Part shown: positions 1 to 64,000 of the stretch, piece after piece | How positions within the stretch are numbered: the stretch's first letter is position 1 | How the letters are laid out: every line of letters begins with the position of its first letter | Origin: Lutjanus erythropterus | Taxonomy: Eukaryota; Chordata; Actinopteri; Lutjaniformes; Lutjanidae | Direction: 5' to 3' | Assembly (NCBI GenBank): GCA_020091685.1 | Contig: CM034595.1 | Coordinates: 24,537,564-24,601,563 of the forward strand | Length of the DNA stretch: 64,000 nt | Position numbers and translations under genes: made by a program | The notes under the pieces: model-generated | Database searches by the model: none | Told to the model about the DNA's origin: nothing | What the model saw: only the letters and a program-made list of their open reading frames with translations

Positions 1-20
1 TTAACCTGTGCTTGACTAAC

Positions 21-244
21 CTGTCAGGGCTTTTTCATAGTGTTTTCCCATGGTCACGAAGTTCTTCAGACTGGGGTTGAACTGGTCCAGAATGCCCTGT
101 TGGCAACAATACACACAAATAACAGGACATTGGACAACCATGTCACTGCCCGATCATTAACAGGTTCACTAGAAAAGACAGACAAATGCACAGTACCTTG
201 TAGACATTTTCTGTCATCTTGTTGACCTCTTCTGTTCGAGACAT
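21..244 (-). CDS. BAIAP2/IRSp53-family I-BAR protein, first two coding exons (partial)
   Basis: Two minus-strand coding exons join in phase. Exon 1 (244 down to 197, 48 nt) starts with ATG and reads MSRTEEVNKMTENVYK, ending at a GTACTG donor. Exon 2 (96 down to 21, 76 nt) follows a CAACAG acceptor, contains FNPSLKNFVTMGKHYEKAL and ends at a GTTAGT donor. This is the N-terminus of the IMD/I-BAR domain of the BAIAP2 family, which binds and bends plasma membrane, bundles actin and in BAIAP2 links Rac/Cdc42 to WAVE and postsynaptic scaffolds. The NVYK and YEKAL residues look closest to BAIAP2, while the MSR-EEVN start recalls BAIAP2L1, so I leave the paralogue open. The rest of the gene lies left of base 1. 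Exonic sequence may continue upstream to about 314, where a CTTAG acceptor could end a 5'UTR segment. The gene diverges from the pentraxin gene at 14.6 kb. Confidence 0.85.
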
Positions 245-1038
245 TTTTATTCTTTCAGTTATGTCCTGCCACTATGAACGTTCGTATTATCTTTTCCTCC
301 TCTTGCTCAGGTTCCTAAGCTTTACAGAAAACAGCAACCCCCTACAAGAGAAAAGACAAAGAAAAAATACAGCACAGTGAGTAATAAATATCACAATGAC
401 TCAGTGATGACTTAAAACAATTACTTAAAATTTATCCCAAAACTTGAGGAGAAAACTCAAATCCAGGACTTCTTACGTCCACTTCCACACAGGCAAGATA
501 TCAAAGCACTTATTTGTATTTATCTGCACTGGAACTGAAAAGTTTCTGCAGATTTCAACAAGTTAAATTTAAGACTTTTTAAGACCATTTTAAGACTGAA
601 TGTGAATGTAATGTAATGTGACCCACTTCACATCTATACTGGCAAAAAAGTAAGCATATTAGTGCTTATTGTTTCAATGATGCTTTCATTTTGTAGTTGT
701 TACAGCATGATCAATACAGCTTTTCCCAAAAGCACATTTAAAAGCAAGACTGAAGTTAAATCCAACTTTATAAAAGTAATGTTAACTTTATAATTCAATT
801 CTTAAGATCTGTAAATTTATATTTAAGATGTCTGCAGGAACCCTGTTATTTGACTATTTCTAACTTTATTTGAATAATAAATGCCAACATTCATTGCTTC
901 TAGCTTCTCTTATGTGCTGGTTTTCTTTGTCATAAATCATACTAAATTGAACATTTTTGGGTTTAGGACAGATTGTTGGATAAAACAAGGAATTAGAACT
1001 GAATTAGACTGAACAACAATCTGTTCTCAACTATTCAA

Positions 1039-1404
1039 TAGGTCTGCAACTCCCAATTATTTTCATTATCAGTTAATCTGCTGATTATTTTCATGATTAA
1101 TCGATTAATCATTTAGTCTATAAAATGTCCAAAAAAAAGGTGAAAAATGGTCATTATAGTTTGCAAGAGCTGAAAGCGATGTCTTCAAATTGGTTCTTTT
1201 GTCCAACAAACAGTCAAAATCTCAAAGACTCTTCATTTACGTTCATAAATAACAAAGAAAAGCAGCAAATCCTCACATTTCAGAAGCTGGAACAAGCAAC
1301 TGTTTGACATTTTTGCTTGAAAAATAACTGAAACAATCAATTATCAAAATAGTTGCTGACTAGTTTTATTTGGACTGACGAATCGATTAATCGTTGCAGC
1401 TTAT
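1039..1404. mobile_element. hAT-like MITE with GCTGCAAC-type terminal inverted repeats
   Basis: The left end TAGGTCTGCAACT and the right end CGTTGCAGCTTATA are near-perfect inverted repeats. The inner ends are rich in ATTAATCGATTAATC-type words. A second copy with the same ends is at 41749-41998, and a diverged fragment sharing the left end is at about 2514-2706. Nonautonomous elements of this look are common in teleost genomes. Without a transposase the superfamily assignment is inferred from the ends. Confidence 0.7.
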
Positions 1405-2225
1405 AACTCAGTGCTGTTGTTCTCTTTATGAAGGACTGAAAGTGTGAAATTTAATTCAGCTAGAGGACTTCTGAGGCCACTGAATCATCACAACAAGAGC
1501 TGAGGATGTCAGACTGCCGTGCGTTCTTGTCTGAGGGCAGCTGCAATGTTATTTTCACATGGATCTCCTCTGAGTCTCAGCTGCCAGTTTCTTCATTATC
1601 GCCTCACAACATTGCAGCAACCCAAATATTTCTCCTAGATTTGAGTGCCAGACGAGTTATACCATTTCAGATAAGAACAATGGGCTCCTCCAGTCCGAGT
1701 CACAGGTGTCAGAGCACTGAATAAACATGCGACAACAATGTTTCCTCTGCAGAGAGGACGATCAAGGGGGGACTGGTCCAGGGTCAAAGGATTTCCAGTC
1801 TGGATTTAATGGCAAAATACTCACTCGTTTTCCCTGTGCAGCCCTCCTTTGTTATCACAGCAAAGATTACAGAGAAAACGTTGACCCAGATCAACTAATG
1901 GTATATGACACAAAGAAAACATTTCCAGACTCTTGCTCATTAAGGCCACCCTGGTGCAGTCTGTAATTTGTCAGAGGAGCTGTAACAGTCTGCTGCTCTG
2001 CAGCAACTTTGTCTTTCTTATTTAGTCTTAAGGACTTTATAATTTGTGCAGTCATTAAAATAATTAAGTGAAATATTGAAGCTAGATTTAACATTTATGT
2101 GCGTATATTCTCAGCTCAGTGTGGTTTAATTCTAAGAAATAAAGTGTTGTTTGTTTCAGGATGCAACAGGAACAGTCTGCAGGTGGTGGGGACACTGATA
2201 CAGAAGGTGCATTCATGTGGTTTGG

Positions 2226-2510
2226 CCTCTTTAAATTTCCTCAAATGGTTTGGAAGCAAACATTGAACAAATAACACTGAAAATGCAATGATTACTAGAA
2301 TAAATGATTAGCCAAGCACCAGAAAAAATAATCTGCATAAACATTTATTTGTTTGAGTCCTGTTTTAAGCAGAAATGTTAAAAAAATATCTATCAAAGGT
2401 ACATTTGTGTTTTACCCCTTTAAATTTCTTCAAATGATTTAGAAGCAGACATTCAAAAAAGTCTTAATGCAAAGATTACTTGAGTCAATGATAAGTAAAT
2501 GAACTGTAAA
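2226..2510. repeat. Diverged direct duplication, period about 190 bp
   Basis: The string CTTTAAATTTCCTCAAATGG, followed by an AGCAAACATT-like word and a GCAATGATTACT-like word at 2228-2315, recurs as a diverged copy at about 2415-2505. A related CCTGTTTTAAG word appears at about 2360 and again near 3190. It is probably part of an old interspersed element. Confidence 0.4.
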
Positions 2511-2748
2511 ACAGTCTGCAACTATTTCGATAATCAGTGAAAATCAATGATAATCAATGATAATTATGACTTTTCCATTGTGAGAATTTGCTGTTTTTCC
2601 TTGTTTTAAACGACAGCGAACTAAATATCTTTGGGTTTTGGACAAATGGTTGGCACAAAACAAACAATTGAAGAAATTTTTCATTATTTTCCAACATTTT
2701 ATAGCTGCAGGCTGCAGACATAATGTTGCCACAAACATTTAATCCTAA

Positions 2749-3094
2749 TAGAGCTGCACGATTAATTGAAATATTATTGTAATCATGTAAGTGCAATAAC
2801 CAAATTGTAGAAGCGCAGATTTTTTGATTAAGGAAAAATGTGTGGAAAACAGCATTATCAAGAAGTACTGCAGTGCTGCAGAGATGCCCTGGCCTCCAAA
2901 TCTTGTTGTCCAGATGTAAGAAAACATGTTTGTTTGGTACAGACCCCAACAAATATCACATCATCATGATTTTAAGAGTTTTTCTATGAAAATTAAAATT
3001 GTTGAGAAAAAAGATAATTCCCACTAATCATATCATAATCGCAATATCTGTCAAAAATAATGGTAATATGATTTTACCATATCTTGCAGCCTTA
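2749..3094. mobile_element. MITE with GCTGCACGAT / CTTGCAGCC ends
   Basis: The left end TAGAGCTGCACGATTAA and right end ATCTTGCAGCCTTA form imperfect inverted repeats around about 345 bp of AT-rich sequence without an open frame. A related left end, TAGGGCTGCATGATATTG, occurs at 26626. Confidence 0.55.
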
Positions 3095-3584
3095 ATTTAC
3101 TGAAAGTGATTCAACAAAAAGGAGAAATGTGTTTAAAGGTTTCATGCAAGATTTCTAAATTATTGTGCATTTTGGTTGCATTGAAAGTCCTGTTTTAAGG
3201 TGAAATGCTTTCAGATATTCATGCATCTACATCTTGCATTTAAGATAAATTAATAATATAACATTGCAGCACTGTGTTGAAGAAAAGGCTAAATGAGCCT
3301 TTTCTTCAACACCATCTCCTCTCAGCTATTTCACAACATTCTGAAGGCAAATGCAAACTAACAAAAAATGCCAAGTAACATACACCAAGCCTGCCTTTAA
3401 AAATAAATAAGTTAGATAACCACAAATCTTTCCCGAGCAACAAATGCATTCTGCCATTTGTCCACACAGTGCAGCTGTATCACAGCTACCTGTTGATCCC
3501 AAACTCTCAGCTCCACTTCCATTTGTAAAACAGTGACAAAATAAATCAGCTACTTAATAAAAAAAAAAAAAAAAAGTTACATAC

Positions 3585-3799
3585 CTTTTCAGATCTCATT
3601 GTGGGAAACGATAAAGGCTTCCTGCGCGTCTTTGAGTGTTAAATGAACAGTACAACACCCCCTCTTTTCTTCCTATTAGACTACTTTCCCTCTCCGTTAG
3701 TTAGTGGGGGGTTGTTTCATCCAGCAGGGCACTAAATCTCAGCTCCCCTCCACCCCTTTTTCACATGGCCCTCTCCTCTCCTCTTTTTTCCTCCCCTCT

Positions 3800-3859
<60 letters not shown>

Positions 3860-4290
3860 TTTCCCTCTGCCTCTCTTTACTCCCAGGAATCGGGGTCAGA
3901 TATTTGGTGCCGTTCAGTACCTCTCCTCATTACTGAGCCGATTACCGACATGCCTTCACGCCCGCAAAAAACAACCGGCCAGAGAACAGCACCGACCGAC
4001 AGACAAACCCCCGCCCAGTACAACCAGCAGCTCCCTGCCTGCCGTTGGAAACCCACAGTCAGCCTCCCATTCTGTGTCTGGCTCTCTCTGTCTCTCTCTC
4101 TGTCACTCGGGCAGAATAACAATGAGCCAACGGGACCTCCTCTGAATGGGAGCAGGAGGAGAATAATGACTTGAACTTTTTAAGCCACAGCACAGCACAG
4201 GCCTATCACTGGCCTACATACACCCGGACCAGCGTGCTCCTGCTCCCCCGTTCACAGAGGGGGGACACAGGAGGAGGAGGAGGAGGAGGA
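3585..4290 (-). promoter_or_regulatory. Candidate promoter/first-exon region of the I-BAR gene
   Basis: Compared with its AT-rich surroundings this segment is richer in G+C and CpG (about 3900-4060). It lies immediately upstream, on the minus strand, of the splice donor at 3576-3584. It also contains a long CT/CA microsatellite and a GAG repeat. Placement as the start of the minus-strand I-BAR gene is inference. Open frames of 126 and 156 codons here are low-complexity Ser/Leu runs encoded by the CT repeat and are not genes. Confidence 0.25.
3799..3859. repeat. (CT)n followed by (CA)n microsatellite
   Basis: About 42 nt of CT dinucleotides with one interruption run directly into about 20 nt of CA. 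A separate (GAG)n run lies at 4271-4295. Confidence 0.95.
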
Positions 4291-4420
4291 GGAGGCCCCT
4301 GCATGGACCCCTTCATCTGCTGCAATAAACTGCTGGGAAGATTAAAGGTTAATGCAAGAAGGAAAGGTCCTTTAGAGGAGAGTTTAAAGTGGTAAGAAAA
4401 GTCCCCAAGGAGTTTAGGGT

Positions 4421-5660
4421 CAGTTGTTGGAATTTAATTAAGTACATCTACTCAAGTACTGTACTTAAAGGGGAAATTCTGCACTTTTCACGTGGATGTC
4501 AGTGTGTGCTTTTCTGACCAATAAAGCTGAGATCTAATGCTGCAAAATATGTTGTTCTTCCTGCATCAGTGATATCACAGTGATGAAGCTGGTGTTGAGG
4601 AAGAATAACACGCTTTTTCATCTTGGATCTCTAGTTTCTGACTCTGGGTAGCCAGGGGGCATATTAGATTAGATTATTTTTTGCCACCTAATGCTATTTT
4701 CTGGCCAAAAAAAGTGATAGCTAAGGTCGTGATAACATGGCAACATGGGCATGGGAGTCACAAGCTTGTCTGCCATGCATCCTGTTACATGTAGGCACTG
4801 CTGGCATGGCTCTGCAGGAAAACTCAATTTCTATGATCAATACTGCTCACACTGAAGAATTTATTACTTCAAATGACTACATTTACCATCTACATTGATT
4901 TGACATCCACATGAAAAATGCAGGATTTGCCCTGCAACTTCAGTTTTGAGGTACTTGTACTTTACTTGAGTATTTCCATTTTAGGTTAGGCTACTTTATA
5001 TTTCTACTCCATTATAATAGGCCACACCTTTTACCCCATTTTATGTATTTTGTTACCAGTTACTAGATTCACATTTTTAATACAAAATATAAACCAACTA
5101 ATAAATTATGACATATATATAATTTTTAGAATAAGCTATGTGAAAGTGGAAAAAAATTACTTCCATTTAAGTGTTGAACACACCAAGAGCTAGAATCCAA
5201 TAGCCTAATATAAAACTGCATGTTATTATGGAGCATACTGCAGAAAAATACTTCGCCTGCTGGTAATTTCAGTAAAATTTGATGGTAAGACTTTTGATCT
5301 TTTACTGAAGTAAGATTTTGAATGAAAGGATCAAACTGGTGTTTCAAAGCTGTCTCTAAAGCAGCGGGAATAAAAATCTAGGAGGGAAACACTGAAACCT
5401 TTATATATCTTAATAAGTTAATTTATATTAATATATTATAAGTAGTCAGAGTGTGTTTAATTGTTTAATTCAATAATTAAAAAAAACACTGATTTGCTGG
5501 GTGAATGAGTAAGAAAATTGTAAAAATTTATACAAAAATCATGACCTCAGTCTTCTCAATGGTAACTACAGCCTGTACTTGTATTATATATTACAATATA
5601 CTTCTACTTCATTACATGTCAGAGGGAATTATTGTACTTTTTATTGCACTTTAATCATTT
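4421..5660 (+). repeat. Interspersed repeat rich in TACTTGAGTA words, split by an inserted MITE
   Basis: The sequence before 4469 (AAGTACATCTACTCAAGTAC) and after 4933 (GAGGTACTTGTACTTTACTT at about 4945) reads as one interrupted element of a family repeated elsewhere in the window, at about 7880-8665 in reverse and about 9703-10280. The outer boundaries are approximate. Confidence 0.5.
4469..4933. mobile_element. TTAA-associated MITE nested in another repeat
   Basis: The left end AGGGGAAATTCTGCACTTTT and the right end, read in reverse complement as AGGGCAAATCCTGCATTTTT, are inverted repeats that extend through a shared TGGATGTCA word. The left flank is TTAA, as expected of piggyBac-type targets; the right flank is degenerate (GCAA). 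There is no coding capacity. Confidence 0.65.
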
Positions 5661-6166
5661 TACAGCTGCTTTGCAGACTCAGCTTGATACAATGAGGATA
5701 TAAAACATGTTAGTTATTCAGTAAATTCAATTACCAAACAGTATGTGGAGAACTCTTTGGCTCTGCTTCGATCATTTGTCACATACAAATGAAAGAAAAA
5801 AAACCCCTTAAACAATGAGTTTCTATCACACAGGAATTGTGCAGTAAAATCTAAACATTGCACTAAAAGAGACAAAAGTATTAAGGCATAATTTATCATT
5901 TATAATTCAGAGTTAAAGTGTTAATTGTGATGGGTGGTTTTCAGAGAAATCCATATACTCCATATACTGCTGGCTAGTCTGAACTCTAACAATAATAATA
6001 TTCTATGACTGCATTATATGATTTGGATGTAAATCCAGTCAGTAAATGAAACGAAGTACTTGCTAGATAATTGTAAGCCAGTATTCCCAACTAAAATGTG
6101 AAGTGGTCTCAAAATACTTTCGCTTGTTTTCAACTAAGTGTCAGTGCTTTGCAGAATAGGGCTGTG

Positions 6167-6207
<41 letters not shown>

Positions 6208-7879
6208 TGTGTTTGTGTGTTTCACAGCTACTCTTAATTTTTTTTTTCCAGTGACATGAAAATCACCTTAGAAAACATGACATTACAGGTGTCTGTCTGA
6301 AGATGTCATGTGTTGCAGTTTCATTTTTTCCCCAGGTGGGGGTGACAGTGTGACATCACCTCTTGCAGCATTTCCCTTGTATGAGACCAAACAGTTTGGT
6401 GCAACAAGCACTGACTGTGGAGTCACACTGTGCTGCAACAGTAAAACTGTCTCTAAGACCAGGAGGATATTCATAATCACAAACATATGCTTTTCTAAAC
6501 TAATGTTATTTATAATGTTCATAATCTTACACAGCTTTGAATAAAGCAGACAAATGAAACCTTCAGCACAGATACCATGTAAAGCATCTTCTCTTCAGGT
6601 GTGATTTTACAGTCTTCACAGTCCAGACCTTACCTCATCACTGTACCATTTCATCTCTTCACACTCTCAGAAACGCTACGGGCACTAACAGATTAGTGAT
6701 CAAGTCAAACCCAGATCAGAAAGCAGATCAAATTATCTTTACTCTGCAGCATGCTGTCCAGGACCATCATCTCTCTGTTCAGTAGACAAGCATCACCTTG
6801 ATCCGTCATCAGCGCAGCCTCCAGTTTTCCTGTGGGGTTCTGGGTCACTTTGTTCAGTGTTGAGGGGGAACATTGGAGCGTCTGTGGTCTCGTGTCCTTG
6901 GATCTGAGCCGTAAAGCTGTTTGTGTCGGCTCGCTTCCTCAGGCCCTAATTCACACGCACTAAGGAGATTGACAGACAGCAGAACTCTGCTCACACTGAC
7001 CTATTAAACAATAAAGATGACTTAAAAACATCTCCGACATCTCAACACTGTGTATCTATCTCCCGTCATGTCATCTGTCAGGGGCTCACTGAACACTCTG
7101 AAACAGGTCATGTGTTGCCTGAGTATAAAACACTCAGTTGATCTTTACTACACGTTTATCCTTGGGCTGTGTCCAAATGTGTCACATACGGTACAAACAA
7201 ACTGCCCAGGAGACAAAGACAGGCGTCAAAGCTCACGTCAGTGTGGACACAAGAAGGGATAACGCTCTCTGAGTAGTAAAAATCCATCCAAAACATAGCT
7301 TAAAATTATGTGAGTTCTGTAAATGCCAAAGTTTGGCAATAACTATGCTCTTCTAGAAGCGCACTGATGAAGCAAAAGTGACTGTCCCTTGTTAAAAATA
7401 GTAATATCATGCAGATCTCCCCCCTATTGATGTACCCTATGTTGACTTTTTTGCGTATCTTTTGTTTGTAAAGTTGTACTTAAAGTTAAAAGTTGTAATG
7501 TGACAGCATCTTATCTGGAATATTAATGCACTGTCAAAAAAAGTGTGGACTCTTTTCTGTTTATTCAGTCCAAAAAACACAGCGAGTATAGAGCTTTTTG
7601 TATAATTATTTCTGTGAATATTATGCTTTTATCTGACAGTTGGAAGTAATGAGATGACAGGAAATGGGACTGACATGCAACATTGGTCTCCCTGGACCAG
7701 ACAAGAACTGGGAATGTTGCCATCCATGATTGGTTTCTTAACCCCTGGGGCACCAGGGCACCCAGGGACTAATGAGAATTTAATGATTATATTTGTACAA
7801 CATTTCAGAATAGGATGAATCTTGTCAATTTGAATACTGGCACACAGAAGTAGCAATTATTGCACTGCATTGTTCATTG
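5661..7879. other. Intergenic/intronic, no gene seen
   Basis: Contains a TG microsatellite (6174-6222) and otherwise unique-looking AT-rich DNA. Short open frames here have no recognisable domain, no splice partners and no coding bias. Confidence 0.5.
6174..6222. repeat. (TG)n microsatellite
   Basis: About 49 nt of TG dinucleotides, ending with three GTTTG-type interruptions. Confidence 0.95.
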
Positions 7880-8665
7880 AATATAGTGGTGGTCAGACAG
7901 TGGTACATCTGGTGGTAAAAGTAGCAATACCAGTGTTAAAATGCCCTATCAGAGGTAAAGTCTTACATAAGTAGTAGCATTAAAATATACTTTATGTACC
8001 AAACAACCCATTTCAGAATCATATACATACAGTATATGTCACTGAATTATAATTATTGTTGCATTCATGTGTTAATGACTTTAATGTTACTGCTGGTAAA
8101 GCTGGAACTAGTTTCAACTACTTTAAATACCATTGCATGGCTTCTTCCATAATAAGTTGTAATTATTAATTTGTTGATTATTTTTCATGTTCATAATCTG
8201 AATCTGCAAGTTATCTAATATTGTCAGATAAGTATGTGGGAGTAAAAAGTATAAAGTAGAATGGAGAAAAAGAACCTCAAAATTGTACTTAAAGGTCCAG
8301 TGTGTAAGATTTGTGGGTGTTTATTGGCAGAATATGACAAAAATTGAATATAATGTTGTTAAGTATGTTTTCATTAGTGTATAATCACCTGAAAATAAGA
8401 ATCGTTGGGTTTTTTTGTCACCTTAGAATGATCCATTTATGTCCTCTTCCATGGAGGTCACCATGTTGCACTGCAATGTTTACACAATATCCCAGGAAAG
8501 ACAAACTAAACACTGGCTCTAGATACTTTTGCATTTTGGGCAACTTTCACAGCTACCATGGCGTGAAACAATGTGTTTGAAAACTGCAAGCTCATTGATA
8601 GATGCCACAAAATCCTACAGACTGGTCCTTTAAGTACACTATTTGAGTGAATGTACACCATTAAT
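7880..8665 (-). repeat. Reverse-oriented copy of the TACTTGAGTA repeat, split by a MITE
   Basis: Flanks of the inserted MITE read CCTCAAAATTGTACTTAA on the left and TTAAGTACACTATTTGAG on the right. These are the reverse complement of words in the repeat at 4421-5660. Upstream words such as AGTAGCATTAAAATATACTT fit the same family. Outer ends are approximate. Confidence 0.45.
8293..8629. mobile_element. TTAA-flanked MITE (337 bp)
   Basis: The ends AGGTCCAGTGTGTAAGATTT and, in reverse complement of the right end, AGGACCAGTCTGTAGGATTT are inverted repeats of about 20 bp. The element is flanked on both sides by TTAA (8289-8292 and 8630-8633), the target duplication of piggyBac-like transposition. 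Related copies are at 42644-42924 and 50674-51426. Confidence 0.85.
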
Positions 8666-9702
8666 TGAATGAGAGACAGTAAGCCTTCATTGTATGGTGA
8701 GTTATGTTGAGATGGCCATAATGTGTGCAGATAAGATTTTTATTAATCATAGATATGACTATATCATCTAAATATTTAATTAATCTTTGCAGGGTGTTGT
8801 AGACTTTTTAAGTAAAACTACTTGTCCCTAACATTTACATCATGTTTAGACGTGTCTGTGAGACTCGATCAGGTCTGGCAGTTGAGATGTAATTCTACAT
8901 GAATAGGCAGACAGAGTACGAGTCACAGAGCCAGGGCACGAACTTTGACCCCTCACCTTATTCACTGCTATTTAATCCTCGATTCTCAAATGAACTGAGA
9001 GCACCTCTCTTGTAGTCAGGTGGTCAAGTTCAAGTGTACTTTTGTCTGACCCAAGGTCTACTTACTACAGTGTTGGCACTTTTTTGTAATGATACATTTC
9101 ATGGACTTTGAGAACAAATTATTTCAAAATGAAGGACATTCATTCACATAGATGCTCAGATGCACAAGTCTTACCCAACACAATACTATATAAATCCTGG
9201 AATGGTTTACCTTAATTTAGATGGTGGTAGAAATTTCAGACAAAGCACTACCTGGCAATAAGGGGGAAAAATCTTGTTATTCCATCAGGAAACTTTGCCA
9301 AATTAACCAATTAATAAATATAGACACAAATACAAGACAGCAAGCATTTTGATAATTTCTTCATATAAAATGCCTCAATAACATGAAATCAAAATCAGCA
9401 TGCAAATGTCAAAATGTTACTGTTGACGGGAGAGGGAGCCTTGGTCATGGTCTCAGATCAGAGTCACTCAATGACACTGAATACAAGGCACAGGATTTTT
9501 CCAGGAGTCAAGCAACATAACATAGCACACTTAGGTACAAACCATCAGTTGTCCTGCTATCCTGTCGTTGGCTGCTCCTTCATGTTTTTACACTTCTACC
9601 TAACATTGCTGACCTAAACAGTGCAGGATAGAAATTGCTATATGCTTGGAGCCTATGCCTGCACAGAAAGATAGATAGGAAGAAGGTGTATCAAGCTTGG
9701 CC

Positions 9703-10280
9703 AGAGGTGGGACGAAAAAAAGTGTGAATACAAATATGTGGTATTGTATTTAAATATTTTTCAGGTACTTGTATTTATTTGAGTATTTATTTTTTTGACA
9801 ACTTTATACTGTTACTCCCTACAGTACATTTCAACACAAATATTGACCTATCTACTCCTTACATTATAAAAACAGGCCTGTTACTTTAATTTGAATGCAT
9901 GTCAGACAAATTATAGGTTATTTTTTATTTGTTGCCAATCCAACATCAAGACTAATTTTAACCTGAATGGATGGGACAGTAACACATGGAAAAGATGATT
10001 TATGGTTTATCCATTAGTGCATATCACGCATGATAAACGTAACAAGACACAAACGACAAGTGAAGAAGACTCAGCTGCAGAGAAAAGGTGAGGTTCAGTT
10101 TGCTTTGCACAGAAACAGACAGTAGAAATGTTCTTCATAGGGGTACTTCATTATTTTTGTACTAGAATACAATTCAGAGCCAGTATATGTTTACTTTTAC
10201 TCCTGTTAAGAAGTTGAATCAGTACTTCTACTTTTTTTTTAAAAAATGTGTGTACTATTATAATTTCTTAGTTTGGCCCA
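9703..10280. repeat. Interspersed repeat of the TACTTGTATTTATTTGAGTA type
   Basis: Begins near CAGAGGTGGGAC and contains GGTACTTGTATTTATTTGAG and TACTTTTACTCCTG words shared with the repeat at 4421-5660. No open frame. Boundaries are approximate. Confidence 0.45.
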
Positions 10281-11182
10281 GTGCTCCAGATGTTTAAAGA
10301 TAGTATGATAGGTAAATTTTGAGATGACAGTGTGCACAGGGCTCAAGCTCAGATACTCCAGGAGGCTAAATCCAAACACTTAAGGATCTCTTTTTTAAGG
10401 TCTTGATTATTTTTTCTTTAATCCAACCATTCAGTACTTTCCATACTTGTGGCAACCCTTTTACTGTGTTTTTTCTACTGGCAGTAGTTTCTGATCTATG
10501 AAAAATCCCCAACAATTTTGAGATGATGAAGAAATACAAAAAAGTAACACTAAGATGTTAAAATGACTATATTCTGGTTTATTCTCCCCGTACTTACAAT
10601 TCAAACGGGACTATACCCTGAATTGTGTTATGAGTTGTGTTGTAAGGCCAGGAGAAATAAATAAACTGAAATGAATTAGAAGTTAATGATGTTTTAATCA
10701 GATACCCAGATCAGATATCAGATAAAGGCCTGACAGGGTGCAGTGGTCTGAACCTGTTACCTAATGTTAATGTAAGTATAAGTGTCTGATCCTGTAATGA
10801 ACATTCTGGCTCCATTGATGTGTGTTCTGTGATTTTCCTTGACCTGAAAGGAGCCATCTGTTGTCCCGCCACCGCCTCTGCGGCTGTCAGTCAGACTGTA
10901 AGAGACGAGGAATTAATCAGGCCAATTACTCCCGTGCTGTGATCTAGGTGAGCTGTGTGACGTTGAACTGCCGGAACTGTGCCAGTGATTGTCTACTGTT
11001 AGAGAGGATAATTGTAAATCAGAGGTCAAGTTTGAAATAAAGTGTTTACGTAGGTTGCCAGAGCAACGTAATTATTTATTAACGACCAATCTATGAAATC
11101 AAATTCACACAATGAAAATAAAGATGGTGGAGCAGGGAGTAAGATGCCAAAAAGTCAAAAGAGTGTGACAGGAAGAGAGGTG

Positions 11183-11387
11183 TGGTCTGCCAAGAAAAAC
11201 ACAACAAAGCTGAAGGAGGGGAGGAGAGGAGGGAAGAAAAGAGAGATAGAGACAATGTAGGAGGGATAGAGAGCATTGAGCTGTCCTCTGCAGTAAATCT
11301 CTCTCAATCTGATCACTGTGTGAGGAGGACTGACTCACAACAACTTCATAGAGTGGATACACAAACTACACTCACAGGGGCTCCAAG
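11183..11387 (+). other. Possible noncoding first exon of the pentraxin-like gene
   Basis: A purine-rich segment ends in CTCCAAG followed by GTAAGG, a near-consensus donor at 11387/11388. The next good acceptor in the same orientation is at 14363, about 230 nt before the pentraxin start codon. The left limit is unknown. It is offered only as a hypothesis. Confidence 0.25.
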
Positions 11388-12874
11388 GTAAGGATGTTAT
11401 CCTCTAATGGTACTTTAACTGGAACAGTGTTCATGTTGTCTTAAATTACTTCACTGGTTTCAGTGAGATGTAACAAAGAGGCCACTTCAGAGCCACAGTC
11501 TGGCTCTGTATTTACTTTACAAAGGCAAACAAACAGTTCAGAAATGGGAACATCTTATTAAATAAAATAAATAATTAGTTGACCATTAAGATATGACATT
11601 AAACAAACTTTTTTTTTCAAAATTGTGGTTTGAATTTAAAGCAGTTTAACATCATCAGTTTGTATTTTTGTGACTTTGCTGTGACTCAGGGAAGAGGAGG
11701 CATCCAGTGATGTTTGTCACATCTCACTGAAATGTATTTGATTATCATAGTTAGAAGAATGATAAATCCTTCACCTGAAAAGGACTTGGGTCTATTCAAC
11801 CCCAAATATTGGTGGAAACTAGAGGTAGATTTATAGATATTTTTTTTTATAGATTTTCTGATATGTGGTGGTTTTGTTTAGTTCAGGAGGAAAATTAAGT
11901 GATCTTAAACAATGTAACTGAAGCATAGATGGCTGAAATAACAATACAGCATATTTTGTTTCATGGATCTTTAGGAAATAGACTGCAGTTTGTTAGAATC
12001 CAACAGAGGGGAAGTAAAAAGAAAATCAGACAATATAAGAAGGGTTTATTGACAAAAAAAAAAGTCTTGATTTATTTTCCTAAATTGTATTTTTGTGTGC
12101 GGATTACAGGAAATATCTATCAAACTGGTGCCGGTTTACTCATTTTAAGAATGGCTTTTATATCTTCTTGCACATGAGCTCTTTAATATCTTGATGCACT
12201 GTCCTAATATGTTTATCTGGCCATGAGAATGTACTTGAAAATGGACAGATGCATTAATAGTCTTGTGATGTTTCTTAAGAAAAGCACAAACGTTTAAAAA
12301 AGCCTCTGATTTTACTCAAAATGTTCGGTAACTAATGGTAAGTTAGATAACAAATAAATAGAATTTAAAACTTTTTTCCATATATAAAATGTAATATACT
12401 ATATAGCAGTGATGAACAGAGATGGTATATTGATTGTAAGCTAATAAGTCTGTTATTTTTGGCATGTTTTAGTAAAAAGGCACCTTAACGGCTTTAAACA
12501 GGAGACATGAGAAAGCCTTGTATGAAACACCAGCAATTAGAACTGCATGACTGCATGATTTTCAATGGAGGCGACTTTTCTTAAACTTTGTGTCTAAACA
12601 AATTCTGGGAGACCCGAACACCCGGCAGGGAAACTTATGCTGACACTGATCTTGTTGATCACTGGGTTGATTATAGCCAAACATTCTCTGCCTAGAAAGA
12701 ATCTGTTTGTTTACAAATAGAAAGCGCTTTATTTTGTCAGAGTCGACTGTTCTTTAATCACAGATCTAACTGCAGTTGTCAGATTTTAATTTGGGACTAA
12801 TCGCACTACTTAAATACCCACCTCGACCATATGGTGCGGGGATGGTGCACGACCCCAGTGTTCACCAAGGATTA

Positions 12875-12889
12875 CCACACGCACGCACA

Positions 12890-12953
<64 letters not shown>
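12875..12953. repeat. (CA)n microsatellite
   Basis: About 79 nt of CA with a few interruptions near the left edge. Open frames across it are repeat-encoded (His/Thr or Cys/Val) and not genes. Confidence 0.95.
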
Positions 12954-12956
<3 letters not shown>

Positions 12957-14597
12957 GCATGTAAGGCTCTGGAAGCCCACTTATCTCTGGCTAAGGTAGT
13001 ACAACAACTGCTTGCAATTAGGTTAATTGAGTGACCTGTGGGTGATAATAAACTTACAGCTAAACTGTGGAGATTGGGTGTGACACGGTTCTCCACCTCG
13101 ACCATCTGTCTCTCTTCTAAGCCCTGTAAAGCACGATAGGTCCTGCAAAGACACAGCATGCTTCAGCTGAAAGGGTGTGTCCCCCTTTATAATGATAAAA
13201 TCATTGTCACAAAGTCGGATCGTAATTAAAAGAAACAATCAATTATTTCTGTCCAGTTTCTGGGGCTCGATAAGTATTTTTTTTTGTATTTGGTTTTGAG
13301 GACATCTCTATAAAGGCAGTCATGATCTTTGACATGCAGCTGGCTATATTTGTAGGCATCTTTTCACTCTCTTTCATAATTGATCAAATACAGTAAATCA
13401 TGTATGAACTATCAACACAAACACACACACACATACACGCACGCACACAGTAGAGGCTGGTCACTGTGAGCAACAGGTGGTCAGCAAGGTTTAGTCGCCA
13501 CATCACGTGTGTGCCATTTCAAAATGCCGACCCTGTATAATGAAGGACATGTTACAGTGCTCAGAGAGGTCAGGGAGCTTTTATGATACAGACACAGAGA
13601 ATATGGAAGCACATGTACCCAGTGTAATGTTTGTTTATACCATACTTATTTTTATTATCAGTCTTCAGGTCAAAAACGTAGATTACTACCAAATTCAACT
13701 CATGAATTTATATTTTTAAACAAAAGATTGAATTCTTCTGTGTATGGGACCTCCAGGAAGTCAAAACCATCAAAGTATCTCACACTAAACATACCAACAA
13801 AGTCCTGTCAGCTGGTCTGGTCAGGATGTCACAACTCTGATTTGGACTAATCCTTGTCTGGACAGGCTCTGGATGTGTTGGCACATGCCATGTAAGGTTA
13901 CTGGTCAGATGACTGCGGCTATCTGTAGCTGGAGACGTCACGCTGAGGTGTTCATCCACCATCACATCCTGCTGGAAAGTGAAGACCTTTGTCAGCCGAA
14001 TCTAAAAGCGTTTCTTCTCGCTCTTGTCCTTTTTCGCTCAGGGAAATTGACTCTAGCTAGAAAACATTAGCAGACATTTTTAACTCATGTCTATTCACTT
14101 GTAGATCCAAATGTAGGGTACTGGGACAAAATATTAGTTTGACTCGAAAATATAATGCAATCCAAAACAACACAACCAACACAAATGAAAAGTCCTATAA
14201 CCAGGAATAGAGCTGAATAGACACTTCTCTGACTGAGCAACAAAAAGCTTAATTGCTTATTGTACAGATGATTATATTATTGTGTCCACCCTCTTTGGAT
14301 GCTGCTAAAAGAATTTTATCTAAAATCTGATGTTTTGTTTTACAGGTTTTTTTAATTCCCCAGTAACACAGAGAGACAAGGCGACATCTTGATGAAAATT
14401 AGTTCTCTCACATGAAAAAGAAGATACATTTTGAAGACAAAACTGTGATTCTTTGTGGATGGAGATCTTTGTTATCGTGCTCCCTCATGTCTCATGTACA
14501 ACAACAGAGAAGCCAGCACAACCTTTACTTCAACTGGCATCACACATTTTGAAGTGAAGCCAAGCTCCTTAGTCTTACGGCTGAACTGTGGTTGGAG

Positions 14598-17500
14598 ATG
14601 ATGACGAACTCTCAGTCTCTACACCTGTTCCTTGTCCCTGTTGTGTTTGCTTTACTTTCACACCTCCTCTGCCCTGCATCTGCCAGTTTGGGGTCTGACT
14701 ATGACTACGGTGCCCACCCACGCTTTGTTTGTACCCCTATTCCCGTGGACGCAGACCCTGCCTGCTTCCCTGCAGCAGCAGCTCCAGGCGTAGGGGCAGC
14801 AGGGCCCAGCGGACCACCAAACCATCAAAGTGCACCTCCAGCTGGCTGGTGGGGGGCGAGCGAAGAAGCCAAAGCAACCATCCTCCACCTGAGGGAGAGC
14901 CTCGTCCAGCAGAAAGAGACCATCCTGGACCAGAGGGAGACCATCAGAGAGCTGACGGCCAAGCTCACCCTGTGCGAAGGCCTCGGACGGGGCACCGCGC
15001 CACATGATGAGCACCATGGCACAGGCTCGCACTCACATCACGCAGGTCATCACACGTACACTGACAACGGGCACTATAGCAACCATCAGGGTCACCATGG
15101 AAACAGCAACCTCATACCGGACTCACCTCACTACCCCTCGGTGGGGGGGCATCGATCTGATGGAATCCACAGCAGCAGCAACAACCACGGGAAGGATAAA
15201 CATGTGACACCGGGGGACGTCACATCATCACCAGACCAGATGGAGAGGATGCTGCAGGCACTGAAGGAGCGGCTGGACAACCTGCAGGTGAGCAGCGAGA
15301 AGAGGAAACTTTTTCAAGTACTTTTAAATAAAGATAAGTTAAGAGGAAGAAGAGAACGTTAGAAGAAGTTAAAAGTAAATGTGTTACATGGGTGGGGTTG
15401 ATTCTTTTAAGTATTATGATTCCTTTTTTTTTACTACTTCTGAATAGATTGTTCTTCTGAATGGATTTTATATGTACTAAATAACTAACACTTATGGCAG
15501 GCTACGGCAACCTCAAAGGGTCAAAACCCAAACTGTATTCAAAAATACTAGGTGGAGACATTGTGTGCTAGGAGAAGGCAATACATATTTTCTTATCATC
15601 CATTTTATTTGTTATTATTCAAACACAAACTAGATGAGCAGGAACAGCTAAATGTAACAGCTGACTTCAAAAAGTATATATTTTGTATTCATTCTATTGC
15701 ACATTTTATTTACCACTTTTAGATACAATATAGCGAAGATGCTACTGATATAAAACTTTTTCCCATGGTCAAAGAAAATAAAAATCTGAATAAATCATAC
15801 TATTGAATTTCAATACTTGCAAAATTATAATAATCAGCGCCCAAGTATTGAGAGGTATCAAATCCAGAGATAAGTGTATTTCCCCAGCCCTATAAGAAAA
15901 GAGTAGGAATTGGAGCAAGGCTTGTGATGTGCAGCATGCCCATATATGGCTTTTCCTTGTCTGGACACTTAATGCTGTCGTCACCGGATTGTTTGTCGAA
16001 ACAATCAATTCCCAAAGCAGTGTGTCCGTCCGCTAAGTACTTTAAACAAAGGAACAATGAATTACTTAATCACATAATGCCACTCACTGCATTAGCAAGA
16101 GAGTCACTCTGAGGTCCCTCAGTGGGCACCTGAGAGCAGCACCAGACTCAGAGGTGGACGTCACTGATGTAGGGTACTCTTGCGTAAGGTTACAGTGAAT
16201 TGACATTTAAGTTTTGGTGGAAATTTTTATTTCTTATGGTCCCATTTTCTCTCGAGTTACTGATTGTCTTTACTCTCTTGGTACATTTACCTGTGCCTTT
16301 CTGCCGTCTCTCCATCTTGGATCAAGATCACAGACAGATGTCAAGAGCTGTGAAGTGTGTAGGGGGGTTGGGGGGGTTAGAGAGGGTGGCACGGGTCTAA
16401 CATCAGCAGTAATTATCGTGATCTCCCTTGACATACTGATAATCAGGGCATGGACCAGGACAAAGCCTGGATTACCTGAGAGGAGGAGAAGTCAGGGAAG
16501 ATGCAGGAAGACATATAGAGCCACAACATACCCGACTATTGCGTTTGACAAGATTATTAGTGAATATAGAAGAGTGCAAAAGACACACAAGTGTTCTCTT
16601 GGCTATGCTCAGACTACAGTTGTGCTCAGATCTGTTTTTTTTTCATGACTGTGTGAACAGCATAAATCACATGTAATCTGATCTTCTCACTTCTGACTTG
16701 TGCCACTTTCCTTTTTACGTCACTCTAGTTTGACAGCTGTGATGGAGCTGCTGACAGATGTAGTTAAAAGTAGCCCTTGACATCCTGACATTTTGGAATA
16801 AATCTGTTTCTCTAAGCCATTTCACATTATGATTCATCCCAATCACCCACAACTCCTTGCTTCGACTCTTCATTCACACACACCTCCAAATAGAAGTAGC
16901 AGCCATTGCTCCACAAATAGCCATAATTAAAAAAACTGTCTCTCTTTCTTATCAACTGCTGACAAATTCACTGAGATCAACTGCACATCAATTGATAAGC
17001 AAAACCATAAACGCTGACTTCAGTGGCTTGAATGTGTACTTCTATACAACAGCATGCTGGGTGACGGCTTTGCTATTGTTCTTTTGATAATGCAGGCCTC
17101 AACAATAAGGATTGCCAGGGCAAGTGGCAAAAACAAATTTTAACAACTTTTTTGATTATCGATTAAAGATTAAAGTCATGTTTCTTGCAAAAAAAAAGGC
17201 AGAAAATGATGTTCCAGCCTCTCAAACATGGAGATTTCCTGCTTTTCTCTGCTTGAGAAACTGGGATGGGCATTTTATAGACGTTGCGGCTGGCATGAAA
17301 ATTAACTTTAGTCTTTTTATCACTATATTTGAATTTAGCAGTAGGGCTTGCAGTGTGAATGTAGCCTTAGACTTGCAGGTGACAGATGACCAGATGCTCA
17401 GCCAAATGAACTGAAGCCAGTTTGCGTTTTTTGCCAAAGCACCAGAGATGCTTTTGTCCTCTCTGGTATAAATAAGAAGCACAGGGGTTACTTATTGTTA

Positions 17501-17865
17501 TCTGGACTTCACCTGTGTGTTTCTCCATCTCCATCAGCAGAAGAGGAACACATCCATCACCTACTCCAGCTCTCTGAAGGAGCTGCTTCAGAGGAAGATC
17601 AATGCTCTGGAACAGCAGCTGCACCATCACACCTCCGCCCTCAGCAGCCCAGACCATCACGACGATGACAGCAGCCACAGGGACGACGGAGACCACCACG
17701 ATGATGATGATCACCATGACGATGGACACCCAAATGACCACAAGGACGACCACGATGACGGCGGTCACAGCGACAGCGACAACCACACCGACCATCATGA
17801 CAACAGCCACAATGATGACCATCACGATACAGATGGTGACCATGATGACCATGATGATGGCCACC

Positions 17866-17899
<34 letters not shown>

Positions 17900-19592
17900 C
17901 CACCACAGTAATGAAGCAGACAGTCACAGTTACCTTCCACACACAGCACACAGAACACCAGGGCCACGTGCTGGTTTTCACTCAAATAAACTGGAAACGA
18001 TGCTCAACCAGCTGCACCTCGCAGGTACGCACCCACTGCAGCAACTTTATAACATGCAGTTATGAGTTGTATTAGTCTGTATGAAAGAAGCAGCACTTTG
18101 TATACGTCATGTGAGGAGGGTGATATCATGATTATCATTTTTATGTGTTTCTTTCTTTCACTATTCTCAAACATTAAATCGATAATAACAAGAAACAGTC
18201 ATATGATTCAATCAAAAGCACCAGACCAGAAAAAATACTAATGACCATAACTTGGTGAGACTGTTTTAGCCACTTCTTTTTTTTTTCCAAAACAGGTAGA
18301 AAGAAATCCAAGAGTCCTGACGCCTTCCAGATCAGTTTCCCCATGAGAACCAACTACATGTACGGGCGGGTGAAGAGAACGCTGCTGCAGGAGATCTTCG
18401 CTATGACTTTGTGTCTTTGGATCAAGGCAGGCATGGGGCCTGGCCTAGGGACACCCTTCTCTTACTCTGCACCTGGACAGGCCAATGAGCTGGTGCTCAT
18501 CGAGTGGGGGAACAACCCCATGGAACTGCTGATCGATGACAAGGTGAGGGAGAAAACATACAAACCCTGCAGCACTGTCAGTTACAGTGTTAAAGGCCCT
18601 GATTTTCTCAATCAGCATCTTACTGTGAGTGACAGGAACCTCTATGAACATACAAGTTTCATTCTCACTTTATGGTTATTTCACATTAGATATTTCTTTT
18701 TTTTTTTGTGCCTGTGCTCTTCTAACTGGTTTGAGGTGGTCAGAGCTATGTTATAACATGTTATAACACACACACATATGTTATAACATACTACAGTCTT
18801 GTCCCAGGACATATTTATATTAGTGTCTCACCATTTTCACTATCCCATCCTCAGGCTGTGACACTCCCCCTGTCCCTGGGTGATGGGAAGTGGCACCACT
18901 TGTGTGTGACTTGGTCAACACGAGATGGACAGTGGGAGGCCTACCAGGATGGCGTGCAGAGGGGGTCCGGGATCAATCTCTCGCCCTGGCACCCAATCAA
19001 ACCTGGAGGAGTCTTCATCCTGGGACAGGAACAGGTAAAGATGAAAACATTCATTCTCTATAGAAAATATACAATCTAAGATACCTGAAAGAAAGAACTC
19101 CAAGTTTCCTTGTTATACTCCCGAGCCTCTGACAGGCCCAGTCTTTTTTTCATCCTTTGTACCATGAAGTACCTGTATTTGTTCACGTTTGGTAATGTTT
19201 TGGTAGATTCTGTTTCAAACAATGGGCTCCTTTAATGCAAACATTGCCAAATCTCTATATTTCATTTAACATTTGCCTTGACCGCTTTATATTTCACTGA
19301 ATCATTAAATATTCTGTATAATCTTCAAAACAAACCAATGATACCTGTCAAGACTGACCATTCCTTGGTTTGTCTTCTTCAGGACACTCTGGGAGGCCGT
19401 TTTGATGCCACTCAGTCGTTTGTGGGTGAGATGTCGGACGTGCACATGTGGTCACATGTCCTGACTGCGAGTGACATCTATAACCTGGCCTCCTGCGGCA
19501 GCCACCTCAGAGGAGACGTCATCGCTTGGTCCGACTCAGAGGTGGAGCTTCGTGGAGGCGTCTCCAGATACCCCTTTGACCCCTGTCATTAA
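14598..19592 (+). CDS. Neuronal-pentraxin-like secreted protein with His/Asp-rich insert
   Basis: Five coding exons join in phase: 14598-15287, 17541-18024 (or from 17538), 18296-18543, 18855-19034 and 19383-19592, giving 603 aa. The family norm is about 430-500 aa. Start is the ATG at 14598; an adjacent ATG follows. Residues 1 to about 30 look like a signal peptide ending near SASA. Then come an Ala/Pro/Gly segment, a coiled-coil piece with QKETILDQRETIRELTAKL as in neuronal pentraxins, and a His-rich block. Exon 2 opens with a second helical piece (SLKELLQRKINALEQQL) and continues into the His/Asp tract. Residues from about 400 form the pentraxin domain, with TNYMYGRVKRTL, GTPFSYSAPGQANELVLIEW, the signature HLCVTWST (489-496) and FDATQSFVGE. 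Cys in TLCLW and HLCVTW match the usual disulfide. Neuronal pentraxins cluster AMPA receptors at synapses through Ca-dependent multimers. The paralogue is unclear: the C-terminus (VSRYPFDPCH) differs from NPTX1, NPTX2 and NPTXR. Confidence 0.9.
15363..17537 (+). other. Intron 1 of the pentraxin-like gene
   Basis: The intron proper runs from the GTGAGC donor at 15288 to the CAGCAG acceptor before 17541. No conserved exon is seen inside. A 144-codon open frame at about 16214-16648 has no recognisable domain. Confidence 0.6.
17622..17906 (+). repeat. Coding His/Asp low-complexity tract (residues about 258-352)
   Basis: Roughly 95 codons made mostly of GAC/GAT and CAC/CAT with scattered Gly, Ser and Asn. 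They include 11 consecutive Asp codons at 17868-17900 (ten GAT, then GAC). Outside that run, both synonymous codons are mixed, so the amino-acid pattern is not just one trinucleotide slippage product. All six frames stay open through most of it because of the triplet structure. The plus frame with His/Asp is the one whose flanks join the conserved exons in phase. Confidence 0.9.
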
Positions 19593-20610
19593 AAGGTCGT
19601 AACGGCAACGACGAACTTGGAGATACCCTGGAATGCACCGAGAACATTTATCATATATCAGTGGTGCAAGAAAGTGGCTGTGACTCCTCCAAACTCAGCA
19701 TCAATGCCTTCCTTTAAGCATAATCAGTGACTTTTTCTTAAAAAGAAAACTAACCATAAATTTGATCTGTGTTTACAGATACTGTGCAGGGATGTAGTGG
19801 TCTTGGGCCTTAGGTTTTGTCCTCTACTGTAATCATGAGCTAGTGTTTTATTTTAAACAGAAAAAAGTGCTGTATGTGACATATTGTCATGTTGTTAATA
19901 AAACTTAATACTGTAGGGTCTGTGATAAAATTAGCAGACTTTACAAGGGCTCTGTTGTGGTGAAGTGACAAACTGTATGTTGTTAGTTTCAAAGATACTT
20001 ATAGAAACAATTTGTAATCTGGATGATCTTTTTTAAAAAAGGTTTCCACGGGATATACAGCTAATTTACCAAAGAAAATGTAGTATTGATTTGTGTTATA
20101 CTTCATAATCTTAATCTATGTGTTATAGATAGATTGATGTTTATACTTTATTTATACATGAAATGCCTGTTGGACAGAATTTAGTGTTTTATAGCCTCTG
20201 CTGGTTTTACAAATATTACATGGACTCCTGGCATAACACTGTAATCCAGCAGTGCTGTTTTAAACTAATAGTAAAAGTTTATTATATGTGTTTTTTAAAG
20301 ACTTTTTACTCCACAATATATCTGTTTGTTCTTTGAACAAGTTTCTGACATTTATCACTTTTTTCTTTGATAAATTAGATTTCTGTTTTTTGAAATGGTG
20401 TATTTTGTGTAATGAAGCCATGGCACTGTGGCTTTTTTATTTCTGAAATAATCTGGCCTTGACTGTATATTTGTTATTCTACTGTATATAAAACATGTAA
20501 TTTAGGCCGGGTTAGGTCTTTGACCTCATGTGTCGGATGTAAGTTGTGTCTTTTTTTTTCTCCAAATGTAATGACCGCGTAAATAAACGTGTCAAAGACA
20601 TATCTTTGTT
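19593..20610 (+). other. 3' untranslated region of the pentraxin-like gene
   Basis: AT-rich sequence after the TAA at 19590. AATAAA signals at 19897-19902 and 20582-20587 are candidates for a short and a long 3' end. The second is followed by T/G-rich sequence typical of cleavage sites. Confidence 0.6.
20582..20587 (+). terminator. Polyadenylation signal AATAAA (distal) for the pentraxin-like gene
   Basis: AATAAA followed within 30 nt by a TTTGTTTTTC-rich stretch. A proximal alternative is at 19897-19902. Confidence 0.5.
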
Positions 20611-22320
20611 TTTCATTGTTTGTGGAGATCAATCCCAAACCTGATGCAGGTCAATATTTAGAATGGTGTTTTATTTTTATTTGTCATTTGTCCCTCTCAC
20701 CTTTCCTGTCTTATCCAAGGGAGGCAAAATCCCCAGAAATAATCTGAAAAACTCTTTAAATATTGTGTAGGAAGTTAAGGGAACTTTGGATTTTAGTATC
20801 ATTTTGCATCTTAACTATACAATACATTAGGTGTGTGCTTTTGTCTCATGGCCCAACAGTAAGGGTTTTGGCTCTTGAAGGGAAAAAGTTTGTCCATCCC
20901 TGACTTAGATATTCCAAACAGTCCATGTTCCCTCACAAACAGCAGCAAACACAACTTAAACCCGCCTGTTTGAAGTCCTAAAGCAGCTCTAATACTCCAT
21001 CTTGCAATGCAGAACAGGGTAAAAATAACTATTGTAAGATAAAATTGTGCAGGTCACTTTGAATTACAACAGTTTGAAAAGGTGTTTTAGTTTTGGATTA
21101 GTTATGGGCCTTTTAATGTTTATTAATTTCATCCGATAATTAACTTTATTATTGATGCTTGTTTATTAACTGGCCCCTGGCCTCCTGTCATTTTCCAAAA
21201 GCGGCCCTCAGGCAAAGCAAGTTGAGTGTCCCTGGTTTACAGCATGTTAAAACTGTTTCAAAAAATGAGCCAAAGCAATCGAGAAAAGCTGGAAATAATT
21301 GTGTTAATTAAATGTTAATCAAATGTGTTTCTCTGTTGAACACTTAAGAGTTTTGGGGTATATTTATTTTGGACTTGGCTTTCTCTCTGGTTAAATGTGG
21401 TTTTTGCATTGTCCCATCAGTAGACTGATTTATACTGAACTGACTCGTGCTGCATTGTCCCCCTGATTATTTCCTGTGATTATTTGTGTGCTGGTCAGGT
21501 GGCTCATTTTTATGAAAAGTGGGTTTATGACAGAGTGTATTCATGTGGGGGAATGACCTTTAAAATCTCAAACAGGAAACTGTCAGATGAACTCTGGCTG
21601 GCACCATAAAAACGATGATGAAATGTTTTGCTGACAATCAGTGAATCATAGTGATTTTGCAAAGTGGTGAGTAGGGGTGGAAGTAATGAATGACAACTAC
21701 TCAAACTACCATGATCTAAACATGTTTGTGCCGGCCTCATTCAGCAGAGTTGTTCCCACAATTTGAAATGTAGTTACCCACATCCATCTTTTTAGACATG
21801 TTTTCTGATATTATTCCAGTCTACTGACCTACATTTTCTATTCTTTCGGTTGATCTGTGTTGCAGATTGTCGTCACTAAGTTGGAGGCTAAAAGGCCCAA
21901 ATACAACAGAATAAAAACATAAAAAGCCTCCATACTGCTCGTCTGGTGTGATCCAAGTCTCCTAAAGCCCTGATGTGTCAAGTTGACTTAAAAAAAAATG
22001 TTATTTACAAAATGATTTTAGCCTGAATCTTCAGTGGAGAACCTTAGTTTGGAGCCATGTTCACATGCACACTGTCTGAACTGGCTGTGTGTTGGAACTG
22101 TGTGCAAACAGCGTGGTGGGACTTTAGGAGACTTGGATTATGCTGGACAGGCAGTATGGATGCATTTTATGCTGTTTTTTTTTCCAAGTTGTTTTTATGT
22201 TTGAAAACTTGTCACCAGTTATTAATTTATAGTATTAAAATTAATATAATGTTTTTTTAATAGTTGAATTAGTGTTGAGATAAAAAAAAAAAAAATACAG
22301 AATGGTGATTATTACTGTGG
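20611..22320. other. Intergenic, no gene seen
   Basis: AT-rich. A CTGGCCCCTGGCCTCC...GCGGCCCTCAGGC segment at about 21170-21240 and a related GGCCCAACAGTAAGGG segment near 20850 look like ends of hAT-type elements. No exon with splice support. Confidence 0.4.
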
Positions 22321-22330
22321 TAACAGTTAC

Positions 22331-22608
22331 AGGGTTGGCACGGTGGTGCAGTGGTGCCTCACAGCAAGAAGGTCCTGAGTTCAAATCCCCCAGCTGGAGT
22401 TTGCATGTTCTCCCCGTGTCTGCGTGGGTTCTCTCCAGGTTCTCCAGCTTCCTCCCACAGTCCAAAGACTGGCTGGTGGTTGTCTGTCTCAATGTGTCAG
22501 CCCTGTGATGAACTGGCGACTTGTCCAGAGTGTACCCCGCCTCTCGCCCAGTTTCAGCTGGGATAGGCTCCAGTCCCGGTGGTTACAGAAAATGAATGAA
22601 TGAATGAA
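22331..22608 (+). mobile_element. tRNA-related SINE with target-site duplication
   Basis: The 5' part has tRNA-like promoter boxes (GGCACGGTGGTGCAGTGG; GAGTTCAAATCC). It is followed by the fish SINE/LINE core with TTTGCATGTTCTCCCCGTGT and GGGATAGGCTCCAG, and an ATGA tandem tail. It is flanked by TAACAGTTAC (22321-22330) and TAACAGTCAC (22609-22618), a near-perfect 10-bp duplication. Short frames on it are not genes. Confidence 0.85.
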
Positions 22609-22941
22609 TAACAGTCACTGTACTATGGTACTTTAATTAGATTTAGAATAATCATTCTATGAAATGTATTTACAGCAACTCACCAGGTAATTCCTGCCAG
22701 TAAGTTACTATAAATTTTACAGCATTCTTGTTACCGCATATATTTATGTAATTATTTATGTAATTTCATTTTGTTTTTATTTTGTTTTGTTTGTTTGTTT
22801 TGTTTTGTTTTTACCTCATTAGTCATTACTAAAAAAAACATTAAGATGGTGTTTTGTCGCCGCCCAGTGGTCAAACTTGTGTATTACAGCTCTCGGTGCA
22901 CTTCTGGTCCTCCTGTCAACAATCAGCACCAGTCTCTAGTC

Positions 22942-24041
22942 CAGGGGTCCCGAACAGTCAGAGTCCAGACCCACACGCCGTCCTATACGGACCCATACCT
23001 ATAACCAATAAATTCTTAAGGGATTTTAAATTTTGACGGGACGCTTCTATTTTAACTGGCGCAACTTTTCTAGTCTTTCCGGCGCTGGTTTATCTGATCA
23101 GGAAACGCACAGACCAACTGCAGAGAAGCTGCGTGTGGAGGAGACTGTTGTTAATGACGGAGTTTATTACAACAGAAACTAACGTGATGGTTAATGACAT
23201 CGACACCAACCAGATGCACTTATGAAATTAAACAACTGTATAAGGACATAAAACAGGAGAGTCTGTGTTTCTCTGTGAGAAACTTTCAGACCTTCTCACA
23301 GCAGAGTGAACAGGTGAGGAGAGAGGAGGGCAGACTGATCACTAATCAATCACTGATACCGTCGTTGGTAACAAACCGAACCTGTGTGTCCACACAAATA
23401 AAGTCTTTGTGTGAAACACTGCAGAGTGTAACATCGTGCTGTTTACAGACAGTCTGCTGTCTGTAGTTTGACAGAGACACAGAGAGGGTCGTTATTTTTT
23501 TTTTATTACTAAATGCAGACCTGCAAACTCATAAGAGGAGAAAAAGGTGACATGTTGGTAAACCAGTCCCCTGTCCTCTGAGGGTCTGTGAGTGTCCTGC
23601 TCCGGAAGAAAAATGTTAACAAAACATCCTGGTGACTGTTTCAGTTAAAACAGTTTGTTCCATCTTCTGTTTGTGGTTTCTGCAGACATTACTACCTTTA
23701 CTTTTACCTTTGTGCTTGAAAAAAAAAAAGGTAAAAAGTAAATACAGTAAAAGTAAATCTACATTAAAAGTAAAGTTACTTTACTGAGTATTTTTACTTT
23801 AGCAATTTTGTTTATTTCATAGACCTGTCTTATTTTCTCTTGTATATATTATCATTGTTCTTAAGTAAAGCAAAAGTAATGTAATAGAAAAAAATGCAGA
23901 ACACGCAATATTTCTTATCCGATTACTCGATTAATCGGCAGAATAATCCATAGATTATGCTTTAATTTTACTGGTTCGGCCCACTTGAGATCAAATTGGG
24001 CTGTATGTGGCCCCTGAACCAAAATGAGTTTGACACCCCTG
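22942..24041. mobile_element. hAT-like nonautonomous element or remnant (about 1.1 kb)
   Basis: The left end CAGGGGTCCCGAACAG and right end GTTTGACACCCCTG follow the CAGGGGTC...GACCCCTG style of hAT ends. The right part has the GGGCTGTATGTGGCCCCTGA word common in fish hAT elements. The flanking 8-mers CTCTAGTC and ATGTAGAC match only partly. The interior keeps no clear transposase frame. Confidence 0.5.
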
Positions 24042-24422
24042 ATGTAGACGTTGATACAACTACTACACTACTTTCAGTATATATCACTCTCATAACATTA
24101 CGATTATCACACATTATGATGTCTAGTCAGTGTAAATATGTTTTCAAAATCTTTTTAGAAATGCATCATAAACCATTTTGCTCTTAATTTGTCCTACCTA
24201 ATATGTAGAATTTTGTGGCATGAAAGACATGAAGAACCCCCAGATGTGGTTATTCTGATAGATAATTGAATATTAATAGCAACACACTCAGTCGTCTGGC
24301 TCTCTCGGCAATATGGTTTTGATTACCAAGAACACATATTGATAGAGAGAGGTATGTCATGCTTGTGGTGACATGCAAACTGGTTTTGCCAGATTACCTG
24401 GGTGGAGGCTTAGGCTGTTTAT

Positions 24423-24428
24423 TATAAG
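24423..24428 (+). promoter_or_regulatory. TATA box of the S100 gene
   Basis: TATAAG lies about 90 nt before the inferred start codon at 24513. Transcription would begin near 24453 and leave a 5'UTR of about 60 nt. TATA promoters are usual for S100 genes. The start site is inferred. Confidence 0.5.
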
Positions 24429-24512
24429 GTCTGTGTCGACACTTGCCTTTCAAATCGCTCCCTTCGACGCTCTTACGGTCTCTCAACCTTTACAGGTTTT
24501 CATCCATCCAAT

Positions 24513-25283
24513 ATGCGTAAGTGTAAAAATTTATTTTTTAAAAATCCTTTTTTTTTAAATTTCAGCATTAACTGTTTTGCTTTTAATGTATCTAAATAGT
24601 TACCTAATGTGTAGTATCATGTTGCATGAGCTTTTGGTTGCGGTGTGTGTAGTGTGTAGTGCTAGTTTTGTGTTTCTTATTAAGCTGTGCATTTTACTGA
24701 GTACATTATATATGTCAGTAGGAATGTTTCTACTGTATTAGTATGCACTTGTAGAATTAAGTTACTGGTAAATACATAATTATTTCATTGTCTGTTTGAA
24801 CTGAATCAGTTTCTTTAAATGTTTAAATCTGGCATAAGTCATTACCACATTACTGTACAGCCATTTCGAATGAAAACATAAATAAACACTGGGCAACACT
24901 TACAACAATATTTTCTTGTTGTAGCCACGAAGATTTATGACTCAATCCTCACACTTAGGCGAGTCTTCATCGACTACGCTAATGAAGAAGGAGACAAATT
25001 CACTTTGACCAAGGGAGAACTCGTTAAAGTGCTCCGCAAGGAGGTTCTTGTGGAAGTAAGAAAAAAGGCGCTGTGAGTACTTGTTTTACATGTTTTATGT
25101 TTTATAATCTTTTTACAACTCCTGCTGTTTTTCTTTCTTTAGTGTGACGACAAAACTGAAGTGGAGAAATACCTCCAGATACTGGATACCAACGGGGATG
25201 AGGTCATCGATTTCCAGGAGTACATGGACGCCATCGCATACCTCGCTGTGACCATGTTCACTCCGGTGAAAACTAAAAAATAA
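24513..25283 (+). CDS. S100 family EF-hand calcium-binding protein (91 aa)
   Basis: Three exons join in phase: 24513-24516 (ATG plus one base, then the donor GTAAGT), 24925-25055 and 25143-25283. The protein begins MPTKIYDSILTL and has 91 aa, the normal S100 size. The first loop is the 14-residue S100 type (YANEEGDKFTLTKGEL). The second is a complete canonical EF-hand loop (DTNGDEVIDFQE), so tight Ca binding at site 2 is expected. The tail is TPVKTKK. S100 proteins are small dimeric calcium sensors that bind target peptides in the cytoplasm. The start was chosen because the exon-2 reading frame has no upstream ATG, and the 4-nt piece supplies Met at the expected distance from helix 1. Human S100A10/S100A11 lie near SNX27, as here. 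I cannot assign the exact paralogue. Confidence 0.85.
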
Positions 25284-25374
25284 ATAATTTGGCCTTTGAA
25301 GGCTTTGTGATGACTTTAAATGTGTATCACTGATTCTGAATGTCAGAAATGAACAAAAAGGAAATAAATGTATC

Positions 25375-25380
25375 AATAAA
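25375..25380 (+). terminator. Polyadenylation signal of the S100 gene
   Basis: AATAAA about 92 nt after the TAA stop. Another AATAAA is at 25363-25368. Confidence 0.65.
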
Positions 25381-25399
25381 AGTCACATTTTAGACATGC

Positions 25400-27109
25400 T
25401 TTGTCCAGTATTTCACTCTCCCTCAGTATAGGACGAACAAACACCTTTAAAATTATCTTTGAAAACTCAAAATTCTTAAAGGAGAAGGACTTAAATTTTG
25501 CATTAATTTAGCCTGGCAAAGTGTGACTGAGAGACAACTAAAAGCAGCAATAAGCAATTCTGTTTTTTTACTGGTTTTTTTTTTTGTTTGTTTTTTTAAT
25601 TTCCAAAAGTCAGAAACTAATAAATGCCTGGAGAGACGTTTTTTGTGTATTTGATATAGTCTGAAGGAATGTTAAATAGCAATGTCAGGCTCTAGTGTTG
25701 AATGTCTATGACATTTATTTAACATAATCAGGGCTGGCTCTAGAGAAATATTCATGGAATAGCAAGAGGATGGCATGCAGACTTTAATGGGGGCAAAAAT
25801 ATATGTACACTGATTTCATTGCAAACAATAACATATAATATTTGCTTGGAACATGGAGATATTTTAACTCACATTAATGTAGTTAAAGAGGAAAGAAATG
25901 GATTGAAATATCTCAAGGTGGCATTCAAAATCAACAAATTGCTTCATTTCCAAATCTTCAGACATGTTTGTCTTTTTACATTTAAGAAAAGTCAAGTTGA
26001 TGAATGCACCATCTGTTGCTGCATTCATTTGCTCTTCACATCAGAGTTTTGCTCCTGTAAATTTCCAACCAGCTACTACTTTTCATATTTTGACTTAGAT
26101 TGTCCAAACTGGGGTTGCAAGGCATTTTTTAGAGGTGGGAGCTGCCACCTTTCTAGATCTGCCCCTGAACATAAGCATAATCCCACTGACATCCATGAGC
26201 TAAACTAAATGAAGGGGTATTTTTGGGTCTCCTCAAGGGATCCCGATCCACAGGTTGCAGTCAAATCTGAACGAATGAAACCTTTATTGCCCTGAGGGGA
26301 ATTTTTTATGCACAAGGAACATAGAAAAACAACAACCATAGATTGCCACACATATTATAAGAAACACCATTTAAAAAAAGCATCATATTAGGAAATCCGT
26401 TCAAGAAAGTTCCAAATTTCATCACAATTCAATTACGAACAGATGTGATGCCTCTTTTCTGCATCCTGGGCAGGCTATACCTTCAATCTGATGATAAAAT
26501 GTTACGATTTTTATCATTCAGATAGAAGTACTAGTATTATTATAACACAAGTACTATTACTAGTAGTAATCTATCTGCTGTGATCTTGAGAGCAAAATCC
26601 ATGGTGCACTGTTCTCTTGTTATCTTAGGGCTGCATGATATTGTGAAAAAAAAGAACATACTGTGATTATGTGGACAGATATTCTGATATGATTCACAAT
26701 TAGTGGGAATGATCATTTTTGCATCACAATTTTCATTTTCACAGATCCAAAGTTGGGATTAAAAAGTCATGATTATGACTTCATAATTATTAAAAAGTCA
26801 TAATTATGAGCTAGACTATAACAATTATTAGATAAAAGTCGAAATTATGAGATGAAAGTGACATTTTTTAATTTCATAATTCTGATTTTTCAGCACATTA
26901 TTTCAACTTTGTCCTCATAATTCTGTCTTTTAATCTCATAATTTCGACTTTTTATATTATAGTTACAGTTATATTATAGTTAGACTGTGACCCTGGGGAT
27001 ATTTTTGTCCTTTAATGGGCTTCCATTCTGACTTACAACTTGGCTGAATACGATTATGTGGCCTCTCTACACCGAGAGATAAGGAGTCTGAAGTGACCCA
27101 TATGGAATG
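25400..27109. other. Intergenic between S100 and snx27
   Basis: Holds a MITE-like left end at 26626 (TAGGGCTGCATGATATTG) and an AT-rich array of AAAGTCATAATTATGAG-like words at about 26755-26970. A 129-codon frame at 25819-26208 contains a hAT-like GGTGGGAGCTGCCACC word and is judged repeat-derived. Confidence 0.5.
26755..26970. repeat. AT-rich palindromic repeat of AAAGTCATAATTATGAG-like units
   Basis: Units such as AAAAAGTCATAATTATGAG on the left are answered by CTCATAATTTCGACTTTTT on the right, so the block is both tandem and inverted. It is common filler in fish DNA transposons. Confidence 0.6.
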
Positions 27110-27270
27110 TATCCTGGGGCGGTCTCGGGAATCATCGGTCTCTGTCGGCTTTTTCCGCCGATCTCGGTCAGTTAGCTAGCGAGGCTGATTAGCCTGCTAC
27201 TACCAGCTAATGTTTGTGGGATATTTATTGTTAGCTGAGTCGGTGTGGATGATACAAATAGTGTAGAAAA
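27110..27270 (+). promoter_or_regulatory. snx27: CpG-rich promoter/5'UTR of snx27
   Basis: A local rise in CpG (GGGGCGGTCTCGGG, CCGCCGATCTCGG) against AT-rich surroundings directly precedes the start codon. No TATA box is seen, as expected for a broadly expressed gene. The exact start site is not determinable. Confidence 0.55.
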
Positions 27271-40572
<13,302 letters not shown>

Positions 40573-41748
40573 GAAGGGAGATCGTTACCTCTTAACTTGA
40601 CACCGTCGTCACAGACTCAGCTCAGTTCGGCCCTCATCTAGCCCCCAGACCCAGCAACACTCAGCTATTAACTACATGGACATCATTTACACTCCCATCA
40701 GCTACGACCAGAGAAGCTACCCCGATACATGCAAACCAACAAGCATCTGCAACTGAACAAATCGAATAAACAGAAGCATTAAGAGCTACAGACACATGAA
40801 CCAGAACTCTTGAATCCAGCACATCATAATCATGCATTTAGTAGAGCTCTGTCACAAAGAAACGAGGCCTCTATAGACTTTCATGGATTCATGCAAGCCT
40901 TCTTCTTACTGGCAGGACTTGAAGTGGAATGTGACTTGCACAAGAGGAGGTTTCAAGCCTCCGTTGAAGTTATCCTACTGGGAAGAGAAGCTGAAGTGAA
41001 TAACGGAACATCAGTGGACTAACAAGGGAAAGTGGAAGCTGTTAGTGCTCGCAAAGGGGAACAGAGAAAACACATGATCAGCGATACTGAGGGTTGACCA
41101 CAGGAAGACACTTAGCTTCTGAATCAGAGCAGCAGTGTCTTCTTTGATTTTTTCTTTTGGCCAGTTGTTAGCGTGCAAGTGTGTTTGTGCATGTTAACTA
41201 TGCGAGGGGCCCCAAAAGGCAAGGGGCCAACAGAGTGAGGCCCTCAAAATGTAAGTCACGGCTGAATTACGTCACATGCATACATTTTCATCTGTTTGCA
41301 GCTAAATTTGCATTTATAAAAGAGAACTATTAACATTGTAATGTGGCAAATGAGAGAAGGGAGAGAAAGCATTTTGTAGGATTGTTTGACACATTTTTCA
41401 GTCATGGGTGTGGCTACACAGAGCACACGGCTGCAAGGATTCAACACATGAGCAGGAACATGTTAAAATTTAGATTAATGTTGCACTTTATCCAACAGTA
41501 CAGTATTAACAACCTCCAAATGAAACGTAACCTAAGAATCAGATAGTGGGCATAATACTGGAACAAACCTGTACTTAGTTTACATTCATTTATGACTATT
41601 ATGATGATTGTGTGCTGCATCATGAAATGGTATGTGCAGTGTGCAGAGCCATGCATTAAACTTTTCTGTATTTATAGTATTATGTGAACACTCCATGCTA
41701 ATGTTTTGAAGCCATTGTAGAGCAGCAGTGATGTGGAGTGTTAATCAG

Positions 41749-41998
41749 TAGGGCTGCAACTAATGATTATTTTCATTGTCGATTAATCTGTCTTATATAG
41801 TATTTTTTCAATTAATCACTCAGTTGTTTGGTCATTAAAGTGTCAGAAAATTGGTCTTGTTTTGTCCACAACATTAAGATATTCCGTTTACCATCCTAGT
41901 GGAGTAAAGAAACCAGAAAATACTCACATTCAAGAAGCTGGAATCAGAGAATTTTGATTGTAATTAATTTAACTAATCAATTAATCGTTGCAGCTCTA
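41749..41998. mobile_element. hAT-like MITE with GCTGCAAC ends (250 bp)
   Basis: The ends TAGGGCTGCAACTAATGATT and TAATCGTTGCAGCTCTA are inverted repeats. The flanks TTAATCAG and CTGATCAG are similar 8-mers, as expected of a hAT target duplication. Confidence 0.75.
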
Positions 41999-42643
41999 CT
42001 GATCAGTGTAGTGCAGAATAATTAGTGTGTATTACCCACAAGAGACAGCAGGGGTCCTTCTCTTCCTGCTTGCTCTCTTGCAGGCAGTGATTACTCTGTT
42101 TCTGAGAACTCCCACAGGATTTATAATAGGCCTGTAATTCAAACGGCAGCACTATTTATCTCTTTAGCTGCCTGGTCCTTGGCTGTACTGTTAAGCCACT
42201 CATGCACTCCACATTCATGTTAATTGGGAAGAAGATTTCTTAGCGAAAAGGGCAGCCTACACCTATCATCACCATGATAGATATGAAAATAACTACACAT
42301 TCACTAAAGGCTGCAGAGCAAATGATGACTTAACTGCAGAGTAATGTAATAATAAACAGTGTAATTTAATGTCCTTCTAAATGAGCCTGGTTAATCTTCT
42401 CATTCCTGCAATAATGTAATAATAATAATCATACTGTAACATAATTATCTGATGATGTAAACACAACAAAATAATGTAATTACAGGTTATTACATCATTA
42501 AGCCATGACAGTTGTAATGCTGATATTAAAAATGAATCATTGCTCAGTGCAATTTTGTGATGTTACTACCTTATTAATCAAAGCCACACAGTCAACTCAT
42601 TTAGAGGGACATTCTTTCCAACATTTTGAAAGTTCTTACTTAG

Positions 42644-42924
42644 AGGACCAGTGGGTAGCATTTAGTGTCATCTAGAGGTGAATTTGCAGATTGCAAACAC
42701 CTCACATCACCCTCCCCTTCCAAGCATGTAATCTTGCGAAAAATGCAAAAGTGTGTATCGAGAGCCACAGTTAAGTTAGTCCTTTCTGGGCTACTGGCTC
42801 ATTCTAATGTAACAAAAACACAATGAATTTTACATTCTGGTGATTATAAACAACTAAATCATACTTATGAATATTAAATTCTATTTATGCCAATAGATGT
42901 CCATAAATCTTACACACTGGTCCT
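42644..42924. mobile_element. TTAA-associated MITE (281 bp)
   Basis: The ends AGAGGACCAGTGGGTAGCAT and AAATCTTACACACTGGTCCT match the family at 8293-8629. Flanks are TTAG and TTAA. Confidence 0.75.
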
Positions 42925-44530
42925 TTAATTTCAACTATTACACTGTTACATGTTAATTTGCAATGACCTCTTGTAAAGTGAACCCTCCTGTTAGTGCTGG
43001 GTGATGTGTCATGATAATGATGAGCATATTTTCCAAAATCAATATGCTGTATATCATATTATGCCTAATTTATGTAAAATCATATTCAAAGGAGCAATAG
43101 GTATGACCTTAGCATTCAGAAATGAATACTGCAGTTCAAATAGCAAGTATATTAAATTGGTTGAATCCCTATTAATATATGATCTATGTTTGAAGCGAGT
43201 TGTTTGGCCTTGTCCCCTCCTCCCCACACTTAAAGCTCAGGCTAGCTGCCTGCAGCCTGCGGGGACACTGAACCTACACGAGCACAACATTATAATTTGA
43301 CAAGTGACAATAAGTCCTACACTGAAAGTTTATTAGCTATTTATAACTATCAATTGTCTGTCTCCTCTGAAAATACTGAAAGGTTTGAGTTCAGTGACTG
43401 CTTGTCTTACTGCCTGTCAGACTCAATTAACATATTGTCCAGGTTAACCATTATAAACATCTACTCCCTCTAAAAGGTCATTAATTATTTCTTACGACAC
43501 ATAAAAGACACTTTTTCAGCAAACATTCTGCATTAATTTCAACTCCGATAACTCCGACATTCCACACTGGAGTGGGGTTTCAAAGGAAAACTTGCTGGCC
43601 GTAACATTGTTGTGGGAGACGCCAGTATTTCAGCTCAGCATGTTTCCTTAATCTCTGTCGACATGTTGTGATCGTTTAATGATTTTGCACAGTAAATATT
43701 AGTGGCGTCACAATTTCAATATTAATCGAAAATCGATCAAAGTGAGCTTTTAATCTCAGTAACTGAAATCAAAGGCAGATTCTACCAGTATTTTTTCTCC
43801 AACCTTGTGTGGCATCTGGCAAGTGTCCAAAGAAAAAAACAACATTTGAAAGACATAATAGTGTTGCTTACTTGCTGTTATATCAGACTGGATACCATGC
43901 AGACTATCTTTATAAAGAATTTGAAATGGTAAATGACAGTTGTCAGCAAATAAAAACAATGTTCTTTATCAAACAAGATATCAGTAGTCTAATAATGGCA
44001 GGGCTATAGGTGCTAAAAAAGTTTAAATTGAACCTTTAATATGAACTGACACTTCTGTTTAGCTCCTAATGAGAATATCAGCAGTATTTTTTGTTATCTA
44101 CACGTTCAAACAGGTAAAGAGACATAGATCGACATCCGTGGCTCTAACTGCCTGTAATGATGGTGCTGCTCACAAAAGCCATTTTGGGTGATGAATGAGC
44201 CTCAGCAGACCTTGGTGGGTGTGTTAAAGGAGATTTAATTGAATGTGTTGAGCCTTGAATTGAGAGATTGAATGTGCAATCCTAAAGGCCGAACGCATTT
44301 CCCTGGATTCTTGTCTGTTTACTGGACCATGTCCTCGCTGTTCGATTGTCTGACATTGTCTGATCTGCCCACCTCAAAAGTTTGCACCGCTCCCCCCCTC
44401 TCTCTTTCTCTTCCTCTCTCTCATTCTGACTAAGGTTAAGTTTCACTAACATTATTTATTTCAGTAAGATACAATCTTAAATTCAGCGTCTCTGTTGTTA
44501 AGTTTTTCACCTGATATGGTTTGGCTTTCA

Positions 44531-44685
44531 GAGAGCCACGCTAAGAAGAGGATGAAGATTGACAACCTGCAGATTCTTTGACATGTTGAAATGTAAAATT
44601 TAAGACAAAGTGTTTGGTTACGTCGCTTACTGTAATAAATTGTAACATATTCTTTTAAATAAACTGATTTATTGATGCAAAGCTA
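44531..44685 (+). other. Possible terminal exon with poly(A) site
   Basis: A T-rich tract ending TTTCAG (44530) is followed by a short frame that, entered one base into a codon, reads SHAKKRMKIDNLQIL then TGA, and then by AATAAA at 44658-44663 with GT-rich downstream sequence. No upstream exon of matching phase was identified, and none of the snx27 donors gives this frame at the right place. It could equally be snx27 3'UTR sequence. Confidence 0.25.
44658..44663 (+). terminator. Polyadenylation signal AATAAA with GT-rich downstream element
   Basis: AATAAACTGATTTATTG followed by TTGTGTGTCGTGTGTGTTTG, the standard layout of a vertebrate cleavage site. Confidence 0.55.
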
Positions 44686-45139
44686 GTTTTGTCTTAATTG
44701 TGTGTCGTGTGTGTTTGTGGGTGGGTACGACTTAGCATGACTTAAGATATTTTCAGAGATAAATTTCAGACTCGAGACCAGTTAATTGGGGATGGCTGGT
44801 GCAATTGGAAAACCATTTAGACAAGATTAGATTAGTCAAGTAATAATAAATATTAATATTAATGAACTTCATTTGTATAGTGCTTAACACATAAAACTTG
44901 ACGATAAAATACACAGTAACATAAATAAACAGGCAGGTGTAAGGAATAAAAGAGGAATGAAACTTGAAAACAAATAAAATACCAGGGATAAAATATAAAA
45001 ACAGTTTGTGCTATGAAATTTCAAATAGGTAAAGGAGTGTGAGACCTGACTGCAACATCAAGTACAGTGTAACTCAATAGTCAGGAATTAAAGTAAAAAG
45101 CAGTCAGACAAAAGCACTTGTATCTTTTCTTTCTTTCTC

Positions 45140-45500
45140 TTTTTAATTTGTTCCAGGTTTTAACTGATCTAGGGAAAACTGTATTTTCCTGCTGTACACC
45201 ATGGGTGTGGAACAATCTGCAAAAAAGATCTTAAATTATATACCATATAGATCTGAAACTATATGCTAGTATTCACTGATAAATTTTAAGGCATCAATAA
45301 AGAATGTGGTGATGGAGACATGCTTGTTTTTCTTGAGAGGTCACTATGTTCAAATTGTTGTTTGTTGTGGATTTTTGTTTGATTTGTTGTATTGGTTGCA
45401 TTTCAATATGTAATGATTAGTTGCTACCTTGGCCAGGTCTCTCTTGTAAAAGAGATTTTGAATCACATCCTAGTTAAATAAAGGTAAAATGAAAAAGAAA
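45140..45500 (+). mobile_element. LINE (L2/Rex-like) 3' end remnant
   Basis: A degraded reading GKTVFSCCTPWVWNNLQ resembles the C-terminal end of fish non-LTR reverse-transcriptase frames. It is followed by a CTTGTAAAAGAGATTTTGAA...TTAAATAAAGG tail typical of their 3' ends and an A-rich stretch. 5'-truncated and inactive. Confidence 0.6.
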
Positions 45501-45604
45501 AAAAAAGGTAATGGTTAAGGTTAGTGTAAATCTTCAGGAAATGGATGTAAGTCAATGTGACGTCCCCAACAATGACCTCAGTCAACTTGTCTGTTGTCTG
45601 TTCA

Positions 45605-45607
<3 letters not shown>

Positions 45608-45700
<93 letters not shown>
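45608..45700. repeat. (TG)n microsatellite
   Basis: About 92 nt of uninterrupted TG. The poly Cys-Val frames over it are artefacts. Confidence 0.97.
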
Positions 45701-46239
45701 GGACCCTAAAACAACACCAGCAGGTGGGAGTTTGGAGTCTCAGACTGCCAAAGTTACACACAAGCCTCTGAGTGGGTAGACTGAGAATTATCCCATAAAG
45801 ATGATTTCACGCTCATTCTCCCACTCTCCCTTTGTGTACCCACAGCTGTTTTCTTTCTTCCTCTGTCCTGCATCAGTCCTCTCTTTTCTCCTCAACTCCA
45901 ACCTCTTTTAATGAGATCTGGGAGACAATTACCCAACAGGCAGTGAAATAGCCGTTCCATATCGACCTGCTGTGAGTGCCTGCACCCAGTAATTAATAGC
46001 TATTGACTGCTGGTGACAAGGTATTCACTTGGAACATCTGAATTTTTGAAAAGACAACATCTGTGGGCCAGAGACCTGTCCTGAAAGATGTCTTGCATGT
46101 GGTCAGACTTCAGTGTTGATCAGTTTCATGTCATGCCGTGATCACATGAGGGTCTGAGGGTCATTAACCTGGTGGAGATAATGCGTCTGTGTGTGTGTGT
46201 GTAGCCACAGGCATTATATTTTCAAGTCATCCCATTCAT

Positions 46240-46560
46240 CTGAATGTGATATCTCAAAAACACCATGGGGGGGGGGGGGATTTCTTCAAAGGGTGAACTG
46301 ATTAGCTTGTGGTGGTAAAAAGTCAAAAGTCAAAGTCACTGTGACCTCATGTCCATGTCACACTCTTGTGAACACAAAGGACTCGGGAACATAGAGGGAA
46401 TTTCCTCAAATTTTGTACAAACAGCCAGTTGCACTCAAGGATGAACTGCTTAGATTTTGGAGGTCACTGTGACCTCACAAAACTCAAGAATTGACCTTAA
46501 TTCAAGAATTCATAGGTTAATTATGGCAACATTTCACACAAATCTGATAATAGGATAGGA
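46240..46560. repeat. Fish interspersed repeat with CACTGTGACCTCA words
   Basis: CAAAGTCACTGTGACCTCAT and AGGTCACTGTGACCTCACAA, with AAGGATGAACTG and GGAATTTCCTCAAATTTTG words, recur as a diverged tandem unit of about 120 bp. The same wording is widespread in fish noncoding DNA. Confidence 0.5.
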
Positions 46561-46706
46561 TAATAGGATACCAGCAGTACCAGAGAGTAACTAGTTATAT
46601 GTAATTAAATTACAAAATGAATGTGATTGTAATGCATTAAAGTGTCTGTGAAAAAATGTGTAGTTGCATTACAGTTATTCATCAAGATGTTGGTGGTTCT
46701 GCATGT

Positions 46707-46797
46707 CTTTGGACTGTGGGAGGAAGGCGGAGTAACAGGAGAGAACCCATGCAGACATGGGGAGAACATGTAAACTCCACACAGGAAGGTCCTGCCC
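46707..46797 (-). mobile_element. SINE/LINE core fragment, reverse orientation
   Basis: GACTGTGGGAGGAAGGCGGA...GGGGAGAACATGTAAACTCC is the reverse complement of the core of the SINE at 22331-22608, without its head or tail. Confidence 0.75.
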
Positions 46798-49700
46798 CAG
46801 CCACAGTCATGTCACAACAATGACAGCTTCTCTGTGTAGCTGATACACAGGAACCTAAAATTATGTCTTTGTCTCCTTTTTCCTAAAATCAACAATCAGC
46901 TCCTTGGTTTTGCTGACGCTGAGCAGTAGGGCGTTCTCTGCGCTCTCTGTGCACAACCCTGTAAGACTGTTAATTTCCCTGCTTGAATCCTCGTTGTTTG
47001 AAATCATCAGTCATCAGTTAACTTCACAGCATTTTATCAATGGAAAATGTTTCGCTCTTATTCTGGCTGACTTCGGCTTTGGTTCGGTGAGCAGATCTGA
47101 TTGGTTGAACTTAGTCCATGTTAGGCATGACAGATGGTTCATCCAATCACCTGCCAGAGGTTTTCTCGAAAGCACCTGCTCTTTTCCAAACAGTTTCTGT
47201 GGACGACTTTCCAGATGGTTCTGTGCAACAAACCATCTGGCAGGTCAGGTTAGTCTTAAAGAGGTGGGAAAATGAATGGAGGGAAATAGCTGATGTGTAT
47301 CTTAAAGCATAAGTTAATTAAAGTAGTTTTGTTTTATATTTAATATTAAACAAAACTTGTAGTTTTTGTTTCTAAAATTTTATCTAAAATTGAGGTTTTG
47401 ATATTACAAAACATAACATTAACAGTCTAAAACATTAGGACAGGAGCATTACAGTGGCTCAGCTGGATAAGCCTGTATGTATGTGTGGTAAATTTACATG
47501 TTAATCCTGTACTGTTGGGTTTTCTTCACTTTCCTCCTACTTCGCAAAAATATTCAAGTCAAGAGGATTGCTGAAAACCTGGCAACCTGTCTGGAATGTC
47601 CTCTTCACTTTTAAAGAAGGAAAAGCTGGCTGACATAAGCCGGTGAGGGGCTGGGTGATTTATCTATAAAATTCATCATGACAGGATGTTTCATTTCAGT
47701 CAGTACTGATTATTATTGATCATCTTTAATGACCTATTTTTAATTGATACCAGGAGAAAAAAGGTTGAATTCAACCACTTTATTTAAAATGTAACCACCT
47801 CACTTTGAATTTAACCCTTTATTTGTCAAGACATGCAGGTAATACACTTAATAACCTTAAACACGGGTGAGCTGATGTGTCTCATTTTATTAACAATTGT
47901 TTGTAAGTGTTTATGAACCAGGGCATATTTGTTAGGTGGTTTGCATTTGATGTATTTAAGCAAAACTATTTAACATTTTATTGAACAATTTTCTTAGTGC
48001 TATTGATAAGGTTTCTACTGGCAATAGATTACTTCTGTGTTATGGTCCAGGCATATAAGAAAATATTGTGATGTCAGCTTTCTTTCAGGTCTCAGTAACT
48101 CTTTGACATTTTATTTTAATTGATTAAACCATTATAGTAAAATGCAGCACATTACATCATTATCATCATTATTACTCCCTCCTTTTATATTCTTTCCTTC
48201 TCTTATTTCTCCCACATGAGCAAACAGAGTAAAGAAGTGACAGCACTGCAAAATTAGCGATGTAAGTGAACAGAGAGCTGGAGAGACATAAAGACACAGA
48301 GGGCTTTAAGAATGTGTGTGGTTACTGCATTAGGTCTGCAGCAGGGTCCTCACCTCACCACTTGATGTGCGAGAGGGTTTGTGGTTGCACTGCTTCATGT
48401 GTCCATGGATGTGGGTGCAAATTTGTGCGACAACTGCAGCCATATATTGCGGTGGCCCCTTGATACCAAATGCACGCTTTCTGCATCCCATTCTCCTGCT
48501 CACTGCATCCTCTGTTTTGCTTCTCCTGCTGAACAAACGGCTCTGCGTGAGCTGTCGACACAGAGCAGGTGGATGACTGAGTCACTGCAGGAGGGGAGTA
48601 TCTTAAGATTTATTACCTGGGCGGTATTGCATCGCTCAGCTGTGTTCGGCAGCAGCAGACCCACAGTCACACAGACAAAGGGAGCTCAGCAGGCCATTGA
48701 AATGCACAGTGAACTGCCCTGCCTGCACCATACTGTACTTACAATGAGAAAGTTTAAAGCCAAATTAATAACCTCAGGGCTGAAGGTTTGAGTACAGCCG
48801 TGCCAAGACACCAATTAGCCAAATTCAACCATCCATAAAGTGTTTGCATTATTTCACAGTCAATCATTTTACATGGGGATGCTTGCCAATATCCTTCACA
48901 TAAATTTTGATAAAGACACCCTTTGCCAACAGAGAATATATGTCCAGTCGCCCCTAAATGCTGCTCTAAGTACAGTTTAGCAACAGCAGCATCCCAGAGG
49001 AGGACGGGGAGGGATTCACTCCTCTCCTCCTCCTCTCCTCTTCCCCTCCCTCTCTCATTAATGAGCAATCAGTTAAAAACTTTATCGGCTCCTATTTGCC
49101 TTCTCAGCACATTTTCTACTCCCTCCCCTTCTCTCGACCATGCAACCACCTCCTTTCATTCTGCATCCCCTCATCTCCGTACCTCTGCATAGCCCTCCCT
49201 TCCATCTCTCCTTCTGTCTCTGTCTTCCTTTTGCCCTCTTTATGGCTGTGCTTCATTACCTCCATCTTCTCCTTCCTCTCTCTGTGGCTCTTTTTCCACT
49301 CACGCCCCCCCCCCCCACTTCCCCCTCTCCTTCACTCCTGCTGTCCTCTGCTTCTGCGTCCTTTTTAAACTTCGATCACAGGCAGGGGAGCCTCAGAATA
49401 GAACATTTGATGTATGTCTGGAGAGCACAAAAGACAAGACCATTTATTTCACAATGTTTACAGCTCTGCCTGTCAATACCTATTGGCATTCGAGTGACCA
49501 ACACTTCTGAGAAATGCATTAGTGTGATTTACATTCAAAGCCGTAGACAGAAAGGTCACTGAGATGATAATTTTCTGCATACATAGGAATGCGAGTGGCT
49601 GAGTGAAGATATTCTGTGTGTGTCTGTAACATAAAAAGTCTTATAAAAAGCTGACATGACCTGTGATTTCTCTCTTCTCTCTTCCACACTGCAATCTGAA

Positions 49701-50673
49701 ACTTATCTTCGTCTGCACAGAAACACAATAAGTTTGCATATCACGGGGAAAACCAGAGCTTTGAAATATTTGCTCTTGCTGTGACTGTGAAAGTGTATCC
49801 CATATTCAGAAACAAGAGACAGAGTATACCATTCAACACTCTCAGCTGAGATGTAATGTTATTGCATTGCTTAGTTTTATAGAAAATGAATGACAAAAGC
49901 ATAGAAGAATCCCTGTGGCAGTATGCAGCACATTTTTCTGGGTGTATTACTGCATTTTCTGCTTCATAACAATCCCTAAAGTGTAATATGACACTAATGT
50001 GATTGATAAAGATGCTGAGAAGTGAATCATCAATATCACCATCCCAGGATGTTCAGACTGGACTATTGTAATAAAGATTCTTCTTTTTCTGTTTGTAGTT
50101 GCAGGAACGGAGCGTTCATGTGGAAAAATACTGATCACAATGACTTTGGTTATCCTATTAGATTTTTTTTAAAAACTCTGAGGAAAAAAAAATTAAATTG
50201 AACAGTTAATTGAAACTCTAAAAAATAAATAAATTATAATCCTGCAGCAAAATGCTGTGGTAATAAAGTGTGTACCAGAGAATTCATTATATTGGGGAAG
50301 CTTGTGAACAAAGAGCACACAGAGACTCTGGTCTGTATTTTCAGGAAGAGTTTACACTGATAATCAATGGAAGACTACCAGTAAACAGTAAACTTGTTTT
50401 AATGTAGCTCTGAAAGTGTGAAATCAATCCGGCGGAGTGTGATCATTTTACATGCAGCACATCAGTGTCCAGTTTGTCTATTGAGCATCTTTATGTAGCA
50501 TCCAAAGGCGGTAGTACAAATACTTTATAACAAATTTAATAAAGTCATGCATCCCTGTTTCATTCACGAAACTATTCTAAAAGATTTCCTTTTTGACTGG
50601 TAACAAAAAACCAACAAACACAAACCATCATCCATGTTCAAATGAGACATTTGGTGCTCTGATGAAAGTTTAA

Positions 50674-51426
50674 AGGCCCAGTGTGTGATTTATGAAGATT
50701 TCTTAGCAGAATATGGCAGAAATTAAATATAATATTCATAAGTATATTTTCATTAGCGTATAATCACCTGAAAATAAGAGGTGTTTTGTTTTCAAGTACA
50801 TTCTCAAAACATTCACGGTTAATTAACCATCCATTTACAAAACAGATGATGACCAGCCTGAGCTGTCTTAAGAAATGCAATTTCAACAGTGTCTCAGTTT
50901 TTTTCATATTCATTTACAGATCACAGTGGATCTACAACAACAACAAAACAGCACTTTACCTGTTTAGGAGTCAAGCAATTTTGTGGAGATCTAGATGTTC
51001 TTCAAATTTTTCTGTGTTTTAATGCTGGCCATCACCACACACCAACTAGAGTTAAAGCTAATGAGGGCGATGGTTAAGTTCACCTGTCTTACAAACCATT
51101 TACAAATGTTTGAACAGTTCCTTAGTAACAGGAGTACACCAATATTGTTTTAGGTTAGAAGTCTGATGCAGATTATTTTGTACTGAAGCTGGTGAGCAAC
51201 AATATTTTGGACAACATTCAATATCTTTAAAAGTGATCATAATAAATATTTATTGTTTTTTCAGACTGTATTCTAATCTGGAATTAATGACCATTTTGCA
51301 AGGACTGGACCCTTTTTGATCTGGCCCAAGAGCCAGACGTTTGACCTACACATTTGAAACAGGGAGGAGAAACAAGGTGTTTGCAATCTTTAAATTCGCC
51401 GCTTCTAAATCATACACACTGGTCCT
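50674..51426. mobile_element. TTAA-flanked MITE, long copy (753 bp)
   Basis: The ends AGGCCCAGTGTGTGATTTAT and AATCATACACACTGGTCCT are flanked by TTAA on both sides (50670-50673, 51427-51430). The left 130 bp closely matches the left part of the copy at 8293-8629. An extra segment in the right half includes a hAT-like CTGGCCCAAGAGCCAGACGT word. Confidence 0.75.
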
Positions 51427-51776
51427 TTAAACTGTCAGTACATTTTAAAATAATATTTACCAAAGTTAGCAGGGTAAGATATGATTCTTTCACTTTTTTA
51501 TGACTTTTTTTTAAGTGCTACCTTTTGAAAGGAACAAACACATCAATCAAACCTCAATACTAAGAACTGTGAAACAGAAAACTGAGAACATAATCAGGTG
51601 TATACTATCAAGAAAAATGGCAGACTCTTCAAGTCAAGCGAAAACAATCGCTCCATAACATTTCTGAATCATAGTCCACTCCGCATGTGCAACAGTCCGT
51701 TCCAGCTGTCTGGAAAGGAAATATTTGCTGTTGTAAGTCCCAGTGTCATTAACAGCAATTGTGCTTCCAGCAAATC

Positions 51777-51782
51777 TTTATT
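51777..51782 (-). terminator. Polyadenylation signal of the nAChR gene
   Basis: AATAAA on the minus strand about 50 nt after the TGA stop. It would give a very short 3'UTR; other signals further left are possible. Confidence 0.45.
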
Positions 51783-51833
51783 TGTATTATCCCTCAACAT
51801 CTCACACTGTCTCAGATTTCTGTTTCTGGTCTG

Positions 51834-54800
51834 TCAGAGGAAGTCTTTTGACAGTGCTTCTCCAAAGTTGGGTGCAGCCATGAGAATAGCAATGGTGCAG
51901 ATAATGTTGAAAACACTGAATCCCACCAGGAAGAGGCGGTCGATGACAGCTGCAGCAAACTGCCACTGCTCTGCCAAGCTAAGCTGCCGGTCCTGCTCCC
52001 GGACACGTTCAACTAAAAACTGCACCTCCGCCAGAAGAGCCTGCAGTTGGCTATCCACTGCCACAGACCGAATCATGCCACTATGGGCGTGTATGGCAGA
52101 TGACCTCCCTGCTCCACCCACAGCCTCAAGACCACAGAGTCCAGAAGACGTAGTTGATGGGTCAGGGTCTGGGGATACTGGAGTTTCCTGTGGGGGGCTC
52201 CCAAACTTGGAAGATGGGAGGTGGTGATGGACAGGTGTATCTCCAGCCGGTCCTCCTCCTGCTGCTGCTCCATCTCCTTCTCCTCCACCTACTCCACTGT
52301 TAACTCTCCCATAACTTGTAGTTCTGTTTCTCTGCACTGGCTCCAGCTCTGCTGTGGTTTGGAAGGTCTGGAAGCCCATGTAAAGCAGGTGACCATTGGG
52401 TTGTGGTTGTGGAATGGGGCTGGGGTCTCTGTGGCTGGGGTTAGAAAGGATGACAGCCTGAGTGTTGGGCCGGTGGGGCAGTGGGTGGGACAGAGGGTGG
52501 CTGAGCTGGGCCAGACTGGCCTGCAGGGAGTTGAGGCCCTGGGGAAGGATGGAGGGCACTGGTGTAGGGATGGTAGTGGTGGTAGTGGTGGTGGTGGGAG
52601 AGGAAAGGGTCTTGCTCTGAGAGTCTGCCTGGCTGTTAGAAAGAGTCGGCTCCACTCCCTCTCCTGGACGCTTCATCCGCAAGAACCAAGGAACCCACTG
52701 CAGCAGAACCAAGTGCACCTGACCCACAAGAACACAAAATCTCATCATATTGCTGATCACGTACAACTACTTTTCTGATTGGCTGGCAGGTGTGCATTAA
52801 AATCATTTAACACACGTAGTTTGGCTGTAGTTTAATCACCATTTGAAATGCATCCGCTATCTAACTTGTAACCATAGCAACATTAAAAAGCACAGCTATA
52901 AAGGCTCACACTACTTCCTAACATGCTTGTCCTGGCTTTCACACCTCCAACCTATTTTATCTGGTTAAAATCGATGTGAGATCCTCAGTGTTTCTGTTTC
53001 CCCTCATCAAAGCACTTGAAAGGGAGGACAAGATACTAACTAACATGGTTGAGAAGACATGGCCAGCTTTTATATGTTCTACAGCAGCTTTTTTTTGTTG
53101 CAATATCGTCAAAAAGGACGGGGTTTAGAAGGAAAAAAAGAAACTTTTGGGAGTTACAAGTAAACAGTCCTAACAAGGCTCCTATATGAAAGCTGTTTGC
53201 TCGCTTTGCTTCTTGTTAGGAAGCGATGTTATGCATTATCAACTGTGAACAGCGAGCTCTTGCTTCGTAACTTTTGATTTTGAGTGCAAAACGTTCACCA
53301 AAAAGTCTGCAAATGCTTTTATTTCATATTGTTGGCAAATGGCCATGGTATAGGTGGGATAATGATCATAAACAGTTTGAAATGACTTCACGGAGGCAAC
53401 CACCTTCCACTTCATGTCAGGTTGTTCTTTGCCTCCATGTTGAGCCTTCAAACCATTTAACACACACCTATTCATTGACTATCCCTTACATAGTCACTGC
53501 TTTATCTTGTCGTCAGGCAGCCTTTTCTAACAGGAAACCACTGTTACATAAGCCAAATATTGCTCTCTCCGAATAACCAGACTCCATTTGCAAAATGAGT
53601 AATTTTACTTTGCAGAACACAAGAGCTGGTCTATAGCTGCCTCAGTCTGTTAATTTCTTTGTGCTATTGTATGACTTGGTGAATCCAAACAGTCTTTCCA
53701 AAACACAGAAGTAGGGCTGAGTATCATTCAAAAATGTTTGATATCAGTAATGGTAGCAATACCTTGACTTTGATACTGGTTTTTACACACTCAAAACATA
53801 ACATATGAATCTATTTATCATAATGTGGTTAAATTTAAGTTATCTGATTCAAACTTTTAGTTCTGTATTTCAGCACCTTGGCATTTTTCCACAAAAAAAA
53901 AACAAAAAAACTTGGAGATTTACTCCAACGGTACTGAAGTTTGGTATCAGATGACAAGGCATTTTTTGATACTCGATCGCAATTTGGTCTGTGCCATAGA
54001 CGTATTGAAGTTCGGTACCCAGCCCTTCAACAAAGTCACAAAACAACTCAACAGATCAAGACAGCCGTAGAACAGCAGCTCCCACGTTCTGTGAGGTAAA
54101 ATTACTGATTTCACCTATTGAGTCTGGTTGCTTTGGACCTATAAAACAGCAGTTTCCCATCAGAAAAGGCTGACTGACAGTGAGGAAAAGTGGTGAAAAT
54201 ATTCTAAGTATAGCACACACTTAAGCTGATATTGATTTTTTAAGGTGGACCTTTTTTGAGGCAGCCAAATAAGTTTTGCTGCTGACCGTGTCCACAGCAG
54301 CACATTTCTTAGCTTCTGTGCTGGTGTCCCCTCTCTGCTTCTCCAAACTGGAGGCGTGCCGACCACCATCTACTGTTGCAAATACACTGACTATGGATAG
54401 GTACTCCATACCAACCCACATCAAATAATTCAAACTATCCCTTTAAACCTTTAAATCTCGCTATAACATTTTATCTCAACTTACATTTCAATCACTGTAA
54501 GCTTCCATTGTCTTGTTTTTTATCAGCTTAGAAACATTGCAAAGATTGAATTTAAACTTGGTTTTAAAGACAATGAAAACCTCATACAAGCCTTTATTTC
54601 ATCACACCTTCACATTGTTGCAGTACACTTTTCACCTGCCTCAATAAAAAAAAAATCCAGAGAATTGCTGCAAAACTCAGCCTCAAGGCTTTTAACTTCT
54701 CTACACTCTGCCTGTTCATTTTAGAGTTGATTGAACATTTATTCTGTTAACTTTTAAAGCATTGCATGACCGGGCACCTGGCTGTATTAAGTTAACAGTT

Positions 54801-57800
54801 AAGTCCTTATGAACCTTCACATAATCTGAGATCCTCGACCGCTGACATCTTGGCCATCCCAGAGTCAGAGATAAATGCCAGGCTGTGGAACAAACTGCCT
54901 GAGAAGATCCGCTTAGCTGAATATTTGCCCTCTTTTAAATCGCTTTTCAAATTGCACTTTATCATAAAGCTTACACTGATTATTGAAGCAGTAGAGGACT
55001 TTACATATTTAGGAACCTTTTTTTTTTATTGCACTTTAAGTTTTACAGCCTACACAGAATATATATTTTTAAAAAAGCAATGCAGCACTTGTATCTCAGG
55101 AAACTGGATTCATATGATGTAGGCCAGACAACATTTTTCAGACTGTTTACAGAAGTCTTATTGAAAGTGTTTTAACTTTTAATATGCGTACCTGGTGTGG
55201 GTACCTGAGGGCTAAGGACAAAAACAGACTCACAAGCACGGCTGCTAAATTCATTGAGAAACAGAAACAACTGGGATGTGTATATATAAAACACAAGTAA
55301 AAAAAAAAAGCCTGACAAATTGTGTCTGATTCCTCTTTTAAAGAACTCATAAAATAGCTCTCAGGAAGATGCTACAGAGCCACTGCAACAACCAAGAACA
55401 ACTGTGAAAGGTCTTTCACACCAAACGCAGTAACTTTCAGCCTGGAACCATATCTGTACTGTGCATGTTTGATTATTACTGTGTGTATCGTAATTTAGTG
55501 TGATCTGTTTTAACCAACCTGTGAAGTTAAACTCTTAACTTAGTTCTTAACTTCTACAGAGGAATGATAGAAAGCATCCTGACTGGAACCATTACAAATT
55601 GGCCTGGGATGTGCATGGCCCAGGACAGGAGGGCTTAGCAGCCAATGATTAAAAGTGCCCAGAACATAATTTGTACTACTGAGCATCAGTGATATCTGTG
55701 AGGTGCCTGTGCAGAGCCCAAAGGACATTAAAAGACAATTCCCACTCCAGCCACAGCCTGTTCACCCTGCTGCTGTTTGGCAAGAAGTGCACAGAAGTAT
55801 CTACTGCTGTACCACCAGACTTCAGAGCAGCTTCTCCCCTCAGGCTGTGTTTTTTTGTTTTATGTAGAGCATAAAGGGATGGCAGCTTGCATTTCGTTGT
55901 ACCACCTTGTGTTGCAGAATTATAAATAAATGGACTTGATGATTAAAACTCACCCAACGTGGCATGTGTCCACTGTGGGGGTTGTGGTGATGGAACTGAA
56001 GGACGATGACTGTGGCTACGACTGACATCCCGACAATCACCATGGTGCTGGCAAAGTACTGACCTGAGACAGACAGGAGGGGAGCACATGTCACTCTTTA
56101 GGTTGCTGACAATCTGTATGTGTTATTAACAATGTCACCTCCCCTCCAAACCACCCACTAACCTAAATCTAACTAACCAAAACCCACTAACAGCTAAACT
56201 CATGTGCATAGGCAGAAAGAAACTGACCTATCAGGGGAACAGAATCTGAAGTGGCGGGCATAATCTCTGCAACCATCAGCATGAAGACAGTCAGAGAAAG
56301 CAGAACCGTGATGCCTGGAGGCAGGCACAAGACACCAGGGAGCAGTGGGTTGCAAAGAAAAAAAGGAGGGAAGAAGAAAGTACATGAGTACACTCAGTGG
56401 AACAGTATATTTGGTATGTTGTGCTTGACTTCTCACCACGATCATCTGTCTTCCTGACACTCCTAAAGGAAAACTCATTCGATTTTAGTCTTTTAGTCTC
56501 ATCTTCCCTCCTGTCTTTTTTGTCTTTGTCTGTTCTCTGTGTCTTCTTCCCTCCCTCTCAGCCCTCCTGACACCATAGAAAGCTCTGCGTATCTGACTGA
56601 AAGTTTTCCAGGAATGTTGACAGGGAGAGTTGGTAAAAGAAACACTAGATAAGCCCATGATTTCACAAGGAAGGCATAAAGAACATGCAGCACTAAATGC
56701 AACACTTTTGCTCCCATTCAGACTTCTTCTGTGCACACAAAATGTGTATTTCTCTCAGAGGTGTGGCACATAGAGAAGCTGATTAAAGAGCACGATTATT
56801 GTATATGTGTGCCTGAAACTGGTCACAATAAAAAGCCACTTTTATTCCAGGAGAGCAAAGTCATAACTCGCTGTACTCTGCCTCTGACTGGCTAGTACTC
56901 GCTGTCTTTGATGGTTGGGTTGGTTCGGTTTAGGCAGGTGTGATTAGTTAGGGTCAGTGTTGGGCAAGTTACTCAGGAAGTGTAATAAGTTACTTTTTAC
57001 TTATTACTCCATTAAAAATCAATAATAGCATTTGGTTGGCTGTGGTAACAAAAGTCTTAGTGATGTATGATCTGCAGTTACAACCACGGACACTGCTGTT
57101 CATTTTTATAAAAACTCATATTCGGGTTACTAGTGGATGGATCACTGGTGGGAAAGAGGGTATGCACAACGAGACAGCAGCATAACTTCTTTGATTATTA
57201 AATTCTGTTTCCTCTGGAGATTTTCCTCTGTCCAACATATCTGCTGGAAACTAAACTAAAAGCAGCTTCTCTAATCATTAGTATGCATCAATATAACAGA
57301 CAATAAAGAAATTACCTGGAAAGCCTGTGCTCCTCTGCATGATTTAAAAGGTTATAAAGCCAACAGGGATGGGTAGAGGTGTGGGTCTGCATATTGGAGA
57401 AAATAATACATTTGGAAGGATGATCACTCCTACCTAACACAAAAAACGAATCACTGCATAATGCTGTAACGGTAATGCAGTTTTACTTGGATTACTCATG
57501 GGAACATAATTCCCGTTTTGAAAATTGTTTTCTCTTACACCACTTGTTCCTGGGAAAAGTAATAATATTACAGTAACTGAGGAACTTGTTACTGCCCAAC
57601 ACCAGTTAGGGTTATGGTAAGAATATCAGGGTCAGCCAATCAAACGCACAGTAGGGCAGGGCATGACTTGGCCCTCCTGGGAAAAACAGTTGGTATCTGT
57701 AGCTCTGTCTTCTTTCAAGACAAAACTGCACATTTAGAGTGACCTTTTATTATAACCAGTCCAAGACAGACCTGTGCAATGATCTTACTGTTTATCAGCA

Positions 57801-60000
57801 TCTCTATACGCCACACCTGTCAGGTGGATGGATTGTGTTGGCAAAGTATAAGATGTTCACAAACAGAGATTTTAACAAATTTGTGAACAGCATTTGAGAA
57901 AATAAACCTTCTGTGTGCATAGAAGAGGTCTGAGATTCTTTGCTTCAACTCATGAAAAATGGGAGCAAAAACAAATGTGCTGCGTTTATATTTTTGTTGG
58001 GTGTATATTTTATCTTACAGCAGCTGCACCTCCTGTTTTCCATTTTCTCATATTCAGCCCCTGTCATTGTCGCACCATCTCTCACCCCTATTCTTCTCCA
58101 CCCTCCTCTTTATTATTCCTCACCCAGGCTGATCTTCTCCCCCGAGTTGGCAGGGAGCAGGAAGACCAGCAGGGTCATGGAGGAGAGGAGCACACAGGGA
58201 ATGAGGAGGTTGAGAGCATAAAACAAGGTCCTCCTTCGTAAAGTCACCACAAAGGTGACATCGGGGTAGGGCTCTGCACAGCAGTCATAGAAAACTTCAT
58301 GGCGACCTCCAGGGACCTCTGAGGAAGACGAAAGACACGGGCGCAGTAAAGACAACATTATGATGCAGAAAACACCAGCAAGGGCTGAGAAAGCAAGCAA
58401 AACAACACATAAAGACTCTCAAGAACTCAATATAACTAAGTGTACTTTGTTTCAACTGCTGAATGCTGGTCTGCATCACAAAAAGATGTTACCAAGATCT
58501 AGATTTCTTTGGTGTGAGTTGCCGAATTTTGGAGGCATCAGACGTAGAGATGTCTGCCTTCTCTCCAATATAATGGAAGTGAATGGCACTCAGCTTGCAG
58601 TGCTCAAAGCACCAAAAAATATATATTTGAAAAATTCAAGTGTTTCCTTCCAAAAATCATGACCAGGTTACTCAAGATAATCCACACGCTTTATTGTGAG
58701 CAGTCTCATGTAGGAACTACTTTCTTTCTGCAGTAGAAATACTAATAGAACTACTTTTGTTTCTGCCAGAAAGAAAGTAACTCCTACATTAAACTGCTCA
58801 CAACAAGGCCTGTGGATTATCTTGAATAACCATGTCATGACTCATAGACAGAGACAGTGGTTTTCAGATTTTCTTTTTTTTTCTTCTTCTTCTTTTTTTG
58901 GTGCGTTGACCACTATAAGAGCACATAAAAAATACGTATTTTTGATTTTGGATTCAACTGTCCCTTTAATGTCAAACAAATGTATTTGTGCTGAATGTGC
59001 CTTTAGTGGAGCATATCGTGTCTCTCAGCACCAGCAGTCTGCAACTCTCAGATTGTGTTAAATCACTGTCAGCAACTGTAGCAATTATATTGTGTGCCGT
59101 TTGAATGTGTGTTTTGTGTTGCAGATTTTCTGCATTCTAGTCAGTCTGTGTGGATTTGTGTTTGTTAAATATTTAGGTAAGTTTGGTGTTTTGGTGCATA
59201 AAATCATATGAAAACATCCAAGCTAAAAGTGTATTGCCACTGTATTTTCACTCTGTCAAGTTAGTTTCAGTTTATTAGTCATACTCCAACTATTTCTCCC
59301 ACTTAAATCCAATTACACATCTATATATAAAGCTAATTAATGTTTAGGTCTTTACAGGTCAGGCACAGAACTGCATGGCAGTAATGTAAGTACTGTTTCT
59401 AAGCAACACTGTTTCTCATCCATGCAGGGATTTGACAACTAGTCTTACCCAGCAGGTCCCACTCTCCGTTGGGCATATATCCTGACACATCTGCCTCCTT
59501 CATCTGGATGTCCAGCAACCAGCCGTCAAATGTCCAGGAGCCAAACTTGAGCTCACAGCGCTGGATGTCAAATGGAAACCATCGCACATCCACGTTACAT
59601 GTGCTGATAAATATTCCTTGAAAAACAGGGGAAAAACAGTGAAAATACTAAATATCAAAGTCAAGTAAAACCATCCAAAGAGATAGTGATGAAGGAAAAA
59701 AACTGATTAAAAATGTTTAGTGCAGCCGTCTAGAAGTAAGTGAAGAAGAAGATATTTGATTGCAGTAATTAATTTGCTGCTGTGTGAGTGATGCATGCAG
59801 AACGACTGAAGACATAGTTTGCCGAATAATTAAAAATCACTTACCTGGAGGCAGATACTCACAGAAGCCACTGGAGTTAACCAGCACATTGGTCTTAAAG
59901 GTGGCATCAAACTTATCATGAGCACTGAAGGAGAGTGAGGAGACAGTTTAGAACTCAGCAGCAGCAGCAGCACTCTGTGTGTGTGTGTGTGTGTGTGTGC

Positions 60001-60065
<65 letters not shown>

Positions 60066-62879
60066 TATACCTGTTGTACAGCAGTATGTCGGGTGTCCAG
60101 ACCTGGTCGGGAGTGAAACGGAGGTTTTTAACTCCTGGATACTCTGACTGGTTCCACTGGAGGTAGTGATCGTACCACTGCTGGGAGACAGAAGCACAAC
60201 ACTAGTTTTACATACGAGCAAAAATGAAGATATATACAAACAGACAAGACAATCACTGTCAGCCTGATTTTTTATTTTTATTTTATTATTCTCCAGGTGA
60301 ATACTCCAAGGCAAACCGCAAGTTTTATATAAAATTAAAATGCTTCTATTTTACATGGCAGAAGATCTTCATCAGGGTCGGTCTGGAGTAACTTGCGCAC
60401 CTATGCTTACTATTATTATTTTGGCTATTTTTCTTATTACAACCAAGGGTATAAAGGTATACTATGCAGGATTTTCCCTTAAAATCTATATAAAAATAAT
60501 CTCTGTCAATCATCACTTATGATACATTAAAATGAAGCTGTGGTTTACTGTGTACAGAACCCTTCTGGTTGTCAGGACTCAAGTCAGGCCTCTATAAAAA
60601 CATAGCTACCAATGGTTACAATGCTGTCTACATCTCTTTCCTCTGCTCACTGTCTGTGAGAGCTGCATAGAGAGCTACACACACAAACACACACACAGGC
60701 AGAGAAGAAGGAGAACGATGGACAGGATGAAGTCTCTTTTCATCCGGAACTCCAAAATCTGGAGTTGTGGGTGTGTTTATTTGTGCTTTACAATTGAACC
60801 ACTGTGAAACAATCAGAAAATAATGTTTTACTCTTTAATATATTCTTGCTAGTGCCGCTCCCTCCCTTCATTCTCTCTCTAGCTCTCTCGTTGAGCCGGA
60901 CAGGAGGGTCTTTGAATGGTGCGTTTACAGACAGCAACCGGCAAATCCTGCATAATCTACCTTTAAGGTGTCATATGTGGTATAGACTGTAAAGCCCTTT
61001 GAGGCAAACATTGTGATATGTGATTCTGGGCTAAATAACACTGACTTAGTAAAAAGCAAAAATCTCTTCGCTGCTCAAGTGTCCATTATCATGACTCTGA
61101 AACTCAAGCAGCATCTGGGATGGTACTGTGTAGCTGCAAGGGACGGGGTGGATGACGATGATTTTCACTACACAGATCAATATCACATTATTAACTGTTA
61201 TTCACTATACTCACCATCTGCAGCCAGGCATTCGTAGTGATGATCTGGTTCTTTTCATCCTGGCATAAGAAAACGAACATGAGATGATAGTTGATTTAAT
61301 GAGTTAAAGGATAAAACAATTGTGACATTTTACAGGTTATTCATCACTGCAATTATTCTGTACTCTCCACAGTGGCTTTGAAGAAACTGTGTTTGTTACA
61401 TGATCTAACGAATTTATCTGATTAAAGTGCATTTCTTATCTTGTTATTTTGTTCTCTAATTATTCCCATAATTACTCAATAATATGTAGTAATATGTGTT
61501 TCAGCAATATTATAACTTTAACGTGTTCAATAAAGCTTGAACAGAATTGAGAGAAAAAGATTCCTTTCTAATCTTACTAATCACACCACACCATCAGCTG
61601 CCTTTAATTTCTCTGGCATAGTTTCTGATTTTACTTCTATACTTATTTTGATTATATATATCACTTTTTATTTTTTACTTTCTTTATCTGTATTTATTTG
61701 TGCTGTTGTCATGAACGAATTGGCTCATATGAGCCAGGTGCTTTAAGTGAACAGTAGGAGCTTGCTTCTGTTTGAGAGGCATTTTCTTTTGTTTTTTCTT
61801 TCTTCTTGTTTTTTTTTTTTTTTAATTTAATAGGACAGAATAATAAGATAAACTCTACTCGCTGACTACGCATACTGACTGAACATTGATGTGTATGTGT
61901 GTGCAACTAATCACGTGAGGACAGGTAGAGATCATATCAGGTTAATAGCAGGCAGGAGGCTGAAGCTGGTCGTTTTATGGCACAAAGTAATATTATGTTG
62001 ATAAGTTATTTTTTCATGTATTGGGACGTCTAAGTTTGAATGTGTTCCAAAATTTACCCTATCATTATCCTCGTGATTTTGCAGATAAATATAGTTACTG
62101 CTGAATGGCAGTTGGAAAGGAACAACGCTCCCTTGCTCCCTTCAAGGACCCCTAATTCCAGTCACTTCAAATGTTTCTTCTGGAGAGCAATAAAGTCTTA
62201 TCATCTTATCTAATGTGACTCCAATTAAAGTGATGGGAGACAAAAAATCCAGATTCCTCATTCTGTGTGAAAATGCATCCCAAGTTCAGCTAAAAATAAC
62301 GTAAGCTGTAGGCTTTAGCCTGTTATCAGCCTGATTTGTCAACTTGTTATACTCTGTTTCCTTATTCAGAGAATCAGTCACCTCGGTGGAGTGGGCGGAT
62401 TCGAAGGTCTGTACCCAGGCAAATGAGGCTTCAAAGCAGTCTGAAAAGTCAAGCTGGTATCTTCTGTAGTTAGTTACAGCATTTTTAATATGAAATTCAC
62501 TCTTTGTGTTATTACTTCTAAAAAGTTTGGAAGGTACCCATTTGATTCAGACTGAAGCTTCAGCTAAACTTTAGAATATAGAGAATATGGAGAGCAGTAA
62601 CAACTACAGCAACTAATTAAACTTACTTATAAGTGTGAGCATTAACATCAGGCACTTCAACAAGTATGTTTTTTTGTTTGAATGTACTGCGTGGGTGTGT
62701 AGTTTGTCTGTGTCTATGATGCGTTTCTATCTTGCGTACCACATCCATGACCTGCATCAGAGTGAAGGAGAACTGAACAGTGAGAGCCTGGGAGTCGTTG
62801 GCCACCGGCCTCTCCATGGGGTTGTAGTCTCTCAGCAGCTCCCTGAGGAGGAACCGCTGGTGGGGACCCTGCACTGACA
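51834..62879 (-). CDS. Neuronal nicotinic acetylcholine receptor, alpha7/8/11 type, exons 2-10 (partial)
   Basis: Nine minus-strand exons join in phase: 62879-62740, 61259-61215, 60180-60071, 59924-59845, 59616-59449, 58318-58124, 56314-56228, 56063-55954 and 52718-51834. Their sizes (140, 45, 110, 80, 168, 195, 87 and 110 nt, then the last) follow the vertebrate alpha7 plan. Seen in order: [16 protein letters not shown]; the 13-residue Cys loop [15 protein letters not shown]; the agonist-site Trp of FGSWTFDGW; the vicinal cysteines in [12 protein letters not shown], which mark an alpha subunit; the M2 pore segment [19 protein letters not shown] with the cation-selective GEK; M3; and the C-terminus [13 protein letters not shown]. 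Alpha7-type subunits form Ca-permeable homopentamers gated by acetylcholine. The M3-M4 loop is longer than in human alpha7. The signal-peptide exon lies right of the window. The teleost paralogue (possibly chrna11) is not settled. Confidence 0.92.
53712..54026. mobile_element. MITE with GGGCTGAGTATC / GGTACCCAGCCC ends
   Basis: The left TAGGGCTGAGTATCATTC and right TTCGGTACCCAGCCCT are inverted repeats around 315 bp containing further inverted GGTATC/GATACT words. In nAChR intron 9. Confidence 0.65.
54590..54990 (+). mobile_element. Degenerate LINE reverse-transcriptase 3' fragment
   Basis: The plus strand keeps broken blocks resembling the end of L2/Rex-type frames: a [13 protein letters not shown] reading, then CCAGAGAATTGCTGCAAAAC, then GCATGACCGGGCACCTGGCT, then a TGGAACAAACTGCCTGAGAA block (W/NKLPE-like). 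Several stops and frameshifts show it is dead. Antisense to the nAChR gene. Confidence 0.55.
56955..57604. mobile_element. hAT-type MITE with perfect 8-bp target duplication (650 bp)
   Basis: The left end CAGTGTTGGGCAAGTTACT and right end GTTACTGCCCAACACCA are inverted repeats. GTTAGGGT is present immediately on both sides (56947-56954 and 57605-57612). Lies in nAChR intron 7. Confidence 0.88.
58657..58840. mobile_element. Foldback (hairpin) element with about 85-bp arms
   Basis: The left arm from TCATGACCAGGTTACTCAAG is the imperfect reverse complement of the right arm ending CTTGAATAACCATGTCATGA. The arms agree at most positions and leave a loop of about 10-15 nt. Lies in nAChR intron 6, probably at the centre of a longer element. 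Confidence 0.8.
59975..60063. repeat. (TG)n microsatellite filling a short nAChR intron
   Basis: About 89 nt of TG with a GCGCG interruption. On the minus strand it is a CA repeat that begins just after the exon 4 donor (GTATAAGC) and takes up most of the 146-nt intron. Confidence 0.97.
60455..60962. mobile_element. TTAA-associated MITE in nAChR intron 3
   Basis: The left end AGGTATACTATGCAGGATTT and right end AAATCCTGCATAATCTACCT are inverted repeats. The right flank is TTAA (60963-60966); the left flank is a degenerate ATAA. No coding capacity. Confidence 0.7.
61260..62739 (-). other. nAChR intron 2
   Basis: 1.5 kb between the 45-nt and 140-nt exons. It includes an A/T homopolymer near 61810. 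No exon or complete repeat recognised. Confidence 0.6.
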
Positions 62880-64000
62880 CTGAACAGGGGGTTTAATGGA
62901 GGGGAGAGGGATCACAGAAGAGGACCAGGAGAAAAGTGACAGTTACAAAGAGAAAGCTGGGTCGGGGGAGACGGGGAGAAAGAACTGAATCGAAGAAAAA
63001 CGGTGTGATTACAATGATGGAGGGATGATCTGCGAAAAAAAGCGGTGTAGAAATTGTAGGCCAGGTGAAGGAGAGATGCTCCAGTGGAGGTAAAACAGAG
63101 GGTGGGCTTTTAGACGTATGGGAAAAGGTGATGCTTTAAAGATGGAATAGCTGTTAAGGGAGCAAGGAGATCTATACTAGAGTGAGTAACACAGGACAAG
63201 AGAGGAATGAAAATGTGTGTGAGACACCGAGCGAGATGGAGAAAAATTGAGGGGAACATGTGCGGAGCAGTTCCAATTCAGGCGTGGTTAGGACGTGAAA
63301 GACTCGAAAAACAAAACAGGTAATAAGTGAAATGATTTATCTCTGAAAACATAGTTAAATATGATCACTAAGGGTAGCTTGTTGAAAGAGGTGAATATTC
63401 TGAGATGGTGCTCTCATGACTTTGACTATACTCCAAACAAATATGCACACAAGCTGTAAGGAATAAGCAAATCAGGGCTTCACCTCATCCTGTGCTCTTT
63501 TTTATTTTATCAAATAAAGGCAAAACTAACTGATCACTTGCAGACCAAGTTTTTGACTAAGAGCAGATTGCTTGAAGAAGTAATGACTCTGAGATGATGC
63601 TCTCATGACCTTGATTTTACCCTGGATTAACTGGATGTGACCTATAGTGATGGACTAATCAGGGCTTCTCCTCATATTGTACTTTTTTAGTGTGTGAACT
63701 GCTGTGATTACAAATAAAGGAAAATTTGTCTCTGAATAATCACTCATGCAGAAAAAGTCTTTGACTAAGAGTGGCTTGTCTGAAGAGGTAACGATTCTGA
63801 AATGGTGCTCTCGTGACTTTGACGCAAGCTTCAGAGGATTGGCTAATCAGGGATTCTCCTGTTCCTGTACTTTTTATAATCAGGGGACATTGTGCAATTT
63901 TCAGACACTGAAATGACAACACGGGTTACATAATAGGGGCTTTTTTATATTTCTTCAGGTCTGTCATCACATAAATACTTTTACAACACAAAAAAGAAAG
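62880..64000. other. 5' part of the nAChR gene, first intron, no exon found
   Basis: Upstream of exon 2 no minus-strand ATG followed by a hydrophobic signal sequence and a donor of the needed phase is present, so exon 1 lies beyond 64000. The right half is a tandem repeat. Confidence 0.55.
63368..63890. repeat. Three-copy tandem repeat, period about 190-210 bp
   Basis: Copies start at CTAAGGGTAGCTTG (63368), CTAAGAGCAGATTGC (63557) and CTAAGAGTGGCTTG (63765). Each continues with a GGTGCTCTCATGACTTTGA-like block and an AATCAGGGCTTC-like block; the first two also share AAATAAAGG and the third is cut short. Confidence 0.85.

What the first reader, a model, noticed from the sequence alone, without database searches (positions are those of the whole stretch)
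17622..17906. A neuronal-pentraxin-like protein carries a roughly 95-residue His/Asp tract, a possible metal-binding module
Seen: an in-phase exon joins a helical segment and a complete pentraxin domain through a tract made almost only of His and Asp, with both synonymous codons mixed. Known: NPTX1, NPTX2 and NPTXR have coiled coils in this position and their pentraxin domain binds calcium. Inference: dense DHH/HDD patterns could bind zinc, copper or calcium in the synaptic cleft or change multimer assembly. A plain microsatellite expansion tolerated in a linker is the main alternative.
Basis: partly seen in the sequence, partly recalled or inferred. Interest (0 to 1): 0.78.

Follow-up and report, generated by a model that had tools for sequence, protein, structure and literature searches.

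The report
Fish pentraxin with conserved histidine-aspartate linker
A little-studied fourth type of neuronal pentraxin gene in bony fishes carries a very long stretch of histidine and aspartate that many fish lineages have kept, which suggests that the stretch does something (perhaps sensing zinc or acidity) rather than being a stray repeat.

Summary
Window 17622-17906 is 95 in-frame codons, 71.6% His+Asp, inside exon 2 of an open five-exon, 603-aa neuronal-pentraxin-like gene. It is not a private expansion: of 140 fetched relatives of at least 540 aa, 113 have a 60-residue stretch with at least 60% His+Asp and 137 at least 45%; named rows run from snapper to zebrafish, tarpon and arapaima. 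The gene falls in a fourth neuronal-pentraxin clade. The same genome holds a second copy with open exons and a 213-codon tract; its two nptx1 copies have an ordinary coiled-coil exon there. A second His-rich linker in exon 1 was overlooked. Composition persists while sequence changes; after correction for chance matches, His is only modestly better conserved than most neighbours and Asp is not. Best guess, at even odds: a disordered metal- and pH-responsive linker that tunes spacing or assembly of pentraxin heads. Conservation is shown; sensing is inference. A tolerated, self-renewing repeat remains the main rival. Expression, metal binding and presence outside teleosts were not tested.

The parts
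14598..15287 (+). Exon 1: signal-peptide-like start (by eye), Cys-containing N-terminus, coiled coil 1, His-rich linker 1, start of coiled coil 2
   Evidence: gene model; donor GT at 15288
14859..14978 (+). Coiled coil 1 (SEEAKATILHLRESLVQQKETILDQRETIRELTAKLTLCE), ends at a conserved Cys
   Evidence: mostly invariant or nearly invariant in 30 aligned relatives; helix 88-126 in the otherwise low-confidence model of P0002
15003..15203 (+). His-rich linker 1 (exon 1)
   Evidence: in 87 parsed group-a rows (window protein included) linker 1 has median 91 aa and 15.6% His, in 26 group-b rows median 84 aa and 27.5% His
15240..15287 (+). First part of coiled coil 2
   Evidence: alignment with relatives
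17541..18024 (+). Exon 2 (acceptor ends 17540, or 17537 by NAGNAG); 484 nt, asymmetric
17541..17621 (+). Helix KRNTSITYSSSLKELLQRKINALEQQL, with an NTS sequon
   Evidence: resembles the exon 2 helix of nptx1 in L010/L011
17622..17906 (+). His/Asp tract, 95 codons, 71.6% H+D (the finding)
17866..17899 (+). Pure ATG repeat inside the tract, encodes poly-Asp
   Evidence: tandem repeat finder
17907..17984 (+). Rest of linker 2, less biased (SNEADSHSYLPHT...)
17985..18023 (+). Short helix NKLETMLNQLHLA, last piece of coiled coil 2
   Evidence: by eye corresponds to RVESTLTSLHQRI of nptx1
18296..18543 (+). Exon 3, start of pentraxin domain
18855..19034 (+). Exon 4, pentraxin domain
19383..19592 (+). 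Exon 5, pentraxin domain from DTLGGRFDATQ to the stop

Best explanation
The window holds one of two copies of a fourth neuronal-pentraxin type. Its multimer-forming stalk is interrupted by two linkers, one His-rich (exon 1) and one His/Asp-rich (exon 2, the finding), expected to be disordered. Shown: open gene, position within the coiled-coil-2 region, and persistence of the His/Asp composition in nearly all long teleost relatives fetched and in both copies of this genome. Inferred: in a disulphide-linked multimer many tracts lie side by side and form a flexible polyanion at neutral pH; Zn2+ (or Cu2+/Ca2+) binding or His protonation collapses or cross-links it and so changes the spacing, clustering or ligand avidity of the pentraxin heads, much as the histidine-rich region is thought to do in HRG.
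For: Frame and exons open. Of 140 fetched relatives of at least 540 aa, 135 reach 50% H+D in 60 residues and 137 reach 45%. Linker 2 in 87 parsed group-a rows (window included): median 115 aa, D 27.0%, H 23.4%, 0 Cys; in 26 parsed group-b rows: median 159 aa, H 34.1%, D 18.5%, 0 Cys. The C17 copy has 213 tract codons with 92 H and 55 D and an open frame in each of five exons. Pairwise alignment of the linker with 57 percomorph relatives gives 0.73 identity against 0.47 for shuffled linkers. Asp is replaced by Glu more often than a one-step mutation model predicts (share 0.33 against 0.11-0.20). Third positions of CAN/GAN codons are C/T in 68 of 68 here and 147 of 148 in the C17 copy, against 48 of 87 in the rest of the window CDS. 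NP2 oligomerisation runs through the coiled coils and grows with Ca2+ (PMC12799932, passages). HRG precedent for Zn2+/pH sensing by a His-rich stretch (PMC5372734, passages). Calculated charge of the window's linker 2 goes from -36.6 at pH 7.4 to -11.6 at pH 5.5 (textbook pKa values).
Against: No metal-binding, expression or structural datum. After correction for chance matches the conservation excess is H 0.59, D 0.41, G/S/T/A/P 0.49, N 0.49, other residues 0.75: selection on single His sites looks modest and on Asp sites is not visible. The C/T-only third positions are partly explained by a mixed repeat unit GAT-GAC-CAC-CAY in the C17 copy. 27 of 140 long relatives stay below 60% H+D; pufferfish P0061 and pipefish P0203 have thin tracts, Xiphophorus P0063 and Fundulus P0069 Glu-rich ones, and one Arapaima copy (P0207) is His-rich with little Asp. 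The AlphaFold model was poor (mean pLDDT 47.4).
Confidence: 0.5

Rival explanations
1. Tolerated repeat: GAY/CAY triplet and minisatellite slippage keeps regenerating a His/Asp tract in a linker where almost any hydrophilic sequence will do; composition persists by mutation bias rather than by use.
For: Repeat arrays at 17832-17902; linker 2 length varies 45-149 aa in group a (the 45 is P0059, a cut gene model by my reading) and 120-242 in group b; DDHH-unit array in the C17 copy; only modest excess of His conservation and none for Asp.
Against: Same two positions in both gene copies across teleosts and no Cys in the parsed linkers; 17622-17831 and linker 1 are in no reported tandem array; linkers align with those of percomorph relatives above shuffles; Asp-to-Glu replacement enriched; the two nptx1 linkers of this genome did not expand.
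Confidence: 0.27
2. Entropic, acidic spacer: only length, hydrophilicity and negative charge matter (solubility, repulsion between heads, loose Ca2+ buffering as in HRC or calsequestrin, both recalled); His is incidental.
For: Charge negative at pH 7.4, median -28 in group a and -19 in group b; Asp often replaced by Glu, and Glu-rich ends in some fishes.
Against: Group b has more His than Asp; Arapaima copy P0207 keeps His with little Asp; linker 1 is His- but not Asp-rich; His sites have the higher corrected conservation of the two.
Confidence: 0.18
3. Artefact: wrong exon, unspliced intron or assembly error.
For: Many shorter gene models lack the tract, many of them UniProt entries named Si:dkey; by my reading they cut it out as an intron.
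Against: Open frame through the exons with GT-AG; same exon in relatives; most NCBI-named long models keep it; P0025, 611 uninterrupted residues from a 2904-base contig, is too short to hold a gene with introns like these and so is probably a spliced transcript with the tract (inference).
Confidence: 0.03

Closest known systems
NPTX1 / NPTX2 (neuronal pentraxins 1 and 2)
   Same: N-terminal cysteines, coiled coils, C-terminal pentraxin domain (320.9 bits to NPTX2 9lad, 312.9 to NPTX1 6ype)
   Different: Separate clade; two long His-rich linkers; linker 2 is about 120 aa where nptx1 has about 22 aa between the two helix parts (by eye)
NPTXR
   Same: Pentraxin domain, long N-terminus, five exons (PMC8866268 passages)
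   Different: The two nptxr-like copies of this genome (my label) fall apart from the His-type clade; the window protein begins with a signal-peptide-like stretch by eye, not tested with a predictor
Histidine-rich glycoprotein (HRG) His-rich region
   Same: Long His-rich stretch in a secreted protein; Zn2+/pH sensing described for HRG (PMC5372734, passages)
   Different: GHHPH repeats, different protein family; no metal data here
HRC, calsequestrin, ZnT/ZIP loops (recalled, no call)
   Same: His/acid-, acid- or His-rich disordered stretches linked to Ca2+ or Zn2+
   Different: Intracellular or organellar, unrelated domains

Membership tests
Neuronal pentraxin family | C-terminal pentraxin domain of NPTX type | tested here: met
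Neuronal pentraxin family | N-terminal coiled coils with conserved cysteines | tested here: met
   Sequence and exon correspondence with nptx1; C44 and C55 nearly invariant, C125 invariant in 30 aligned relatives (P0002 numbering); helices predicted in a low-confidence model; role of three cysteines from PMC12799932 passages
Neuronal pentraxin family | Five-exon gene structure | tested here: met
   five exons stated for NPTXR in PMC8866268 passages
Neuronal pentraxin family | Two Ca2+ sites in the pentraxin domain | tested here: inconclusive
   GQEQDTLGGRFDATQ much as in NPTX1/2 (alignment); binding not measured
Neuronal pentraxin family | Expression in neurons, binding to AMPA receptors | not tested
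   no expression or binding data
NPTX1, NPTX2 or NPTXR orthologue | Groups inside one of the three clades | tested here: not met
   16 His-type rows form their own clade, support 99/96; nptx1, nptx2 and nptxr-like pairs of the genome fall elsewhere (24 rows; two further His-type rows were not used)
Zn2+/pH-sensing His-rich region (HRG-like mechanism) | Measured metal binding or pH-dependent change | not testable with these tools
   composition and calculated charge only

The most novel reading that the evidence does not exclude
Teleosts have kept a fourth neuronal pentraxin, absent from the three-member family of the mammalian reviews, whose stalk is a zinc- and proton-gated switch: His/Asp tracts of many subunits form a metal-cross-linked brush, so that zinc released with transmitter, or acidification of the cleft, reversibly draws pentraxin heads and bound receptors together. 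It would be a synaptic organiser that reads the ionic state of the cleft.
Probability: 0.2. Interest if true: 0.85.

Novelty: new variant of a known kind. Interest (0 to 1): 0.58.

Why it matters
A 2021 review describes neuronal pentraxins as a family of three (PMC8866268, passages). A fourth clade with a His/Asp stalk, kept by both gene copies in widely separated teleosts, would be a natural experiment on what the pentraxin stalk does, and a clean test of whether the composition of a low-complexity tract, rather than its sequence, is under selection. It also shows how automatic annotation cuts out or misnames such tracts, which may be why I found no paper on the gene in the searches made.

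Tried and rejected
Private expansion: rejected by relatives. The first conservation test (Mann-Whitney p about 5e-5 for His, 1e-3 for H+D) was inflated by chance matches of abundant residues; one search replaces it. The neutral third-position simulation (0 of 400 runs without purines at each of four kappa values) assumes a uniform starting repeat; one search shows a mixed unit in the C17 copy, so I give it little weight. Structure prediction was too poor to use beyond the helices; no fold search was run. Shared neighbours: window reading frames of 35 or more codons, SNX27 and alpha-7-like exons among them, gave no match to either gene in about 75 kb downstream of the C17 copy (upstream only about 9 kb was covered), so calling the two copies teleost-duplication duplicates rests on tree and distribution only. 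Group a/b: 16 rows that lay on the group-a side of the midpoint root as a branch of support 0.062 were moved by me to b by branch and linker features; one search leaves Megalops, Hoplias and Labeo unresolved. Rows dropped: P0168 and P0207; 13 of 100 (a) and 13 of 39 (b) unparsed; 29 of the 87 parsed group-a rows (non-percomorph by my knowledge of names, plus P0025 unnamed and P0059 cut); P0165 and P0207. Searches failed by script errors. In one search the His-to-Leu count was entered as zero because it was outside the ten listed. Literature searches; one search found no paper with dkey-283b15.2 or dkey-14o18.2;'s 19 papers 12 were listed and only titles and abstract starts were seen. Papers seen beyond listings, passages only: PMC12799932, PMC8866268, PMC5372734, PMC8770521.

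Full report
Observation. The tract is real and at the stated place. Exon 2 (17541-18024) reads through in the frame set by exon 1 and joins exon 3 in phase; the five exons give 603 residues with GT-AG junctions. Codons 17622-17906 are 42 Asp and 26 His of 95. GAT/GAC and CAC/CAT are mixed and no Glu or Gln codon occurs. Exon 2 has 484 nt, so skipping it breaks the frame. Imperfect arrays cover 17832-17902 and a pure ATG run 17866-17899; the rest of the tract is in no reported array. Exon 1 carries another His-rich linker, about 15003-15203.

What gene. The C-terminal 203 residues match solved NPTX2 and NPTX1 domains and the Pfam pentraxin model. The window's own genome shows eight places with this exon, a lower bound by the tool's own note: the window, a second His-type copy on C17, and pairs that group with NPTX1, with NPTX2, and apart from both (nptxr-like, my label). 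A 24-row tree puts 16 His-type rows in their own clade, support 99/96. Because nptx1 in the same genome has a plain exon 2 of about 70 residues (QQFSRSNNSVQANSLKDLLQSKIDDLEKQVLSRVNSIEEGKPGLRNETEQRGRVESTLTSLHQRITDLEKG, L010), the tract can be placed by eye: an expansion between the two helical parts of coiled coil 2. Exon 2 of the nptx2 and nptxr-like copies was not recovered. The C17 copy has an open frame in all five exons, a 213-codon tract (92 His, 55 Asp) and a His-rich exon 1 linker of its own; its splice sites were not checked.

How widespread. Three protein searches returned 1151, 314 and 253 hits, of which 120 each are listed; their union is 206 proteins. Every row that bears an organism name is, by my knowledge of the names, a teleost; a few rows have no name. 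Of 140 rows of at least 540 aa, 113 reach 60% H+D in a 60-residue stretch, 135 reach 50% and 137 reach 45%; the three below are, by my reading, two gene models with foreign or cut sequence at this place (P0059, P0142) and an Arapaima copy that is His-rich with little Asp (P0207). Of 66 shorter rows 5 reach 60% and 53 are under 45%; many look like models that cut the tract out. Linkers were parsed in 87 of 100 group-a rows (the window protein included) and 26 of 39 group-b rows; none of the parsed linkers contains Cys. Both groups include acanthomorphs and more distant teleosts, so the bias probably goes back to the teleost genome duplication (inference; its age of about 300 million years is recalled). 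Whether gar, sturgeon, sharks or tetrapods have the gene is open.

Selection or slippage. Linkers of 57 percomorph relatives align with the window's at 0.73 identity against 0.47 for shuffled linkers; the corrected excess is H 0.59, D 0.41, G/S/T/A/P 0.49, N 0.49, other 0.75. His sites are more alike than G/S/T/A/P/N sites in 55 of 57 species, a figure not corrected for chance. An earlier uncorrected test overstated the difference. Asp changes to Glu and to His more than a one-step model expects, while His changes roughly as expected. So composition is firmly kept, position only moderately.

Mechanism. In NP2 the coiled coils drive trimer-based assembly, Ca2+ enlarges it, and three N-terminal cysteines are thought to link subunits (PMC12799932, passages). 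The His-type protein keeps three N-terminal cysteines but its stalk is broken by two linkers. A multimer would hold a hundred or more His and Asp side chains in a small volume (inference). HRG shows that such a His-rich stretch can sense Zn2+ and pH (PMC5372734, passages). I therefore favour a metal/pH-responsive linker, at about even odds, with tolerated repeat and plain acidic spacer as rivals.

Limits. No expression, no coding DNA of other species, no metal data; the structure model was poor; the genome-wide search for similar tracts did not complete.

Noticed in passing
window 27262-33808 and beyond, +: SNX27-like gene; its PX exon matches sorting nexin-27; the PDZ exon at 27262-27606 was read by eye
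   Followed up: partly
window about 58113-60201, -: Nicotinic acetylcholine receptor subunit, best match alpha-7 from two joined exon pieces
   Followed up: partly
G000:C17:32692971-32693609 (L009), minus strand: Second gene copy with a DDHH-unit tract of 213 codons, commonest unit GAT-GAC-CAC-CAY
   Followed up: partly
window 17535-17540: NAGNAG acceptor (CAGCAG) at exon 2, adds or drops one Gln; relatives show both forms (QQKRN in P0022, QKRN in P0002)
   Followed up: no
window 17547-17555: N-glycosylation sequon NTS just after the exon 1/2 junction, N and S nearly invariant among 30 relatives (N232, S234 of P0002)
   Followed up: no
rows P0026, P0191, P0202: Relatives named tyrosine-protein phosphatase non-receptor type 3, myb-like protein A and GATA zinc finger domain-containing protein 14-like, perhaps through low-complexity matches
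   Followed up: no
P0207 (Arapaima second copy): Linker is His-rich with little Asp, hinting that His is the more constrained residue
   Followed up: no
P0063, P0069 (Xiphophorus, Fundulus): The end of the tract is a Glu-rich acidic run instead of His/Asp
   Followed up: no
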